Part shown: positions 1 to 64,000 of the stretch, piece by piece
Position numbering within the stretch: position 1 is the stretch's first letter
How the letters are laid out: every line of letters starts with the position of its first letter
From: Streptomyces sp. NBC_01471
GTDB lineage: Bacteria > Actinomycetota > Actinomycetes > Streptomycetales > Streptomycetaceae
NCBI RefSeq assembly: GCF_041438865.1
Contig: NZ_CP109450.1
Coordinates: 4,857,001 to 4,921,000, forward strand
Reading direction: 5' to 3'
DNA: 64,000 bases
Translations under genes and position numbers: made by a program
The notes under the pieces: generated by a model
What the model saw: the letters and a program-made list of their open reading frames with translations, nothing else
Told to the model about the DNA's origin: nothing
The model's database searches: none

Positions 1-257
1 CTGCCGACGGCACCGGTACGAGCCGCGACGAGACCGGTCGGCACGCCTCGCGCGGCGGCGCGGCGTCCCGCAATGACGCCCGTACGGACGGCAGCTACAC
101 GGTCCGCGCGGGTGACAACCTCTGGGCCATCGCGGAGGCGCACGATCTGCCCGGCGGATGGCCCGCGCTCTATGCGGCGAACCATCGGACCGTCGGAGGC
201 GATCCGGACTTCATCGTTCCTGGCCAGAGCCTTGATCTCGACCAGAAACAGGGGTAG
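1..257 (+). CDS. C-terminal end of a secreted LysM-domain protein (Rpf-family neighbour of rpfA), 5' truncated
   Basis: Only the last 84 codons are in the window; reading frame starts at base 3 and ends at TAG 255-257. A low-complexity linker rich in Gly, Arg and Asp is followed by a complete LysM module of about 45 residues: SYTVRAGDNLWAIAEAH at its start and FIVPGQSLDLD near the end. LysM binds peptidoglycan N-acetylglucosamine chains, so the product should act in the cell wall. The next gene is an Rpf protein with the same Rpf-linker-LysM plan, and in S. coelicolor two such genes (rpfC, rpfA) are adjacent; the missing N-terminus is therefore probably an Rpf catalytic domain, but that is inference. 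Confidence 0.85.
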   Translation, partial: ADGTGTSRDETGRHASRGGAASRNDARTDGSYTVRAGDNLWAIAEAHDLPGGWPALYAANHRTVGGDPDFIVPGQSLDLDQKQG

Positions 258-429
258 TTCGAGACCGTATGTCCGCTTCTGTTCGAGTGAGACATGGCTC
301 TCGTCGGAGCGGCTGAATGTCCAGACTGTCCGCCCGGCGTACGCCGTCCCTCACCTGCGAAAACGGGTCAGGCGTGGTCGTAAACCAGGGATTTACCCGC
401 CGATGTTCATCTTTGAATATCGGGGGGTC
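258..429. other. Intergenic stretch between LysM gene and riboswitch
   Basis: No credible gene. The short open frames here lack ribosome binding sites and codon bias. There is no strong hairpin right after the LysM stop. The promoter of the rpfA transcript should lie here, but I cannot point to convincing -35/-10 boxes. Confidence 0.5.
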
Positions 430-1405
<976 letters not shown>

Positions 1406-1424
1406 TATCAGCTCTCCCTCAGCA

Positions 1425-1467
1425 CCCCCGGCCCGGCGCGACTCCCCCGTACGCGCCGGGCCGGGGG
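1425..1467 (+). terminator. Strong terminator hairpin after rpfA
   Basis: Perfect 16-bp stem (1425-1440 pairs with 1452-1467, CCCCCGGCCCGG type) with an 11-nt loop, 20 nt after the rpfA stop. There is no T-run, as is usual in Streptomyces. Confidence 0.85.
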
Positions 1468-2990
<1,523 letters not shown>

Positions 2991-2995
2991 CACAG

Positions 2996-3063
2996 CCGAA
3001 GAACAGGCGAAACGGCCGAAGAGCGAACGAAACGGCCGAAAGCGGCCGACACGGCCGAAGAAC
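2996..3063 (+). repeat. Degenerate short tandem repeat after eno
   Basis: About five imperfect copies of an 11-12 nt purine-rich unit of the form GAAACGGCCGA fill the gap between eno and divIC. It has no hairpin of note and no coding sign. Confidence 0.6.
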
Positions 3064-3181
3064 TGAATAAAGAGCTGAATCAGCTGAATCAGCAGCAAAG
3101 GCGCAGCCACGCGCAGCCGTCCCCGTACCCGGTCCCGTACCGTGTCCGGGGACGGACGTGCGTGTGTAACGGGGAGGCGGC

Positions 3182-3658
3182 ATGGCAGGGAACCGGGACC
3201 GGTTCTCCACCGCGACCAGACTCAAGGTGCTCGGTGAGCAGACCGCGGCCCGTGTCTACCGCTCCCAGTCCAGGCGCCAGGCGCGCAGGCCCCGGCTCAC
3301 CGGCCGGGCGGCGATACTGCTGATGGTGCTCTGCACCCTGGTGGTGGCACTCGCGTATCCGATGCGGCAGTACGTCTCGCAGCGTGGCGACATCGCCGAC
3401 CAGCGGCGCCAGGTCAGCGAAGCGAAGGCGCGCGTCGAGGAGCTGCGGGACGAGAAGGCACGCCTCCAGGACAACGCGTACGTGGAGCGGCTGGCCCGAG
3501 AACAACTGCACTACGTGCGGCCGGGGGAGACCAGCTACACCATGATCGACCCCGACGCCCGCACCCAGCGCTCCGGCGGCAACGGCGCGGCGGACCGGCC
3601 GTGGTACTCGAACCTGTGGGACGGCGTGGACAGCGCGGACCGCACCAAGGCCCCCTAG
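3182..3658 (+). CDS. divIC: DivIC/FtsB-family septum formation protein
   Basis: 158 aa single-pass membrane protein. ATG 3182 follows GGGGAGG with about 5 nt spacing. Residues 1-40 are basic and cytoplasmic; one transmembrane helix lies at about 41-60 (AAILLMVLCTLVVALAYP); a coiled coil spans about 66-105 (heptads through VSEAKARVEELRDEKARLQD); then the family motif YVERLAREQLHYVRPGE. FtsB/DivIC pairs with FtsL and FtsQ in the divisome, acting during sporulation and vegetative septation in Streptomyces. The place directly after eno is conserved in actinobacteria. The C-terminal tail (after about 125) is variable and probably disordered. Confidence 0.93.
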   Translation: MAGNRDRFSTATRLKVLGEQTAARVYRSQSRRQARRPRLTGRAAILLMVLCTLVVALAYPMRQYVSQRGDIADQRRQVSEAKARVEELRDEKARLQDNAYVERLAREQLHYVRPGETSYTMIDPDARTQRSGGNGAADRPWYSNLWDGVDSADRTKAP

Positions 3659-3667
3659 CCCGGACAG

Positions 3668-3751
3668 CGCCACCCGCCCCCACCGCCACCCGCCCCACCG
3701 CCACCCGCGTCACAGTCACTCACTTCACACGCACTCACTTCACACGCACTC
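3668..3751 (+). repeat. Two short tandem repeats between divIC and the DUF501 gene
   Basis: First a C-rich array of imperfect 13-14 nt units (CACCGCCACCCGCC), then two perfect copies of CACTCACTTCACACG at 3717-3731 and 3732-3746 and the start of a third. Such arrays can vary in copy number between strains. Confidence 0.7.
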
Positions 3752-3766
3752 AGATCCAAGGCAGGC

Positions 3767-4315
3767 ATGGAAACGCCCCCTCCGCAGACCGACCGCACCG
3801 AGCCCACCGACGCGGACATCAGCGCGTTCAAGGAGCAGCTCGGCCGACCGCCCCGCGGGCTGCGCGCCATCGCGCACCGCTGCCCGTGCGGCAACCCGGA
3901 CGTCGTCGAGACGGCCCCGCGTCTGGAGGACGGCACGCCGTTCCCGACGACGTACTACCTGACCTGCCCGCGTGCGGCCTCCGCGATCGGCACGCTGGAG
4001 GCGAACGGCGTCATGAAGGGGATGACCGAGCGCCTGCGGACCGACCCCGAACTGGCCGCCGCCTACCGGGCCGCGCACGAGGACTACCTCGCGCGCCGCG
4101 ATGCGATCGAGGTCCTGGAGGGCTTCCCGAGCGCGGGAGGCATGCCCGACCGGGTCAAGTGCCTGCACGTCCTGGTGGGGCACTCGCTGGCCGCAGGGCC
4201 GGGCGTCAACCCGCTGGGGGACGAGGCGCTCGCGATGCTGCCCGAGTGGTGGGCGAAGGGCCCGTGCGTGCCGCGCGCCCGGGACGGCGAGGGCTCCGCC
4301 CCGCTCGGCGACTGA
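3767..4315 (+). CDS. DUF501 family protein, function unknown
   Basis: 182 aa. ATG 3767 has a weak AAGG site 4-8 nt before. The protein belongs to DUF501, an actinobacterial family nearly always found between divIC and ppx. Conserved Cys residues appear in HRCPCGNPDVVET (about 46-58) and YLTCPRAASAIGTLE (about 69-83), which could bind a metal, though this is inference. The C-terminal region has VKCLHVLVGHSLAAGPGVNPLG. No signal peptide or membrane segment, so presumably cytoplasmic. Co-directional with divIC and ppx and probably co-transcribed with ppx. Confidence 0.9.
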   Translation: METPPPQTDRTEPTDADISAFKEQLGRPPRGLRAIAHRCPCGNPDVVETAPRLEDGTPFPTTYYLTCPRAASAIGTLEANGVMKGMTERLRTDPELAAAYRAAHEDYLARRDAIEVLEGFPSAGGMPDRVKCLHVLVGHSLAAGPGVNPLGDEALAMLPEWWAKGPCVPRARDGEGSAPLGD

Positions 4316-4370
4316 AGATCCGGGCCGGGGCGGAACCCCCACCCCCTTTCACACACCGTGAGGAACCCAT

Positions 4371-5300
4371 ATGACCCGCGTCGCTGCCATTGACTGCGGC
4401 ACGAACTCCATCCGTCTGCTCGTCGCGGACGCCGACCCCGCCACCGGTGAACTCGTCGACCTGGACCGGCGGATGACCATCGTCCGGCTCGGCCAGGACG
4501 TCGACCGGACGGGCCGGCTCGCCCCCGAGGCGCTGGAGCGGACCTTCGCGGCCTGTACGGAGTACGCCGAGGTCATCAAGGCCCACGGGGCCGAACACCT
4601 CCGCTTCGTCGCCACCTCCGCGTCCCGCGACGCCGAGAACCGCGACGACTTCGTCAGCGGGGTGCGCGACATCCTCGGCGTCGAACCCGAGGTGATCACC
4701 GGTGACCAGGAGGCCGAGTTCTCCTACACCGGCGCGACGAAGGAACTGGCCGGGCAGGGCGGTGAGTACCTGGTGGTGGACATCGGCGGCGGCTCCACCG
4801 AGTTCGTCGTCGGGGACGAGAACGTCAGGGCGGCCCGCTCCGTGAACATCGGCTGCGTACGGCTCACCGAGCGGCACGTCCGCCACGACCCGCCGACGCT
4901 CGGCGAGATCACGGCCATGCGCGCCGACATCGACGCCGCGCTGGACGAGGCCGCGGAGACGGTCCCGCTGTCCGGGAACCACACGCTCGTCGGTCTCGCC
5001 GGCTCGGTGACCACCGTCGCCGCGATCGCGCTGGGACTCGACGCCTACGACTCGACCGCGATCCACCACTCACGGATCACCGCGGCGCAGGTCGGCGAGA
5101 TCGCCGGGACGCTGCTGATCTCGTCCCACGCCGAGCGAGCCGCGATCCCGGTGATGCATCAGGGACGGGTCGACGTCATCGGTGCGGGCGCGATGATCCT
5201 GCACTCGATCATGAAGCGGACGGGCGCCGGTGAGGTGGTCGTCAGCGAGCACGACATCCTCGACGGCATTGCTTGGCATGCCGCACTCGACGACGAGTGA
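4371..5300 (+). CDS. ppx: Ppx/GppA-family exopolyphosphatase
   Basis: 309 aa. ATG 4371 follows GAGGA at 7 nt. Actin-like ATPase-fold phosphatase that removes terminal phosphate from polyphosphate or acts on (p)ppGpp. The phosphate-1 loop IDCGTNSIRLL is at 8-18, the catalytic Glu region GDQEAEFSYTGA at about 109-120, and phosphate-2 loop VVDIGGGSTEFVVG at about 134-147; SVTTVAAIALG is the adenosine-type motif. It is the short actinobacterial form without the C-terminal HD domain of E. coli Ppx. Which substrate is preferred cannot be told from sequence. A hairpin terminator follows 13 nt after the stop. Confidence 0.93.
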   Translation: MTRVAAIDCGTNSIRLLVADADPATGELVDLDRRMTIVRLGQDVDRTGRLAPEALERTFAACTEYAEVIKAHGAEHLRFVATSASRDAENRDDFVSGVRDILGVEPEVITGDQEAEFSYTGATKELAGQGGEYLVVDIGGGSTEFVVGDENVRAARSVNIGCVRLTERHVRHDPPTLGEITAMRADIDAALDEAAETVPLSGNHTLVGLAGSVTTVAAIALGLDAYDSTAIHHSRITAAQVGEIAGTLLISSHAERAAIPVMHQGRVDVIGAGAMILHSIMKRTGAGEVVVSEHDILDGIAWHAALDDE

Positions 5301-5313
5301 CCCTCTGCTGTGA

Positions 5314-5345
5314 GGCGGCCCGGAGTCTCAGGGCTCCGGGCCGCC
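5314..5345. terminator. Bidirectional terminator between ppx and the toxin gene
   Basis: Perfect 12-bp stem GGCGGCCCGGAG (5314-5325) with CTCCGGGCCGCC (5334-5345), 8-nt loop. It ends both ppx (+) and the converging toxin-antitoxin unit (-). Confidence 0.8.
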
Positions 5346-5350
5346 TGATC

Positions 5351-5620
5351 TCAGATGTTGCGGTGGACGTCGCGCCGGTCGCCGATCTTGACGACGAGGA
5401 TGATGAGCTCGCCGTCTTCGACCTGATAGGCGACCCGGTAGCTGTCGACCCGGAGCCGATAGAGGCCCGACGGGCCGGTGAGTTTCCTGATGTCGGCGTC
5501 CTCACGGTACGGATCGTCGCCGAGCGCGGTCAGCGCCGCCAGGATGCGCATGGCGGCAGGCCGGTCGATGGCCCGAAGTTGCCGCTGTGCGGCTGTGGTG
5601 AACCGGAACTCGTACTTCAC
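5351..5620 (-). CDS. RelE/ParE-superfamily toxin
   Basis: 89 aa. MKYEFRFTTAAQRQLRAID at the start, LTGPSGLYRLRVDSYRVAYQVED in the middle and LIILVVKIGDRRDVHRNI at the end are typical of RelE toxins: basic residues for RNA binding and the VxxVGxRxxVYR-like tail. RelE members cut mRNA in the ribosome. The gene starts inside the last codons of the antitoxin gene (4-nt overlap, 5617-5620), the usual antitoxin-first order. The pair is inserted between ppx and ndh on the opposite strand to its neighbours, consistent with later acquisition. Confidence 0.9.
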   Translation of the reverse strand: MKYEFRFTTAAQRQLRAIDRPAAMRILAALTALGDDPYREDADIRKLTGPSGLYRLRVDSYRVAYQVEDGELIILVVKIGDRRDVHRNI

Positions 5621-5889
5621 GCCGCGTCGTCGGTGCGCTCGGTGAACAGGTCTGCCAGCAGCTCAGCCATAGGCACCGTCGGGCCGCCCTGGGCCAGGAC
5701 CGCTTCCGCCTCCCGGGCCAGCAACACGTCGGCTGCTTCCTCCAGTGCGTTGAAGTCCGCGATCGGCACCACGGCCGCGACGGGCTCGCCGTTGCGGGTG
5801 ATCACCGTAGGTGTGCCCTCCTCGGCACGATTGATGTGGTCCGCCAGGTGTGCGCGGGCTTCCCGTACAGTCACAGTGCTCTCGGCCAT
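5617..5889 (-). CDS. Phd/YefM-family antitoxin
   Basis: 90 aa. The N-terminal DNA-binding Phd fold (STVTVREARAHLADHINRAE, then GTPTVITRNGEPVAAVVPI) is followed by a C-terminal acidic, toxin-binding helix region ending LADLFTERTDDAA. Antitoxins of this family neutralise the RelE toxin and repress their own promoter. No Shine-Dalgarno is present before ATG 5889; instead TACACT (complement of 5896-5901) lies 6 nt upstream of the ATG, so the transcript is probably leaderless. A palindromic element immediately upstream is the likely operator. Confidence 0.9.
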   Translation of the reverse strand: MAESTVTVREARAHLADHINRAEEGTPTVITRNGEPVAAVVPIADFNALEEAADVLLAREAEAVLAQGGPTVPMAELLADLFTERTDDAA

Positions 5890-5890
5890 A

Positions 5891-5924
5891 AAGGAAGTGT
5901 ACGCACGATCGTGTACACGTGCAC
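5891..5924 (-). promoter_or_regulatory. Toxin-antitoxin promoter and palindromic operator
   Basis: GTGTACGCACGATCGTGTAC-type sequence (from 5897) contains ACGATCGT and GTGTACAC palindromes; on the minus strand TACACT (5896-5901) is a -10 candidate placed 6 nt before the antitoxin ATG. Overlap of operator and promoter fits Phd autorepression (inference). Confidence 0.55.
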
Positions 5925-6442
5925 GCCTCGGGAGTGAGTGACGCTTTGGAGGCGATGCCCGACGGGATCGCGTGGAGCCGCGCCCGCGACGTCGGGTAGC
6001 GCCGGGCGGGGCCGCTCGGGCGGCCCTCGCGGGGTCGGTCCCGGAGTCTCGATGACAGCGTTGTCAGGCTTCCGGGGCGCCTTCCGGCGCCGCCCGGGCG
6101 GCCGGTCGCGAGAAAGTTCGTGAAGTTCTTCACAAGGAATTGGGGCCTGTCGGCCGAAGTTCCGAGGACATGTGCCCCCGCAGGGTGCCCACAGGTCCCT
6201 GTTCCGCGTATCGCGGGCTGTGTCATACGTGTTGCGCGCGGATGTCGTCGGGCGGTGGTCCACTCGGCGCGACACCGTGAAGGGCAGCTCAAGAGGGGTG
6301 GACAACGTCCGCAGGGGGGTACTGGTTCCCTTGCGGAGGAGTGACCTCCGTCATGCGAGCCGCGCAGTGTAGCAGAGGTGCCCGTTGACCTTGTGAAGGG
6401 GCGCACGAGGTACCCCCTCCCAGGAGGTGGATACTCGTTGCC
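5925..6442 (+). promoter_or_regulatory. Long non-coding region and leader upstream of ndh
   Basis: About 500 nt without a supported gene. It contains the Rex-type site at 6119-6134. AGGAGG at 6422-6427 is the only strong ribosome site, 15 nt before the ndh ATG. A 14-codon open frame at 5955-5999 with GGAGG in front is too weak to call. The leader after the Rex site is about 300 nt and may be structured. Confidence 0.5.
6119..6134. promoter_or_regulatory. Candidate Rex (redox repressor) operator upstream of ndh
   Basis: CGTGAAGTTCTTCACA matches the Streptomyces Rex operator form TGTGAA-N4-TTCACA at 11 of 12 half-site bases with the right spacing. Rex senses the NADH/NAD+ ratio and represses respiratory genes when NAD+ is plentiful; ndh, the next gene, is a logical target. 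Confidence 0.75.
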
Positions 6443-7858
6443 ATGAGCACCACGGAGCGTCCCAGGATCCTCGTAGTTGGAGGCGGGTACGTAGGCCTGT
6501 ACGCAGCTCGACGCATTCTCAAGAAGATGCGCTACGGCGAAGCGACCGTCACGGTCGTGGACCCGCGCTCGTACATGACGTACCAGCCCTTCCTCCCCGA
6601 AGCTGCTGCCGGCAGCATCTCGCCTCGGCATGTCGTCGTCCCGCTGCGACGCGTGCTGCCCAAGGCCGAGATCCTCACCGGCCGAGTCACCACGATCGAC
6701 CAGGACCGCAAGGTCGCCACGGTCGCGCCGCTCGTCGGCGAGGCCTACGAGCTGCCCTTCGACTACCTGGTCATCGCGCTCGGCGCGGTCTCCCGCACCT
6801 TCCCGATCCCCGGCCTCGCCGAGCAGGGCATCGGCATGAAGGGCGTCGAGGAAGCGATCGGCCTGCGCAACCACGTCCTTGAGCAGCTCGACAAGGCCGA
6901 CTCGACGACCGACGAGGACGTCCGCCGCAAGGCGCTCACCTTCGTCTTCGTCGGCGGTGGCTTCGCAGGCGCGGAGACCATCGGCGAGGTCGAGGACATG
7001 GCCAGGGACGCCGCGAAGTACTACACCAACGTCAAGCGCGAGGACATGCGCTTCCTGCTGGTCGACGTGGCGGACAAGATCCTTCCCGAGGTCGGGCCGA
7101 AGCTCGGCGCGTACGGCAAGGAGCACCTGGAGTCCCGCGGGGTCGAGGTCTACCTCAAGACCGGTATGGACTCCTGCGTCGACGGCCACGTGGTACTGAA
7201 CAACGGCCTTGAGGTCGACGCCGACACGCTCGTCTGGACCGCCGGCGTCAAGCCCAACCCGGTCCTGGCGCGCTACGGTCTGCCGCTCGGCCCCCGCGGC
7301 CACGTGGACACCTCCGAGAAGCTCCAGGTGCAGGGCACTGACTACATCTGGGCCGCGGGCGACAACGCGCAGGTCCCGGACATGGCCGCCCGCAAGGCCG
7401 GTGTCGAGAACGCCTGGTGCCCGCCGAACGCCCAGCACGCGCTGCGCCAGGCCAAGGTGCTCGGCGACAACGTCATCTCGGGCATGCGCGGTTTCCCGCA
7501 GGGCGACTACGAGCACGCCAACAAGGGTGCGGTGGCGGGCCTCGGCCTCCACAAGGGCGTCGCGATGATCGTCATGGGCAAGATGAAGATCAAGCTCAAG
7601 GGGCGCCTCGCCTGGTACATGCACCGTGGCTACCACGGCCTCGCGGTGCCGACCTGGAACCGCAAGATCCGCGTCGTCGCCGACTGGACGCTCGCGATGT
7701 TCCTCAAGCGCGAGGTCGTATCGCTCGGCGCCATGGAGACTCCGCGCGAGGAGTTCTACGAGGCGGCCAAGCCGGCGCCCCGTCCCGCCGCGGCGAAGTC
7801 CGAAGCCGGGAAGCCGGAAGCCGCCACGAAGGCCGACGCCGAGAAGGCCAAGGCCTGA
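6443..7858 (+). CDS. ndh: Type II NADH dehydrogenase (non-proton-pumping NADH:quinone oxidoreductase)
   Basis: 471 aa flavoprotein. Residues 8-16 (ILVVGGGYV) are the FAD Rossmann site; a second dinucleotide-binding site for NADH lies at about 168-176 (FVFVGGGFAG). TWTAGVKPNPVLA-like text at about 268 and YIWAAGDNAQVPD near 306 are the FAD-binding C-terminal motifs of this class. The C-terminal part contains the membrane-anchoring amphipathic segment (KIKLKGRLAWYMHRGYHG), then a Lys/Ala/Pro-rich tail from about 440. It passes electrons from NADH to menaquinone at the inner face of the membrane. Probably Rex-controlled through the upstream operator. Confidence 0.95.
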   Translation: MSTTERPRILVVGGGYVGLYAARRILKKMRYGEATVTVVDPRSYMTYQPFLPEAAAGSISPRHVVVPLRRVLPKAEILTGRVTTIDQDRKVATVAPLVGEAYELPFDYLVIALGAVSRTFPIPGLAEQGIGMKGVEEAIGLRNHVLEQLDKADSTTDEDVRRKALTFVFVGGGFAGAETIGEVEDMARDAAKYYTNVKREDMRFLLVDVADKILPEVGPKLGAYGKEHLESRGVEVYLKTGMDSCVDGHVVLNNGLEVDADTLVWTAGVKPNPVLARYGLPLGPRGHVDTSEKLQVQGTDYIWAAGDNAQVPDMAARKAGVENAWCPPNAQHALRQAKVLGDNVISGMRGFPQGDYEHANKGAVAGLGLHKGVAMIVMGKMKIKLKGRLAWYMHRGYHGLAVPTWNRKIRVVADWTLAMFLKREVVSLGAMETPREEFYEAAKPAPRPAAAKSEAGKPEAATKADAEKAKA

Positions 7859-7890
7859 CCCGGTAGCACAGCAGGTTCGTTCAGGTCCGA

Positions 7891-7924
7891 GGGGCCGCCC
7901 GCCATCCGTGGTGCGGGCGGCCCC
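7891..7924 (+). terminator. Terminator after ndh
   Basis: Perfect 12-bp stem GGGGCCGCCCGC (7891-7902) with GCGGGCGGCCCC (7913-7924), 10-nt loop. Confidence 0.85.
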
Positions 7925-8060
7925 TCCGACGTACCGGGACAGATGTACATGTATCCACCATGGATTTTACGCTCCCGTTACGTGGTATTGGGACTGTGGC
8001 GGCAGGCGTTCGGTGTTTACCTACTGCTGAGCCTTTTCCATCTGTACGGAGGTGTGCGCC

Positions 8061-9356
8061 ATGGCCGACGCCGCGCTGCGGCTGACCACTCTCGCCGAGG
8101 AGCTGCTGGGAGCCCCGCTCCCGGTCCGCATCCGGGCCTGGGACGGCAGCGAGTCGGGGCCGCCGGGGACCCCCGTCCTGGTGATCCGTCACCGTCGCGC
8201 CCTGCGGCGGCTGTTGTGGAAGCCGGGGGAGCTCGGGCTGGCCCGGGCCTGGGTCGCCGGTGAGATCGATGTGGACGGCGATCTCTACGCGGCACTCGAC
8301 CTGCTCGCCGGGCTGATCTGGGAGCGTGACGACCCGGCGGAGCTCAAGAAGGCGCGGCTGCCGGTGCTCGACCCGAAGCTGCGGGCCGCCGCCCGCGGCC
8401 TCCTCGACATCGGCGGGCTGCTGCCCCCGCCGCCCCCGCCCGCCGAGGAGATCAGACGCCGCCGGGGCCCGATCCACACCAAGCGCCGCGACCAGCAGGC
8501 CATCAGCCACCACTACGACGTCGGCAACGACTTCTACGAGCTGGTGCTCGGGCCCTCGATGGTCTACTCCTGCGCCTACTGGGCCGAGGACTCCACGCTG
8601 GAGAGCGCCCAGCGCGACAAACTCGACCTGGTCTGCCGGAAGCTCGCCCTCAAGGAGGGCATGCGGCTGCTCGACGTCGGCTGCGGCTGGGGCTCGATGG
8701 CCATCCACGCGGCCCGTGAGTACGGGGCGCGGGTCACCGGTGTCACCCTCTCCCGGGAGCAGGCCGCGTACGCACGCAAGCGCATCGCCGAGGAGGGGCT
8801 GACCGACCGGATCGAGATCCGCGTCCAGGACTACCGGGACGTCAAGGACGGGCCGTACGACGCGATTTCGTCGATCGGGATGGCCGAACACGTCGGTTCG
8901 GTCCGCTACCGGGAGTACGCGGACGACCTGTACGCCCTGCTCAAGCCGGGCGGCCGACTGCTCAACCACCAGATCGCCCGCCGCCCCGAGCGGGACGAAT
9001 CGGCGTACGAGATCGACGCGTTCATCGACGCCTACGTCTTCCCGGACGGCGAGCTGTCACCGGTCGGCAAGACCGTGGAGCTGCTGGAGGAGGCCGGTTT
9101 CGAGGCCCGTGACGTCGAGACGCTCCGCGAGCACTACGCGCTGACCCTGCGGGAGTGGGTGGCCAATCTGGAGGCGCGCTGGGCGGAGGCGGTCCGGCTG
9201 ACGAGCCCGGGCCGGGCCCGCGTCTGGCGGCTCTACATGGCCGCGTCCGCGCTCGCCTTCGAGAACAACAGGATCGGCGTCAACCAGGTGCTGGCCGTGA
9301 AGACCCCGGAGGGCGGGGCCTCGGGGCTGCCGCGCCGGGCCCGCGACTGGCGCTGA
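8061..9356 (+). CDS. Cyclopropane-fatty-acyl-phospholipid synthase family SAM methyltransferase
   Basis: 431 aa. ATG 8061 has GGAGG 8 nt upstream; a GTG at 8052 overlaps that site. An N-terminal lipid-binding-type region (1-about 130, with a run of seven prolines) precedes the CFA motif QQAISHHYDVGNDFYELVLG, then YSCAYW, the SAM-binding motif LLDVGCGWGSMAIHAA at about 200-215 and SSIGMAEHVG with the active-site Glu/His. The family moves a methyl or methylene group from SAM to unsaturated acyl chains of membrane phospholipids. The exact product (cyclopropane or methyl-branched, e.g. 10-methyl) is not decided by sequence. Confidence 0.9.
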   Translation: MADAALRLTTLAEELLGAPLPVRIRAWDGSESGPPGTPVLVIRHRRALRRLLWKPGELGLARAWVAGEIDVDGDLYAALDLLAGLIWERDDPAELKKARLPVLDPKLRAAARGLLDIGGLLPPPPPPAEEIRRRRGPIHTKRRDQQAISHHYDVGNDFYELVLGPSMVYSCAYWAEDSTLESAQRDKLDLVCRKLALKEGMRLLDVGCGWGSMAIHAAREYGARVTGVTLSREQAAYARKRIAEEGLTDRIEIRVQDYRDVKDGPYDAISSIGMAEHVGSVRYREYADDLYALLKPGGRLLNHQIARRPERDESAYEIDAFIDAYVFPDGELSPVGKTVELLEEAGFEARDVETLREHYALTLREWVANLEARWAEAVRLTSPGRARVWRLYMAASALAFENNRIGVNQVLAVKTPEGGASGLPRRARDWR

Positions 9357-9378
9357 CGGGCCGCGCGGTACGCAGTAC

Positions 9379-9413
9379 GGAGGCCCGGGACACTGTCGAT
9401 GTCCCGGGCCTCC
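9379..9413. terminator. Bidirectional terminator between the methyltransferase and ABC permease genes
   Basis: Perfect 14-bp stem GGAGGCCCGGGACA (9379-9392) with its complement 9400-9413, 7-nt loop, between converging genes. Confidence 0.88.
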
Positions 9414-9442
9414 CCGTCTGCGTATGACCTGCCGCCGGCGGG

Positions 9443-11962
9443 CTACTCCGTCTTGATCGCCGTCAGCATGTTCAGCCGCGCCGCGCTGCGGGCCGGCCAG
9501 AGGGAGGCCACCACTCCGACGAACGCCGCGAGCACCAGGAAGAGGGCGATCCGGCCCCACGGCATGACCAGGACGTAGTGCGGGATGCTCGACTTGATGG
9601 TCTGGCCGACCGCCCAGGCCAGGAAGGTCCCCAGCGCGACCCCGACCACCGCGCCGAACAGCGAGATCACCACGGCCTCCAGCCGGATCATCCGCTTCAC
9701 CTTGGCCCGGTCCAGGCCGATCGCCCGCAGCATCCCGATCTCCTGCTGACGCTCGAAGACCGACATCGCCAGGGTGTTGATGACGCCGAGCACCGCGATG
9801 ATCAGGGCCATCGCCAGCAGTCCGTACATGATGTTGAGGGTGGTGTTGATCATGCCGCCCATGGCGTTGCGGATGTCCTGCTTGCCCAGGACGGAGATGG
9901 CCGGGTTGCCGCCCATCGCGTCCACCAGGGCCTGATCACCGGTGCCGCCGTGCGTCTTCACGAGGATCTGCTGGATCTCCGGCTTCTCCTCGTGCGCGGT
10001 GAGCACCGACATGGAGGCCAGGACGGGGGAGACGAACTGGTTCTCCTTGAAGACCGCGCCGACCGTCAGCGAGCCCTTCTTGTCGTCGAGGTACTTCGCC
10101 GACACCTTGCTGCCCGGCTTCCAGCCCTTCTTCTCCGCCGTCTTCTGCTCGACGGCGATCCGGCCGTCGGCGAGCGAGTCCAGCGAGCCCGAGACCACGG
10201 GGAGGCTGAGCACCTGCTGGATGTCGCCGGGCTTCACACCGGAGACCGCCTCGTCGCTGCCGTCGATGACGATCTGGCTGCCGGCCTGCGGGGAGACGGC
10301 GGCGACGCCCTTCGCCTTCTCCAGCGCGGTCACCGTGGAGGGGGTGAGCGACATGCCGTTGGCCATCTCGACCATGTAGTCGCCCTTGAAGTTGTCCGTG
10401 GTCACCCGGTCCACCGACTGGCCGACCGTGACACCGATCACCGTGAGCCCGGTGACCAGCGTCAGACCGATCGCGAGGGCGGAGGCGGTGGCCCCGGTGC
10501 GGCGCGGGTTACGGACCGCGTTCTGGCCCGCGAGCTTGCCCGACACCCCGAACACCCGGGTCAGCAGCGGCCGTACGAGCGCGATGACCGGCCGGGAGAG
10601 CAGCGGGATCAGCACGATCACACCGATCAGGGCCAGGAAGGCACCGGCCCCGATCATCATCCGGCCGCCGGAGCCCGCCGACGCACCGGCCAGGATCACG
10701 GCGGCGCCGATCAGGGTGATGACGGCGCCGATCGAGTTCCGTACCACCAGGGACTTCGTCGTGGCGGGCAGATGCGCGCTGCCCATGGCCGCGACCGGCG
10801 GGATCTTCGCCGCCCGGCGGGCGGGCAGCCAGGCCGCGAGCATCGTGATCAGTACGCCGACGAGCAGCGCGGCCAGTGCGGTGCCCGGCGCCACGATCAG
10901 CGGACCGCCGGGCACTTTCGCCCCGAACGAGCCCATCGCGGACCGCAGCCCCACGGCCAGGCCGATGCCGAGCACGAAGCCGACCACGGATGCGACCGCG
11001 CCGACCACCAGCGCCTCGGCGAGCACCGAGCGGGTGACCTGCTTGCGGGACGCGCCGACGGCGCGCAGCAGGGCCAGCTCCTTGGTGCGCTGGGCGACGA
11101 GCATGGTGAAGGTGTTGGAGATCAGGAAGATCCCGACGAAGAGCGCGACCGCGGCGAAGCCCAGGAGCATCTGGCTCAGCCCCGACATCTCCCGCGTGAT
11201 CTGCTTGGCCTGCTCGTCGCCGAGCTGCTTGCCGGTCTTCGCTTCGGCGTTGTCCGGGAGGAGCGGCTTGACCGAGGCGAGGAGCTTGGCCTCCGGCGTG
11301 CCGGGGGAGGCCGCGATGTTGACGTCCTCGTACCAGCCGGGCTGCAGATAGAGCTTCTGCGCGGCCGCGGTGTCGAAGAGGACCAGGCTGCCGCCCGCGC
11401 CGACCGCGCCGTCGTCGGTGGTGAAGATCCCGGAGAGGGTGTAGGTGCGCACCGGCCCGTTCGTCGCGACCCGCACGGTGTCACCGACGTGGTAGCCGCC
11501 CTTGTCCGCGGTGTCCCGGTCCAGCGCGATCTGGCCGCTCCGGGCCGGGCCCGAGCCGTCGGTGAAGGCGTACTGGTCGTCCTTGCCGTGGGCGCCGGGG
11601 GAGAAGTTGCCGCCCTTGTTGGACCAGCCGTTGCCGATCAGCTTGCCCTTCTGGTCGGCGACGCCGGCGAACCCGGAGATGCGCCCGGTGGCCGAGGTGA
11701 CACCGTCCAGGCCCCTGATCCGGTCCAGGGTCTTCGCGCTGACCCCGGGGGCTTCCTTGGGGTGGTCCGAGTCGGAGTACGAGGTGACCGCGACGGCCAC
11801 GTCGGAGTAGTTCTTGGCGGACTGGTTGCGGAAGGCGTGGCCGAGGGTGTCGGTGAAGACCAGGGTGCCGGAGACGAAGGCCACGCCGAGCAGGACGGCG
11901 AGGACGGTCATCAGCAGCCTGGCCTTGTGCGAGAGCACATTGCGCAGGGCGGTACGGAACAT
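9443..11962 (-). CDS. ABC transporter permease of the MacB/FtsX type
   Basis: 839 aa. N-terminal transmembrane helix (LLMTVLAVLLGVAFVSGTLVF) and a large extracytoplasmic MacB-PCD domain (about 40-260), then FtsX helices (about 265-400), a second helix pair near 410-460, a second extracytoplasmic domain (about 520-700) and a second FtsX block with VFERQQEIGMLRAIGLDRA near 740 and the end WPARSAARLNMLTAIKTE. This ten-helix double-FtsX plan is typical of actinobacterial exporters that work with an EmrB-like single ATPase, here the adjacent gene upstream. Such systems extrude peptides, lipids or lipoproteins; no substrate can be assigned. The gap to the ATPase gene is 79 nt and they should form one operon. 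Confidence 0.92.
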   Translation of the reverse strand: MFRTALRNVLSHKARLLMTVLAVLLGVAFVSGTLVFTDTLGHAFRNQSAKNYSDVAVAVTSYSDSDHPKEAPGVSAKTLDRIRGLDGVTSATGRISGFAGVADQKGKLIGNGWSNKGGNFSPGAHGKDDQYAFTDGSGPARSGQIALDRDTADKGGYHVGDTVRVATNGPVRTYTLSGIFTTDDGAVGAGGSLVLFDTAAAQKLYLQPGWYEDVNIAASPGTPEAKLLASVKPLLPDNAEAKTGKQLGDEQAKQITREMSGLSQMLLGFAAVALFVGIFLISNTFTMLVAQRTKELALLRAVGASRKQVTRSVLAEALVVGAVASVVGFVLGIGLAVGLRSAMGSFGAKVPGGPLIVAPGTALAALLVGVLITMLAAWLPARRAAKIPPVAAMGSAHLPATTKSLVVRNSIGAVITLIGAAVILAGASAGSGGRMMIGAGAFLALIGVIVLIPLLSRPVIALVRPLLTRVFGVSGKLAGQNAVRNPRRTGATASALAIGLTLVTGLTVIGVTVGQSVDRVTTDNFKGDYMVEMANGMSLTPSTVTALEKAKGVAAVSPQAGSQIVIDGSDEAVSGVKPGDIQQVLSLPVVSGSLDSLADGRIAVEQKTAEKKGWKPGSKVSAKYLDDKKGSLTVGAVFKENQFVSPVLASMSVLTAHEEKPEIQQILVKTHGGTGDQALVDAMGGNPAISVLGKQDIRNAMGGMINTTLNIMYGLLAMALIIAVLGVINTLAMSVFERQQEIGMLRAIGLDRAKVKRMIRLEAVVISLFGAVVGVALGTFLAWAVGQTIKSSIPHYVLVMPWGRIALFLVLAAFVGVVASLWPARSAARLNMLTAIKTE

Positions 11963-12041
11963 GGTGGGTGTCAGTCCTGAGGTGAGGAGCAGGCGGGACG
12001 GGCGGAGTCGCTGGTACGGGGCGGGGGCCGGCCGGTGAGGG

Positions 12042-12812
12042 TCAGCTGGTCCGGCCCCGGGCGTCGAACTCCTTCATCCGGTCCAGTACGGCGTCGGCGC
12101 CGGGCGACAGCATCTCGTCGACGATCCGGCCGTCGGCGAGGAAGATGACCCGGTCCGCGTAGGCGGCGGCCATCGCGTCATGGGTCACCATGACGACGGT
12201 CTGGCCCAGCTCCCGTACGGAGTTGCGCAGGAAGCCGAGCACCTCGGCGCCCGAGCGCGAGTCCAGGTTCCCGGTCGGCTCGTCGCCGAAGATGATCTCG
12301 GGCCGCGAGGCCAGCGCACGGGCCACGGCGACGCGCTGCTGCTGGCCGCCGGAGAGCTGGGTGGGCCGGTGGCTGAGCCGGTCCTTGAGCCCCACCATCT
12401 CGATGACGTTCGCCAGCCACGCCTGGTCGGGCTTGCGGCCCGCGATGTCCATCGGCAGCGTGATGTTCTCGGCCGCGGTCAGCGTGGGCAGCAGGTTGAA
12501 GGCCTGGAAGATGAAGCCGATCTTGTCCCGGCGCAACTGCGTGAGCTGCTTGTCCTTGAGGGTGCTCAGCTCGGTCTCACCGATGCGCGCGGACCCCGAC
12601 GTGAAGGTGTCGAGACCCGCGACGCAGTGCATCAGCGTCGACTTCCCGGAACCGGACGGGCCCATGATCGCGGTGAACTCGCCCTGCCGGAAGGCCACGG
12701 AGACGCCGTCCAGGGCGACCACCTGGGTCTCCCCCTGGCCGTACACCTTGGAGAGGTCGGTGGCGCGGGCAGCCACCGCGGTGGCGCGGCGGGCGGTGGT
12801 GGTCGAGGTCAC
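12042..12812 (-). CDS. ABC transporter ATP-binding protein, MacB/LolD type
   Basis: 256 aa. GTG 12812 is preceded by AGGAG at 6 nt; longer in-frame extensions are low-complexity and lack a site. Walker A GPSGSGKST (about 50), Q-loop FIFQAFNLLPTLTA, signature LSGGQQQRVAVARAL, Walker B IIFGDEPTGNLDS and switch His in VMVTHD are all intact. The EPTGNLDS form is characteristic of the LolD/MacB/FtsE class that partners FtsX-type permeases, matching the downstream permease gene. It powers export from the cytoplasmic face. Confidence 0.95.
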   Translation of the reverse strand: MTSTTTARRATAVAARATDLSKVYGQGETQVVALDGVSVAFRQGEFTAIMGPSGSGKSTLMHCVAGLDTFTSGSARIGETELSTLKDKQLTQLRRDKIGFIFQAFNLLPTLTAAENITLPMDIAGRKPDQAWLANVIEMVGLKDRLSHRPTQLSGGQQQRVAVARALASRPEIIFGDEPTGNLDSRSGAEVLGFLRNSVRELGQTVVMVTHDAMAAAYADRVIFLADGRIVDEMLSPGADAVLDRMKEFDARGRTS

Positions 12813-13211
12813 GTGGGGCTCCTGTTCGGAACGGGATGCGGGGACCTCTTCATCCTGTCGGCCGCCCGGCGCCGGATCGTCCCTCCGCATGCCCGTTCCT
12901 CCGGCCGCCTTGAGAGTGACCGGGAGGGCGCCGCCTCCTCCTCCGGTATGACACCGCCCCCGAGACCCGTCCCCCTCAGGTGCCCCGGCCCGGCGGCGGG
13001 CCGTGACGGAGGGCCGCGACAGGCGACTTTCCGTCAATCCCGTACCCCCCGGTACGGGGCCGCCACCACGTGCGGCATGTGCCGATGGCGCATCCACTGG
13101 CTGACGCACCTTCAGGCATCAATAAAATAAGACAACATCGGGTTAAGGGTCCCCTGCCCGGGCGGCCCGTCCGGATAGTCTCTGAATCGCGAATGCGGTG
13201 CCGCGCGTCGT
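12813..13211. promoter_or_regulatory. Region between the ABC operon and bldA
   Basis: About 400 nt with promoters firing in both directions. No gene is supported. A local AT-rich patch (ATAAAATAA, 13122-13130) stands out. TAGTCT at 13176-13181 is a good -10 candidate for bldA, about 30 nt before the mature tRNA 5' end; the matching -35 is weak. Confidence 0.5.
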
Positions 13212-13294
13212 GCCCGGATGGTGGAATGCAGACACGGCGAGCTTAAACCTCGCTGCCCCTCGGGGGCGTACCGGTTCAAGTCCGGTTCCGGGCA
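13212..13294 (+). tRNA. bldA: tRNA-Leu, anticodon UAA (bldA), reads the rare UUA codon
   Basis: Class II tRNA that folds fully: acceptor GCCCGGA (13212-13218) with TCCGGGC (13287-13293), anticodon stem GCGAG (13237-13241) with CTCGC (13249-13253), loop CTTAAAC with anticodon TAA at 13244-13246, a long variable arm (GC-rich hairpin) as required for tRNA-Leu, and T-arm ACCGG-TTCAAGT-CCGGT (13270-13286). Discriminator A at 13294; CCA is not encoded. In Streptomyces this is bldA: the only tRNA for UUA, a codon nearly confined to developmental and secondary-metabolism genes, so the abundance of the mature tRNA gates aerial growth and antibiotic production. TTA codons in this window occur in two genes (codon 72 at 18812-18814 and codon 143 at 36233-36235). 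Confidence 0.97.
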
Positions 13295-13423
13295 CCTCCG
13301 CCAGGCGCCGGGCGCGGCCGGTGCCGGGATCGCGGAAAGATCCTTCCCAGGCAGTACACCCTTCTCTTTGCTGTCCCATTACTCTGGTCACGAGGCCACG
13401 CACCGTGGCCACTGAGGAGTGAG

Positions 13424-14323
13424 ATGAGGAGCAGCAACCCGGTCTTCTCGCGACGGGGCTTCAGCCGCGACAACGGCTACGCGGGATTCAACGCGGCGCC
13501 GCAGGCCGGGGGCCCAGCGGCAGGGGCCAACCCGTACGCGCAGGACCCGTCCGGCCAGAACCCCTACGCCGCCGGCCCCCACGCGCCCGGCCCGTACGCG
13601 ACGAATCCGTACGTGACGGACCCCTACGGCCCGCAGGCGCCCGCCCGCGCCGGCGCCATGACGATGGACGACGTCGTCTCGCGCACGGCCCTCACGCTCG
13701 GCACGGCCGCCGTCGGCGCCGCTCTGGCCTGGGTGCTGCTGCCGATCTCCTCGACCAGCTACGGACTGGCCGTCGGCTCCGCGCTGGTGGCCTTCGTGCT
13801 GGCGATGGTGCAGTCCTTCAAGCGCACACCGGCACCCGCGCTGATCCTCGGTTACGCGTTCTTCGAGGGCATCTTCCTCGGCGTCCTCAGCGAGATGTAC
13901 AACAGCCAGTGGTCGGGCGCGCCCTTCCAGGCGGTGCTGGGCACGATGGCGGTGTCGGCCGCGAGCCTGCTGGCGTACAAGCAGCGCTGGATCCGGGTCA
14001 CCGCGCGGTACGTCCGCATCGGCATGACGATCGCCATGGCGTTCCTCATGGTGATGGTGGTCAATCTGCTGCTGGTCGTCTTCGGCATCGCCGGCGACGG
14101 CGGGCTGCGCGACTTCGGCCCGCTCGGCGCGCTCGTCGGGGTGCTGGCGATCCTGATCGGCTGCTTCTTCCTGACGCTGGACTTCAAGCAGATCGAGGAC
14201 GGCATCGCCTACGGCGCCCCGCGCCAGGAGTCGTGGCTCGCGGCGTTCGGCCTGACCACGTCGCTCGTCTGGATCTACCTGGAGATGCTGCGGCTGGTCG
14301 CGATCTTCAGCGGCAACGACTAG
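13424..14323 (+). CDS. Bax inhibitor-1/YccA-family membrane protein
   Basis: 299 aa. ATG 13424 follows GAGGAGTGAG. The first about 75 residues are a soluble Pro/Tyr/Asn/Gly-rich tail with repeated NPYA- and DPYG-like units (YAQDPSGQNPYAAGPHAPGP). Seven hydrophobic helices follow from about 85 to 290, with the family motif FFEGIFLGVLSEMY near 152 and LDFKQIEDGIAYGAP near 246, the latter holding the acidic residues of the TMBIM pore region. Bacterial members are pH-sensitive calcium-leak channels or quality-control partners of FtsH; function in Streptomyces is not known. A terminator follows. Confidence 0.9.
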   Translation: MRSSNPVFSRRGFSRDNGYAGFNAAPQAGGPAAGANPYAQDPSGQNPYAAGPHAPGPYATNPYVTDPYGPQAPARAGAMTMDDVVSRTALTLGTAAVGAALAWVLLPISSTSYGLAVGSALVAFVLAMVQSFKRTPAPALILGYAFFEGIFLGVLSEMYNSQWSGAPFQAVLGTMAVSAASLLAYKQRWIRVTARYVRIGMTIAMAFLMVMVVNLLLVVFGIAGDGGLRDFGPLGALVGVLAILIGCFFLTLDFKQIEDGIAYGAPRQESWLAAFGLTTSLVWIYLEMLRLVAIFSGND

Positions 14324-14363
14324 TGCTGCGGCTGATGGCCCGGGGGCCGTCAGCGAGTCGGCG

Positions 14364-14398
14364 AGGGGCCCGTCCGGAGGTGTTCCGGGCGGGCCCCT
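14364..14398. terminator. Terminator between the YccA-like gene and the DUF4287 gene
   Basis: AGGGGCCCG (14364-14372) pairs with CGGGCCCCT (14390-14398), with an inner CCGGA/TCCGG stem. It serves converging genes. Confidence 0.8.
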
Positions 14399-14417
14399 TC
14401 GCGTTCCCGGGAGGTGC

Positions 14418-14648
14418 CTAGAGCAGCCGCCGCGCGGCTCGTCTCAGGTCGTACTCGTGGATGATCGCCTTGGCGTGACCGTAGGCGAGCCGGTGTTCGG
14501 TCCTGAGCCAGCTGACCTTCTCGTCGAAGCGGACGAGGGTGGGGCCTTCGTCGACGGCGCGGAGCCAGTCGGACACTTCACGGCCCGTGCACTCGGGGAT
14601 GCGGGAGAGCAGGTTGCGGTGGGTCTCTTCGGAGAAGACTTGGGACAT
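14418..14648 (-). CDS. Small DUF4287-type protein
   Basis: 76 aa. ATG 14648 has GGAGG 6 nt before; an ATG six codons upstream has none. The sequence fits the DUF4287 family: TGREVSDWLRAVDEG, then VSWLRTEHRLAYGHAKAIIHEYD, a short helical domain seen alone or fused to DNA-interacting proteins, with no proven activity. Predicted cytoplasmic. It lies alone between two terminator-bounded units, so probably monocistronic. Its promoter should be shared or back-to-back with the following + strand gene (start 14760). Confidence 0.8.
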   Translation of the reverse strand: MSQVFSEETHRNLLSRIPECTGREVSDWLRAVDEGPTLVRFDEKVSWLRTEHRLAYGHAKAIIHEYDLRRAARRLL

Positions 14649-14759
14649 CGGCGCCTCCGGAGGCATTGCGCTGAGTCGGTGTTGCTGTTGCCTTCACTGC
14701 ACCGTGCCTCAGCGTCGGCCCGTTGGCAACAGTCCGGGACGGGCGCGTAGGGTCGCGGC

Positions 14760-15077
14760 GTGCTCGATACGACGCCTCTCACCGCCGCAGCGGACCGCTT
14801 CGCCGACCGGCTGCGCTCCGCCCCGCAGAGCCGGCTCCAGCGCGGCGCGGCCGCCGCCGGGCTGACGCTGGCCAGGGAACTGTCGTCGTGGGCCCAGCGC
14901 CTGGAGTCCCCGGACGCCGCCGGGCGGATCATGCCGGACGCCGGGATGTTCGCCGTCGCCGACCAACTCGCCGTCGCGGCGCACGATCTGGCCGAGGAAC
15001 TGCGAACGGCCCCGTCCGCGGATCTGGACGAGGCCGTGAAGTCGGTGGAGGCGGCCGAGGCCGGATCGGGGCTGTGA
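14760..15077 (+). CDS. Conserved hypothetical small helical protein
   Basis: 105 aa from GTG 14760. I do not recognise a named family. It is Ala/Leu/Arg-rich and predicted all-alpha without signal or membrane segments; codon third positions are almost all G or C, which supports coding. Its start is divergent from the DUF4287 gene. There is no clear Shine-Dalgarno; CGTAGGGTCGCGGC precedes the GTG, and TAGGGT about 7 nt upstream could be a -10 box of a leaderless transcript. Function unknown. Confidence 0.65.
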   Translation: MLDTTPLTAAADRFADRLRSAPQSRLQRGAAAAGLTLARELSSWAQRLESPDAAGRIMPDAGMFAVADQLAVAAHDLAEELRTAPSADLDEAVKSVEAAEAGSGL

Positions 15078-15147
15078 GGGGCCGCTGACCGGCGCCCATC
15101 GGTGCTGTGAACGGCACCGACCGGCGGTGTGCGGGACGTGAGGGGCG

Positions 15148-15999
15148 CTACAGCGACGCTATGACGCGGTCCGCGAGGATGTAGACGTTCTCCTCGCCGC
15201 AGGTGAAGGTCAGCGCGTACGCACCGGAGATGCCGGAACCGCCCAGCAGGACCGGGTTGTCGCCCGCACGCAGGGCTTCGGAGAGCCGCTCGGCGGTCTC
15301 CCGGTGACCCGGCGTCATACAGAGCGTGGTGCCGTCCGTGAAGACGTACACATCGAGCGTCCCGAGCGGACCCGGGCGGACGTCGGTGAGCGCGGTGCGG
15401 GTCTCGGCGAGCGCTTCGAGGCGGGTCACCATGCGCTCGTGCTCGGTCCCCACGGGGGTCTGCACGGGGACGAAGTCGGGGTGCGAGGGGTGCCTGCGGC
15501 GGGCCGCGGCCAGTTCGGCGCTGTCAGCCGGGTACTCGTCCGGGCCCGGCTCGTCGTCCGCGTCGAGGCCCGGCTCCACGGCCGGTTCCAGTTCCGCGCC
15601 GAAGCCGGTCTCGAAGGCCGGGTCGACGCCGGTGAAGTCGGTCTGGCGCGGCAGGAAGAACGCGGCGTCCTCGCCGAGTCCGGCCAGGCCGCCCAGCAGG
15701 GACGGTGCGTCCGCCGCGTCACGGGACTCCTGCGCGGCCCAGAAGGCACGCGCCTCGGCCAGCTCGCGTTCGCGCTCCTCGGCCAGTGCTTCCGCGACGG
15801 CCGCCCGTATCTCGGCCGCCGGGGTCTCGCGCGCGGCCGGTACGGTCGCGCCCCGCTCGCTGCCGCCGGGCGGGCCGGCGAGATCGTCGCGCAGAGCGGC
15901 GATCTGGCGGCGCAGGCCGTGTGCGGCATGCAGGGACGCAGCGCCGACGGCCGTGGCGGTGGCCGTCGTCAGCAGCAGGGCAATCGACAAAGTGCTCAC
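15148..15999 (-). CDS. Hypothetical membrane-anchored protein
   Basis: 283 aa from GTG 15999 with GGAG 7 nt before. A single N-terminal hydrophobic helix (TLSIALLLTTATATAVGAA) is followed by a charged coiled-coil-like stretch (about 28-95: IRAAVAEALAEERERELAEARAF), an acidic region (about 115-160, DADDEPGPDEYPADSAEL) and a compact C-terminal domain (about 180-283) with TLDVYVFTDGTTLCMTPG and NVYILADRVIASL. I do not recognise the family; it resembles Streptomyces-restricted proteins. It is on its own strand segment with no operon partner within 400 nt downstream. Confidence 0.75.
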   Translation of the reverse strand: MSTLSIALLLTTATATAVGAASLHAAHGLRRQIAALRDDLAGPPGGSERGATVPAARETPAAEIRAAVAEALAEERERELAEARAFWAAQESRDAADAPSLLGGLAGLGEDAAFFLPRQTDFTGVDPAFETGFGAELEPAVEPGLDADDEPGPDEYPADSAELAAARRRHPSHPDFVPVQTPVGTEHERMVTRLEALAETRTALTDVRPGPLGTLDVYVFTDGTTLCMTPGHRETAERLSEALRAGDNPVLLGGSGISGAYALTFTCGEENVYILADRVIASL

Positions 16000-16271
16000 T
16001 GACTTACTCCCGGATTCAATCGTTCCCCGACTTCCTACATCAGCTTGTCGTGAGAGTGCGTCCGTCGGCAGTGCATTACGTCATGAATTGGACAGGTCTT
16101 TGGGCCCTGGTTTTCCTTCTGCTGCCGCCGTGACCTGCGGGAATGAAGTGGCCTCGGGAGATAGGTCACATCCTGGGGGAGATTCGGTCACGACTGGGTG
16201 GCGAGAGGCTTGAGCAGAGGGGAGTTGTGACAGTGGCGTCATCAAACATGCCTCTGGGTAGCGGAGTTGAG

Positions 16272-16308
16272 AGCGCCCCGACCCTCCGGTGGGAGGGATC
16301 GGGGCGCT
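16272..16308. terminator. Strong hairpin, likely terminator of the thiolase transcript
   Basis: AGCGCCCCGA (16272-16281) pairs with TCGGGGCGCT (16299-16308) and CCCTCC with GGAGGG inside, with a GGTG loop and one bulged A. No + strand gene precedes it; the nearest user is the leftward thiolase gene ending at 16423, about 115 nt away. Confidence 0.7.
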
Positions 16309-16347
16309 GTGTTCGACGCGGTGTCATCGGTTGGACGCTCTGCGTGC

Positions 16348-16420
16348 GGATCTGTGCTGGAGCTGTGTGGCTGGGGGCTGTGGGGCTGTGGAGCTGTGGA
16401 GCCGGGGGGGGGGCCGGCGG
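16348..16420. repeat. GCTGTG/GGCTGTGG low-complexity tract with a run of ten G
   Basis: Repeated GAGCTGTG and GGGGCTGTG units end in an uninterrupted G10 run (16404-16413) directly after the thiolase stop codon. Such a tract is slippage-prone and may form quadruplex structure. Confidence 0.75.
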
Positions 16421-16422
16421 GA

Positions 16423-17643
16423 TCAGCTGAGGCGCTCGATGACCATGGCCATGCCCTGGCCGCCGCCCACGCACATCGTCTCCAGGCCGAACTGCTTGTC
16501 GTGGAACTGAAGGCTGTTGATCAGCGTGCCGGTGATGCGCGCGCCCGTCATGCCGAAGGGGTGGCCGACCGCGATGGCGCCGCCGTTCACGTTCACCTTG
16601 TCCAGGTCGAGGCCCAGGTCCCGGTAGGACGGGATGACCTGGGCGGCGAACGCCTCGTTCAGCTCGGCCAGGTCGATGTCGCCGATCGTCAGGCCCGCCC
16701 GCTTCAGTGCCTGCTTGGACGCCTCGACGGGGCCGTACCCCATGATCTCGGGGGAGAGGCCGGTGACGCCGGTCGAGACGATCCGGGCCAGCGGGGTCAG
16801 GCCCAGCTCGCGCGCCTTGGTGTCACTCATGATCACCAGGGCCGCCGCGCCGTCGTTGAGCGGGCAGCAGTTGCCCGCGGTGATGCGGCCGTCGGGGCGG
16901 AAGACCGGCTTCAGGCCCTGTACGCCTTCGAGGGTCACACCGGCCCGCGGGCCGTCGTCCGCGGAGACGACCGTGCCGTTGGGGAGCGTGACCGGGGTGA
17001 TCTCGCGGGCCCAGAAGCCGTTCTTGATCGCTGCTTCGGCGAGGTTCTGCGACCGCACGCCGAACTCGTCCATGTCCTGCCGGGTGATGCCCTTGATCCC
17101 GGCCAGGTTCTCGGCGGTCTGGCCCATCGCGATGTACGCGTCCGGGACGAGGCCGTCCTCGCGGGGGTCGTGCCAGGAGGCGCCCTCGCTCTTGGCCACG
17201 GCCTCGGTGCGCGCCTCGGCCTCGGCGAAGAGCGGGTTGTGCGTGTCGGGCAGGCTGTCGGAGTTGCCCTTCACGAACCGCGACACCATCTCGACACCGG
17301 CCGAGATGAAGACGTCGCCCTCGCCCGCCTTGATGGCGTGCAGCGCCATCCGCGAGGTCTGGAGGGACGACGAGCAGTAGCGGGTGACCGTACAGCCGGG
17401 GAGGTGGTCCATCCCCATGGCGACGCTGACGATGCGGCCCAGGTTGTTGCCCTGCTCGCCGCCCGGCAGCCCGCAGCCCAGCATCAGGTCGTCGATGTCG
17501 CGGGGATCCAGCTCGGGCACCTTGGCGAGGGCGGCCTGGATGATGGTGGCGGTGAGGTCGTCCGCCCGCAGGTCCTTCAGCGAACCCTTGAAGGCGCGGC
17601 CGATGGGGGAGCGGGCGGTTGAGACGATCACGGCTTCGGGCAT
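16423..17643 (-). CDS. Acetyl-CoA C-acetyltransferase (thiolase)
   Basis: 406 aa. ATG 17643 (start [20 protein letters not shown]) is favoured over the adjacent GTG because GGAG is then 5 nt away. Nucleophilic Cys is in [16 protein letters not shown] (about 89), catalytic His in [19 protein letters not shown], and the second Cys in [14 protein letters not shown] at the end; NEAFAAQ is the third signature. Thiolases condense two acetyl-CoA or cleave 3-ketoacyl-CoA in beta-oxidation. It is monocistronic here, so biosynthetic or degradative direction cannot be decided; the acyl-CoA dehydrogenase at 60 kb is not linked to it. Confidence 0.95.
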
Positions 17644-17794
17644 CACGGCTCCATGGGGCTGAGACGGGGCTGGGCGGCAGGGCTGGTCGGGCGGCGGTGC
17701 TGGTTGGCGGCAGGGCTGATTGGAAGTTACCCGTACGTACCGCCGAGGTCACCGGGGGCGGTGTGTGATGCGGGACTCTTTTCTAAGCGACCGC

Positions 17795-19027
17795 TCAGGA
17801 TGGCGGTGCCGGGGGCCGCGCGACCCCCGGCCCCCGGTCCTGCTCCGGGCCGGGAGCGACGGGCGGCTGCTCGCCGCCCGGCAGGTCCCCGGCCGGCTCC
17901 TCCTCGGGCGGGCGGTTCCCGGCCGGCTGCTGTCCGTGCGCGTGGTCCCCGGGCGGCTGCTGTCCGTCCGGATGGCTCCCGGTCGGCGGCCGGCCGTGCC
18001 GCCGCTGCCCGTGCCGCTGCTCCCCGGGTGGTGCGGCGTGCGCCGCCTCCGGTGTCTCCGGCAGGCGCCGCCGCCTGCGGTGCTTCAGCAGGGCCCAGGG
18101 CGCGCGGACCCCTGTGACCTCGGTGCCCGCCTCGGACGCTGCGGCCGACGCGGCCTTGGCCACCGGCAGCATGTCCTCGTCGCGGGTGGCGTCCAGGTGG
18201 TCGGTCTCCGGCCACAGGCCCAGCACCGCGCAGAGCGTGGGCAGCACCGCCATCGCGGCCGTCGCATACCCCTCGGCGGACGGGTGGTAGTTGTCCGGGC
18301 CGAACAGCTCACGGGGGTTCGCCGCGAACTCCGGGCCGAGCATCTCGCCCAGCGACACCGTCCGCCCGCCCTGTTCGACCACCCCGATCGTCTGGGCCGC
18401 CGCCAGCTGCCGGGAGACCCGCCGCGCCAGCCACCGCAGCGGCTGGTAGACGGGCTCGACCGTGCCCAGGTCGGGGCAGGTACCGACGACGACCTCGGCC
18501 CCCGCCGTCCGCAGTCTGCGGACGGCGGTCGCCAGATGCCGTACGGACTGAGTGGCCGGCATCCGGTGGGTCACGTCGTTCGCGCCGATCATGATCACGC
18601 AGACCTCGGGCAGCCGCCCCGGATCGGCGAGCACCAGCCCCACCTGCCGGTCCAGATCGTCCGACATCGCGCCGGGCAGGGCGACGTTCCGCAGGTCCAC
18701 CGGCCGCTCGGCCACCGCTGCGAGCCCGGAGGCCAGCAGCGCGGCCGGGGTCTGACCGGCCCGCCACACGCCCTGGCCCGCCGCCGTCGAGTCGCCGAGC
18801 ATGGCCAGCCGTAACGGCTCCAGATGCCCCGTGCGGCCCGCGAACGCCAGCCCGTACCGCCCGTCCGCGCTCGGTGCCGTAGGGGCCCGCCCGCCGCCCA
18901 CGGAACGCTTCGCCAGCTGGACCTCCGCGAGCAGCACCCCCACCGCGGCCGCTCCGACCAGCCCGATGCTTCCGCCTCCGTATGCCGCGCCCGCGGCGAT
19001 CCGTCGCGCCACCCTCGCCCTCGACAC
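17795..19027 (-). CDS. Membrane-anchored SGNH/GDSL hydrolase with a TTA codon
   Basis: 410 aa. GTG 19027 has GGAGG 6 nt upstream, giving MSRARVARRIAAGAAYGGGS. One N-terminal helix (about 18-35) anchors or exports it. SGNH blocks: block I RLAMLGDSTAAGQG (Ser nucleophile, about 77), block II Gly in NVALPGAMSDDL, block III Asn in VCVIMIGANDVTHRM, block V NYHPSAEGYATAA (catalytic Asp/His region). Family members are esterases or lipases. From about 310 a disordered tail of Gly/Gln/Pro/His-rich repeats (PPGEQRHGQRRHG, then PDGQQPPGDHAHGQQ). Codon 72 is TTA (complement of 18812-18814, in GAG-CCG-TTA-CGG), so synthesis should need bldA, which lies in this window. Substrate unknown. Confidence 0.9.
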   Translation of the reverse strand: MSRARVARRIAAGAAYGGGSIGLVGAAAVGVLLAEVQLAKRSVGGGRAPTAPSADGRYGLAFAGRTGHLEPLRLAMLGDSTAAGQGVWRAGQTPAALLASGLAAVAERPVDLRNVALPGAMSDDLDRQVGLVLADPGRLPEVCVIMIGANDVTHRMPATQSVRHLATAVRRLRTAGAEVVVGTCPDLGTVEPVYQPLRWLARRVSRQLAAAQTIGVVEQGGRTVSLGEMLGPEFAANPRELFGPDNYHPSAEGYATAAMAVLPTLCAVLGLWPETDHLDATRDEDMLPVAKAASAAASEAGTEVTGVRAPWALLKHRRRRRLPETPEAAHAAPPGEQRHGQRRHGRPPTGSHPDGQQPPGDHAHGQQPAGNRPPEEEPAGDLPGGEQPPVAPGPEQDRGPGVARPPAPPS

Positions 19028-19175
19028 TGCCACCTCCTGATAGCCGTACACGTGCCGGCCGCTGTCCGCCGACCGGGCCGGACACCATCCGGGCGGTGGC
19101 CGGTCGATCGGGCCGTACCTCACCTAACTGCCCGGAGACCGGTGCAGCCCAATCTTGTCCAATACGCTGACCGCC

Positions 19176-20570
19176 ATGGTGCACTTCCACGACTCGATGA
19201 TCAGCCTCGTCGGCAACACCCCGCTGGTGAGGCTCAACAACGTGACCGCAGGGATCAGGGCGACCGTCCTGGCCAAGGTCGAATACTTCAATCCGGGCGG
19301 CTCCGTGAAGGACCGTATCGCCGTGCGCATGATCGAGGCGGCCGCGGAGAGCGGCGAGCTGCTCCCCGGCGGCACGATCGTGGAGCCGACCAGTGGGAAC
19401 ACTGGTGTCGGGCTGGCGATCGTTGCCCAGCAGAAGGGTTACAAGTGCATCTTCGTCTGCCCGGACAAGGTGTCCACTGACAAGATCAACGTGCTGCGGG
19501 CGTACGGGGCCGACGTCGTCGTCTGCCCCACCGCCGTCGACCCCGACCACCCCGACTCGTACTACAACGTCTCCGACCGCCTGGTCAGGGAGACGCCGGG
19601 CGCGTGGAAGCCCGACCAGTACAGCAACCCGAACAACCCGCGCTCGCACTACGAGACCACGGGGCCCGAGCTGTGGGAGCAGACGGAGGGACGGATCACG
19701 CACTTCGTCGCGGGCGTCGGCACGGGCGGCACGATCAGCGGGACCGGCCGGTACCTCAAGGACGCGTCCGACGGCCGGGTCAAGGTCATCGGCGCCGACC
19801 CGGAGGGTTCCGTGTACTCGGGAGGCTCGGGACGGCCCTACCTGGTCGAGGGCGTCGGTGAGGACTTCTGGCCGTCCGCGTACGACCGGACGGTCACCGA
19901 CGGCATCGTCGCGGTGTCCGACAAGGACTCCTTCCAGATGACGCGCAGGCTCGCCAAGGAGGAGGGCCTGCTGGTCGGGGGCTCCTGCGGGATGGCGGTC
20001 GTGGCGGCGCTGCGGGTGGCCGAGGACCTCGGGCCCGACGACATCGTGGTCGTGCTGCTGCCGGACAGCGGACGCGGCTACCTCTCGAAGATCTTCAACG
20101 ACGAGTGGATGAACGACTACGGGTTCCTGGAGCAGCCCGGCACCGAGCCGCGCGTCTCCGACGTGCTGCTGGGCAAGGAGGACGGCATCCCCCACCTGGT
20201 GCACATGCACCCGGAGGAGACCGTCGGCGACGCGATCGACGTGCTGCGCGAGTACGGCGTGTCCCAGATGCCCATCGTGAAGCCGGGGGCCGGGCACCCG
20301 GACGTGATGGCCGCCGAGGTCATCGGTTCGGTGGTGGAGCGCGAATTGCTCGACGCGCTGTTCGCCCAGCGGGCCTCGCTGGGTGACGCGCTGGAGAAGC
20401 ACATGTCGGCGCCGCTCCCGCTGGTCGGTTCGGGCGAGCCGGTGGCCGATCTGATGGCGGTCCTGGGCAAGGCGGACGCGGCGATCGTGCTGGTGGAGGG
20501 GAAGCCGACGGGTGTGGTCAGCCGCCAGGACCTGCTGACGTATCTGGCCCGCGCGGCACGCGCCGCCTAG
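19176..20570 (+). CDS. cbs: Cystathionine beta-synthase
   Basis: 464 aa. PLP-dependent fold-type II enzyme with a C-terminal CBS-domain pair. PLP lysine in PGGSVKDRIAVRMIE (about 44), phosphate-binding GTGGTISGTGRYLK (about 184-197), EPTSGNTGVGLA substrate loop, SCGMAVVAAL. Two CBS domains occupy about 335-460 (VGDAIDVLREYGVSQMPIV and ADAAIVLVEGKPTGVVSRQD) and may bind SAM-type regulators. It condenses serine and homocysteine to cystathionine in reverse transsulfuration. No Shine-Dalgarno precedes ATG 19176 or the in-frame GTG 19179, so the transcript may be leaderless. Divergent from the SGNH hydrolase gene (148 nt gap); a hairpin terminator follows. Confidence 0.94.
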   Translation: MVHFHDSMISLVGNTPLVRLNNVTAGIRATVLAKVEYFNPGGSVKDRIAVRMIEAAAESGELLPGGTIVEPTSGNTGVGLAIVAQQKGYKCIFVCPDKVSTDKINVLRAYGADVVVCPTAVDPDHPDSYYNVSDRLVRETPGAWKPDQYSNPNNPRSHYETTGPELWEQTEGRITHFVAGVGTGGTISGTGRYLKDASDGRVKVIGADPEGSVYSGGSGRPYLVEGVGEDFWPSAYDRTVTDGIVAVSDKDSFQMTRRLAKEEGLLVGGSCGMAVVAALRVAEDLGPDDIVVVLLPDSGRGYLSKIFNDEWMNDYGFLEQPGTEPRVSDVLLGKEDGIPHLVHMHPEETVGDAIDVLREYGVSQMPIVKPGAGHPDVMAAEVIGSVVERELLDALFAQRASLGDALEKHMSAPLPLVGSGEPVADLMAVLGKADAAIVLVEGKPTGVVSRQDLLTYLARAARAA

Positions 20571-20595
20571 TACGGATCCCGCCCGGCCAGGTCCT

Positions 20596-20618
20596 GCCCG
20601 GCCAGGATCTGGCCGGGC
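20596..20618 (+). terminator. Terminator after cbs
   Basis: GCCCGGCCAG (20596-20605) with CTGGCCGGGC (20609-20618), loop GAT. A second direct copy of GCCCGGCCAG at 20581-20590 can pair alternatively with the same 3' arm. Confidence 0.8.
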
Positions 20619-20731
20619 GGTGTGCGGTGGCCCTCCCTCCGTGTATTCCGTACGCGGGGGAGGGGCGCCGCACAGCCGCCGGGCCCTACGGCTTCGCGGC
20701 TGCCTGCCGACGGGAGGGCATGATCCGGGGG

Positions 20732-21298
20732 TCAGGCGCCCGCGACCAAGGCCTTGAGTTCGGCGAGTGACTCCCTGATGATCTGCGACAGGTCTCGCTC
20801 ACCGCTTCCGTTGATCCAGCTCTCGAAAGCGATCCGGAAGACGGCGACCCCCGCCTCGGCGGCCAGGCTCGCGGCCGGCTCCCCGGCACCGCGCTCCCGC
20901 AGCGCCTCGGCCAGCGCGGAGGCGAGTGAGGCGAACTTGATCAGCTCGCGCTCCCGAAGCTCCGCGTTCGCGGCGACGACGCTCTGGCGCAGCCGGGCGT
21001 ACTCACGGCGCTCATGGAAATGGGCGCCCAGCGGTTCGAGTGCTGCGGCGATCGCGTCGATCGGTGTGGCCGAAGCGGGGGCGTCGGTCAGATGGCCCAC
21101 GAGGAAGTCCTGCAGTTCGCCCGCGCCTCCGAACAGCACCTCGCGCTTGTCGGCGAAGTGCCGGAAGAACGTGCGCTCCGTGAGCCCGGCCCGCTTGGCG
21201 ATCTCCGCCACCGTGGTCTGTTCGTATCCCCGCTCGACGTAGAGCTCCAGTGCGGCCTGCGCCAGCCGGCCGCGCCCGTTCGGCTCCCATCGACTCAT
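20732..21298 (-). CDS. TetR-family transcriptional repressor
   Basis: 188 aa. HTH at about 25-50: GYEQTTVAEIAKRAGLTERTFFRHFADKRE, a canonical TetR DNA-binding region; the rest is a helical ligand-binding domain (about 55-188) of unknown ligand. Start ATG 21298 lacks a Shine-Dalgarno but has TAGAAT (complement of 21306-21311) 7 nt upstream and CTGACG 18 nt before that, so a leaderless transcript is likely. It is divergent from an SDR-type gene, and two copies of a 14-nt repeat in the shared promoter (21320-21365) are likely its operators, giving autorepression and control of the neighbour. Confidence 0.92.
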   Translation of the reverse strand: MSRWEPNGRGRLAQAALELYVERGYEQTTVAEIAKRAGLTERTFFRHFADKREVLFGGAGELQDFLVGHLTDAPASATPIDAIAAALEPLGAHFHERREYARLRQSVVAANAELRERELIKFASLASALAEALRERGAGEPAASLAAEAGVAVFRIAFESWINGSGERDLSQIIRESLAELKALVAGA

Positions 21299-21305
21299 GC
21301 CGCGG

Positions 21306-21365
21306 ATTCTACGTGATGGCAGTGACTGACGTCAGGTGTTAAGGTCGATGACAGTCACTGACATC
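21306..21365. promoter_or_regulatory. Divergent promoter with duplicated TetR-type operator
   Basis: CAGTGACTGACGTC (21320-21333) and CAGTCACTGACATC (21352-21365) match at 12 of 14 positions and are 32 nt apart, about three helical turns. The first lies between the -35 (CTGACG, complement of 21330-21335, partly overlapping) and -10 (TAGAAT, complement of 21306-21311) of the tetR promoter. Confidence 0.7.
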
Positions 21366-21420
21366 GCTAGTCCCGGTTGCGGCCCTGAACCCGGGACGTC
21401 GATCATCCGGAGGTTTTCCC

Positions 21421-22317
21421 ATGCGTGTTTTCGTCACCGGCGCGTCCGGCTTCATCGGCTCGGCCGTCGTCCCCGAACTCATCGGCGCCGGGCATCAGGT
21501 CGTCGGGCTCGCCCGGTCGGACGCCTCGGCTGCCGCCCTGACCGCCGCCGGGGCCGAGGTGCACCGCGGAGACCTGGAGGACCTCGACAGCCTGCGCGCC
21601 GGGGCCGACGCCTCGGACGGGGTCATCCACCTCGCGTTCATCCATGACTTCTCGCGGTTCGAGAACGCGGCCCGTGTCGACCTGCGCGCCGTCGAGACGC
21701 TCGGCTCCGCGCTCGACGGGACCGGGCGGCCGTTCGTCATCGCCTCCGGCACGCTCGGGCTGGCTCCGGGGCGGTTGGCGACGGAGAAGGACATGCCGGA
21801 ATCGGGGTCGCTCCGCGCCGCCGCCGCGGAAGCGGCGCTCTCCTTCGCCTCGCGCGGTGTCCGTTCGTCCGTCGTGCGGCTCGCCCCCACGGTGCACGGG
21901 GAGGGGGACCACGGCTTCGTACCGGTGCTGATCGCCACCGCGCGGGAGAAGGGCGTCTCCGGATACGTCGGCGACGGGGCCAACCAGTGGCCGACGGTGC
22001 ACCGGCTCGACGCCGCGCGGCTGTTCCGCCTGGCGCTGGAGAAGGCTCCGGCCGGGTCCGTGCTGCACGCGACCGACGAGGAGGGTGTGCCGGTCCGCGT
22101 CATCGCCGAGGAGATCGGCCGGCATCTCGGTCTCCCGGTGGCCTCCGTCGCACCCGGGGACGCGGGCGGGCACTTCGGCTGGCCGGGAACCGCCCTGGCG
22201 GCCGACGTCCCGGTCTCCAGCGCCCTGACCCGCGAACTGCTGGGCTGGCAGCCGGTCGGCCCCGGGCTCGTGGCCGACCTGGACGAGGGGCACTACTTCG
22301 GCGTCCCGTCCGAGTGA
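21421..22317 (+). CDS. NAD(P)-dependent extended SDR / epimerase-like oxidoreductase
   Basis: 298 aa. ATG 21421 follows GGAGG at 8 nt. Residues 1-17 (MRVFVTGASGFIGSAVV) form the TGxxGxxG nucleotide-binding site of extended short-chain dehydrogenases. The usual YxxxK catalytic pair is not obvious: the region VIASGTLGLAPG is followed by an Ala-rich helix, as in atypical NAD(P)-binding SDRs of the NmrA/YbjT-like group. Substrate unknown. Probably repressed by the divergent TetR protein and induced by a small molecule that is then modified; this is inference from the pair arrangement. Confidence 0.85.
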   Translation: MRVFVTGASGFIGSAVVPELIGAGHQVVGLARSDASAAALTAAGAEVHRGDLEDLDSLRAGADASDGVIHLAFIHDFSRFENAARVDLRAVETLGSALDGTGRPFVIASGTLGLAPGRLATEKDMPESGSLRAAAAEAALSFASRGVRSSVVRLAPTVHGEGDHGFVPVLIATAREKGVSGYVGDGANQWPTVHRLDAARLFRLALEKAPAGSVLHATDEEGVPVRVIAEEIGRHLGLPVASVAPGDAGGHFGWPGTALAADVPVSSALTRELLGWQPVGPGLVADLDEGHYFGVPSE

Positions 22318-22688
22318 CGCCCCGTGCCGGGACGTGACGGCGGGGCCTGCGGCCGGGCGGCCGGGAAGAGTCGGGGAGTCGGGCCTGGGGCGGCCGGTCC
22401 TGTGGTCGCCCCCGGGCTTCGCCCAAGTGGTACACGGGTGACACGCCCGCGCAGCACCGGCTTAACACGGCTGCGGCAGATTGGTGGATGCCGGAAGGGA
22501 GACCCGCCGGCACCACGAACGGCGTCACGGACCTCCGGAGCGGCTCCCGGCCTCCAGGACGCCATGGACGCGGCACCCCGGCCCTGACCCGGACCCGCGT
22601 CCCTCGCGGGGACCGCCGTCGTCCCGCCCCCCGGCCCGCCGGGGGTGCGGCGGTCCTCGCGATCACCCGTGTGTGGCGGGCCCCCGCC
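22318..22688. other. Non-coding gap
   Basis: 371 nt between converging genes. Short open frames on both strands lack ribosome sites. CCCCCCGGCCCGCCGGGGG near 22627-22646 is a GC-rich inverted repeat that may act as terminator for either neighbour. Nothing else seen. Confidence 0.5.
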
Positions 22689-23123
22689 TCAGTCCTCCCA
22701 GCCCGGTTCGGACGAGGACTTCGACCGTGAGCGCAGGTGCCGGAAGAGGCCGCCGTCGCGCGCGGCGTGGACCACGTTGACGCCCACGATCCCCACCCAC
22801 GTCACGATGAGGCCGGCCAGCCCCGCGTTGACCACCCCGATCGCCGACAGCGGAACGGCGAGGATCATCGTCACGATCCCGAACCCGAACCGTTCGCCGA
22901 ACCCGCCTTCGGGCTGCTGCGGGCGGCTGCTGTTCCGGGCGACGGCCATCTGCTGTTCGGCCATCTGCCGGCGCATCCGCCGGTCCACTGTGCCGTCGAG
23001 CCGCTGCTCGACCTTCTCCAGGAACGATTCGACCAGGGCCGATTCGTAATCCTCGCCCAGGTCCCTGCGGGCATGCAGGGCGGCGTCGAGTTCCTTCTTC
23101 AACTCCGGGTCGCTGGCTTCCAT
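22689..23123 (-). CDS. Small membrane protein with two transmembrane helices (2TM type)
   Basis: 144 aa. ATG 23123 gives MEASDPELKKELDAALHARRDLG, a charged N-terminal half (1-80) with RRMRRQMAEQQMAV, then two helices (about 90-125: FGIVTMILAVPLSAIGVVNAG and GLIVTWVGIVGVNVVHAAR) and a basic tail. Longer in-frame extension has no ribosome site. Instead of a Shine-Dalgarno, TACCGT (complement of 23131-23136) lies 7 nt before ATG, so the mRNA is probably leaderless. I do not know its function; related integral membrane proteins occur throughout Streptomyces. Confidence 0.78.
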   Translation of the reverse strand: MEASDPELKKELDAALHARRDLGEDYESALVESFLEKVEQRLDGTVDRRMRRQMAEQQMAVARNSSRPQQPEGGFGERFGFGIVTMILAVPLSAIGVVNAGLAGLIVTWVGIVGVNVVHAARDGGLFRHLRSRSKSSSEPGWED

Positions 23124-23226
23124 GGGTCTCACGGTACGAATCCGGGACGTGGTGAGCAGTGGGGCTATCCCCCCAATCCGGTGGGGTACTTCCACCCGCC
23201 CCGGCCTCGCCGGCCTCCCCGGCACC

Positions 23227-24648
23227 TCAGGGGGACGGCACCTGCTCCGGTACGGGCTCGGGAGCCGGGGCCAGGATGGTGGCCGCCGGGATGTGCGAGG
23301 TGTTCCGCCGCGCCAGGACCCAGTACAGCGCCGCCGGGACCACGAGCCCCACGATCCAGGAGATGTCCGCGCCGCCCAGGTGGCCGACCAGCGGTCCGGT
23401 GTAGAAGGACGTGGCCAGGAAGGGGAACTGGGCCACCAGGCCGATCCCGTAGACCAGCAGGGCGTCCCAGCGCCAGGCGCCGTAACGGCCCTTCGGGTCG
23501 GAGAGGGCCGGGATGTCGTAGCGCTCGCGGGAGATCAGGTAGTAGTCCACCAGGTTGATCGCCGACCACGGGGTGAAGAAGGCCAGCAGGAAGAGCAGGA
23601 AGTCCTTGAAGGAGTCGAGGAAGCTGTCCTTGCCCGCGAGGGCCACCACCGTGCCGGCCACCATGATGACCAGGATGTAGAGCGTACGGCCGCGCGGGGA
23701 GAGGGTCTTCTGGCCGCGGAAACCGCTGATGCTCGTCACCATCGACATGAATCCGCCGTAGGTGTTGAGCACGTTGATCGTGAGCTTGCCCAGGGCGATG
23801 ACGAAGTAGAGGACCGAGGCCATCAGGCCCGTGCCGCCGAGGCCGACCACGTAGCCGACCTGGCTGTTCAGGAAGGCGTCGCCCGCCGTGGCCGCCACCA
23901 GGACGCCGAAGGTCATCGACCACTGCGAGCCGAGCGCCGTGCCGCCGAGCGTCCACCAGAACGTGGCGCGGCCGCTGGTCGTACGGGGCAGATAGCGCGA
24001 GTAGTCCGCCACGTACGGGCCGAACGCCAGCTGCCAGGAGGCCGAGAGCGAGACCGCGAGCAGGAACAGCGGGAAGGAGAAGCTGTGGTCGTGCAGGACC
24101 GTGCCCAGGTCGATGCGGTCGAGCAGCCGGATCCCGAGGTAGATGAAGGCGATGGCGCAGATGACGCTCGCCACCCGGCCGAGCGTGTGGATCACCCGGT
24201 AGCCGATGACGGCCACCGCCGCGGTGATCACGGCGAAGATGACGATCCCGGTGCTGTCGCCGAGGTGGGTCAGCTTGCCCACCGCCTGGCCCGCCAGGAC
24301 GGTGCCACTGGCGAAGAACCCGACGTACATCAGGATCACCAGGGCCAGCGGGACCACCGCGCCCTTGACGCCGAACTGCGCACGGGACGAGATCATCTGC
24401 GGCAGCCCGAGCCGCGGGCCCTGCGCCGAGTGGAGGGCCATCACCGCCCCGCCCAGCAGATTGCCGAGCAGCAGCCCGACGATCGACCAGAGCGCGCCGC
24501 CGCCGAAGACCACGGCGAGCGCGCCCGTCACGACCGCGGTGATGTGGAGGTTCGCGCCCACCCAGAGGGTGAACTGCGAGAAGGCGCTGCCGTGGCGCTC
24601 CTCGTCGGGGACGACATCGATCGACCGCTGTTCCACCAGGCCTGCCAC
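23227..24648 (-). CDS. NCS1-family permease (cytosine/purine/hydantoin/thiamine type)
   Basis: 473 aa with about 12 transmembrane helices. GTG 24648 follows GGAGG at 7 nt. The family opening FTLWVGANLHITAVVTGAL near 26, then GPRLGLPQMISSRAQFGVKGAVVP near 77-100, and FLLFLLAFFTPWSAINLVDYYL near 360 are NCS1 hallmarks. NCS1 carriers import nucleobases, hydantoins, allantoin or related rings with Na+ or H+. It is co-directional with and 132 nt downstream of the cysteine-dioxygenase-like gene and may import the compound that the two enzymes process. The actual substrate is not decidable. Confidence 0.92.
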   Translation of the reverse strand: MAGLVEQRSIDVVPDEERHGSAFSQFTLWVGANLHITAVVTGALAVVFGGGALWSIVGLLLGNLLGGAVMALHSAQGPRLGLPQMISSRAQFGVKGAVVPLALVILMYVGFFASGTVLAGQAVGKLTHLGDSTGIVIFAVITAAVAVIGYRVIHTLGRVASVICAIAFIYLGIRLLDRIDLGTVLHDHSFSFPLFLLAVSLSASWQLAFGPYVADYSRYLPRTTSGRATFWWTLGGTALGSQWSMTFGVLVAATAGDAFLNSQVGYVVGLGGTGLMASVLYFVIALGKLTINVLNTYGGFMSMVTSISGFRGQKTLSPRGRTLYILVIMVAGTVVALAGKDSFLDSFKDFLLFLLAFFTPWSAINLVDYYLISRERYDIPALSDPKGRYGAWRWDALLVYGIGLVAQFPFLATSFYTGPLVGHLGGADISWIVGLVVPAALYWVLARRNTSHIPAATILAPAPEPVPEQVPSP

Positions 24649-24780
24649 CGGACTGCCTCCCTCTCACCACTGCGCTGCCCTCGCCGGCCGATGCGTGCGC
24701 CGTCCGGCAATGTATCGATCTATGCAGAGTGTGTCGTGATGAATGGAAGGTCAATAGGTGCAGGTCAATTTGCTGCTTCT

Positions 24781-25284
24781 TCAGGCCGCCGGGCTGTCCA
24801 TTGGGCGAAGTTCGTCCGCATATGAGACGGAAATCCGGCGCATCAGGCCATCGTCGCTGATGTCGTACTGGCCGAGCCGCCAGAGCGGCGGCGAGTACGC
24901 GTGGATCGAGACCGCGTCGTCCGTCGCCCCGGTCAGGCGGTGGATGTGGTCCGGACCGAAGCAGAAGGAGGTGTCGGCGCCGACGGCCGTCGCGAGGTGC
25001 TTGCCGCCGATGCGCGGGTTCGACTCGGTCAGTACGCCCTGGACCACCCGGACCGCGCCCGACGAGATGTCGTGGTCGTGCCAGCCGGTGTCGTTCTGCC
25101 GGGTCCAGCAGAGCAGCCAGATGTCGACGTACTCGTCACGGTGCAGCGAGGCGTAGTGCCGGTCGGTGTCCGAGAAGGCGACCTCGGAGCGCCACAGCTC
25201 CGGACGGGTGGCCAGATCGTCGACCAGTGAACGGAGTTCACGCTTGTCGAGAGTGCGGTCGGGCAGCGTGGCGTCGTACGTCAC
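24781..25284 (-). CDS. Cysteine dioxygenase type I-like cupin enzyme
   Basis: 167 aa. GTG 25284 with AGGAG 7 nt before, overlapping the upstream amidohydrolase stop by 4 nt (GTGA), hence translationally coupled. Iron ligands: WHDHD (His-X-His, about 86-90) and the third His in DHIHRLTG (about 130); the catalytic Tyr in SIHAYSPPL; the position of the mammalian crosslinking Cys is not Cys, as in most bacterial enzymes. CDO oxidises cysteine to cysteine sulfinate; related thiol dioxygenases use 3-mercaptopropionate and others. Its place between an amidohydrolase and an NCS1 permease suggests the thiol may come from a ring or amide compound. Confidence 0.85.
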   Translation of the reverse strand: MTYDATLPDRTLDKRELRSLVDDLATRPELWRSEVAFSDTDRHYASLHRDEYVDIWLLCWTRQNDTGWHDHDISSGAVRVVQGVLTESNPRIGGKHLATAVGADTSFCFGPDHIHRLTGATDDAVSIHAYSPPLWRLGQYDISDDGLMRRISVSYADELRPMDSPAA

Positions 25285-26177
25285 GGGGTTGCTCCTTTCA
25301 GGAGGCGGGCGGGGTTGGCGGTGCGGAGCGCGTGGGCGGCCGCTTCCGCGCCGAGGTCGGGGATGGCGGGCAGGGCGTACGGGCGGTCGCTGCCGGACAC
25401 GACGACGTCGATGCCGACCGCCCGGACCAGGGCGTCCACCGCCCGGGTGCCGTACGAGGAGGTCTCGTAGAAGACGTCGAAGTCGACCGTGCCCCGGCCG
25501 CCGCCCCGGGCCGCGAGCCGCTCGCCGTGCAGCGGGGCGAGGCCCGCGAGGGCGGCGAAGCAGACCCGCAGCCGGGGGTGGCGCGGCCGGCCGAACGCGC
25601 GGAAGGCGAACCAGGTGGCGTGCAGCTGCTGGACGTACGGCACCAGTGCGGGCCACCAGGGCGGGGCGCCGTCGCCACTGGGCGGCGCCGCGCCCGGATG
25701 GACGAAGAGCGGCTTGCCGGCGCGGGCGAGTGTGTCGAGCAGTGGGGCGCAGTGCGCCCACCCCGCCTCGTCCAGCAGTGCGGTGGCGGGCAGTTGGAGC
25801 CCCACGCACCCCTGCTCCAGGGTGCGGGCGAGCGCTTCGGGGTCCGGCGCGACGAGTCCCGCCGACGCCCAGACGCCGAAGGGTGCGGGGAGGTCCAGTG
25901 CGCCGTCGTGGAACGCCGCCAGCAGCGGGGCCGCTTCGGCGGGCGGCAGGTACTCGATGCCGAGCGGGCTGGAGAGCGAGACGAGCGCCAGGCCGAGACC
26001 GTCGGTGTGGGCCAGTTCGGTGCGGGCCGCGACGTCGTGGTCGGCCGGGTCGACCGCGTACGGCGGCTCTCCTTGCAGGTGGAGCGTCCAGCCGTCGAGA
26101 TACGGGGCGGTGGTGCGGGCGCGCAGCAACTCGGTGAAGGCCGGTGGCCAGAGGTGCTGGTGGACGTCTACGAGCAA
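25281..26177 (-). CDS. Amidohydrolase_2-type metal-dependent hydrolase
   Basis: 298 aa from TTG 26177, which has AGGTG 5 nt before. TIM-barrel metal site: DVHQHLWPP at the N-terminus (His-X-His), central His in GKPLFVHPGAAPP, and the Asp in VVVSGSDRPYALPA. These features fit amidohydrolase family 2 (decarboxylases such as ACMSD, and lactonases), not urease-type deaminases. The product should be cytoplasmic. It heads the run amidohydrolase - CDO-like - NCS1 permease. Two LacI-type operators lie 15-52 nt upstream of its start, so repression by the divergent LacI protein is likely. Reaction unknown. Confidence 0.85.
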   Translation of the reverse strand: MLVDVHQHLWPPAFTELLRARTTAPYLDGWTLHLQGEPPYAVDPADHDVAARTELAHTDGLGLALVSLSSPLGIEYLPPAEAAPLLAAFHDGALDLPAPFGVWASAGLVAPDPEALARTLEQGCVGLQLPATALLDEAGWAHCAPLLDTLARAGKPLFVHPGAAPPSGDGAPPWWPALVPYVQQLHATWFAFRAFGRPRHPRLRVCFAALAGLAPLHGERLAARGGGRGTVDFDVFYETSSYGTRAVDALVRAVGIDVVVSGSDRPYALPAIPDLGAEAAAHALRTANPARLLKGATP

Positions 26178-26191
26178 GGTTCACCTTTGAG

Positions 26192-26232
26192 TTAAGCGAT
26201 TCACTGACGCGCTTAAGTGAAGCGGTTAACCG
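26192..26232. promoter_or_regulatory. Paired LacI-type operators
   Basis: TTAAGCGATTCA (26192-26203) read on the minus strand is TGAATCGCTTAA; TGAAGCGGTTAA (26218-26229) is the same pattern on the plus strand, giving consensus TGAANCGNTTAA with the central CG typical of LacI-family sites, 26 nt apart. They flank the inverted repeat TTAAGCG / CGCTTAA and the palindrome CGGTTAACCG (26223-26232), just upstream of the amidohydrolase start. Confidence 0.75.
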
Positions 26233-26330
26233 AGCGAGGTGTCAAGGCGAGGTGTCAAGGCGAGGTGCCGAGGTGAAGGCGTCAGGGCGAGGTGTCGAGG
26301 CGAGGAGTCGGGCTGAGGTGCCGGGCCGGG
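26233..26330. repeat. Degenerate 14-nt tandem repeat between the operators and lacI-type gene
   Basis: About six imperfect copies of GCGAGGTGTCAAG-like units, the first two nearly identical. Non-coding. Confidence 0.7.
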
Positions 26331-26414
26331 CGCCCGGCCGGAAGGGGGAGAGCCGGTCGCGGGTCCGCCGTTCGGCACGGCGGGCTTTCGGTGGCGGCCG
26401 GTAGGCTTTCCCTC

Positions 26415-27452
26415 ATGGCCAGGCCGAGCAAGCGCACCACCCTCCGCGAGGTGGCAGAGGCCACCGGCCTCTCCACTGCCGCCGTCTCGTACGCCCTGCG
26501 CGGCAAGCAGGTGTCCAAGGAGACCGAGGAGCGGGTCCGCAAGGCCGCCGCCGAGCTGGGATACGAGGCCGACCCCATCGCCCGCGCCCTCGCCAGCGGC
26601 CGTACGAGCATGGTCGGGGTCCTCGCGGGTGACCTCCAGGACCTCTGGCAGCAGCAGTTGATGGCGGCCATAGGTCGCGAACTCCTGGCGGGGGACCGCT
26701 ATGCGCTGATCCTCGACGCGGGCGGCGATCCCGCACGGGAGCTGGTCCTCGCCAAGCAGCTCCGCGACCAGCGGGTGGACGGTCTGCTCGTCTCGCCCGT
26801 CGACCCCTCGGCCGAGGGCTGGGCGAAGATCGCCGACGCGGTGCCGGTGGTCTCCATCGGTGACTCGCTCCAGCAGGCCAGGACCGCCGGGGAGGTGCTC
26901 TTCGACAATCGCGCCGGGATCGACGCGGTGCTCGCGTATCTGGCGCGGCTCGGGCACCGCCGGGTGACGGTGCTGACCCCGACCGGGCCCAGCACCCCCG
27001 ACCGCCCGGCCGACGTCTATGTGCGCGAGGCCGCGGACCGGCTCGGCCTCGACGTCGAAGTGGTGCCGTGCGCACAGGAGTTGGGTGAGGCGACCGGGGT
27101 CGCACGCGGGGTGGTGGGCGGCCGTTCCACCGCGGTCTTCTGCTTCTCGGACTCGATCGCGTACGGCGTGTACGCGGCGGCCGCCGAGGCGGACCTGGCC
27201 ATCGGCCGGGACCTGTCGGTGGTCGGCTTCGACGACCACCCGGTCTCCCGGGTCCTGACGCCCGCGCTGACGACCCTCGACTGGGGCCTCGCGGAGATCG
27301 CGGCGGAGGCGGCGCGGCTGGCGGTGGCGGCGATCGAGGGGCGGCGGGTGCGGCGCAAGCGGATTCTCTGTGCGCCGCGGCTGGTGGAGCGCGGGTCCGC
27401 CGCGGGGGCGCTACCCCCGGGCCCCCGGTCAGCAAGCACCGGACGGGCTTGA
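26415..27452 (+). CDS. LacI-family transcriptional regulator
   Basis: 345 aa. Residues 8-30 (TTLREVAEATGLSTAAVSYALRG) are the LacI HTH and about 48-62 the hinge (YEADPIARALASGRT); the rest is a periplasmic-binding-protein-like sensor domain. Start ATG 26415 lacks a Shine-Dalgarno but TAGGCT (26402-26407) is 7 nt upstream: likely leaderless. It is divergent from the amidohydrolase-CDO-permease cluster, whose promoter bears two LacI-type sites, so it should repress that cluster. The last codons overlap a dispersed 20-nt repeat (27433-27452). Confidence 0.92.
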   Translation: MARPSKRTTLREVAEATGLSTAAVSYALRGKQVSKETEERVRKAAAELGYEADPIARALASGRTSMVGVLAGDLQDLWQQQLMAAIGRELLAGDRYALILDAGGDPARELVLAKQLRDQRVDGLLVSPVDPSAEGWAKIADAVPVVSIGDSLQQARTAGEVLFDNRAGIDAVLAYLARLGHRRVTVLTPTGPSTPDRPADVYVREAADRLGLDVEVVPCAQELGEATGVARGVVGGRSTAVFCFSDSIAYGVYAAAAEADLAIGRDLSVVGFDDHPVSRVLTPALTTLDWGLAEIAAEAARLAVAAIEGRRVRRKRILCAPRLVERGSAAGALPPGPRSASTGRA

Positions 27453-27508
27453 AGTCGGCATCGGGCGCCGGCCGGGCCGAGGTGTCCTCAAGCACCGGAC
27501 GGGCTTGA
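27433..27508. repeat. Duplicated 20-nt repeat at the end of the lacI-type gene
   Basis: A 20-mer beginning CAAGCACCGGACGGG and ending CTTGA occurs at 27433-27452, where it supplies the stop codon, and again perfectly at 27489-27508. Similar CCGGACGGGCT elements are scattered in Streptomyces intergenic regions, from general knowledge. Confidence 0.8.
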
Positions 27509-27511
27509 TCC

Positions 27512-27541
27512 GCCCCGGGGCGCCGGCCGGCGCCCCGGGGC
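27512..27541. terminator. 30-bp perfect palindrome, bidirectional terminator
   Basis: GCCCCGGGGCGCCGG (27512-27526) is followed at once by its exact complement (27527-27541). It separates converging lacI-type and ABC-transporter transcripts. Confidence 0.8.
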
Positions 27542-27551
27542 AACAGCCTCG

Positions 27552-28481
27552 CTACGCCAGCACCTTGTGCTGCTTCAGCCACGCGTCCGCGACCCTGTCC
27601 GGGTCCTTCTTGTCCTTGTCGACCAGGCGGTTCAGCTTCGTCAGCTCCTCCGTCGTCAGCGCGTTGCCCAGCAGGGCCAGCGCCTTGCGGACCTTGCCGT
27701 CCGCCTTGCGGGCGGCGATCAGCGGGACGATGTGCTGCGCGGGCACCAGGTGCTTCGGGTCCTCCAGGACGACCCAGTGGTTCGCCGCGACATCCACGTC
27801 CGTGGTGAAGACGTTGGCGACGTCCACATCGCCCTTCTTCAGCGCGCCCTTGACCAGCGGGCCCGACGAGTCCAGCGCCTTGAACTCCTTGAACTCCACG
27901 CCGTACTGGTCCTTGAGCCCGACGACCCCCACGACCCGCTTCTGCATCTCGGCCGCCGCGCCGAACACGAGCTTGCCGTTGACCTTCTTCAGGTCGGCGA
28001 GGGACTTGAGGCCGTATTTGTCGGCCGTCTCGCGGGTCACCGCGAAACTGTCGCGGTCCTCGGCCGCCGCGTACGGCAGGACTTCGAGGCTCGCGGGCAG
28101 CACGGCGGCCAGCGCGTTCTGCATCGCGCCCGCCTCCGTCTCGGTGGCCTTCTTGTTCAGATAGAGCAGCAGACTGCCCTGGTACTCCGGGAGCAGATCG
28201 ATGTCGCCCCCCTTCAGCGCGGGGACGATGATCTCGCGGGAGCCCAGGTTGGGCTTGACCGTGGACTTGATGCCCGCGGCCTTGAGCGCCCCCGCGTAGA
28301 GGTAGCCGAGTATCTGGTTCTCGGTGAAGTTGGCGGTGCCGATGACCAGCCCGCCGGAGCTGCTTCCGGCGTCGCCGCCGGAGCTGTCCCCGTCGAGGGA
28401 CGTGATGCCGGACGAGCAGGCGGCGAGCACGGGCGCCGAAGCGCCGGCCAGCAGGGCGGTGAGTGCGGTACGTCGGTTCAT
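27552..28481 (-). CDS. Substrate-binding lipoprotein of a QAT-type (OpuC/ProX/EgtU-like) ABC transporter
   Basis: 309 aa. ATG 28481 with GGAG 8 nt upstream. Signal peptide with twin-Arg-like start (MNRRTALTALL) and lipobox LAACSSG (Cys 21), so it is a membrane lipoprotein. The OpuAC domain starts at about 45 (LVIGTANFTENQILGYLYAGAL) and has LGSREIIVPALKGGDIDLLPEYQGSL-type ligand loop text and VLEDPKHLVPAQHIVPLIA near 245. Members bind glycine betaine, carnitine, proline betaine or ergothioneine. Last gene of the ATPase-permease-permease-SBP operon. The aromatic-cage residues were not assigned, so ligand is open. Confidence 0.92.
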   Translation of the reverse strand: MNRRTALTALLAGASAPVLAACSSGITSLDGDSSGGDAGSSSGGLVIGTANFTENQILGYLYAGALKAAGIKSTVKPNLGSREIIVPALKGGDIDLLPEYQGSLLLYLNKKATETEAGAMQNALAAVLPASLEVLPYAAAEDRDSFAVTRETADKYGLKSLADLKKVNGKLVFGAAAEMQKRVVGVVGLKDQYGVEFKEFKALDSSGPLVKGALKKGDVDVANVFTTDVDVAANHWVVLEDPKHLVPAQHIVPLIAARKADGKVRKALALLGNALTTEELTKLNRLVDKDKKDPDRVADAWLKQHKVLA

Positions 28482-28498
28482 CTCGGGTCTCCAGGAAG

Positions 28499-29170
28499 TC
28501 AGCGGGCGGTGTCGGGTCGGCCGCGCAGCAGCAGCCGCTGCACCCCGCCCAGGACGAGGTCGGCGAGGACGGCCAGGACGGCGACGAGCACCGCGCCGCC
28601 GAGTACCTGCACCAGGTCGCGCTGGGCGAGCCCGTCGAACACGTACCGGCCCAGCCCGCCGAAGCTGACATAGGCGGCGATGGTGGCGGTGGCCACGACC
28701 TGCACGGTCGCCAGCCGGATGCCGGTCATGATCAGGGGCAGCGCGAGCGGGAGTTCGACCTGCCAGAGGACCTGGTGGCCGCGGAGCCCCACGCCCTTCG
28801 CCGCGTCCTTGACCTCCGGGTCGACGGCGGCCATGCCCGCGTACGTATTGGTGATGATCACCGGCACGGCGAGGGCCACCAGCGAGATGTACACCGGCCA
28901 GATGGAGAGCCCGCCCGCGAGGAAGACCAGGGTCACCAGGCCGACGGTGGGCAGCGCGCGGCCGAAGGACGCCAGGTTGACCGCGATGAACGCGCCGCGC
29001 CCGGTGTGGCCGATCAGCATGCCGATGGGGAGCGCGATGACGGCCGCGATGACGGTGGCGAGCAGCGAGTACTGCAGGTGCTCGACCAGCCGGTGCGCGA
29101 TGCCTTCCCGGCCGGACCACTGGGCGGAGCTGGTCAGCCAGGACGCGAGGTTCTTGAGGAGTTCCAGCAT
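28499..29170 (-). CDS. ABC transporter permease, ProW/OpuCB type
   Basis: 223 aa, five to six transmembrane helices. Contains the binding-protein-dependent transport EAA loop AAKGVGLRGHQVLWQVELPLALPLIMTG (about 127-154). ATG 29170 is only 3 nt after the stop of the preceding permease gene and has no Shine-Dalgarno, so translation is probably coupled. The motif SFGGLGRYVFDGLAQRD near 180 is shared with the sister permease (YGGLGQLFTDGFQRN). It forms a heterodimeric pore with that sister. Confidence 0.92.
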   Translation of the reverse strand: MLELLKNLASWLTSSAQWSGREGIAHRLVEHLQYSLLATVIAAVIALPIGMLIGHTGRGAFIAVNLASFGRALPTVGLVTLVFLAGGLSIWPVYISLVALAVPVIITNTYAGMAAVDPEVKDAAKGVGLRGHQVLWQVELPLALPLIMTGIRLATVQVVATATIAAYVSFGGLGRYVFDGLAQRDLVQVLGGAVLVAVLAVLADLVLGGVQRLLLRGRPDTAR

Positions 29171-29173
29171 GGG

Positions 29174-29833
29174 TCAGGCGCCCCTCTTCATGGAATGGCG
29201 CTGCCTGGTCCAGGGCGTGCACAGCCACTGGACGGTGACGAGCAGCGCGTCGGCCACCAGGGCGAGCAGCAGGGTCAGGATCACACCGGCGACGACCGGG
29301 GTGGGGTAGTTGCGCTGGAAGCCGTCGGTGAAGAGCTGGCCGAGGCCGCCGTATCCGATGTAGCTGGCGACGCTCACCAGCGAGATGGACATCACGGTGG
29401 AGACCCGGATACCGGCCATGATCACCGGCAGCGCGAGCGGCAGTTCCACGGTGAGCAGGGTGCGCAGCGGCCGGGTGCCCATGGCGGTGGACGCCTCGCG
29501 CACCTTGGCGGGCACGGCGTCCAGGCCCTCGACGGTGTTCCGTACGAGCACCACCAGGGTGTACGCGGTCAGGCCGGTGATCGCCGTCGTCCGGGTGAGT
29601 CCGGTGATGGGCAGCAGCAGGACGAAGAAGGCCAGCGACGGGATCGTGTAGAGGATGTTGGAGAGGCCGAGTACGAAGCCGCGCAGCGCCCGTACCCGGT
29701 GGGCGAGGACTGCCAGCGGGAGCGCGATCAGCAGGCCGAGGAGGACGGCGGGCACCGCGGTGGAGAGATGGTCCGCGGTGAGGTGAGCCATCTCACCGGT
29801 GTGGTCGGGGAACCAGCCCCAGTCGATGGTCAT
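29174..29833 (-). CDS. ABC transporter permease, ProW/OpuCD type
   Basis: 219 aa, about six helices. EAA loop at about 110-140 (VREASTAMGTRPLRTLLTVELPLALPVIMAG text) and PSLAFFVLLLP near 65 identify the QAT permease family. Start ATG 29833 overlaps the ATPase gene stop by 4 nt (ATGA). Paralogue of the adjacent permease at 28499-29170; the two-permease arrangement is typical of OpuC/EgtV-type systems rather than single-permease ProVWX. Confidence 0.92.
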   Translation of the reverse strand: MTIDWGWFPDHTGEMAHLTADHLSTAVPAVLLGLLIALPLAVLAHRVRALRGFVLGLSNILYTIPSLAFFVLLLPITGLTRTTAITGLTAYTLVVLVRNTVEGLDAVPAKVREASTAMGTRPLRTLLTVELPLALPVIMAGIRVSTVMSISLVSVASYIGYGGLGQLFTDGFQRNYPTPVVAGVILTLLLALVADALLVTVQWLCTPWTRQRHSMKRGA

Positions 29834-30960
29834 GCGGCGGTACCGGACTTCGCGGGGGAGCCGACGGCTCCCGCGCTCGTGTGGGCCTCGCCCGCCCGGT
29901 CGTGGATGGCGTCGCGGGAGGTGACGCCGGTCAGTGAGCCGTCGGCGTCCACCCGGGCCACCAGGCCGGCCGGGGACGCGACGGACTCGTTGAGCGCGGA
30001 GAGCAGTGAGTCGGTGTCGCGCAGCGCCCGGACGGGCAGCAGCGGGGCGTCGCCCGCCGTACCGGCCGACGGGGCGGCGTCCGTGTCGAGCCAGCCGAGC
30101 GGCTTGTCGTCGGCCGACACCACCAGCCGCCAGCGGCCGGTTCGCTTCACCGCGGATATCTTTTCACCGGCGCGGACGACCGGGGCGGGCGTCCGGGGTA
30201 TCCCCGCGAGCGTGGAGAGCGACAGCAGCTTCAGCCCGCGTTCGGCGCCCAGGAAGTCCGCGACGAAGTCGTCGGCGGGCCGGGCGAGCAGCTCGGCGGG
30301 CTCGGCGCACTGGACGAGATGGCCGCCGGTACGGAAGACCGCGATGCGGTCGCCGAGCCGGACGGCCTCGTCTATGTCGTGGGTGACGAAGACGATGGTC
30401 TTGTTCAGGTCCTTCTGCAGCCGCAGCAGCTCGTCCTGGAGCTGGGTGCGGACCACCGGGTCCACCGCGCCGAACGGCTCGTCCATCAGCAGTACCGGCG
30501 GGTCGGCCGCGAGCGCGCGGGCCACGCCGACGCGCTGCTGCTGGCCGCCGGAGAGCTGGTGCGGATAGCGCTTGCCGGTGTCGGCGGTCAGCCCGACCGT
30601 TTCGAGCAGCTCGGCGGCGCGGGCGCGGGCCTTCTTGCGGCCCCAGCCGAGGAGCAGCGGGACGGTGGCCACGTTGTCCAGGATCGTCCGGTGCGGGAAG
30701 AGCCCGGACTGCTGGATGACGTACCCGATGCCGCGCCGCAGCTCGGCGGCGTCCGCTTCGAGGATGTCCTTGCCCGCGAGGCGGATGGTCCCCGACGACG
30801 GGTCGACCATGCGGTTGATCATGCGCAGGGTGGTGGTCTTGCCACATCCGGAGGATCCGACGAGGACCGTGATCTGCCCCTCCGGCATGTCCAGGGTGAG
30901 GTCGTGGACCGCTGTGGTGCCGTTCGGGAAGCGTTTGTGCACGGCGTCGAATTTGATCAT
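29830..30960 (-). CDS. ABC transporter ATP-binding protein, QAT type with C-terminal CBS-like region
   Basis: 376 aa. Walker A GSSGCGKTT (about 36), Q-loop VIQQSGLFPHRTI, signature LSGGQQQRVGVARAL, Walker B VLLMDEPFGAVDP, switch His VTHDIDEAVRLGDR. After the ATPase core (1-about 245) comes a degenerate CBS-pair region (about 260-360, with ...GLVARVDADGSLTGVTSRD), which in OpuA-type transporters senses ionic strength or c-di-AMP. First gene of the operon, divergent from the ammonia-lyase gene with a 137-nt gap holding both promoters. It energises uptake of a quaternary-ammonium or betaine-type solute. Confidence 0.93.
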   Translation of the reverse strand: MIKFDAVHKRFPNGTTAVHDLTLDMPEGQITVLVGSSGCGKTTTLRMINRMVDPSSGTIRLAGKDILEADAAELRRGIGYVIQQSGLFPHRTILDNVATVPLLLGWGRKKARARAAELLETVGLTADTGKRYPHQLSGGQQQRVGVARALAADPPVLLMDEPFGAVDPVVRTQLQDELLRLQKDLNKTIVFVTHDIDEAVRLGDRIAVFRTGGHLVQCAEPAELLARPADDFVADFLGAERGLKLLSLSTLAGIPRTPAPVVRAGEKISAVKRTGRWRLVVSADDKPLGWLDTDAAPSAGTAGDAPLLPVRALRDTDSLLSALNESVASPAGLVARVDADGSLTGVTSRDAIHDRAGEAHTSAGAVGSPAKSGTAA

Positions 30961-31097
30961 CGGTCATCCCTTGCCCGGCTGCATATGGTCATGCAGAGTT
31001 CTCGGTGTCTGAATAATTTGTCAATGGACTGCGGTAAAACACTGGTGACGTAGGTCCATCAGGCACGACCGAATGTCGGAAAAGGAGGCGTTCGCGC

Positions 31098-32615
31098 ATG
31101 ATGCCGTACCGCACGGTGGACACCCGGACCGGCACCGGCACCCGGGCCGGCACCAGCACCCAGACCGGCATCGTGGTCCTCGACGGTGAGTCCCTTCCGG
31201 TCGCCGATGTGGTCCGGCTCGCGCGTGGTACGGCCAGGCCCGTACCCGGAACCGAGGCGATGAAGCGTGCCGAACAGTCGTGGGACGCGGCGCGTGAGCT
31301 CGCCGCATCGGGTCGCGTGTACGGCCGCTCCACCGGTGTCGGCGCCAACCGTAACGAGTCCGTGCCGTCCGGCGCAGCCGCCGACCACGGACTGCGGCTG
31401 CTCCGCTCGCACGCCGGGGCCATCGGGGACCCGCTGCCGGGCCACGAGGTCAGGGCCATGCTCGCAGTACGCGCCAACCAGCTGCTCGCCGGCGGGGCCG
31501 GACTGCGGCCCACCGTCGTCACCGCGCTCTGCGAGGCCCTGGAATCCGGTGCCCACCCCGTCGTCAACGAGTTCGGCTCCGTCGGTACCGGTGACATCGC
31601 CGCCCTGGCCCAGATGGGCCTCGCGCTGGCCGGTGAACATCCCTGGCAGGGCGGCCCGCCGCCCGCCGCGCTGCGCCTCGACAACAACGACGCCCTCGCG
31701 CTGATCAGCAGCAACGCCCTCACCCTCGGCCAGGCGGCGCTCGCACTCGACGAGCTGCGCGCACTGGTCGACGCGACCCAGGTGGTGGCCGCGCTGTCGC
31801 TGCTCGCCGTGGACGGCTCGTTCGAGGCGTACGCGGAACCGGTGCACGCGGCCCGCCCGCACCCCGGCTCGTACGCCGTGGCCGCCCGCAGCCGACGGCT
31901 GCTCGGCGCCCCCGAGCGGCCCACTCCACCGCTGGGCCGCATCCAGGACCCGTACGGCTTCCGCTGTGTCCCGCAGGTCCACGGGCCCGTGCAGGACGCG
32001 GCCGACCTGCTGGAGCGCACCATCGCCGTCGAGATCAACGCGGCGGCCGAGAACCCGCTGATCCGCGCCTCGGACATGGCCGCCTACCACCACGGCGGCT
32101 TCTACATGGCCCAGCTGGTCCTGGCGCTCGACCACTTCCGGCTGGCCCTCACCCAGACCGCCCGGCTCTCCACCTCCCGGCTCTCCGCGCTGAACGAGCC
32201 CGGGTTCACCCGGCTCAGGCCCTTCCTCGCGGACGGTGAGGCGGCGTCGTCGGGCGTGATGATCCTGGAGTACGCGGCCGGGGCGGCCTTCGGTGAGCTG
32301 AGCGCGCTGTCCGCGCCGGCCTCGCTCGGGCACGCCGTCCTCTCCCGCGGCGTCGAGGAGCAGGCCAGCTTCGCGTCGCTCGCGGCCCGGCAGGCACTGC
32401 GGGCCGGACGCGCGTACCGCTATGTCGTGGGCTGCGAACTGGTCGCCGTCATACGGGCGTTGCGCCAGCGCGAGCTGCGGATAGACCCCGGCCTGCCGGT
32501 CGGCCGCGCCTTCGCCCTGGCGGACGAGGCGCTCGACCCGGACCTCGCGGACCGGCCGCTCACGGACGACGTGGAGACGGCGGCCGCGCTGCTCGACCGG
32601 TTCAATGGCCTCTGA
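31098..32615 (+). CDS. Aromatic amino acid ammonia-lyase (HAL/PAL/TAL) homologue with altered MIO motif
   Basis: 505 aa. AAAGGAGG is 9 nt before ATG 31098 (a second ATG follows directly). The fold markers are present: catalytic Tyr in YGRSTGVGANRN, IQDPYGFRCVPQVHGP, AAENPLI. The motif that normally reads GSVGASGDLAPLAH, whose Ala-Ser-Gly cyclises to the MIO cofactor, reads GSVGTGDIAALAQ here: one residue shorter with Gly-Thr-Gly aligned to Ala-Ser-Gly. True lyases eliminate ammonia from His, Phe or Tyr; whether this protein makes MIO or is active is doubtful. N-terminal 25 residues are a Thr/Gly repeat tail. Divergent from a QAT transporter, followed by an RpiR regulator. Confidence 0.85.
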   Translation: MMPYRTVDTRTGTGTRAGTSTQTGIVVLDGESLPVADVVRLARGTARPVPGTEAMKRAEQSWDAARELAASGRVYGRSTGVGANRNESVPSGAAADHGLRLLRSHAGAIGDPLPGHEVRAMLAVRANQLLAGGAGLRPTVVTALCEALESGAHPVVNEFGSVGTGDIAALAQMGLALAGEHPWQGGPPPAALRLDNNDALALISSNALTLGQAALALDELRALVDATQVVAALSLLAVDGSFEAYAEPVHAARPHPGSYAVAARSRRLLGAPERPTPPLGRIQDPYGFRCVPQVHGPVQDAADLLERTIAVEINAAAENPLIRASDMAAYHHGGFYMAQLVLALDHFRLALTQTARLSTSRLSALNEPGFTRLRPFLADGEAASSGVMILEYAAGAAFGELSALSAPASLGHAVLSRGVEEQASFASLAARQALRAGRAYRYVVGCELVAVIRALRQRELRIDPGLPVGRAFALADEALDPDLADRPLTDDVETAAALLDRFNGL

Positions 32616-32777
32616 GGGCGTGGTCGGCGGGATCCGGGACGAGCGGCTCTGCGAAGCGGGCGGCTCCCCGGACGAGTGGCTCTCCCAGGCGGCGGGTGGC
32701 TCCCCGGGGCGGGCGGATCCCGGAGACGGCGTTCAATGAACTCTGATGTGGATGTGGAACTTGAGGGGGATGACGGC

Positions 32778-33614
32778 ATGAGCGACAGCCCGGCCGCACG
32801 GCTGCAACAGCTCTTCGAAGGGCACCGGCTGACACCGACCCAGCGGCGCATCGCGCACTGCATGGTGCGGCAGGCCTCCGAGGCGCCCTTCCTCTCCTCC
32901 GTCGAACTGGCCGAACTGGCCGGGGTCAGCCAGCCGTCCGTCACCCGGTTCGCGGTGGCGCTCGGCTTCGACGGCTACCCGGCGCTGCGCCGGCACCTGC
33001 GGGAGGTCGCCCCGGCCGGACGCGAGGTGGACGACGACAGCCTCAACGAGTACCAGCAGGCCGTCCAGGCCGAGATGGAGAATCTGCGCCGGCTCGCCGA
33101 GGCGCTGGCCGACCCCTCGCTGGTGGAGCGCGCGGGCCGGCTGCTCGCACAGTCTCCGGCTCTGCCGGTACTGGGGCTGCGCGCCGCTTCCTCGCAGGCC
33201 AGGGGGTTCGCGTACTTCGCCGCCAAGGTCCACCGGGATGTCCGGCTGCTCGACGAGGGCGGCACGATGCTGGCCGACCGCATCGACGCCTCGGTACGGG
33301 CGGGGGCCACGGTGCTGCTCTGCTTCGCTCTGCCCCGCCACCCGCGTGAGGTGGTCGAGGCACTCGCGTACGCGCAGTCGGCCGGGCTGACCGTGGTGAC
33401 GGTCGCCGACTCGGCCTTCGCCCCGGTCGCCCGGCACAGCGACATCCTGATCCCCGCCGCTGTCGGCACCGGCCTGGCCTTCGACACGGTGTGCGGGCCG
33501 ATGCTGCTGGGGCGGGTGCTGCTGGAGGCGATGTGCGACGAACTGCCTGAGGCGCAGTCGCGCCTGGAGGAGTTCGACGCGCGGGCGGCGGCACGGGGGC
33601 TGTTCATGGAGTAG
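32778..33614 (+). CDS. MurR/RpiR-family transcriptional regulator
   Basis: 278 aa. N-terminal HTH_6 domain (about 5-80): LTPTQRRIAHCMVRQ, then SSVELAELAGVSQPSVTRFAVALGF; C-terminal SIS domain (about 120-260) with LGLRAASSQARGFAYFAAK, ATVLLCFALPRHPREVVE and VTVADSAFAPVARHSD, which normally binds phosphosugars. ATG 32778 has GAGGGG 8 nt upstream; ATG 32736 is an in-frame alternative with GGAG at 10 nt that would add 14 acidic residues. It follows the ammonia-lyase homologue by 162 nt and could regulate it or the hut genes; no direct evidence. Confidence 0.88.
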   Translation: MSDSPAARLQQLFEGHRLTPTQRRIAHCMVRQASEAPFLSSVELAELAGVSQPSVTRFAVALGFDGYPALRRHLREVAPAGREVDDDSLNEYQQAVQAEMENLRRLAEALADPSLVERAGRLLAQSPALPVLGLRAASSQARGFAYFAAKVHRDVRLLDEGGTMLADRIDASVRAGATVLLCFALPRHPREVVEALAYAQSAGLTVVTVADSAFAPVARHSDILIPAAVGTGLAFDTVCGPMLLGRVLLEAMCDELPEAQSRLEEFDARAAARGLFME

Positions 33615-33725
33615 TCGCGGGCGGGCCGGGCGGACCGTGGCGCCCGGTGGCTTCTCACGGCGTCCTCAGAAACCGTCGCTAATCTCCGCTCGATCCAAAG
33701 CAGGCGGTGCGGAGGGAGTACGGAC

Positions 33726-34391
33726 GTGGGGCGCGGCAGAGCGCGGACGCAGACGGATACGGACACGAGGACGGATGCGCGGACGCGGAAGCACGCGCAG
33801 AAGCAGCAGGCGGGGCCGGAGCGGTCGTCCGGGAAGGGGCGGCCGCGGACCGTGGCGCGGGTCGCTGTCCTGGTGCGGGCGGGCGCCGCGCCGCTGTGGT
33901 GGCTCGGGCTGGTGGCCGCGGACGCCGGGGCGTTTCTGCCCGGACTGACCGGGCGCAGGATCGGTCTCCTGGCCGGGGCCGCGCTCGCTCTGATCAGCTG
34001 CGCGCTGGTGACCCTGGTGCGCGGGCGCAGGTTCGTCCACCTGTCGAAGTCGCCCTCGCGGGCGGGCCGGTCCGACTTCCTCCAGGACCGGGCCGTGACG
34101 GTACGGAACTGGCGGCGCGCCCACCGCTGGTGGCTGGTCGCGGCCTTCGCCGCCGCGCTCGGCTCGTCGTTCGCCCTGCCGGCCGCGGGCGGGCTGATGC
34201 TCGCCGGGGCGGGTGCCGGGCTGTGGCTCAAGTCGGTACGGCTCGGCCGCCGCGAGCACGCGGACGACCTGCTCTTCTGGGTCCGTACCGACTGGATCGC
34301 GCGGGGCCCGGCAGGGAAACCGGTCAAGGGCTACTGCTGGACGGGTGTCCTCGCGGGCGACGCCGCACCCGGCGGGGCACGGCGTCGCTGA
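33726..34391 (+). CDS. Hypothetical membrane protein
   Basis: 221 aa from GTG 33726, with GGAGGGAG before it. N-terminal 45 residues are polar Arg/Thr-rich with repeats (TQTDTDTRTDARTRKHAQKQ). Hydrophobic segments lie at about 48-70 (VARVAVLVRAGAAPLWWLGLV), 78-98 and 136-168 (WWLVAAFAAALGSSFALPAAG), and a soluble tail ends with GYCWTGVLAGDAAPGG. I do not recognise the family. It converges with the roadblock operon; the gap is 20 nt and no obvious terminator separates them. Confidence 0.72.
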   Translation: MGRGRARTQTDTDTRTDARTRKHAQKQQAGPERSSGKGRPRTVARVAVLVRAGAAPLWWLGLVAADAGAFLPGLTGRRIGLLAGAALALISCALVTLVRGRRFVHLSKSPSRAGRSDFLQDRAVTVRNWRRAHRWWLVAAFAAALGSSFALPAAGGLMLAGAGAGLWLKSVRLGRREHADDLLFWVRTDWIARGPAGKPVKGYCWTGVLAGDAAPGGARRR

Positions 34392-34411
34392 CGGGGCCGG
34401 GCACGGCCGGT

Positions 34412-34786
34412 TCACACCTCCAGCTCGGCCTCGATCTTCTTCAGCTGATGACGGGCCATCGCGAGGTTCGCGCGGGACTTGTCCAGCGCCAGATAGAGGA
34501 ACAGGCCGTTGTTCCCACGCCCCTTGAGCAGCCGGATCAGGTGGTACTGCTCGCCCAGGGTGATCAGGATGTCCTCGATCTCGTCCGTGAGACCGAGGTG
34601 CTCCATGGTCCGCACCTTGGCGCGCACGACATCCGTGTTCCCGGCCGCGGCCACGGCCAGATCGAGGTCCTTGCCGCCGCCGAGCGTGCCGAGGGCCATG
34701 CCGCTGGTGTAGTCGACGAGGGCCACGCCGATGGTGCCCTCGATCGTGCTCATCGCGTCCTTGAGTGCGGTTTCGGTGTTCGCCAT
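34412..34786 (-). CDS. Roadblock/LC7-domain protein
   Basis: 124 aa from ATG 34786 (MANTETALKDAMSTIEG). It is a single roadblock fold: TIGVALVDYTSGMALGTLGGG, then EDILITLGEQYHLIRLLKG and NNGLFLYLALDKSRANLAMARHQLKKIE. Roadblock proteins are partners or GAPs of small Ras-like GTPases (MglB in bacteria). An alternative start at ATG 34936 would add 50 residues; it overlaps the upstream stop (ATGA), has GGAGAG in front and good codon bias, but the added stretch is low-complexity and not part of the domain. It is last of a four-gene leftward operon. Confidence 0.85.
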   Translation of the reverse strand: MANTETALKDAMSTIEGTIGVALVDYTSGMALGTLGGGKDLDLAVAAAGNTDVVRAKVRTMEHLGLTDEIEDILITLGEQYHLIRLLKGRGNNGLFLYLALDKSRANLAMARHQLKKIEAELEV

Positions 34787-34932
34787 GGGAGGCGCACTTC
34801 CTTTCTTCCGGTGGGTGTCGGAGCTGGTGGTGCTGGAGTTGCCGGTGTCGGAACCGGTCGGTTCCGGTGTCGTACGGGTACGGGTACGGGCGCGCGCGGT
34901 CCGGGAGTGGGCGCCCCGCGAAGGGGTGTTGG

Positions 34933-35370
34933 TCATGGGCTCTCCGCGCGTGGGCTCTCCGGGCGTGGCCTCTCCGGGCGTGGGGTCTCCGGCCGGTCGA
35001 GGGCGCCGTCGACCAGCTCGCCGATCCGGGTGCTCGACCGGCGGGCCTCCAGGTGGAGCCGGCCCACGTTGATACGCGGATGGGCGAGCAGGGTGAGCAC
35101 GGCGGACGGGCCTGCCGCGTACGTCGCCACATAGCCGTGCTCGCCGCGGACCAGCAGCTCACGGAAGGCGCCCTGGCCCGTCGTCTCGGTCAGCCGCTGC
35201 GCGACGCCGAGGGCCGCGGCGGTGAGCGCGGCGACGGACTCGCCCTCGGCCGACGTGGTGTCCTGTGCCAGCACCAGACCGTCGGCGCTGGCCGCGAGCG
35301 CCCCGCTGATCAGGGGCACCCGGGCTCTCAACCGCCGCAGCTCGTCCAGCACTTCGGCCTCCGCGGACAT
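34933..35370 (-). CDS. Roadblock/LC7-domain protein
   Basis: 145 aa. ATG 35370 has AGGAGA 6 nt upstream. Roadblock core: LDELRRLRARVPLISGALAA, then ADGLVLAQDT, SVAALTAAALGVAQRL and FRELLVRGEHGYVATYAAG, AVLTLLAHPRINVGRLHLEAR. The C-terminus is an Arg/Pro/Glu tail repeating RPE-, RPESPRAESP. It belongs to the MglB-like class found in Streptomyces conservons as CvnB, but no CvnA kinase, CvnC or CvnD GTPase gene is adjacent. The next gene's possible early start overlaps this stop. Confidence 0.85.
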   Translation of the reverse strand: MSAEAEVLDELRRLRARVPLISGALAASADGLVLAQDTTSAEGESVAALTAAALGVAQRLTETTGQGAFRELLVRGEHGYVATYAAGPSAVLTLLAHPRINVGRLHLEARRSSTRIGELVDGALDRPETPRPERPRPESPRAESP

Positions 35371-35408
35371 CAGTTGTCTCCTCTCGGCGCGCTGCCGCAG
35401 AGCGCGGA

Positions 35409-36197
35409 TCACAGCGTGGCCTCCAATGCGTCTCGCAGCCGGCGGAGCAGGGCGACATCCGGGTCGGGCGACACGTCGGCGACCGCGTCCGCGTACCGGG
35501 CGGGGACCGCGGACGCCTGCGGTACGGGTGCGCGCGGGGTCTCGACGGCACCGGCGGCTGCCAGCCTGCGGACGTCGATGAGGGTGTGGAAGGCGGGGCG
35601 GCCCAGCGCCCGGGCGATGCCGGGCGGCGTGCGGACCCCGTCCACCAGGTCGAGCACGGCGCGCTGGCGCGGGGTGACCGGGGTGTCGGGGCGGCTCCGG
35701 GCCCGTACCACCGGGGCGGTGTCGATGTCCGGGTACGGCCAGAGCCGGTCGAGCAGTTCCCGGCGGCGGGCGGCCTCCCGCTCCACCGCTTCGGCCGGCA
35801 CCGGGTGCACGGCGCCGATCCAGTGGGCGACGCCGTAGCGGAAGCGGGTGGGGCCGCTGCTGGGGGCGAGGGCGAAGTACGCCGCGTCGTGCAGGGCGCC
35901 GAGATGGCATATCTCCAGCTCACCGTCCGCGACCTGGCCGCTCTCGACCAGGAACCGGCCGACGCGGCCGTGCGCTCCGGCCTGGTCCAGTGCCTGCCGC
36001 CACCCTTCGGGGCGCAGCCGTCCCGAGGTGGTCAGCAGGACGTCGATCCCGGGGGCGACCGGGCTCTCGGCGTGCACCACCTGGCCGTCGACCAGATAGA
36101 GCGTGCCGCGGTCACGCAGCAGGGCGCCGGTGGCGCGTTCGCCCGCGAGGCGGACGAGCATGGGCGAGACGCCCGCGGGTCTGGTGGCGGTGGTCAT
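35409..36197 (-). CDS. DUF4388/PatA-like regulator-type protein
   Basis: 262 aa. ATG 36197 overlaps the upstream stop by 1 nt (TGATG). The N-terminal region (about 10-110) reads like DUF4388: MLVRLAGERATGALLRDRGTLYLVDGQVVHAESP, then ALDQAGAHGRVGRFLVESGQ, and a beta-rich part ending FRYGVAHWIGAVHPVPAEAVE. The C-terminal region (about 165-225) is a winged-helix-like segment (TPRQRAVLDLVDGVRTPPGIARALGRP). DUF4388 proteins work with roadblock proteins and GTPases in signalling. Lies second in the operon, so translation follows that of the TTA-containing first gene. Confidence 0.75.
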   Translation of the reverse strand: MTTATRPAGVSPMLVRLAGERATGALLRDRGTLYLVDGQVVHAESPVAPGIDVLLTTSGRLRPEGWRQALDQAGAHGRVGRFLVESGQVADGELEICHLGALHDAAYFALAPSSGPTRFRYGVAHWIGAVHPVPAEAVEREAARRRELLDRLWPYPDIDTAPVVRARSRPDTPVTPRQRAVLDLVDGVRTPPGIARALGRPAFHTLIDVRRLAAAGAVETPRAPVPQASAVPARYADAVADVSPDPDVALLRRLRDALEATL

Positions 36198-36661
36198 CAC
36201 AGCACCAGTCGCTCTGCCAGGTCCCGCAGCCGTAATCGGGCGAGCGCCAGATTGCCCTCGTCGCGGTCGAGCCAGAGATGCAGGAAGACACTGCTGTCGA
36301 AGGTCGTCTCCACGAACCGCAGGACGTGGTAGCCGGTGCGGTTGGTGACGATGACGTCCTCGACGGGAAGCCCCTTGCCGCGGGCGGGTGTTGAGGCGCC
36401 GGACGGCTCGTCCGTGCCGTCCGTGTCTTCCGTGCCCCCGGCCGTGTCGTCCGTCCCGGTATCCGGGGCCGGGGCGAACGCGGGGTGTTCGGCGGCCATC
36501 CTGGCCAGCTCCGCGGTCTCGGCCGCGGTCGTCTCGTGGTCGTTGTTGGGCGACGCGCCGATGGTGCCGAGCGCGAGCCCGCTGGTCCAGTCGACCACGG
36601 CGGCACCGAGGGAGCCGGGCAGCCGCATGGCTTCCAGCAGACACTCGTCGATTCCGGGCAC
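36197..36661 (-). CDS. Roadblock/LC7-like protein with acidic insertion and a TTA codon
   Basis: 154 aa from GTG 36661, preceded by GGAGGGGAG at 6 nt. The roadblock fold is split: LGAAVVDWTSGLALGTIGASP at 18-38 resembles the sister protein's TIGVALVDYTSGMALGT, and VEDVIVTNRTGYHVLRFVE with FLHLWLDRDEGNLALARLRL forms the C-terminal half; between them is an acidic, Thr-rich insert (about 62-95). Codon 143 is TTA (complement of 36233-36235, CGA-TTA-CGG), so completion should depend on bldA; because the downstream gene is coupled by TGATG, the operon may respond as a unit. First gene of the operon. Confidence 0.85.
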   Translation of the reverse strand: MPGIDECLLEAMRLPGSLGAAVVDWTSGLALGTIGASPNNDHETTAAETAELARMAAEHPAFAPAPDTGTDDTAGGTEDTDGTDEPSGASTPARGKGLPVEDVIVTNRTGYHVLRFVETTFDSSVFLHLWLDRDEGNLALARLRLRDLAERLVL

Positions 36662-36855
36662 GCGGAACTCCCCTCCCAGCGTGGTGCGCGTGGCCGCGGG
36701 GGCGGCCGTGCGGCAGTGACGGCCAAGTTACGCAACGTTCAGCCGCCCGAGGGGACTTCTGGCATTTTCCAGCGGAACATGCGCGACGGGATTAGGGTCT
36801 GCGTTCTGTCGGTCCGGGCGGCCGCACGGCCGCCCGCCCGGGTGCCCGGTCTCCG

Positions 36856-38247
36856 TCAGAGCAGCGCGTCCGCGTGTGCCCCGCCCGACTCGGCGACGAT
36901 CTCCGCCACGCTCTGCGCGTCCCGCACCGTCGCGAACCGGACCCCTCCCGCGCCGGGCGCGGTCCCGGTCGCCGCCTCCGCCGTGAACCCGTAAATCGCG
37001 GGCCTGGCCAGGCTGTTGTACGCGTAGTGGTGCGCGAAGTAGTACGCCCCGGTGTCCAGCACCGCCACGTAGTCCCCCTGGCCGAGCAGCGGCAGCTCCC
37101 GGTCCTCCGCCAGCAGGTCGCCCGCGAAGCAGGCCGGGCCCGCGACGTCCTGGGCGACGGCGGCGGCCGTGCTGGGGTGGCCGTCCCGGTCGTACGCGGT
37201 GATCCGCAGCGGCCACGACGCGGGTGCGTACACCGTGCGGGTGGCCACCTGGACCCCGGCGTGCGTGACCGCGATTGCCCGTCCGCCGGCTGACTTCGCG
37301 TACTCGACGCGGGCCAGGATCGTGCCGTGTTTGGCGAGCAGCGAGCGGCCGAATTCGGTGACCAGGCCGTAGCGGCCGTCGAGCAGGCCGGGCGCGGTCG
37401 CCTTGAGGAGCCGTGCGTACTCGGCGTACGTGGGTGTCTCGCCGTCCGACGAGAAGTTGACCGGCAGTCCGCCGCCGATGTCGATGGTGTCGATCTGCTG
37501 CCGGCCGGCCGCCGCGTTGATCTCCTCGGCCAGTTCGTGGACGGCCCGTACGCCTTCGGCCATCAGTGCCAGCGGTACGCCCTGTGAGCCCGAGTGGGTG
37601 TGCAGCCGGTTCAGCCAGGGGCGGTCCACGAAGGCCCGGACGACCCACGCGCGGGCGCCCTCGTCGCGCAGGGCCACTCCGAACTTCGAGGTCGCGGTGG
37701 CCGTCGACAGCGCGCCGATGGAGCCGCCGCCGATCTGCGGATTGACACGCAGCCCCAGCGGTGAGGTGGTCGGGGCCGACCGCACCAGGGCGTCGAGCCG
37801 GGCCAGCTCCTGCGGATTGTCGGCGTTCACCGCGATCCCGAGGGCGAGCGCCTCGCGCAACTCGGCGGGGGTCTTGGCGGGGGAGTCGAGCACGGTGTGC
37901 GCCGGGCGCACCCCCGCGGCGCGGGCCAGCGCCAGCTCACCCGGGCTCGCGACCTCCGCCCCGATGCCCTCCTCGGCGAGCAGCCGCAGGACGGGGACGA
38001 GCGGGGCCGCCTTGACGGCGAAAGCGTGCAGAACGGGCGTACCCGGCGGGGTGACCTCCTCGAACGCGGCCCGCAGGGCGGCCGCGCCGGCGCGGATCCC
38101 CAGGATGTCCAGCAGCCCGACGACGGGGCTGTCCTGACCGGCGAGACCGGTCGCCACCGCGGCCCGTACTGCCTGCTCACGCCGGGTGGCGGTGCCTGTA
38201 TCGGAACCCGCGTCGGCGGCCGTTCCGGAACCCGTTTCAGAAGCCAT
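36856..38247 (-). CDS. Fold-type III PLP decarboxylase, diaminopimelate/ornithine-decarboxylase family
   Basis: 463 aa. PLP Lys in VLHAFAVKAAPLVPVLRLL (about 79); phosphate-binding region LHTHSGSQG and TIDIGGGLPVNFS; EFGRSLLAKHG; catalytic CFAGDLL (CxxGD-type) and the C-terminal YAYNSLARPAI. The family decarboxylates diaminopimelate, ornithine, arginine or carboxynorspermidine; the sequence is not a canonical LysA and the substrate is open. ATG 38247 has only a weak ribosome site. Divergent from hutU with a 120-nt shared region, so co-regulation with histidine catabolism is possible. Confidence 0.85.
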   Translation of the reverse strand: MASETGSGTAADAGSDTGTATRREQAVRAAVATGLAGQDSPVVGLLDILGIRAGAAALRAAFEEVTPPGTPVLHAFAVKAAPLVPVLRLLAEEGIGAEVASPGELALARAAGVRPAHTVLDSPAKTPAELREALALGIAVNADNPQELARLDALVRSAPTTSPLGLRVNPQIGGGSIGALSTATATSKFGVALRDEGARAWVVRAFVDRPWLNRLHTHSGSQGVPLALMAEGVRAVHELAEEINAAAGRQQIDTIDIGGGLPVNFSSDGETPTYAEYARLLKATAPGLLDGRYGLVTEFGRSLLAKHGTILARVEYAKSAGGRAIAVTHAGVQVATRTVYAPASWPLRITAYDRDGHPSTAAAVAQDVAGPACFAGDLLAEDRELPLLGQGDYVAVLDTGAYYFAHHYAYNSLARPAIYGFTAEAATGTAPGAGGVRFATVRDAQSVAEIVAESGGAHADALL

Positions 38248-38296
38248 GAGATCCAGCCAATCACCGACCGGGGCGAGGCGGGCATGCCCGCGCGTA

Positions 38297-38333
38297 TTGA
38301 CTAGCTCTATTCAGCTCGGCAGGATGTGAATAG
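38297..38333 (+). promoter_or_regulatory. Candidate hut promoter and inverted-repeat operator
   Basis: TTGACT (38297-38302) is a good -35. CTATTCA (38307-38313) and TGAATAG (38327-38333) form a perfect 7-bp inverted repeat with 13-nt spacer over the expected -10 position, 35 nt before hutU. The binding protein is unknown. Confidence 0.5.
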
Positions 38334-38367
38334 TTCATGCAACAGTGTGGGATCGAGGAGGCAGACC

Positions 38368-40032
38368 ATGTCAGGACCCCGGCCGGTACGGGCCCCGCGC
38401 GGTACGGAGCTGAGCGCCCTGGGATGGCAGCAGGAGGCCGCCCTGCGCATGCTCCAGAACAACCTGGACCCGGAGGTGGCCGAGCACCCCGACAAGCTCG
38501 TCGTCTACGGCGGCACCGGCAAGGCGGCCCGCGACTGGCGCTCCTTCGACGCCATGGTGCGCACGCTGCGCACGCTCAAGCAGGACGAGACGATGCTCGT
38601 CCAGTCCGGCCGCCCGGTCGGCGTGATGCAGACCCACGAGTGGGCGCCGCGCGTGCTCATCGCCAACTCCAACCTGGTGGGCGACTGGGCCAACTGGGAG
38701 GAGTTCCGGCGGCTCGAATCGCTCGGGCTGACCATGTACGGCCAGATGACGGCCGGCTCCTGGATCTACATCGGCACCCAGGGCATCCTCCAGGGCACCT
38801 ACGAGACCTTCGCCGCCGTCGCGGCCAAGCGCTTCAACGGCACGCTCGCCGGGACGATCACGCTCACCGCCGGACTCGGCGGCATGGGCGGTGCCCAGCC
38901 GCTCGCCGTGACGATGAACGACGGCGTCGCGATCTGTATCGACGTCGACCCGCGCGCCATCGAGCGCCGCATCGAGCACCGCTACCTGGACGTCCGGGCG
39001 AACTCGCTGGAGCACGCCCTCCAGCTCGCCACCGAGGCGCGCGACGCGCGCAAGCCGCTCTCCATCGGCCTCCTCGGCAACGCCGCCGAGCTGCTGCCCC
39101 GGATGCTCGCCGAGGGCGCGCCGATCGACATCGTGACGGACCAGACCTCCGCCCACGACCCGCTCGCGTACCTCCCGCTCGGCATCGACTTCGACGACAT
39201 GGCCGCGTACGCGGCGGAGAAGCCCGCCGACTTCACGGTGCGCGCCCGCGAGTCGATGGCCAAGCACGTCGAGGCGATGGTCGGCTTCATGGACGCCGGG
39301 GCCGAGGTCTTCGACTACGGCAACTCCATCCGCGGTGAGGCCCAACTCGCCGGTTACAGCAGGGCGTTCGACTTCCCCGGCTTCGTTCCCGCCTATATCC
39401 GCCCGCTCTTCTGTGAGGGCAAGGGCCCGTTCCGCTGGGCCGCGCTCTCCGGGGAGGCCGCGGACATCCACAAGACGGACAAGGCGCTCCTGAAGCTCTT
39501 CCCGGAGAACGAGTCGCTGCACCGCTGGATCAAGATGGCCGGTGAGCGCGTCCACTTCCAGGGCCTGCCCGCCCGCATCTGCTGGCTCGGCCAGGGCGAG
39601 CGCGACAAGGCCGGTGCCCTGTTCAACGACATGGTCGCCGACGGCACCCTCGCCGCCCCGCTGGTCATCGGCCGCGACCACCTCGACTGCGGCTCGGTCG
39701 CCTCTCCGTACCGCGAGACCGAGGCCATGCTCGACGGCTCCGACGCCATCGCGGACTGGCCGCTGCTCAACGCCATGGTCAATGTCGCCTCCGGCGCCTC
39801 CTGGGTCTCCATCCACCACGGTGGCGGCGTCGGTATGGGCCGCTCCATCCACGCCGGCCAGGTCTCGGTCGCCGACGGCACCCCGCTCGCGGGCGAGAAG
39901 ATCCGCCGGGTACTCACCAACGACCCGGGCATGGGCGTCATCCGCCACGTCGACGCCGGGTACGACATCGCCGAGCGGGTCGCCGACGAGCGCGGTGTCC
40001 GGGTGCCGATGCGCGAGGACGGTTCTCAGTGA
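38368..40032 (+). CDS. hutU: Urocanate hydratase (urocanase)
   Basis: 554 aa, family length. ATG 38368 has GAGGAGG 6-7 nt upstream. NAD+-dependent hydration of urocanate to imidazolonepropionate, second step of histidine degradation, cytoplasmic. Sequence signs: [50 protein letters not shown] (NAD-binding Gly loop), [10 protein letters not shown], and the active-site region containing [17 protein letters not shown]-type text near the C-terminus with [15 protein letters not shown] earlier (the conserved active Cys). First gene of the operon; its stop overlaps the next start (GTGA). Confidence 0.97.
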
Positions 40033-41249
40033 CCTCCTCGTTCCACGAGATGTGGGCGGAGCTGCTGCCGGTCGGCCGCAGCTCCGCCTCGGGCGGGTAC
40101 CGCCGGTACGCCTGGACCGCGGCCGACGCCGACTGCCGCGCCTGGTTCAAGGACCAGGCGCTGGCCCGCGGTCTCACGTACGAACTCGACCGCAACGGCA
40201 ACCAGTGGGCCTGGCTGGGCGACCCGCAGGGCACCGACGCCGTCGTCACCGGCTCGCATCTGGACTCCGTACCGGACGGGGGCGCCTTCGACGGCCCCCT
40301 CGGTGTGGTCTCCTCCTTCGCCGCGCTCGACGAACTCCGCCGCAGGGGAGCCGAGTTCACCCGGCCGCTGGCGATCAGCAACTTCGGCGACGAGGAGGGC
40401 GCCCGTTTCGGCCTGGCCTGCGTCGGCTCCCGGCTCACCGCGGGACAGCTCACCGTCGACCAGGCACACAAGCTCCGCGACGGCGACGGCATCACGCTGC
40501 CCGACGCCATGGAGCAGGCCGGATACGACCCCGCGGCCATCGGCCCCGACCCCCAGCGGCTCGCCCGGATCGGCGCGTTCGTCGAGCTCCACGTGGAGCA
40601 GGGGCGCGCCCTCGACCTCAGCGGCGACCCGGTCGGTATCGCCTCCGCGATCTGGCCGCACGGCCGCTGGCGGTACGACTTCCACGGCGAGGCCAACCAC
40701 GCGGGGACGACGCGTCTGGTGGACCGCCGCGACCCGATGCTGACGTATGCCGAGACGGTCATCGCCGCCCGCCGCCAGGCGGAACTCGCGGGCGCGGTGG
40801 CCACCTTCGGCAAGGTCGCCGTCGAGCCGAACGGAGTCAACGCGATCCCCTCCCTGGTGCGCGGCTGGCTCGACTCGCGCGCCGCCGACCAGTCGACGCT
40901 GGACACGGTCATCGCCGGTATCGAGCAGGCGGCCAGGGAACACGGCGAGCGGGACGGCGTGGACGTCCGCGTCACCCGGGAGTCCTTCACCCCCGTCGTC
41001 GAGTTCGAGCACGCCCTGCGCGACGAGCTCCGCAAGATCCTCGGCGGCGACGGCACCGACGTGCCCGTTCTCGGAACGGGCGCGGGACACGACGCCGGGA
41101 TCCTCTCCGCGTCCGTTCCGACCGCCATGCTGTTCGTACGCAACCCCACGGGTGTCTCGCACTCACCGGCGGAGACCGCCGGTGAGGACGACTGCCTGGC
41201 CGGGGTGACCGCACTCGCCGATGTACTGGAGGGCCTGGCGTGCAGGTGA
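40029..41249 (+). CDS. M20-family amidohydrolase (allantoate/N-carbamoyl-amino-acid type), candidate N-formylglutamate deformylase
   Basis: 406 aa from GTG 40029, 4-nt overlap with hutU. Di-metal site: [19 protein letters not shown] (His-X-Asp, then bridging Asp), [10 protein letters not shown] (Glu-Glu), [11 protein letters not shown] (His) and GAGHDAG (His); the dimerisation domain contains [12 protein letters not shown] with the substrate-binding residues. This subfamily hydrolyses C-N bonds of ureido or amide compounds such as allantoate and N-carbamoyl-amino acids. It sits between hutU and hutF, and the pathway branch with HutF needs an enzyme to remove formate from N-formylglutamate; no HutG is seen, so it may fill that step. 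Functional assignment is inference. Confidence 0.9.
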
Positions 41250-42589
41250 CGTACTGGCTGGAGCACGCCTGGCTCGACACCCATGTCGAGCCGGGCGTCG
41301 TCCTGGAGACCGACCGGGGCCGGATCACGGCCGTCCGCAAGGAGGTACCGGCGCCGCCGCCCGGCGCGACGGCCCTGCGCGGCCTGACCGTCCCGGGTCT
41401 GGCGAACGCCCACAGCCACGCCTTCCACCGCGCCCTGCGGTCCACCGCCCAGGTCGGCTCCGGCACCTTCTGGACCTGGCGCGACGTGATGTACGGCGTG
41501 GCCTCCCGGCTGACCCCGGACTCCTACCACGCGCTCGCCCGCGCCGTGTACGCCGAGATGGCGATGGCCGGGATCACCGTGGTCGGTGAATTCCACTATC
41601 TGCACCACACACCGGGCGGCACCCCCTACGACGACCCGAACGCGATGGGCGAGGCGCTGATCGCCGCCGCCGCCGACGCGGGAGTCCGCATCACTCTCCT
41701 CGACACCGCCTACCTGGCGTCCGGGATGATCGACAAGTACCGCAGCGCGGCGCCCGAGAAGCACCAGCTGCGCTTCTCCGACGGCTCGGCGCAGAGCTGG
41801 GCCGAGCGGGCCTCCCTGCTCAAGGACCGCGACCACGCCCGGATCGGCGCGGCCGTCCACTCCGTGCGCGCGGTCCCCGCGGACCAGCTCGGTACCGTGG
41901 CCGCATGGGCCGAGAGCCGGCAGGCCCCGCTGCACGTACACCTCTCCGAACAGACCGCCGAGAACGAGTCCTGCCGTGCGGCGCACGGCTGCACGCCCAC
42001 CCGGCTGCTCGCCGACCACGGCGTGCTCGGGCCCCGCACCACCGGAGTCCACAACACCCATCTCACCGACGAGGACATCACCCTCCTCGGCTCCTCGGCG
42101 ACCGGCACCTGTATGTGCCCCACCACCGAACGCGACCTCGCCGACGGCATCGGCCCCGCCGTCCGGCTCCAGCACGCGGGCAGCCCGCTCTCCCTGGGCA
42201 GCGACAGCCACGCCGTGATCGACATCCTCGAAGAGGCGCGCGCCCTGGAGCTCAACGAACGGCTGCGGTCGCGCACCCGCGGCCACTGGACGGCAGCGGC
42301 CCTGCTGCGCGCGGCCACCGCGGGCGGGCACCACGCGCTCGGCTGGCCCGAAGGAGGCATCATCGAGACCGGCGCCCTCGCCGACCTCACCACGATCGCG
42401 CTCGACACGGTCAGGACAGCGGGACCCGTACCGCGCCTCGGAGCGGAGACCGCGGTATTCGCCGGCTCCGCGGCCGACGTACGCCACACGGTCGTGGGCG
42501 GACGCCATGTCGTACGCGACGGGGTCCACGCACTGGTCCCGGACGTCCCCCGCGCGCTGGCCGAGTCGATCGCGGCGCTGCGCCCCTGA
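41240..42589 (+). CDS. hutF: Formimidoylglutamate deiminase
   Basis: 449 aa from GTG 41240, overlapping the M20 gene by 10 nt. Amidohydrolase-superfamily TIM barrel: metal-binding LANAHSHAFHRALR (about 58-70), HVHLSEQTAENESC (His), GVHNTHLTDEDI, and SLGSDSHAVIDI (catalytic Asp). Deiminates N-formimino-L-glutamate to N-formyl-L-glutamate plus ammonia, the Pseudomonas-type branch of histidine degradation. EFHYLHHTPGG near 110 is typical of HutF. Part of hutU - M20 - hutF - hutI. Confidence 0.93.
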   Translation: MQVTYWLEHAWLDTHVEPGVVLETDRGRITAVRKEVPAPPPGATALRGLTVPGLANAHSHAFHRALRSTAQVGSGTFWTWRDVMYGVASRLTPDSYHALARAVYAEMAMAGITVVGEFHYLHHTPGGTPYDDPNAMGEALIAAAADAGVRITLLDTAYLASGMIDKYRSAAPEKHQLRFSDGSAQSWAERASLLKDRDHARIGAAVHSVRAVPADQLGTVAAWAESRQAPLHVHLSEQTAENESCRAAHGCTPTRLLADHGVLGPRTTGVHNTHLTDEDITLLGSSATGTCMCPTTERDLADGIGPAVRLQHAGSPLSLGSDSHAVIDILEEARALELNERLRSRTRGHWTAAALLRAATAGGHHALGWPEGGIIETGALADLTTIALDTVRTAGPVPRLGAETAVFAGSAADVRHTVVGGRHVVRDGVHALVPDVPRALAESIAALRP

Positions 42590-42621
42590 TCCCGAACCCG
42601 TATCCGTAGGAGCACACCGCG

Positions 42622-43800
42622 ATGACGAACCCCGCCACCGCCCTCACCCACATCGGCAGTCTGGTCACCAACGACCCCTCCCTCGGGGACGGATCCCCGC
42701 TCGGTCTGATCCAGGACGCGGCGCTCGTCATCGACGGCGACCGCATCGCCTGGGTCGGTGAATCCAGCAAAGCACCCGCCACTGACAACGCGGTCGACGC
42801 GGACGGCCGGGCGGTGATCCCGGGGTTCGTCGACTCGCACTCGCACCTGGTCTTCGCGGGCGACCGGACGGCCGAGTTCAACGCGCGCATGTCGGGCCGC
42901 AGTTACTCGGCGGGCGGGATCCGCACCACGGTCGCCGCCACCCGCACGGCCACCGACGAGCAGCTCTCGGCGAACGTCGCGGCGTACCTCCATGAGGCGC
43001 TCCGCCAGGGCACCACCACGCTGGAGACGAAGTCCGGCTACGGCCTGACCGTCCAGGACGAGGAGCGGGCCCTGCGGATCGCGGCCCGCCACACCGACGA
43101 GGTCACCTACCTGGGCGCCCACATCGTCGCGCCCGAATACGCCGACGACCCGGACGGGTACGTCGCCCTGGTCACGGGCGACATGCTCGACGCCTGCGCG
43201 CCGCACGCCCGCTGGATCGACGTGTTCTGCGAGAAGGGCGCCTTCGACGGCGACCAGGCCCGCGCGATCCTCACCGCCGGGCGGGCCAGGGGCCTGCACC
43301 CGCGCGTCCACGCCAACCAGCTCGGTCACGGCCCGGGGGTGCAGCTCGCCGTCGAGCTGGACGCCGCATCGGCCGACCACTGCACGCACCTCACCGACGA
43401 GGACGTCACGGCCCTGGCCGACGGCGACACGGTCGCCACGCTGCTGCCAGGCGCCGAGTTCTCCACCCGCGCCGCCTGGCCGGACGCCCGCCGTCTCCTC
43501 GACGCCGGGGTGACGGTGGCGCTCTCCACCGACTGCAACCCGGGCTCGTCGTTCACGTCCTCGATGCCGTTCTGCATCGCCCTGGCGGTACGGGACATGG
43601 GGATGAGCCCGGACGAGGCGCTCTGGGCGGCCACCGCGGGCGGCGCACAGGCGCTGCGCCGTACGGACATCGGCCGTCTCGTGCCCGGGGCCAGGGCCGA
43701 CCTGACCCTGCTCGACGCCCCGTCCCACGTCCACCTCGCCTACCGGCCCGGTGTCCCCCTGGTCTCGGGGGTGTGGCAGCGCGGCGCGCGGGTGGTCTGA
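42622..43800 (+). CDS. hutI: Imidazolonepropionase
   Basis: 392 aa. ATG 42622 follows GTAGGAGC. Hydrolyses imidazolone-5-propionate to N-formimino-glutamate, third step of histidine degradation. Metal site [20 protein letters not shown] (about 69-88), [34 protein letters not shown]-type His region and [16 protein letters not shown] (Asp ligand and substrate loop). Last gene of the operon, 32 nt after hutF. hutH (histidine ammonia-lyase) is absent from the operon; the lyase homologue at 31 kb has an altered cofactor motif and may not replace it. Confidence 0.96.
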
Positions 43801-43825
43801 CCCGGAAGGACCTCGCTGAGCGCTG

Positions 43826-43940
43826 TACGGGCCGCACCGGGCGGTGTCCGCAGGTCCGTCACCGGGCGCCGCACGGCCTCACCGGGCGGCGTACGCAGGC
43901 TGCCCGTCACCGAGCGCCGCACGATCCTCACTGAGCGGTG
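43826..43940. repeat. Imperfect CACCGGGCG-type repeats after hutI
   Basis: Five or so diverged copies of GCACCGGGCGGTGT / TCACCGGGCGCCGC / TCACTGAGCGGTGC between hutI and the terminator. Non-coding. Confidence 0.6.
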
Positions 43941-43956
43941 CACGGGTGCCGCACGC

Positions 43957-43993
43957 GGAAGAGCCGGTCCCGGCGAGCGGGACCGGCTCTTCC
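43957..43993. terminator. Bidirectional terminator between hutI and the sigma factor gene
   Basis: Perfect 16-bp stem GGAAGAGCCGGTCCCG (43957-43972) with its complement (43978-43993), loop GCGAG. Confidence 0.9.
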
Positions 43994-44046
43994 GCCGAGG
44001 TGCTGCCCGGCCGGTGTGAGCCGGACGGACGCTCCTCGCGGGCGCG

Positions 44047-44928
44047 TCACTGCTCCAGGGTCAGCCCCTTGCGCAGCTTCACCAGGGTGCGCGACAGCAG
44101 CCGCGACACGTGCATCTGCGAGATGCCCAGCTCTTCGCCGATCTCCGACTGCGTCATGTTGGCGACGAAGCGCAGCGACAGGATCTGCCGGTCGCGCGAG
44201 GGCAGCCCGGCTATGAGCGGCTTGAGCGACTCGATGTACTCGACGCCTTCGAGGTCGTGGTCCTCGTAGCCGATCCGGTCGGCCAGCGCGCCCTCGGAGT
44301 CGTCCTCCTCGGGCTGGGCGTCGAGCGAGCTCGCGGTGTACGCGTTGCTCGCCGCCATCCCCTCGACGACCTCTTCCTTGGTCAGGTCGAGGCGCGCGGC
44401 GAGCTCCGCCACGGTCGGGGAGCGGTCGAGCTGCTGGGCGAGCTCGTCGCCGGCCTTGGCGAGGTCGAGACGGAGCTCCTGGAGACGGCGCGGCACCCGC
44501 ACCGACCAGGACGTGTCACGGAAGAAACGCTTGATCTCGCCGATGATCGTCGGCATCGCGAACGTGGGGAATTCCACGCCCCTGCTGAGCTCGAAGCGGT
44601 CTATCGCCTTGATCAGGCCGATCGTGCCGACCTGGATGATGTCCTCCATCGGTTCGCTGCGCGAGCGGAACCGGGAGGCGGCGAACTTGACCAGGGCCAG
44701 GTTGAGCTCGACGAGCGTGTTGCGGACATACGCGTACTCGTGGGTGCCCTCTTCGAGGGACTCCAGACGCGCGAAGAGGGTCTTCGACAGGGCCCTGGCG
44801 TCCAGCGGCCCCACTTCGGCGTACGGCGGAATCTCAGGAAAATCCTCGATTCCGGAGTCAATCCGGTGGGGCGGGGTAGGCCGTGCAGTCGACGCATCGC
44901 TGCGGGATTCGTCGAGCCGGGGTGACAT
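44047..44928 (-). CDS. SigB/SigF-family RNA polymerase sigma factor (SigI-like)
   Basis: 293 aa from ATG 44928, with GGAGG 5 nt before; an ATG eight codons earlier lacks a site. Region 2 is at about 70-130 (PMEDIIQVGTIGLIKAIDRFE; core binding and -10 recognition; FPTFAMPTIIGEIKRFFRD), region 3 at about 140-190, and region 4 HTH near the end (MTQSEIGEELGISQMHVSRLLSRTLVKLRKG). This is the stress/development sigma class of Streptomyces (sigB, sigF, sigG, sigH, sigI and others), kept inactive by HATPase anti-sigma factors. It is divergent from an anti-anti-sigma gene and an anti-sigma gene, which match the sigI locus layout known in S. coelicolor. Confidence 0.93.
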   Translation of the reverse strand: MSPRLDESRSDASTARPTPPHRIDSGIEDFPEIPPYAEVGPLDARALSKTLFARLESLEEGTHEYAYVRNTLVELNLALVKFAASRFRSRSEPMEDIIQVGTIGLIKAIDRFELSRGVEFPTFAMPTIIGEIKRFFRDTSWSVRVPRRLQELRLDLAKAGDELAQQLDRSPTVAELAARLDLTKEEVVEGMAASNAYTASSLDAQPEEDDSEGALADRIGYEDHDLEGVEYIESLKPLIAGLPSRDRQILSLRFVANMTQSEIGEELGISQMHVSRLLSRTLVKLRKGLTLEQ

Positions 44929-45175
44929 GGTGTCCTCCATGGTTCTCGGCATATGGCTGCCGATGCCTGTGTTCTGCGGTGTAGCGGCGCCTCCGAAGCC
45001 GGCCGTGTTCGAATGTGTCGCTACTACCCCTATCGGCTCGCGATGGACAAGCGCAAGTGTTAAATGTCCGTATTATTGCGGTTCGTTGGGGTTGTTCGGC
45101 TACCGGTCGGCGTGTGAAAGGCGTAGTCTTCGTCGCACGTCAGCGACATCTCCAACACGGCGAAGAGGGACGGAC

Positions 45176-45544
45176 ATGGACCGCGGGACGGTCGGCAGCA
45201 CGAACCGGGGCCGGCTTCGGGTCGAAGTCAGGTCCGTGGGCCGGAGTGAGGTCGTGACTCCGGCGGGTGAGCTTGATCACCACACTGCCGAATTGCTGAG
45301 TGAGCCGCTGGACAAGGCGCTGGAGCAGGGCCGGTCGCGACTGGTCATCGACTGCTCCCAGCTGGAATTCTGTGACTCGACCGGACTCAATGTGCTCCTC
45401 GGGGCCCGCCTCAAGGCGGAGGCCGCCGGGGGTGGCGTGCATCTGGCCGGGATGCTTCCCGTGGTGGCCAGGGTGTTCGAGATCACAGGCGCCGAGGCGG
45501 TCTTCACCGTGCACGATTGTCTCGAAGACGCGCTGCGCGACTGA
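45176..45544 (+). CDS. STAS-domain anti-sigma factor antagonist
   Basis: 122 aa from ATG 45176 (AGAGGGA 5 nt before). STAS fold: SEVVTPAGELDHHTAELLSEPL, then LVIDCSQLEFCDSTGLNVLLGARL with the phosphorylatable Ser of the DSTGL motif (about 66), and GGGVHLAGMLPVVARVFEITGAE. In the partner-switching scheme, dephosphorylated antagonist binds the anti-sigma kinase and frees the sigma factor. The anti-sigma gene follows at 45661 and the sigma gene is divergent, so the three form one module. Confidence 0.93.
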   Translation: MDRGTVGSTNRGRLRVEVRSVGRSEVVTPAGELDHHTAELLSEPLDKALEQGRSRLVIDCSQLEFCDSTGLNVLLGARLKAEAAGGGVHLAGMLPVVARVFEITGAEAVFTVHDCLEDALRD

Positions 45545-45660
45545 TCCGCACACTCTGTTGAAAGAAATGAGTGTTGTCACCATTAGGCAGGGCAGGAGTC
45601 CCTCCGCAATCTCTGTACCGCTGACTTTCTGAACTGGTGAATCGGTGAGGTGAAGCGCTG

Positions 45661-46152
45661 ATGAGCACCACCCGGCAGCAGCCGCCGGGGGACCTCGGTC
45701 CCGAGCGCGACGGCGCCGGACCAGCCTCTACCGTGTCCGCCGAAGGCCGCAGTCGCACGCTCTCCCTGCTGAGCGCGAGCGGCATTGTTCCGCTGGCGCG
45801 TGATTTCACGCGCCAGGCGCTCTACGACTGGGCCTGGCTGCCCGCCGAGAGCGCCGACCGCCGTGCCGCGGCGGAGGACGTCCTGCTGGTCGTGTCCGAG
45901 CTGGTCACCAACGCGTGCCTGCACGCCGAGGGCCCCGAGGAACTCCGCGTCTCGTACGGGCAGAAAGTGCTCCGTCTTGAGGTCGTCGACCGCGGCGCGG
46001 GCCAGCCCGCACCGCGCAGCCCGCACCGCGCGGGCCGGCCCGGCGGCCACGGCATGTTCATCGTGGAGCGGCTCTGCCTCGACTGGGGCGTGGTCCGCAC
46101 GCCGGGCACACCCGGCAAGATGGTCTGGGCCGAGCTGGCCGCGCCGGCCTGA
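45661..46152 (+). CDS. HATPase-domain anti-sigma factor (RsbW/SpoIIAB-like serine kinase)
   Basis: 163 aa from ATG 45661 with GAGGTG about 8 nt upstream. The GHKL ATP-binding fold shows N-box VVSELVTNACLHAEGPEELRV text (about 78-95), G1 LEVVDRGAGQPAP and G2 GRPGGHGMFIVERLCLDWGV. These kinases phosphorylate the STAS antagonist and bind the sigma factor. The first 35 residues are a disordered Gly/Pro extension. A double hairpin terminator follows. Expected partners are the adjacent STAS protein and the divergent sigma factor. Confidence 0.92.
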   Translation: MSTTRQQPPGDLGPERDGAGPASTVSAEGRSRTLSLLSASGIVPLARDFTRQALYDWAWLPAESADRRAAAEDVLLVVSELVTNACLHAEGPEELRVSYGQKVLRLEVVDRGAGQPAPRSPHRAGRPGGHGMFIVERLCLDWGVVRTPGTPGKMVWAELAAPA

Positions 46153-46231
46153 TCCGCCGGCCGCATCGGCCTGGTCCGCCCTGATCCGCGCGAGGCTCCT
46201 GGAACCCGGCGCGACGACGGATGCGGCGGGC

Positions 46232-46255
46232 GCCGACGGGGCCCCGCCCGTCGGC
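46232..46255 (+). terminator. First terminator after the anti-sigma gene
   Basis: GCCGACGGG (46232-46240) with CCCGTCGGC (46247-46255), short loop. Confidence 0.7.
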
Positions 46256-46283
46256 CTGTTCCCCTCTTTCCCCTCTTCCCCCT

Positions 46284-46309
46284 GAGCGCACCGATCCGGT
46301 GCGCTCTTT
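46284..46309 (+). terminator. Intrinsic terminator with T-run after the anti-sigma gene
   Basis: GAGCGCACCG (46284-46293), loop ATC, CGGTGCGCTC (46297-46306), then TTT: the most classical rho-independent terminator in the window. Confidence 0.88.
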
Positions 46310-46404
46310 GTCTTCCCTCGGCAAGGGCTCCGGCGTACCTTGAGCGCCCAATCTGATGTGTCGTCAGTTACTCAGCGGCGGCATCCGGCATAAGGGGTTT
46401 CGAG

Positions 46405-47139
46405 GTGTCGTACCAGAAGCGGACAGCGTTTGCGCTGGCGGCGGCCGTCGCGGGCTCGGTGGTGCTGATGACCGCACCGGCAGCCCAGGCCGACGTGGTG
46501 GACGTCAACTACCAGTGCAAAACGCCGATCGGTAACAAGGGAGCCGTCTCGCCCATCGACATCAAGGGCGTGAAGAGCGGCAGTGGCTACACCCTGACCA
46601 TGTCCTTCCAGAAGGGTGTCTCGTCCAGCCCCGTCGAACTGGGCAAGGGCGCCATGAAGCCCAGCGCGCTCATCAAGCTGGGCGGCGCGGAGAGCGGGAC
46701 CGTACCGGTCTCGGGAGCGACCAACTCGGCGGCCATACCCGCCAACTCGCCCATCAAGATCAGCGACCTGTCGGGCACCTACACGCCCAAGAAGAGCGGC
46801 AAGGTCACCCTCACCGCGTCGACGCTGACCATCAAGGCGCTCGGCACGACGACCACCTGCACCCCGTCCAACAACCCCAAGCCGTCGCTGGAACTGACGG
46901 TCGCCGGATCGGGCGGCGGCGGCACGAGCGGGGGCAGCGGCTCCACGGGAGGCGGCTCCACCGGCGGGGGCGGTACGAGCGGCGGCTCGGGTACGTCGCA
47001 GAGCACCTCGGGCGGCAGTCTGCCGAAGACCGGCCCGCTCGACTCCACCATGGCCCTCGGAACGCTCGGCGGAACCGTGCTGCTCAGCGGGGCCGCGGGG
47101 GTGCTCTGGCTGACCCGGCGGGGCCAGCGGTCCGCCTGA
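46405..47139 (+). CDS. Secreted, sortase-anchored surface protein (LPKTG)
   Basis: 244 aa from GTG 46405 (AAGGGG 6 nt before). Signal peptide 1-29 (AFALAAAVAGSVVLM...AAQAD). One beta-rich domain (about 30-165) begins VDVNYQCKTPIGNKGAVSPIDI and ends LTIKALGTTTTCTPSNN, with two Cys probably forming a disulfide. A Gly/Ser linker leads to the C-terminal sorting signal LPKTG (about 210), a hydrophobic helix (GTLGGTVLLSGAAGVLWL) and RRGQRSA. It should be cross-linked to peptidoglycan by a sortase. The domain is clearly homologous to the second domain of the last gene of this run (49407-50813). Function unknown. Confidence 0.88.
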   Translation: MSYQKRTAFALAAAVAGSVVLMTAPAAQADVVDVNYQCKTPIGNKGAVSPIDIKGVKSGSGYTLTMSFQKGVSSSPVELGKGAMKPSALIKLGGAESGTVPVSGATNSAAIPANSPIKISDLSGTYTPKKSGKVTLTASTLTIKALGTTTTCTPSNNPKPSLELTVAGSGGGGTSGGSGSTGGGSTGGGGTSGGSGTSQSTSGGSLPKTGPLDSTMALGTLGGTVLLSGAAGVLWLTRRGQRSA

Positions 47140-47185
47140 CACCCCGGGAACAGGGAGGCGGTTCCAAGCAACAGGGAGTTCTCTC

Positions 47186-48259
47186 ATGCTCACGCGCACC
47201 ATCCGTTCCGCCGTGCTCACGGCCGCCGTACTGCTCTGCTCCGCCGCGCCCGCGCTCGTACCCGCGTCCGCGGCGGAGCCGGCGGCCGGTGGACCGGGCT
47301 GGACGGCGGCGCCCGCGTCCGGCGGGGGCTCCAGGCCCAGCGCCGACGGCCGTCCGTACTTCTACCTGGAGGGCGCACCGGGGACCGTCCTGGAGGACAC
47401 CCTGGCGCTGACCAATCCGGGGAAGAAGTCCGTGACAGTGCGGCTGCGGGGGGCCGAGGCGGAGAACACGGCGTCCGGCGGGTCCGCGCTCCGCACCACG
47501 GACACCACCTGGATCACCCCGGCCGCCCGCACGGTGAAGGTCCCGGCGCGCACCAGCGCCCGGGTCCCCTTCAGCGTCACGGTCCCGGCCACCGCGGAAC
47601 CGGGCGACCACCCCGCCGCGATCGTGGCGGCGTCCGGCGGGCGCGAGACCGGGGTGCGGGTGCAGCTGCGGGTGAGCGGACCGACGCTCTCGGCGCTGAC
47701 CGTCGAGGACGTCCGGGTCGACAAGGGCCCGGGGCTGATCCACTACACGCTGGTGAACCGCGGCAACACCGCCCTCACCCCGCACCTCGAAGTGCGCACG
47801 GACGGCCTCATCAGCGGCGATCACCACATCGCCGGGCGCACGCTGCCGGTGGAACTGCTGCCCGGACATCGCGTACGCCTCACGGTCAAGTGGCCGCATC
47901 CGCCGGTGCTCGATTCGGCGGCCGTGCATCTGGCGGTGACGGCCGGGGGCGGAGCACGCGGGACGGGGTCCGCTTCGGCGGTGTTCGTGCCGTGGTGGCG
48001 CGTGGCCGGGCTCGCGGGGCTGGTGCTCGCCGGTACGGGCGGCTGGTTCGCCGTACGGCGCAGACGTGCCCGGGGAACGGGAGCAGGGACGGGAGCAGGG
48101 ACGGGAACGGGCGCCGGACCGGGCCCGTATCCGAGCGACAACAGCAGGAACAGCAGCGGTGACAGCACCGAGAACAGCGGCAGTACGCGCAGTACCGACA
48201 GCACCGACAGCACCGAAAGCACCGACAGCGAACCGGCGACGGCGGGAGCGGCAACGTGA
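47186..48259 (+). CDS. Membrane-anchored DUF916-like extracellular protein
   Basis: 357 aa. Signal peptide 1-30 (LTAAVLLCSAAPALVPASA). An Ig-like domain around 50-165 resembles the peptidoglycan-binding part of DUF916 (WxL-operon) proteins: RPYFYLEGAPGTVLEDTLALTNPG, VPFSVTVPATAEPGDHPAAIV; a second beta domain follows (LSALTVEDVRVDKGPG...). A transmembrane helix is at about 272-292 (WRVAGLAGLVLAGTGGWFAV), then a basic stop and a Thr/Ser/Asp-repeat cytoplasmic tail (TDSTDSTESTDSE). Overlaps the next gene by 4 nt. It probably organises the surface proteins on either side; inference from WxL systems. Confidence 0.82.
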   Translation: MLTRTIRSAVLTAAVLLCSAAPALVPASAAEPAAGGPGWTAAPASGGGSRPSADGRPYFYLEGAPGTVLEDTLALTNPGKKSVTVRLRGAEAENTASGGSALRTTDTTWITPAARTVKVPARTSARVPFSVTVPATAEPGDHPAAIVAASGGRETGVRVQLRVSGPTLSALTVEDVRVDKGPGLIHYTLVNRGNTALTPHLEVRTDGLISGDHHIAGRTLPVELLPGHRVRLTVKWPHPPVLDSAAVHLAVTAGGGARGTGSASAVFVPWWRVAGLAGLVLAGTGGWFAVRRRRARGTGAGTGAGTGTGAGPGPYPSDNSRNSSGDSTENSGSTRSTDSTDSTESTDSEPATAGAAT

Positions 48260-49410
48260 AGATCGAACCCGCCCGGTGGCTGCGGGCCTTCGGGAGCTGG
48301 GGTGCGGCCCTGGCCTTCCTCCTGGCGCTCCTCCCCGCTCTCGTCCTGGCCCCGGCCACCGGCGCCGCGGCAGCGGGCAAGCCCGGTGCCACGCTCTCCC
48401 AGCAGCAGGCCGGCAAGGGCGGCGACATCACGGTCAAGGGCGCGGGCTGGCGCCCCGACGCGCTGCTCATGCTGCTGATCTGCGGTCAGGCCACCCCGGC
48501 CCGCGGGGTGATCGGCGGCACCAACGCCTGCGCCAACTCCGAAGGACGCGCCGTCACCACCGACTCCAAGGGCGGCTTCAGCAAGAAGCTGCCGGTCGCC
48601 GAGCCGCCCAAACCCTGCCCGTGCGTGGTGCACATCGCGACGGTGACCGGTGAACAGGCCGCCACCGACGTCGTGTTCAAGGTCGCGGGCCACCCGGTCG
48701 CCGCCCTGCCGAAGCCCCCGCCGGGCGGCCGGCTGGCGGTCCTGTCCGACGCCCGCCTCGAAGGGTCGAGCGGAGTCCTCACCTGGTTCGGGGCGCCGCC
48801 CGGCCGGACCATCGTCTTCACCGTGGGCAATCTCGGCTCGACGCCCGTCAAGGACCCGCTCTTCTCCCTCGGCACCTCGCACGGCGTGTTCGCCCCGCAG
48901 TGGGAGGACCGGCAGTGGCACGGCACGGTCGCACCCGGCAAGAAGGCGCAGATCAGACTGGACGCCGAACTGTCGGCGGGCGCCCACGGCGACTACCAGG
49001 TCGCGGTGAAGTACGCCGGCAAAGTGCTGGTCGAGCAGCCTTGGGGGGTGGGGCGCCCGTGGGGCGTCACGTTCTTCTGGCTGCTGCTGTGCGTGGTCGT
49101 ACCGGCCGCCGTGTTCCGTATCGGCATGGCGGTCGTCGACAAGATCAGGCCGCGGAGCGCACGCGGTACGGCCGGTGGCGCCGGCCGCCGCCGGAACGCG
49201 CTGCTGCCCGGACCCACCGTGAGAAGGCCCGCGTTCCGCAGGCCCGAGCGGGCGGCGTCGCCGCCCGGTGACGGGCCGCACCCCTCGACGACCACGGTTC
49301 TGCCGTGGTTCACCCCGGACACCGCACCGTCTGAGAAGTACCCGTCTGAGAAGTACCCGTCTGAGAACCACCCGGCCGAGAAGCACCCGACGACGAAGGG
49401 AAACTCGTGA
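48256..49410 (+). CDS. Membrane-anchored protein with neocarzinostatin-like Ig fold
   Basis: 384 aa from GTG 48256 overlapping the previous stop (GTGA). N-terminal signal helix (LAFLLALLPALVLAPATGAAA), an Ig-like domain (about 42-150: TLSQQQAGKGGDITVKGAGWRPDA..., four Cys arranged C-C and CPC) that looks like neocarzinostatin-family domains, a second beta domain (about 160-270: VFTVGNLGSTPVKDPLFSLG), a membrane helix (about 278-300: VTFFWLLLCVVVPAAVF), then a basic tail ending in pentapeptide repeats PSEKY-PSEKY-PSENH-PAEKH. Co-transcribed with the flanking surface genes. Family assignment is tentative; role unknown. Confidence 0.75.
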   Translation: MKIEPARWLRAFGSWGAALAFLLALLPALVLAPATGAAAAGKPGATLSQQQAGKGGDITVKGAGWRPDALLMLLICGQATPARGVIGGTNACANSEGRAVTTDSKGGFSKKLPVAEPPKPCPCVVHIATVTGEQAATDVVFKVAGHPVAALPKPPPGGRLAVLSDARLEGSSGVLTWFGAPPGRTIVFTVGNLGSTPVKDPLFSLGTSHGVFAPQWEDRQWHGTVAPGKKAQIRLDAELSAGAHGDYQVAVKYAGKVLVEQPWGVGRPWGVTFFWLLLCVVVPAAVFRIGMAVVDKIRPRSARGTAGGAGRRRNALLPGPTVRRPAFRRPERAASPPGDGPHPSTTTVLPWFTPDTAPSEKYPSEKYPSENHPAEKHPTTKGNS

Positions 49411-50813
49411 TCAGACAACGGAGGATGAGCGCGGCAGGATTCGCGCTGATGCTCGGCGGTGCGGGGATCATGCTGGCCGCGGGCCCCGCCCAGGCCGCGG
49501 ACGTCTCGTACAAGACCGAGTGCATACCGCCCGCGATTTCCGGCCTGCCGCCCATCGAGGGCACCACCCAGGTGGCGATCACGGCGCCCGCCACGGCGAA
49601 GGTGGGCGACGAGGTCGACGTCGTGTGGAAGACGGTCTCGGCCGCCTCCAAGAACCCCGACATCCTCGACCTGGACGCCAACACCGTGCAGCCGACCGGC
49701 ACGGTCAAGGTGGCCGGGGCGCAGACCGCGGATCTGGCCGTGCAGGGACCCCGCACGAACCCGCCCATCGCCAAGGGCAGCCCGATGATCCTCTCCGACA
49801 TGACGGCCAAGCTGAAACTGACCAAGGCCGGTGACGTCACACTGACGGCCGACAAGTACAACATCAACGTCAGCAAGCCGATCTCCACGGACACCAAGTG
49901 CTCCCCCAAGGAGACGGTGAAGTCGTCGGCCACCATCAAGGTGACGGACGGCGGCGGCACCACCACCGGCGGCACCACCACCGGCGGTACGACGGCCGGT
50001 ACGACCACGGGGGGAACGACCACCGGTGGCACGACGGCCGGGACCACCACCGGCGGCACCACCACCGGCGGAACGACTGCCGGTACGACCACGGGGGGCA
50101 CGAGCACCGGTGGGACCACCACGGGCGGTGCCACCACGGGCGGCACCGGGGGAGGGACCGACTTCCCCGGCAAGGAGGTCTCCGTCGCCTACGCCTGCAA
50201 GACGCCCATCGGCAACAAGAACGCCACATCGCCGGTGAAGATCAGCGCGAAGAAGAGCGGCGGGGACTACGGGCTCACCGTGAAGTTCAGCAAGTCCGTG
50301 ATGGACAGCCCGGCCGACATCCCCGCCGGTTCGGTCGTCCCGTCCATGGAGGTCAAGCTCGGCGACTCCGACAAGGGCACGGTCCATGTGGCGGGTCCGG
50401 CCAACAAGTCGGCCATCAAGTCGGGTGCGCCCATCGAGATCCCCGACCTCACCGGCACCTACAAGCCGGGCGCCGACGGCAGGACGACGCTCAGCCCCGG
50501 CGTGCTGACGGTCAAGGCGCTCGGTACGACCACCACCTGCACCCCGCCGGCGAACGTCGCCGTCTCGCTGGAACTCGACACGTCGGCCCAGCCGGGCGGC
50601 GCGTCGGGCGGCACGTCGACCGGCGGTACCACCGGCGGTACGGCGACGGGCGGCACGGGCGGCACCAGCACCAGCGGTGGTGGCCTCGCCGAGACCGGTG
50701 CGAGTGACAACGGCGGCCTGCGGGCGCTCGGCCTGGTGGCCGGCACGGTGATCCTGCTGGGCGGCGCGGTGTTCACCTTCACCCCGTGGAGGAGGCTGCG
50801 CGGCACCCGCTGA
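49407..50813 (+). CDS. Large sortase-anchored surface protein with two domains and a Thr/Gly repeat linker (LAETG)
   Basis: 468 aa from GTG 49407 (4-nt overlap, GTGA). Signal peptide 1-30 (GFALMLGGAGIMLAAGPAQAAD). Domain 1 (about 32-185) has two Cys; a linker of TTGG/TTAG repeats (about 187-248) follows; domain 2 (about 255-390) begins VAYACKTPIGNKNATSPVKI and is a paralogue of the whole 46405-47139 product. Another Gly/Thr linker leads to LAETG (about 432), a hydrophobic helix and WRRLRGTR. LAXTG is the class E sortase signal common in Streptomyces. It should be displayed on the cell wall; ligand unknown. Confidence 0.88.
   Translation: MIRQRRMSAAGFALMLGGAGIMLAAGPAQAADVSYKTECIPPAISGLPPIEGTTQVAITAPATAKVGDEVDVVWKTVSAASKNPDILDLDANTVQPTGTVKVAGAQTADLAVQGPRTNPPIAKGSPMILSDMTAKLKLTKAGDVTLTADKYNINVSKPISTDTKCSPKETVKSSATIKVTDGGGTTTGGTTTGGTTAGTTTGGTTTGGTTAGTTTGGTTTGGTTAGTTTGGTSTGGTTTGGATTGGTGGGTDFPGKEVSVAYACKTPIGNKNATSPVKISAKKSGGDYGLTVKFSKSVMDSPADIPAGSVVPSMEVKLGDSDKGTVHVAGPANKSAIKSGAPIEIPDLTGTYKPGADGRTTLSPGVLTVKALGTTTTCTPPANVAVSLELDTSAQPGGASGGTSTGGTTGGTATGGTGGTSTSGGGLAETGASDNGGLRALGLVAGTVILLGGAVFTFTPWRRLRGTR
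49954..50158 (+). repeat. GGCACCACCACCGGC-type tandem repeat inside the surface-protein gene
   Basis: About twelve diverged copies of a 15- to 18-nt unit encoding GGTTT/TTAG. In-frame copy-number change would alter linker length. Confidence 0.85.
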
Positions 50814-50852
50814 CGTACGGGACCGGGCCCCTGAGCCCCCGTCGTTCAGCGC

Positions 50853-50905
50853 GTACGGGACAGGCCCCGCCGCACCTGACCGGTGCGGCGGGGCCTGTCC
50901 CGTAC
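50853..50905. terminator. 24-bp perfect hairpin, bidirectional terminator
   Basis: Bases 50853-50876 (starting GTACGGGACAGGCCCC) are exactly complementary to 50882-50905, 5-nt loop. The longest simple terminator stem in the window, between converging surface-protein and POT-transporter genes. Confidence 0.93.
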
Positions 50906-50922
50906 AGCAGGGTCCGACCGCG

Positions 50923-52404
50923 TCAGCGGACGTCGCCCATGAGCTCCTTGACCTTGCCGCGGTACATCCAGACCGCTATGGCCGCGACGACCGCGAGCGC
51001 CGCTTCGAGGCCGACCATGCCGGACTTGTTGAGGTTCACACCCGAGAGCGACATCAGGCTGGTGACGCAGTCACCGGCCGTGACGGCGAGGAACCACACA
51101 CCCATCATCTGGCTCGCGTACTTCGCCGGAGCCATCTTCGTGGTCACCGAGAGGCCGACCGGGGAGAGGCAGAGCTCACCGACGGTCTGGACGAAGTAGA
51201 TCGCCACCAGCCACATCGGGCTGACCCGCGAGCCGTCCGTCGTCGACATCAGCGGCAGCATGAAGACGAAGAAGGAGACGCCGATCAGGAAGAGACCCGA
51301 CACGAACTTGACGACCGTGGTCGGCTCCTTGCCCCTCTTGTTGAGAGCCAGCCAGATCCAGGCGACGACCGGGGCCAGCGCCATGACGAAGACCGGGTTC
51401 ACCGACTGGTACCAGGACGTCGGGAAGTGGAAGCCGAGCAGGCTGTTCGTCGTGGAGTTCTCGCCGAAGAGCGACATCGTGGAGCCGCCCTGGTCGTAGA
51501 TCATCCAGAAGACGGCCGCGGCCACGAAGAACCAGATGTACCCGGAGATCTTCTTCTGTTCGAGGCCGGACAGCTCCCGGTCGCGCTTCATGCGCACCAG
51601 GACACCGATCGGGATGAGCAGACCGAGCACGGTGATCGGGTAGAGCGCCCAGTTCTGGGTGAAGGCGCCGCTGAAGACGACTATGCCGTAGAAGACCGCG
51701 GCGATGATCAGGCAGATCAGGCCCTTGGTCAGGACCGAGCTGCGCTCCTGAGCCGACAGGGGCTTCGGGACGATGCTGCTGCGCTCGCTCAGGTGGCGGG
51801 TGCCGATGAGGAACTGGATCAGGCCGAGCGCCATGCCGACCGCGGCGAGGGCGAAGCCGAGGTGCCAGTTGACGTTCTCGCCGACGGTGCCGATGACCAG
51901 CGGCGCGAAGAACGACCCGATGTTGATGCCCATGTAGAAGACGGTGAAGCCACCGTCGCGGCGCGGGTCGTCCGGGCCCTTGTACAGGTGCCCGACCATC
52001 GTCGAGATGTTGGCCTTCAGCAGTCCGGAACCGAAGGCGACGAGCGCCAGACCCGCGAAGAACGAGCCCGTGCCGGGCAGTGCGAGTGTGAGATGCCCGA
52101 CCATGATGACCGAGGCCGCGATGGTGACCGTCTTGCGGGCCCCCCAGACACGGTCGCCGAACCAGCCGCCCGGCATGGTGAGCAGATAGACCATCGCCAG
52201 GTAGATCGAGTAGATCGCCGTGGCGGTGGCCGCGCTCAGGTGCGGACCCTCGCCGGACACCAGGTACAGCGGGAGCAGAGCCCTCATGCCGTAGAAGCTG
52301 AAACGCTCCCACATCTCCGTCATGAAGAGCGGGGCCAGGCCGCGGGGGTGGCCGAAGAAGGTCTTTTCCGGGGTGTCCGGAGCCTTCGTCAGGCTTGACG
52401 CCAT
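50923..52404 (-). CDS. POT/PTR-family proton-coupled oligopeptide transporter
   Basis: 493 aa with about 12-14 helices. ATG 52404 has AGGAA 5 nt before. The POT N-terminal signature is seen: FMTEMWERFSFYGMRALLPLYL (with the ExxERFxYY-like proton-coupling motif at about 32-42), GGWFGDRVWG, and the second POT signature FTVFYMGINIGSFFAPLV near 145. Imports di- and tripeptides with protons. A 463-nt divergent region separates it from the two-component system, which could be its regulator, though there is no direct evidence. Confidence 0.95.
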   Translation of the reverse strand: MASSLTKAPDTPEKTFFGHPRGLAPLFMTEMWERFSFYGMRALLPLYLVSGEGPHLSAATATAIYSIYLAMVYLLTMPGGWFGDRVWGARKTVTIAASVIMVGHLTLALPGTGSFFAGLALVAFGSGLLKANISTMVGHLYKGPDDPRRDGGFTVFYMGINIGSFFAPLVIGTVGENVNWHLGFALAAVGMALGLIQFLIGTRHLSERSSIVPKPLSAQERSSVLTKGLICLIIAAVFYGIVVFSGAFTQNWALYPITVLGLLIPIGVLVRMKRDRELSGLEQKKISGYIWFFVAAAVFWMIYDQGGSTMSLFGENSTTNSLLGFHFPTSWYQSVNPVFVMALAPVVAWIWLALNKRGKEPTTVVKFVSGLFLIGVSFFVFMLPLMSTTDGSRVSPMWLVAIYFVQTVGELCLSPVGLSVTTKMAPAKYASQMMGVWFLAVTAGDCVTSLMSLSGVNLNKSGMVGLEAALAVVAAIAVWMYRGKVKELMGDVR

Positions 52405-52867
52405 GGTCGTTCCTTGCTTTTCGGGACGCGTCCGGGATCGGTGACGCGCCCGGTGGGGGGTGGCCGGCACCGGCATGGTCCGTCCCCGCCCCACGCCTGA
52501 GGGGGCCAGCCGGATGGGTTCCGTACCGAAGGGGGAGACCGCACAGGGATCCACGCTCCGCGCGCTACCTCGCACACGGGGCCCGGCCGCTAGGTCATTC
52601 ACTGTCCACGCGGCCGGGAGGACCGCGCACAGAGTAAGAGGGTCTTTGCCGCATCATGGCAGGCCAAAGAGCCCCAAGTACTGCTACAGGCGTATCGCCA
52701 CCATAAAGAGGCAGCTGCGGCATTTGAAAGGGGTTGAGACATGGATCACAGGTGAATGCCGGAACCAGCCACTGTATTCGAAGGTAACAATCCGCATTGC
52801 CACCCAGAGCCGCAGCCCTTCGCGATCACCTCACGAGCACGACCCGTCGCGGTCTACCATCACCTTC
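52405..52867. promoter_or_regulatory. Divergent intergenic region between the POT transporter and the response regulator
   Basis: 463 nt without a supported gene. It must contain both promoters. On the right, TACCAT at 52855-52860 is a -10 candidate 7 nt before the response regulator ATG. An AT-richer segment around 52690-52800 is the least GC-rich part. No clear inverted repeat was found. Confidence 0.45.
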
Positions 52868-53545
52868 ATGACCCGTGTACTGCTCGCCGAGGACGACGCA
52901 TCCATCTCGGAGCCGCTGGCCCGCGCACTGCGTCGGGAGGGTTACGAGGTCGAGGTGCGGGAAGACGGACCGACCGCGCTCGACGCCGGCCTTCAAGGAG
53001 GGATCGACCTGGTCGTCCTGGATCTGGGCCTGCCCGGCATGGACGGTCTTGAGGTGGCCAGGCGGCTGCGCGCCGACGGGCACACCGTGCCCGTCCTGGT
53101 GCTCACCGCCCGCGCCGACGAGGTCGACACCGTGGTCGGCCTGGACGCCGGCGCCGACGACTACGTCACCAAGCCGTTCCGGCTCGCCGAACTGCTGGCG
53201 CGGGTACGGGCCCTGCTGCGCCGTGGCGCCGCCGACACCGCCCCGCAGCCCGCCACGCACGGCGTACGGATCGACGTCGAGTCGCACCGCGCCTGGATGG
53301 GCGACGAGGAACTCCAGCTCACGGCAAAGGAGTTCGACCTGCTGCGGGTCCTGGTCCGGGACGCCGGCCGGGTCGTCACCCGGGACCAGCTGATGCGCGA
53401 GGTCTGGGACACCACCTGGTGGTCGTCCACCAAGACGCTCGACATGCACATCTCCTGGCTGCGCAAGAAGCTCGGCGACGACGCGGCGAACCCGCGCTAC
53501 ATCGCCACCGTGCGGGGCGTCGGCTTCCGCTTCGAGAAGAGCTGA
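52868..53545 (+). CDS. OmpR/PhoB-family response regulator
   Basis: 225 aa. Receiver domain 1-118: acidic pair EDD (8-10), phosphoacceptor Asp in LVVLDLGLPGMDG (about 52), Thr/Ser in VLTARADEVD, Lys in DDYVTKPF (about 103). The winged-helix DNA-binding domain is at about 130-224 (LTAKEFDLLRVLVRDAGRVVTRDQLMREVW, TLDMHISWLRKKLGDD, RYIATVRGVGFRF). Start ATG 52868 has no Shine-Dalgarno; TACCAT 7 nt upstream suggests a leaderless transcript. The histidine kinase follows 133 nt later after a hairpin. Confidence 0.96.
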   Translation: MTRVLLAEDDASISEPLARALRREGYEVEVREDGPTALDAGLQGGIDLVVLDLGLPGMDGLEVARRLRADGHTVPVLVLTARADEVDTVVGLDAGADDYVTKPFRLAELLARVRALLRRGAADTAPQPATHGVRIDVESHRAWMGDEELQLTAKEFDLLRVLVRDAGRVVTRDQLMREVWDTTWWSSTKTLDMHISWLRKKLGDDAANPRYIATVRGVGFRFEKS

Positions 53546-53565
53546 GGCCCCGGGCCGGAAGCTGA

Positions 53566-53606
53566 GGCCGCGGGCCGTACCGGTACTGCCGGGACGGCCC
53601 GCGGCC
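53566..53606 (+). terminator. Hairpin between response regulator and kinase genes
   Basis: GGCCGCGGGCCGT (53566-53578) with ACGGCCCGCGGCC (53594-53606), 13 bp, 15-nt loop. It implies attenuation or separate transcription of the kinase gene. Confidence 0.7.
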
Positions 53607-53678
53607 GTACCCGCCCCGGCGGTACCGCAGCGGCCGGACAGTGCCGGTCCCGCGGGCGCCGACTGCGACACTTGCCGC

Positions 53679-54971
53679 ATGCGCCGCCGACTCATCAACT
53701 CCACGCTCGCCGTCGTGCTCGTCGTGATCGCCGTCTTCGGCGTCTCGCTCGTCATCGTCGAGACGCGCACCATCAGCAGCAGTGCCCAGGAGAGTGTGGA
53801 CTCCGAGGCGTTGCGCCTCGCGAGCATCATCGAGAGCCGGATCGTCGGCGACGAACGGGTCACCGAGTCGATCCTGCACGACCAGGTCGACGCCCACCGT
53901 TACGCGGTGATCAAGATCCCCGGCCGGGACACCATCAGGCTCGGCACCCAGCCGGAGGGCAGCGTCATCCGCGGCAGGGCGAGCGGCGCCGACGGCGAGG
54001 AGGTCACGGTCGAGGAAGCGGGTTCCACGGTGACCCGCGAGGTCGGCCGCACCCTGCTCATCATCGGCGCGGTGGCCCTCCTCGCGATCGTCTCGGCGGT
54101 GCTCCTCGCCGTACGCCAGGCCAACAAGCTCACCTCGCCGCTCACCGACCTCGCCGAGACCGCGGAACGTCTCGGCTCCGGTGACCCGCGCCCCCGGCAC
54201 AAGCGGTACGCGGTGCCCGAACTGGACCGGGTCGCCGATGTGCTGGACTCGTCGGCCGAGCGGATCACCCGGATGCTGACCGCCGAGCGACGGCTGGCCG
54301 CCGACGCCTCGCACCAGCTCCGTACGCCGCTGACCGCGCTCTCCATGCGGCTGGAGGAGATCACCCTCACCGAGGACCTGGACACGGTGAAGGAGGAGGC
54401 GACCATCGCGCTGACCCAGGTCGAGCGGCTGACCGACGTCGTGGAGCGGCTGCTGACCAACTCCCGCGACCCGCGCACCGGATCCGCCGTCACCTTCGAC
54501 CTGGACGAGGTCGTCACCCAGCAGCTCCAGGAGTGGCGCCCGGCCTACCGCAGCGCGGGGCGCGCGATCGTACGGTCGGGGAAGCGCGGGCTGCAGGCCA
54601 TCGGCACCCCCGGCGCGGTGGCCCAGGTGATGGCCGCCCTGATCGAGAACTCGCTGATGCACGGCGGTGGCACCGTCGCCGTCCGTACCCGGGTCACCGG
54701 CACCCAGACGGTCGTCGAGGTGACGGACGAGGGGCCGGGGGTGCCGCCCGACCTCGGCGCGCGGATCTTCGAGCGGACCATCAGCGGCCGCAACTCCACC
54801 GGCATCGGCCTCGCCGTGGCCCGGGATCTGGCGGAGGCGGACGGCGGACGGCTCGAAATGCTCCAGCAGCACCCGCCGGTCTTCGCGCTCTTCCTGAGCC
54901 GGGTGTCGAAGGACCCGTTGAAGCAGAACAGTCTCCCGGATCCGCAGGACCCGCCGCCGACGATCCGGTGA
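53679..54971 (+). CDS. Sensor histidine kinase
   Basis: 430 aa. Two transmembrane helices (about 7-27 and 125-147) enclose an extracytoplasmic sensor of about 95 residues; HAMP region (about 148-200: RQANKLTSPLTDLAETAERLG); dimerisation H-box DASHQLRTPLTALSMRLEE with the phosphoacceptor His (about 212); N-box ALIENSLMHGGG; G-box VTDEGPGVPPDLG and STGIGLAVARDLAEADGG. Partner of the response regulator upstream. No Shine-Dalgarno; GACACT 6 nt before ATG may serve a leaderless transcript. The signal is unknown; the divergent peptide transporter hints at peptides. Confidence 0.93.
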   Translation: MRRRLINSTLAVVLVVIAVFGVSLVIVETRTISSSAQESVDSEALRLASIIESRIVGDERVTESILHDQVDAHRYAVIKIPGRDTIRLGTQPEGSVIRGRASGADGEEVTVEEAGSTVTREVGRTLLIIGAVALLAIVSAVLLAVRQANKLTSPLTDLAETAERLGSGDPRPRHKRYAVPELDRVADVLDSSAERITRMLTAERRLAADASHQLRTPLTALSMRLEEITLTEDLDTVKEEATIALTQVERLTDVVERLLTNSRDPRTGSAVTFDLDEVVTQQLQEWRPAYRSAGRAIVRSGKRGLQAIGTPGAVAQVMAALIENSLMHGGGTVAVRTRVTGTQTVVEVTDEGPGVPPDLGARIFERTISGRNSTGIGLAVARDLAEADGGRLEMLQQHPPVFALFLSRVSKDPLKQNSLPDPQDPPPTIR

Positions 54972-54994
54972 CCGGAGCGCGACCCGGCCGGGGG

Positions 54995-55486
54995 CTACTC
55001 CTGGCGGGCCTCGACCAGCGGCCCGGGGGCCGGCCCGGGGGCCGCCTCCGGCGCGGGCAGCGTCCGGAACACCCAGGTGCGGTAGGACCAGAAGCGGAAG
55101 AGCGTCGCGACGGCGATACCGAGGAACTTGAAGAAGTTGCTCTGCAGGGGCGAGTTCCAGTCGGCGCCGTACGTCGCCGCGTACAGGATCCCGTTCTCGA
55201 TGATCGCCCCGACCAGGCTGAAGAGCAGGAACAGCCCCATCTCGCGGGCCCGGCCGCTCTTCTCGCGGTCCCGGTAGGCGAAGTACCGCAGGCCGGCGTA
55301 GTTGAAGACGACCGCGATGACGGTCGCCAGCACGCTGGCCCGCACCACCTGGAGGGAGGTCGTGTGGCGGAGCAGGTTGAACGCCACCATGTTGACCAGC
55401 AGGCCCAGTGCGCCCACCGCGCCGAACTTGGCGACCTCGCGCCAGAGCCGCTGCACCCGCGTCCGCATCCCGCCGGAATCGCTCAT
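54995..55486 (-). CDS. GtrA-family membrane protein
   Basis: 163 aa with four transmembrane helices: about 20-40 (FGAVGALGLLVNMVAFNLL), 48-68 (VRASVLATVIAVVFNYAGL), 83-105 and 117-138. GtrA/DPMS-type proteins are flippase-like or accessory proteins for prenyl-linked sugars in cell-envelope glycan assembly. The N-terminal FGAVGALGLLVN and NFFKFLGIAVATLFRFWSYRTWVF match the family. It converges with the kinase gene (24-nt gap) and is divergent from purK, the order commonly seen in Streptomyces. Confidence 0.9.
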   Translation of the reverse strand: MSDSGGMRTRVQRLWREVAKFGAVGALGLLVNMVAFNLLRHTTSLQVVRASVLATVIAVVFNYAGLRYFAYRDREKSGRAREMGLFLLFSLVGAIIENGILYAATYGADWNSPLQSNFFKFLGIAVATLFRFWSYRTWVFRTLPAPEAAPGPAPGPLVEARQE

Positions 55487-55614
55487 GGTGGTCGATAGCC
55501 CCGTTCGGTCGATTGAGTCAACGCGACCATGCTAGCCAGTGCTCCGTTCGGGTGCCCGGTCAAGGCTGTGACGGCTGGCATGCGGGCCGCGGGCCTGCGG
55601 ATACCCTGGGGTAC

Positions 55615-56766
55615 GTGACGTTCCCCGTAGTCGGCATGGTCGGTGGCGGACAGCTCGCCCGGATGACCCACGAGGCGGGTATCCCCCTCGGCCTCAGATT
55701 CAAGTTGCTCAGTGACACCCCGCAGGACTCGGCGGCCCAGGTGGTCAGCGACGTCGTCATCGGCGACTACCGCGACCTGGACACGCTGCGCGACTTCGCG
55801 CGCGGCTGCGACGTGATCACCTTCGACCACGAGCACGTGCCCACCGCGCATCTGCGCGCGCTGGAGGCGGACGGCATCCCCGTCCGGCCCGGCCCGGACG
55901 CGCTGGTGCACGCCCAGGACAAGGGGGTGATGCGCGAGAGACTCACCGCGATCGGTGCCCCCTGCCCCCGCCACCGCATCGTCTCCGACCCGGCCGACGC
56001 GGTCGCCTTCGCGGACGAGGTGGGCGGTTTCCCGGTCATCCTCAAGACGGTCCGCGGCGGCTACGACGGCAAGGGTGTCTGGTTCGTACGCTCCCTCGCG
56101 GACGCCGAGGCCCCCTTCAAGGCGGGCGTCCCGGTCCTGGCCGAGGAGAAGGTCGACTTCGTACGGGAGCTGGCGGCCAACGTCGTACGCTCCCCGCACG
56201 GCCAGGCGGTGGCCTACCCGGTGGTGGAGTCCCAGCAGGTCGACGGGGTCTGCGACACCGTGATCGCTCCCGCGCCCGGCATCAGCGAGGAGCTGGCGGG
56301 CGAGGCCCAGCAGCTCGCCCTGCGGATCGCCGACGAGCTGGACGTGACCGGCCACCTCGCGGTCGAACTCTTCGAGACCCGCGGACCCGACGGCAGGCCG
56401 GGCATCCTCGTCAACGAGCTGGCGATGCGCCCGCACAACTCCGGCCACTGGACCCAGGACGGCGCGATCACCTCGCAGTTCGCCAACCACGTGCGCGCGG
56501 TCCTGGACCTGCCGCTGGGCGACCCCCGCCCGCGCGCCGGCTGGACGGTCATGTGCAACGTCCTGGGCGGCGACTACCCGGACATGTACCAGGCCTATCT
56601 GCACTGCATGGCCCGCGACCCCCAGCTCAAGATCCACATGTACGGCAAGGACGTGAAGCCGGGGCGCAAGGTCGGCCACGTCAACACCTACGGCGACGAC
56701 CTCGACGACGTGCTGGACCGCGCCCGTCACGCCGCCGGATACCTGCGAGGGACGATCACCGAATGA
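55615..56766 (+). CDS. purK: 5-(carboxyamino)imidazole ribonucleotide synthase
   Basis: 383 aa from GTG 55615. ATP-grasp enzyme: [21 protein letters not shown] at the start is the PurK nucleotide-fold signature; [19 protein letters not shown] is the ATP-grasp lysine loop (about 147-165), [45 protein letters not shown] text near 255-285. Converts AIR, ATP and bicarbonate to N5-CAIR in purine synthesis. No good Shine-Dalgarno; TACCCT (55602-55607) is 7 nt before the GTG, suggesting a leaderless mRNA. Overlaps purE by 4 nt. Confidence 0.96.
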
Positions 56767-57311
56767 CCTCTCCGGCAACTCCTTCAGCCTCCGCGGCTGT
56801 CATCGGCATCGTGATGGGCTCGGACTCCGACTGGCCCGTCATGGAGGCGGCGGCCAAGGCCCTGGACGAGTTCGGGGTGGCGTACGAGGTGGACGTCGTC
56901 TCCGCCCACCGGATGCCGCGCGAGATGATCGCGTACGGCGAGCAGGCCGCCGGACGGGGCCTGCGGGCGATCATCGCGGGCGCCGGGGGAGCGGCCCATC
57001 TGCCGGGCATGCTGGCCTCGGTCAGCCCGCTGCCGGTCATCGGCGTCCCGGTGCCGCTGAAGTACCTGGACGGCATGGACTCGCTGCTCTCCATCGTGCA
57101 GATGCCGGCCGGCGTCCCGGTCGCCACGGTCTCGGTGGGCGGCGCGCGCAACGCCGGGCTGCTCGCCGTACGCATCCTGGCCGCGTCCGACCCCGGGCTC
57201 CAGGACAAGATGCGGGAGTTCCAGCAGAAGCTGAACGACGAAGCGACGGAGAAGGGCACCCGGCTGCGGGCCAGGGCGTCGGGCGCGGAAACCTTCGGAT
57301 TCGGAAAGTAG
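56763..57311 (+). CDS. purE: 5-(carboxyamino)imidazole ribonucleotide mutase
   Basis: 182 aa, ATG 56763 overlapping the purK stop (ATGA). Class I Pur[18 protein letters not shown] at 14-30, the catalytic His in [11 protein letters not shown] (about 49), [13 protein letters not shown] and [18 protein letters not shown]. Rearranges N5-CAIR to CAIR for purine biosynthesis. It acts as an octamer in the cytoplasm. Co-translated with purK; a dipeptidase-like gene follows after 8 nt. Confidence 0.97.
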
Positions 57312-57319
57312 GCGGCCCC

Positions 57320-58507
57320 ATGAGCAATCACCTCACCGAAGCGCTGGACCTGCTCGCCGAGTACCCGGTCGTGGACGGCCACAACGACCTGCCCTGGGCG
57401 CTGCGCGAGAACGTCCGGTACGACCTCGACGCGCTGGACATCGCCCGCGACCAGACGGGCCATCTCCACACCGACCTGCACCGGCTGCGCAAGGGCGGCG
57501 TCGGCGCGCAGTTCTGGTCGGTCTACGTCCGCAGCGACATGGCGGGCGAGGACGCGGTCAGCGCCACGCTGGAGCAGATCGACGCCGTGGACCAGCTGCT
57601 CACCCGCTACCCGGGCGATCTGGTCCGCGCGCTGACGGCCGACGACATGGAGAAGGCCAGGAGCCAGGGCCGTATCGCCTCACTGATGGGCGCCGAGGGC
57701 GGCCACTCCATCAACAACTCGCTGGGCACGCTGCGCGCCCTGCACGCCCTGGGCGTGCGCTACATGACGCTCACGCACAACGACAACATCGCCTGGGCGG
57801 ACTCCGCGACCGATGTCGTGAAGGCCCGCGGGCTGACCGCCTTCGGCCACGAGGTCGTCCGCGAGATGAACCGCACCGGCATGCTCGTGGACCTCTCGCA
57901 CGTGGCGGCGTCCACGATGCGCGACGCACTGGCGACCTCGACGGCGCCGGTGATCTTCTCGCACTCCTCGTCCCGTACGGTCTGCGACCACCCGCGCAAC
58001 ATCCCGGACGACGTCCTCGCGCTGCTCCCGGCGAACGGCGGTGTGGCGATGGCCACGTTCGTCCCGAAGTTCATCCTCCCCGAGGCGGTCGCCTGGACCG
58101 CCCGCGCGGACGAGAACATGCGCACCCACGGGCTGCACCACCTGAACACCACCCCCGCGGGGCTGAAGGTCCAGCGCGCCTTCGAGGAGGCGCACCCCCG
58201 CCCGATGGCCACCGCGTCGACGGTCGCCGACCACCTGGACCACATGCGCGAGGTCGCAGGCGTCGACCACATCGGCATCGGCGGCGACTACGACGGCACG
58301 GCCTTCACACCGGCCGGCCTGGAGGACGTGGCGGGCTACCCGAACCTGATCGGTGAGCTGATCGGACGCGGCTGGTCGAAGCCGGATCTGGCGAAGCTGA
58401 CCTGGCAGAACGCGGTACGGGTGCTGCGCACGGCGGAGGATGTCGCCCGCGGTATCCAGGCCGAGCGGGGCCCGTCCAACGCGACGCTGGCCGGGCTGGA
58501 CGGCTGA
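57320..58507 (+). CDS. Membrane-dipeptidase-family (M19) peptidase
   Basis: 395 aa from ATG 57320, no signal peptide, so cytoplasmic despite the family name. Zinc ligands: [10 protein letters not shown] (His-X-Asp), MGAEGGHS (Glu), VDLSHVA and IFSHSSSR (His), and GIGGDYDG (Asp). M19 enzymes cleave dipeptides, including D-amino-acid-containing ones. It is 8 nt after purE and probably in the same transcript, an order frequent in Streptomyces without an obvious metabolic link. A hairpin terminator follows. Confidence 0.92.
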
Positions 58508-58539
58508 AGCCGCAGCCCCTGCCTGGAGCCCCCAGCCGG

Positions 58540-58566
58540 AGCCCCCGCCAGGGCCCGGCGGGGGCT
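58540..58566. terminator. Bidirectional terminator between the dipeptidase and UDP-glucose dehydrogenase genes
   Basis: AGCCCCCGCC (58540-58549) with GGCGGGGGCT (58557-58566), loop AGGGCCC. Confidence 0.85.
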
Positions 58567-58586
58567 GACGTCGTACCGGACAGGGC

Positions 58587-59930
58587 CTAGGCCCGCGGGC
58601 GTCCCATAGCCCGGTACACCCAGCCGGCCTCCCGCCATGCCACCGGGTCCAGCGCGTTGCGGCCGTCCAGCAGTATCCGCTCGGAGGCCACCGCCCCCAG
58701 CGCCGCCGGGTCCAGCTCGCGGAACTCGCGCCACTCCGTGAGGTGCAGGACGACGTCGGCGCCGCGCACGGCGTCCAGTGCGGTCTCCGCGTAGCCGAGC
58801 GTCGGGAAGAGGCGGCGGGCGTTCTCCATGCCCTTGGGGTCGTACACCGTGACCTGGCCGCCCTGGAGGTGGATCTGCCCCGCGACGTTCAGCGCGGGGG
58901 AGTCCCGTACGTCGTCCGAGTCCGGCTTGAAGGTCGCGCCGAGCACCGCGACCCGCTTGCCCAGGAACGAGCCGCCGCCCACGGCCTCCCGTGCCAGCTC
59001 CACCATGTGGCCGCGGCGCCGCATGTTGATCGAGTCGACCTCGCGGAGGAAGGTCAGCGCCTGGTCGGCGCCCAGTTCGCCCGCGCGGGCCATGAAGGCC
59101 CTGATGTCCTTGGGCAGGCAGCCACCGCCGAAGCCGATCCCGGCCCGCAGGAACTTCTTGCCGATGCGCTCGTCGTGCCCGAGCGCCTCCGCCAGCTTCG
59201 CGACGTCGCCGTCGGCCGCCTCGCAGACCTCGGCCATCGCGTTGATGAAGGAGATCTTCGTGGCGAGGAAGGAGTTCGCCGCGGTCTTGACCAGCTCGGC
59301 GGTGGGGAAGTCGGTCACCACGAACGGTGACCCCTCGCCCACCGGCCCCGCGTACACCTCGCGCAGCAGCTTCTCGGCCCTCTCGCTCTCCACGCCGACG
59401 ACGATCCGGTCGGGGTGCAGGGTGTCCTTGACGGCGAAGCCCTCCCGCAGGAACTCCGGGTTCCACGCCAGCTCCACCCCCTCACCGGCGGGCGCCAGCT
59501 CCCGGAGCACCCCGGCGAGCCTGGCGGCACTGCCGACCGGCACGGTCGACTTGCCGACGACCAGCGCGTCCCGCTTCAGATGCGGTGCGAGCCAGCGGAA
59601 CGCGTTGTCGACGTACGACATGTCGCAGGCGTACTCGCCGTGCTTCTGCGGGGTGTTGCAGCACACGAAGTGGACGTCGCCGAACTCGCCGGCCTCCTCC
59701 CACGACGTGGTGAAGCGCAGGCGTCCGGTCGCTCCCTCGATCCCCGCGACGTGCCGCTGCAGAAGCTCTTCGAGGCCGGGCTCGTACATGGGGACCCGCC
59801 CCTGCGAGAGCATCTCGATCTTCTCGGGGACGATGTCGAGACCGAGTACGTCGAATCCCAGCTCAGCCATGGCCGCGGCGTGGGTGGCACCGAGATAGCC
59901 GGTACCGATCACGGTGATTTTCAGGGCCAT
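58587..59930 (-). CDS. UDP-glucose 6-dehydrogenase
   Basis: 447 aa from ATG 59930 with GGAG 7 nt before. NAD-binding ITVIGTGYLGATHAAAMA at 5-22; KSTVPVGSA; catalytic NPEFLREG and the active Cys in AGIGFGGGCLPKDIRAF (about 262); Lys in TANSFLATKISFINAMAE region; C-terminal UDP-binding domain with GATFKPDSDDVRDSPA and YDPKG. Oxidises UDP-glucose to UDP-glucuronate for surface polysaccharides or glycosylated metabolites. Monocistronic, divergent from the acyl-CoA dehydrogenase. A GDP-mannose dehydrogenase is the close alternative, but the pattern fits UDP-glucose. Confidence 0.92.
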   Translation of the reverse strand: MALKITVIGTGYLGATHAAAMAELGFDVLGLDIVPEKIEMLSQGRVPMYEPGLEELLQRHVAGIEGATGRLRFTTSWEEAGEFGDVHFVCCNTPQKHGEYACDMSYVDNAFRWLAPHLKRDALVVGKSTVPVGSAARLAGVLRELAPAGEGVELAWNPEFLREGFAVKDTLHPDRIVVGVESERAEKLLREVYAGPVGEGSPFVVTDFPTAELVKTAANSFLATKISFINAMAEVCEAADGDVAKLAEALGHDERIGKKFLRAGIGFGGGCLPKDIRAFMARAGELGADQALTFLREVDSINMRRRGHMVELAREAVGGGSFLGKRVAVLGATFKPDSDDVRDSPALNVAGQIHLQGGQVTVYDPKGMENARRLFPTLGYAETALDAVRGADVVLHLTEWREFRELDPAALGAVASERILLDGRNALDPVAWREAGWVYRAMGRPRA

Positions 59931-60095
59931 CAGGAAGCTCCAGGAGGCGTACGGGATCGGGTGCGCGCCCGAGCATAGTCGGGCTGTTCGACGCCCTGCC
60001 CCACCCCTGTCGCCAACCTCACGTATCCCTGCGGGCACGCAGCCCCTAAAATTGGGTTACTTAACGGTAGTTAGCATTCTGGGGAGTGAGTGACC

Positions 60096-61253
60096 TTGGC
60101 AGGTTCGCCCGATTTCGACCTGTACCGCCCGGCCGAAGAGCACGACATGCTCCGCGACTCGGTCCGTGCCCTGGCCGAGGCGAAGATCGCACCTTTCGCC
60201 GCCGCGGTCGACGAGGAGGCCCGCTTCCCGCAGGAGGCACTGGACGCGCTGACCGCCGCTGATCTGCACGCCGTCCACGTACCCGAGGAGTACGGCGGTG
60301 CCGGGGCCGACGCGCTCGCCACGGTCATCGTCATCGAGGAGGTGGCCCGCGTCTGCGCGTCCTCCTCCCTGATCCCGGCCGTGAACAAGCTGGGCTCGCT
60401 CCCGGTGATCCTCTCGGGCTCCGAGGACCTCAAGAGGAAGTACATGAGCCGCCTGGCCAAGGGCGAGGGCATGTTCTCGTACTGCCTGAGCGAGCCCGAC
60501 GCGGGTTCGGACGCGGCGGGCATGAAGACCAGGGCCGTGCGCGACGGCGACTTCTGGGTGCTCAATGGCGTCAAGCGCTGGATCACCAACGCGGGCGTCT
60601 CCGAGTACTACACGGTCATGGCCGTCACCGACCCCACCAAGCGCTCCAAGGGCATCAGCGCCTTCGTGGTCGAGAAGTCCGACGAGGGCGTCTCCTTCGG
60701 GGCCCCGGAGAAGAAGCTCGGCATCAAGGGCTCCCCGACCCGCGAGGTCTATCTGGACAACGTCCGGATCCCCGCCGACCGCATGATCGGCGAGGAGGGC
60801 ACCGGCTTCGCCACGGCGATGAAGACCCTGGACCACACCCGCATCACGATCGCCGCCCAGGCCATCGGCATCGCGCAGGGCGCACTCGACTACGCCAAGG
60901 GCTACGTCCAGGAGCGCAAGCAGTTCGGCAAGCCGATCGGCGACTTCCAGGGCATCCAGTTCATGCTCGCGGACATGGCGATGAAGCTCGAAGCGGCCCG
61001 CCAGCTCACCTACTCGGCCGCCGCGAAGTCGGAGCGCCTCGACGGCGACCTGACGTTCTTCGGCGCCGCCGCCAAGTGCTTCGCCTCGGACGTCGCGATG
61101 GAGGTCACGACGGACGCGGTCCAGCTCCTGGGCGGGTACGGCTACACGCGCGACTACCCGGTGGAGCGCATGATGCGCGACGCGAAGATCACCCAGATTT
61201 ATGAAGGCACGAACCAGGTCCAGCGGATCGTCATGGCGCGGAACCTGCCGTAA
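60096..61253 (+). CDS. Acyl-CoA dehydrogenase
   Basis: 385 aa. TTG 60096 (9 nt after GGGGAG) gives MAGSPDFDLYRPAEEHDMLRD; an in-frame GTG at 60090 is too close to the site. Flavin-dependent alpha,beta-dehydrogenation of acyl-CoA. FAD/substrate signatures: MFSYCLSEPDAGSDAAGM and RWITNAGVSEYYTVMAVTD, the LGIKGSPTREV segment, ERKQFGKPIGDFQGIQFMLADM, and QLLGGYGYTRDYPVERMMRD with the catalytic Glu in IYEGTNQVQRIVMARNL at the end. The promoter area TTACTTAACGGTAGTTAGC is AT-rich with a weak inverted repeat that may bind a TetR-type regulator. The chain-length preference is unknown. Confidence 0.95.
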   Translation: MAGSPDFDLYRPAEEHDMLRDSVRALAEAKIAPFAAAVDEEARFPQEALDALTAADLHAVHVPEEYGGAGADALATVIVIEEVARVCASSSLIPAVNKLGSLPVILSGSEDLKRKYMSRLAKGEGMFSYCLSEPDAGSDAAGMKTRAVRDGDFWVLNGVKRWITNAGVSEYYTVMAVTDPTKRSKGISAFVVEKSDEGVSFGAPEKKLGIKGSPTREVYLDNVRIPADRMIGEEGTGFATAMKTLDHTRITIAAQAIGIAQGALDYAKGYVQERKQFGKPIGDFQGIQFMLADMAMKLEAARQLTYSAAAKSERLDGDLTFFGAAAKCFASDVAMEVTTDAVQLLGGYGYTRDYPVERMMRDAKITQIYEGTNQVQRIVMARNLP

Positions 61254-61531
61254 CTGGGTTTTCCTAGGTCAGCAGCCATTTTCGATGGCTCGCGGACTGT
61301 GACCGGCTTCCGGTCTGTTCGAGTCCTTTTCGGGCCGATCATGGGCGTCATGCTGGGGATACCCTGGGCTGACACCGGACGGGAAACTGCCTCTCACCTG
61401 CACAAACACAGCGACCCCCGGCACTCTGCCGGGGGTCGTTCGCATGGGCCCTCTCAGGCGACTTCCGCCTGCCTCCGGTGGGGTCGTCCGCGCCGGAGGC
61501 AGCATGCTTGCGATGGCCGCCCGCCCGCGAG
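61254..61531. other. Boundary region between conserved core and right-end island
   Basis: 278 nt without a supported gene, lower GC in places. GTTCGAGTCC at 61317-61326 looks like a tRNA T-loop but no full tRNA folds around it; a remnant attachment site is possible. GCCTCCGG (61471-61478) pairs with CCGGAGGC (61493-61500). Confidence 0.45.
61412..61438. terminator. Terminator hairpin at the island edge
   Basis: CGACCCCCGGCA (61412-61423) with TGCCGGGGGTCG (61427-61438), loop CTC, followed by TT. No gene ends directly upstream except the acyl-CoA dehydrogenase 159 nt away. Confidence 0.8.
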
Positions 61532-61711
61532 ATGCAGCGCACGTTGGACGACGTATCGCAGCAGCTCGACAAGACGGGAGAAACGGCCGGCCAGCTCTTG
61601 GCCGAAGAGGGCGTGTCCGAGCGCTACTTGGCCACGCTTGCGTTTACCTGCAAGGCCATGGCCGACGTCGGCGCCCCTGCCCCCGATCCCTGGCTCGCTT
61701 CGCTCGACTGA
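61532..61711 (+). CDS. Possible small hypothetical protein in the island
   Basis: 59 aa from ATG 61532 (QRTLDDVSQQLDKTGETAGQ ... LASLD). The composition is protein-like, helical, Glu/Leu/Ala-rich, unlike the shadow frames, but no good ribosome site is present and no family is recognised. It may be the tail of a longer decayed gene. The next frame-shifted fragment overlaps its end. Confidence 0.35.
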   Translation: MQRTLDDVSQQLDKTGETAGQLLAEEGVSERYLATLAFTCKAMADVGAPAPDPWLASLD

Positions 61712-62040
61712 TTGGCCGCCGCCCGGAGACGGTCAAGGACCACTTGAAGAGGGCACGCCGGGAGGGATACCCAAGCACGCTCGCCGGCAAGGCCGGTGGG
61801 GAGTTGACCGACAAGACCGAGAAGATTTGGGCTCTATGGCGCGCGGAGGAAGTTAGCGCCCGGACAGTTCAACTTGATATCTCTACAGCCCCCGATGGCC
61901 GCTCGGGGGCTTTGTACCTGGAAGTGCCGAAATCGTGGGTGTACGACAACTGGCGAACGCGGGAGATTCCGTTCCGGAAGGTGGGGCAGTCCCTTCGATG
62001 CCGTCCCGGTGACCTTGAGAAGTGGCCCCCGCCAGCTTGA
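61690..62040 (+). pseudogene. Fragments of HTH and excisionase-like genes, probably decayed element
   Basis: One continuous frame encodes two unrelated pieces. The first (LIGRRPETVKDHLKRARREG, about 61711-61860) looks like a HTH segment of actinophage or plasmid proteins. The second (VPKSWVYDNWRTREIPFRKV then RCRPGDLEKW, about 61920-62030) is the C-terminal half of an excisionase/AlpA-type MerR-like domain and lacks its N-terminal helix. A terminator hairpin with a T-run (61887-61913) lies between them, so they cannot be one working gene. No ribosome site or start codon is convincing. Confidence 0.45.
61887..61913 (+). terminator. Intrinsic terminator inside the decayed element
   Basis: AGCCCCCGA (61887-61895) with TCGGGGGCT (61903-61911), loop TGGCCGC, then TT. 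Confidence 0.75.
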
Positions 62041-62053
62041 GTTCCAGCGGGGG
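62026..62053. terminator. Hairpin at the end of the excisionase-like fragment / methyltransferase gene
   Basis: CCCCCGC (62026-62032) with GCGGGGG (62047-62053), 14-nt loop. Placed 20 nt after the leftward methyltransferase stop, it can terminate either strand. Confidence 0.65.
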
Positions 62054-62072
62054 TGTTCGTATGTCCAGGAGG

Positions 62073-62735
62073 TCAGCGCTTTACGCCGCGTACGATCAGG
62101 GTTCCGATGTGTCCCTCGGTGGGGGCGCCCAGGACGGTTGCGTCGATGTCCTCGAAACCATTCTTGGCGAGAAGCGCGGCCCACTTACGGGGTGTGTAGC
62201 TGTACCGGTAGGTGAACATGGCCTTGCCCGCGAAGCCGCCTTTGTACATACCCTGGGGGCCGTAGGCCCCTGGGATGGCCGGAGGTTGGGAGAAGACCAA
62301 CCTGCCACCAGGGTTGAGCCGCTTGGCGATCAGCGGGAAGAGCTTCACCGGGTCGGTGAACCAAACCGCTCCGAAGATTGAGTAGATGGCGTCGTACGTC
62401 TTGGTGCTCGCCGCGAGGTGCTCAAGCACTTCCGCACAAATGAACTCCGCCCCCATAGGTCCCCAGCGTTCGGTCAGGTGTTTGACGGCGACCGGAGACA
62501 GGTCCAGGCCCGTGACCTTGACTCCCTGGTTCAGAAGGAACGCCGACGCTCGCCCAGTACCGCAGCCGATTTCCAGTGCCGTTCTCGGCGAACCCAGGAG
62601 TTCAGGCCCTGGACCGTGTCCGGCGTACTGCGTCCAGCCGACCACCGGTTCAGCCTCCAGGGCCTTGTCCTTCGTGCTCTCGGCGAAGGCGTCCCAGAGT
62701 TCGCGTTCAGAGTCGATGTTGTGCTGAGCGGGCAA
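62073..62735 (-). CDS. Class I SAM-dependent methyltransferase
   Basis: 220 aa from TTG 62735 with GAGGA 6 nt before. Rossmann methyltransferase: motif I TALEIGCGTGRASAFLLNQG (about 53-72), acidic ribose-binding Asp in VTGLDLSPVAVKHL, motif III AIYSIFGAVWFTDPVKLFP, post-motif LNPGGRLVFSQPP. The N-terminus SERELWDAFAESTKDK is helical. Substrate unknown (small-molecule methyltransferase type). A hairpin at 62763-62793 separates it from the upstream gene, so it has its own promoter or depends on readthrough. Part of the right-end accessory set. Confidence 0.88.
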   Translation of the reverse strand: MPAQHNIDSERELWDAFAESTKDKALEAEPVVGWTQYAGHGPGPELLGSPRTALEIGCGTGRASAFLLNQGVKVTGLDLSPVAVKHLTERWGPMGAEFICAEVLEHLAASTKTYDAIYSIFGAVWFTDPVKLFPLIAKRLNPGGRLVFSQPPAIPGAYGPQGMYKGGFAGKAMFTYRYSYTPRKWAALLAKNGFEDIDATVLGAPTEGHIGTLIVRGVKR

Positions 62736-62762
62736 CTGTCGTCCTCAGTTCCACATTGGTTC

Positions 62763-62793
62763 GGTGCCCCGCCCTGGGGGAAGGCGGGGCACC
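62763..62793 (-). terminator. Terminator between the glycine-rich-domain-like gene and the methyltransferase gene
   Basis: GGTGCCCCGCC (62763-62773) with GGCGGGGCACC (62783-62793), 9-nt loop, just after the stop of the 62809-63291 gene. Confidence 0.8.
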
Positions 62794-62808
62794 CCGTACA
62801 GGGCGGCG

Positions 62809-63291
62809 CTAGTGGCTGTCGGGCACCTTGTTGTCGCACGGCGAGCACTCCGCCGCGTCCGTGTCCCACAGCTCATCGTCTACGGCGAACCCGTTGTCCC
62901 GCAGGATGCCGGCCGTCCGCGTCACGGTGCCGTCGCAGCGCCGCTGGATCAGGGGAGCGTGGTGCTTGTACTGGCCGCTGTTGTGTTCGTCGCACAGAGC
63001 GAAGTACAGCGGAGTGTCCAGGATCAGGGCGTGAACGGCCACGTCCACCGTGTAGCCGACACCCATGTCCACGCCCTTCCGCTCCATAGCGGTGATCGTG
63101 TACGCGATGGCCTGGCCCAGCAGTCGTTCGGCAGTGTTACGGGTCATGACGCTGTTGTCGCGCAGCAGGAGAGCGATTTCTCGATCCCACAGCGTCGGCT
63201 CGGTGTCGGTGATCAGGTGGGGCACTCGATGGGCCAGTGCGTTGAGGATGATCTGCGGCTCACGGGTACGGGTCTGAACGGCTGTGCTCAT
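62809..63291 (-). CDS. Glycine-rich-domain-containing-like small protein
   Basis: 160 aa from ATG 63291 with GGAGG 8 nt before. The core TAERLLGQAIAYTITAMERKG then VDVAVHALILDTPLYFALCDE and YKHHAPL resembles the actinobacterial proteins annotated as glycine-rich domain-containing (pattern VDxxWHxFILDTxxYxxFC...HHxP), although the usual Trp is Val here. A C-terminal DTDAAECSPCDN adds two Cys. Such genes recur beside SAM methyltransferases and DUF5753 regulators in Streptomyces. Function unknown. Confidence 0.7.
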   Translation of the reverse strand: MSTAVQTRTREPQIILNALAHRVPHLITDTEPTLWDREIALLLRDNSVMTRNTAERLLGQAIAYTITAMERKGVDMGVGYTVDVAVHALILDTPLYFALCDEHNSGQYKHHAPLIQRRCDGTVTRTAGILRDNGFAVDDELWDTDAAECSPCDNKVPDSH

Positions 63292-63346
63292 TGTGCGTGC
63301 CTCCAGGGGGAAGGGTTGCGTGGAGCGTGCGGTTGGCCAGTTGTGT

Positions 63347-63532
63347 TCAGACGCCGTCCCGGATGCGGCGCTCGCTCTCGGGAGCACATGGGCTATCCGC
63401 GTGAACGGGGCAGCGACACAACGGGAAGCGATTCGACGCGGAAGGCTCTGAAGCAGGTGCCACCTCATGTTTCGGAACCCGCTCCGTGATGCCGTCCCTC
63501 GTCACTCGATAGACCGCGATGGTCATCACCAT
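63347..63532 (-). CDS. Very small Cys-containing hypothetical protein
   Basis: 61 aa from ATG 63532, chosen because GGAGG lies 5 nt before; longer in-frame starts have none. Sequence MVMTIAVYRVTRDGITERVP then EPSASNRFPLCRCPVHADSP with CxCPxH plus one more Cys, a possible metal-binding knuckle. It lies between the DUF5753 regulator gene and the glycine-rich-like gene, where Streptomyces often has a DUF397 gene, but it does not resemble DUF397. Function unknown. Confidence 0.6.
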   Translation of the reverse strand: MVMTIAVYRVTRDGITERVPKHEVAPASEPSASNRFPLCRCPVHADSPCAPESERRIRDGV

Positions 63533-63621
63533 GCTTGCCTCCGACTGCCAACTGGCTGTGCCAAGAACGGTAGAAAGAGGGGCAGCCAGGCAGGGCGGAT
63601 GTTGCATGGTGTTGTACGTCT

Positions 63622-64000
63622 TCATTCCTCGGTAGCGTCGAGGGCCTTCCTGATCAAGGCTTTGGCATTCGAGCCGTACACAGCGGTTCGTGCCATCTGA
63701 GCGAACGCGCTCAGGTACACGTCGATCTCGGCTCGATTCGTCACCCGAACCATGGCGGTCAGGGTTTCCACCTGAACTTCGCGATCATCGAATGCGTAGA
63801 AGGATTCGATGGGCCATACCGGGCGGCGTGACATGTGGGGGATGATCCCGAAAGCCAGGTTGGGGTGCCCGATGACGGACACGAAGTGTTCCAGTTGTTG
63901 CGCATGCTGCGGAGGGTCGGTCATCGGCATGTACAGGGCCGACTCCTCGATGAGGACGGACACTTGATTTCCCCGGAGAGTGGCGGCCGAGCGCTCCAGA
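63622..64000 (-). CDS. DUF5753 (Scr1-type) HTH regulator, 5' end beyond the window
   Basis: The last 125 or so codons are present; the frame stays open to the window edge (LERSAATLRGNQ precedes the first in-window start-like codon), so the gene is partial. Sequence VSVLIEESALYMPMTDPPQH, LEHFVSVIGHPNLAFGIIPH, PIESFYAFDDREVQVETLTA and ARTAVYGSNAKALIRKAL matches the C-terminal DUF5753 domain; the missing N-terminus should be an XRE HTH. These regulators pair with small DUF397-type or other neighbours in toxin-antitoxin-like or developmental modules. Confidence 0.85.
   Translation of the reverse strand, partial: LERSAATLRGNQVSVLIEESALYMPMTDPPQHAQQLEHFVSVIGHPNLAFGIIPHMSRRPVWPIESFYAFDDREVQVETLTAMVRVTNRAEIDVYLSAFAQMARTAVYGSNAKALIRKALDATEE

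Follow-up and report, generated by a model that had tools for sequence, protein, structure and literature searches.

Genes with a TTA codon are the best-known case of rare-codon control of development, and bldA, the gene of tRNA-Leu(UAA), is required for aerial growth and for some antibiotics. For the majority of TTA codons conservation is poor, and signal is hard to separate from noise. The bldA/AdpA system (PMC4255298) resembles the locus described here in having a single tRNA-Leu(UAA) gene, with UUA-bearing genes as candidate targets. A table in that work records TTA in adpA in 14 of 14 genomes, at an interdomain site; in contrast, the TTA sites of the present operon, which comprises robl1, a DUF4388 gene, robl2 and robl3, vary, and about half of its loci have no TTA codon. 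In another UUA gene, SCO6638, the stop codon overlaps the start of SCO6637, and in a bldA mutant the SCO6638 protein is absent and both RNA and protein of SCO6637 are reduced (PMC2000904). The robl1 and DUF4388 genes have the same arrangement. The two pairs are likened by layout, not by sequence, and the effect measured for SCO6638–SCO6637 would apply here by analogy.

Table 2 of the 2013 FEMS review lists 29 genes or clusters in which TTA is frequent; as in the present operon, the codon occurs in one or another gene of such a cluster and is often missing in some species. One row, SCO0683;0684;0685*, of unknown function and with TTA in 2/12, 4/13 and 2/13, resembles our operon in gene number and TTA fractions, and the two may be the same; no row of that table names a Roadblock or DUF4388 operon. 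The K. setae members of the row are KSE_67090–67110, whereas in the genome presumed to be K. setae the operon lies near gene 6560 (estimated by hand from gene density, with a counting error near 60), and this distance from 6709–6711 leans against the identity without deciding it. Were the two identical, the TTA frequency of the operon would have been noted before and its late expression would gain support; in S. coelicolor, the MII mycelium has strongly raised transcripts of SCO0682–0684 (PMC3610822). In open-licence papers, SCO3074–3078 gave no match, while SCO0683–0685, SCO0681/0682 and KSE_67090–67110 were met only in 'hypothetical protein' rows, with no link to a Roadblock operon, and no mention of a Roadblock nature of SCO0683–0685 was found in the tables and passages cited above. 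Roadblock proteins tied to TTA codons in Streptomyces were not found in the open-licence literature, where 'roadblocks' beside these terms was used figuratively, nor did any of its listed matches place DUF4388 alongside Roadblock or Streptomyces.

As for the proteins themselves, conservons (cvnA-D) also have Roadblock proteins in a small operon, and cvnC13 is another of the TTA-frequent genes of the 2013 review. In the present four-gene unit, by contrast, neither a histidine kinase nor a DUF742 protein nor a small GTPase was recognised by Pfam or NCBIfam. MglB and other Roadblock/LC7 proteins are comparable through robl1, whose model matches the structures 3kye and 6hjm, and through robl2, which hits PF03259; the unit differs from MglB systems in that no MglA-type GTPase was recognised in it and robl1 has no sequence hit in Pfam, NCBIfam or the PDB.

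bldA and the two TTA genes

The window, that is, the whole 64-kb stretch of DNA analysed, contains a single tRNA gene, a tRNA-Leu with anticodon TAA that ARAGORN places at 13212–13296 (Table 1). An end at 13294, as given by the first-pass annotation, is better, because the discriminator A is at 13294 and CCA is absent from the gene. That annotation's assignment of a UUA-reading tRNA with its anticodon at 13244–13246 was confirmed as well, and the gene is bldA. A similarity search (not a whole-genome tRNA scan) found one match in its own genome and matches in 60 of the 61 genus genomes searched, own included; ARAGORN, run on the 29 bldA loci fetched, called tRNA-Leu(taa) 28 times.

Table 1. Positions in the window of bldA, the SGNH hydrolase gene and the Roadblock operon
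Feature	Coordinates	Strand	Basis or remark
Conserved block 5' of bldA	13101..13140	+	CTGA-N7-TCAG (13101-13115), then AT-rich stretch
bldA, tRNA-Leu(UAA)	13212..13294	+	ARAGORN, sequence; one match in own genome
Anticodon TAA of bldA	13244..13246	+	ARAGORN, sequence
SGNH/GDSL hydrolase	17795..19027	-	Pfam PF13472 and PF00657
TTA codon 72 of SGNH	18812..18814	-	Orthologues mostly CTG, TTG, CTC or ATG
robl3, small conserved protein	34412..34786	-	No Pfam hit; own Shine-Dalgarno-like sequence
robl2, Roadblock/LC7 protein	34933..35370	-	PF03259, E 1.8e-18
DUF4388 (PATAN-like) protein gene	35409..36200	-	PF14332, 23.4 bits
robl1, Roadblock-fold protein (predicted), first operon gene	36197..36661	-	AlphaFold2, Foldseek; no Pfam hit
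TTA codon 143 of robl1	36233..36235	-	Codon column of 131 rows

Some 72–111 bases ahead of bldA lies a block that is strongly conserved in the genus. Its AT-rich part reads AATAAAATAAGACAA at 13121, and of 29 other bldA loci, 26 share the 15-mer at that position; in this comparison, for which orientation was fixed, 27 of the 29 loci were placed and 2 dropped. The block may be a regulator site. Control of bldA by BldD and AdpA is mentioned in the 2013 review.

A purpose-written gene caller listed 59 genes in the window, of which two, the SGNH hydrolase gene and robl1, contain an in-frame TTA. These are the same two codons that had been reported before, at 18812–18814 and 36233–36235 on the minus strand, and they are indeed codons 72 and 143 when counted from the starts that bear a ribosome-binding site: GTG 19027, preceded by AGGAGG, for the SGNH gene (a later start would make its TTA codon 44) and GTG 36661, preceded by GGGAGGGG, for robl1. 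The first-pass annotation took both as marks of genes that wait for bldA. For the Roadblock gene this reading is strengthened at the level of the operon, as described below; for the SGNH gene it found no support.

Matches to the SGNH gene were present in 148 of 150 genus genomes, and 109 orthologues were examined, all 109 being kept; these came from 29 search loci, in the genomes that scored best among the 150 searched, and 80 fetched loci. None of the 109 has TTA at codon 72, so that our genome stands alone among 110 sequences, the column of which reads CTG in 78 rows, TTG in 11, CTC in 9, ATG in 6, TTA in 1 (own) and four rarer codons in the remaining 5. Elsewhere in the gene, TTA was seen in two of the 109 orthologues, at codons 33 and 100. 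The SGNH codon is thus private and probably incidental, most likely a recent chance change of TTG or CTG to TTA. As to its distance from bldA, among the 30 bldA places made into loci, the two share a contig in 26 other genomes, and in 23 of these 26 the distance, compared by hand, is below 13 kb (4.5 kb here).

The Roadblock operon and its TTA codons

The genes follow one another in the order robl1, DUF4388, robl2, robl3. From its Pfam match, robl2 is clearly a Roadblock/LC7 protein. For robl1, no sequence hit was obtained in Pfam (E 0.001), NCBIfam (E 0.1) or the PDB (E 0.01), but AlphaFold2 modelled an alpha-beta-beta-alpha-beta-beta-beta-alpha arrangement (pLDDT 87) that Foldseek matched to Roadblock/LC7 and MglB structures, the best PDB matches being Ragulator, a Roadblock/LC7 protein of S. 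avermitilis and MglB (E about 1e-4); robl1 is therefore predicted to have the Roadblock fold. The PF14332 match of the DUF4388 protein falls below the 25-bit cut-off and reaches the cut-off in the genome search, and in a fold search with this protein no PDB structure reached an E value below 0.001. In our genome the start of DUF4388 overlaps the stop of robl1 (GTGA), and Shine-Dalgarno-like sequences precede robl1, robl2 and robl3, with none clear ahead of DUF4388. The 4-base overlap recurs in 67 of 114 loci.

Orthologous loci came from two sources: a scan of named species genomes, which gave 70 loci (68 Streptomyces, one Wenjunlia and one Streptantibioticus), and a genus search with matches in 128 of 150 genomes, from which 30 loci, own included, and further fetched stretches were taken. 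After removal of rows by identity or length thresholds, or as identical copies, 130 of 142 loci remained for robl1, 116 of 131 for DUF4388, 122 of 133 for robl2 and 104 of 129 for robl3. TTA is carried by 32/130 distinct orthologues of robl1, 20/116 of DUF4388 and 18/122 of robl2, and by none of the 104 genus orthologues of robl3; it was likewise missing from the orthologues of dap (0/35), cbs (0/43) and thiolase (0/24). At least one TTA is present in 55 of the 114 loci in which robl1, DUF4388 and robl2 are complete. A second sample, picked by place or match score and not by TTA, gave 23 of 36 further genus loci with TTA in at least one of these three genes (3 of its 39 loci were omitted, their robl1 being already in the set), and robl3 had none in the 23 where it was present, some copies being cut short. 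Family-blind gene calling on 229 loci arrived at the same three genes: of 1215 distinct genes 70 contain TTA, and 64 of these are robl1, DUF4388 or robl2, while the other families with at least 25 members stood at 0/104 (robl3), 0/69, 0/56, 0/42, 0/40, 0/33 and, for SGNH, 2/104. In other genera of the family, TTA was found in 0 of 14 loci of a group (g14) that we take to be Kitasatospora and that contains the presumed K. setae genome, in 7 of 13 of a second group (g7) and in 0 of 1 of a third (g9). One g7 locus also has TTA in robl3.

No single site is common to half of the species or more; the largest shared column, robl2 codon 14, holds TTA in 16 of 123 rows. Codon 143 of robl1 is TTA in 10 of 130 orthologues (11 of 131 rows with our own). 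The codon nevertheless recurs at few columns, namely robl1 8 and 143 and robl2 14. At robl1 8, robl2 14 and the end of DUF4388 the residue is mostly leucine, the alternatives being CTG, CTC, TTG or CTA. Over the three genes, TTA is neither shared nor exclusive, with 55 loci observed against about 56 expected under independence; mutual exclusion is thus not seen. In Streptomyces, UUA codons thus recur in robl1–DUF4388–robl2, with sites that differ between species, and the conservation of TTA expected for the Roadblock gene holds in 10/130 orthologues for the column and 32/130 for the gene, with enrichment in the two adjacent genes as well. As a side observation, one robl1 orthologue (L052, 4001–4558) has three TTA codons in a variable linker.

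Codon use, turnover and possible explanations

The ratio of TTA to TTG is 31:38 in robl1, 21:111 in DUF4388 and 15:32 in robl2, against 2:197 in seven other families of at least 25 members; Fisher p values for the excess, 4e-19 to 2e-7, are descriptive, since related sequences are not independent. TTG makes up 1.7% of leucine codons in robl1 and 1.4% in robl2, within the 0.5–2.6% of the seven other families, and is highest in DUF4388 (111 of 3791). TTA in all three genes thus exceeds what TTG predicts, though part of the DUF4388 TTA may be loose codon use, because TTG is highest there. GC3 stands at about 0.90 for each of robl1 and robl2 and at 0.92 for DUF4388, compared with 0.93–0.97 in the other families compared. 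TTA codons lie near gene ends in 20 of 33 cases in robl1 (12.4 expected), 12 of 21 in DUF4388 (4.3) and 8 of 18 in robl2 (3.8), but TTG clusters likewise (25/40, 55/118 and 26/44, respectively), and end-clustering, not being specific to UUA, was rejected as a sign of gating.

A tree of the operon was built from 115 loci, own included, with the TTA columns removed and loci lacking any of the three genes left out; it has long branches, which may be misplaced. On it, the minimum number of changes is 20 for TTA in robl1, 11 in DUF4388, 7 in robl2 and 24 for any TTA, 16 of these at least 24 being forced by well-supported branches. The codon therefore comes and goes. Its carriers are not independent, and the label is partly inherited, as its clustering shows (24 changes on the tree versus 38.5 in shuffles). 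The extremes are codon 8 of robl1, where 9 carriers need 8 changes, and codon 255 of DUF4388, where 6 carriers need one. Any TTA is found in 44 of 79 loci with overlapping or adjacent robl1 and DUF4388 and in 11 of 35 others (p = 0.02, kinship ignored); TTA in robl1 itself showed no link with an overlapping or adjacent DUF4388 start (23/79 versus 8/35, p = 0.65).

We lean, with a little better than even confidence, towards recurrent gating of the Roadblock operon by bldA, partly through translational coupling; the recurrent UUA would most likely reflect selection that makes translation late or conditional by way of bldA. In our genome the UUA sits 12 codons ahead of the robl1 end, and a ribosome stalled or missing at codon 143 would block the products of both robl1 and DUF4388, because the start of DUF4388, which overlaps the stop of robl1, lacks a clear Shine-Dalgarno sequence of its own. 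Such a stall would affect robl2 less, owing to its own ribosome-binding site. Gating by bldA cannot be essential to the operon, since roughly one locus in two is free of TTA in these genes. We propose more tentatively, and would not yet wager on it, that the gate persists although its codon shifts position, with different lineages putting UUA in different genes and sites within a single translational unit and sparing robl3. Three adjacent genes that repeatedly gain and lose TTA beside nearly TTA-free neighbours offer a natural test of a selected, moving UUA, and they suggest a Roadblock signalling module as part of late growth.

Neutral drift would be one competitor: weakly expressed genes under relaxed codon selection would gain and lose TTA without regulatory meaning, in line with the high turnover on the tree, the GC3 of about 0.90 (0.92 in DUF4388) against 0.93–0.97 and the raised TTG near gene ends and in DUF4388. 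Yet TTG is not raised overall in robl1 or robl2, so that their TTA is disproportionate, robl3 of the same operon remains at 0/104, and TTA returns to robl1 8 and 143 and to robl2 14; we consider drift rather unlikely. Codon 143 of robl1 deserves separate consideration. Its 131 rows read ATC 56, ATA 20, CTG 17, TTA 11 (own included), ATG 9, CTC 9, CAC 6 and three others. Isoleucine is encoded there by ATA in 20 of 76 rows, compared with 19 of 423 elsewhere in robl1 (404 ATC or ATT; p = 3e-8), and leucine by TTA in 11 of 38. The column suggests selection on a base, or on rare or slow codons generally, with UUA as one form. At this site, about 38 nt ahead of the DUF4388 start, what is selected could be the A, a T-A-C-G string or any slow codon (UUA or AUA) rather than UUA as such, which would make our own TTA a rare-codon or RNA/DNA signal. 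Neighbouring leucine columns near the robl1 end have almost no third-place A, and on the tree the third-place A of column 143 takes 13 changes or more, both of which fit this idea, but it leaves TTA at robl1 8, robl2 14 and the DUF4388 end, where leucine prevails, unexplained, and it appears improbable. That both TTA genes, SGNH included, are gated by bldA and switched late, as first proposed, is very hard to credit: both codons are real and in frame, but the SGNH codon is found in 0/109 orthologues, 29 of them from the best-scoring of 150 genomes. Recurrent gating of the operon by bldA thus remains the reading that we prefer.

TTA gene number and the right end of the window

Streptomyces genomes have 51–505 TTA ORFs, with a mean of 177, according to the figures in PMC10327506. 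That the window is enriched in TTA genes was considered and rejected: 2 of 58 genes here compare with 2 of 300 elsewhere (Fisher p = 0.12), the baseline being 20 stretches of 20 kb (400 kb, 300 genes) processed with the same caller, and by the standard of its own genome the window holds an ordinary count of such genes. A second baseline, 0 of 594 called genes (290 + 304) in the presumed K. setae genome, was left unused, as the caller may disfavour AT-rich genes. Also left out of the count was an ORF at 61299–61856 on the plus strand with TTA at codon 116, which has no Pfam hit and overlaps ORF 61444–62040. The latter, also on the plus strand and near the right end, gave a weak HTH_17 hit under the curated cut-off. 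Beyond it, a short ORF on the minus strand (62073–62249) resembles, to judge by eye from its translation, the C-terminal part of a methyltransferase and is perhaps a remnant.
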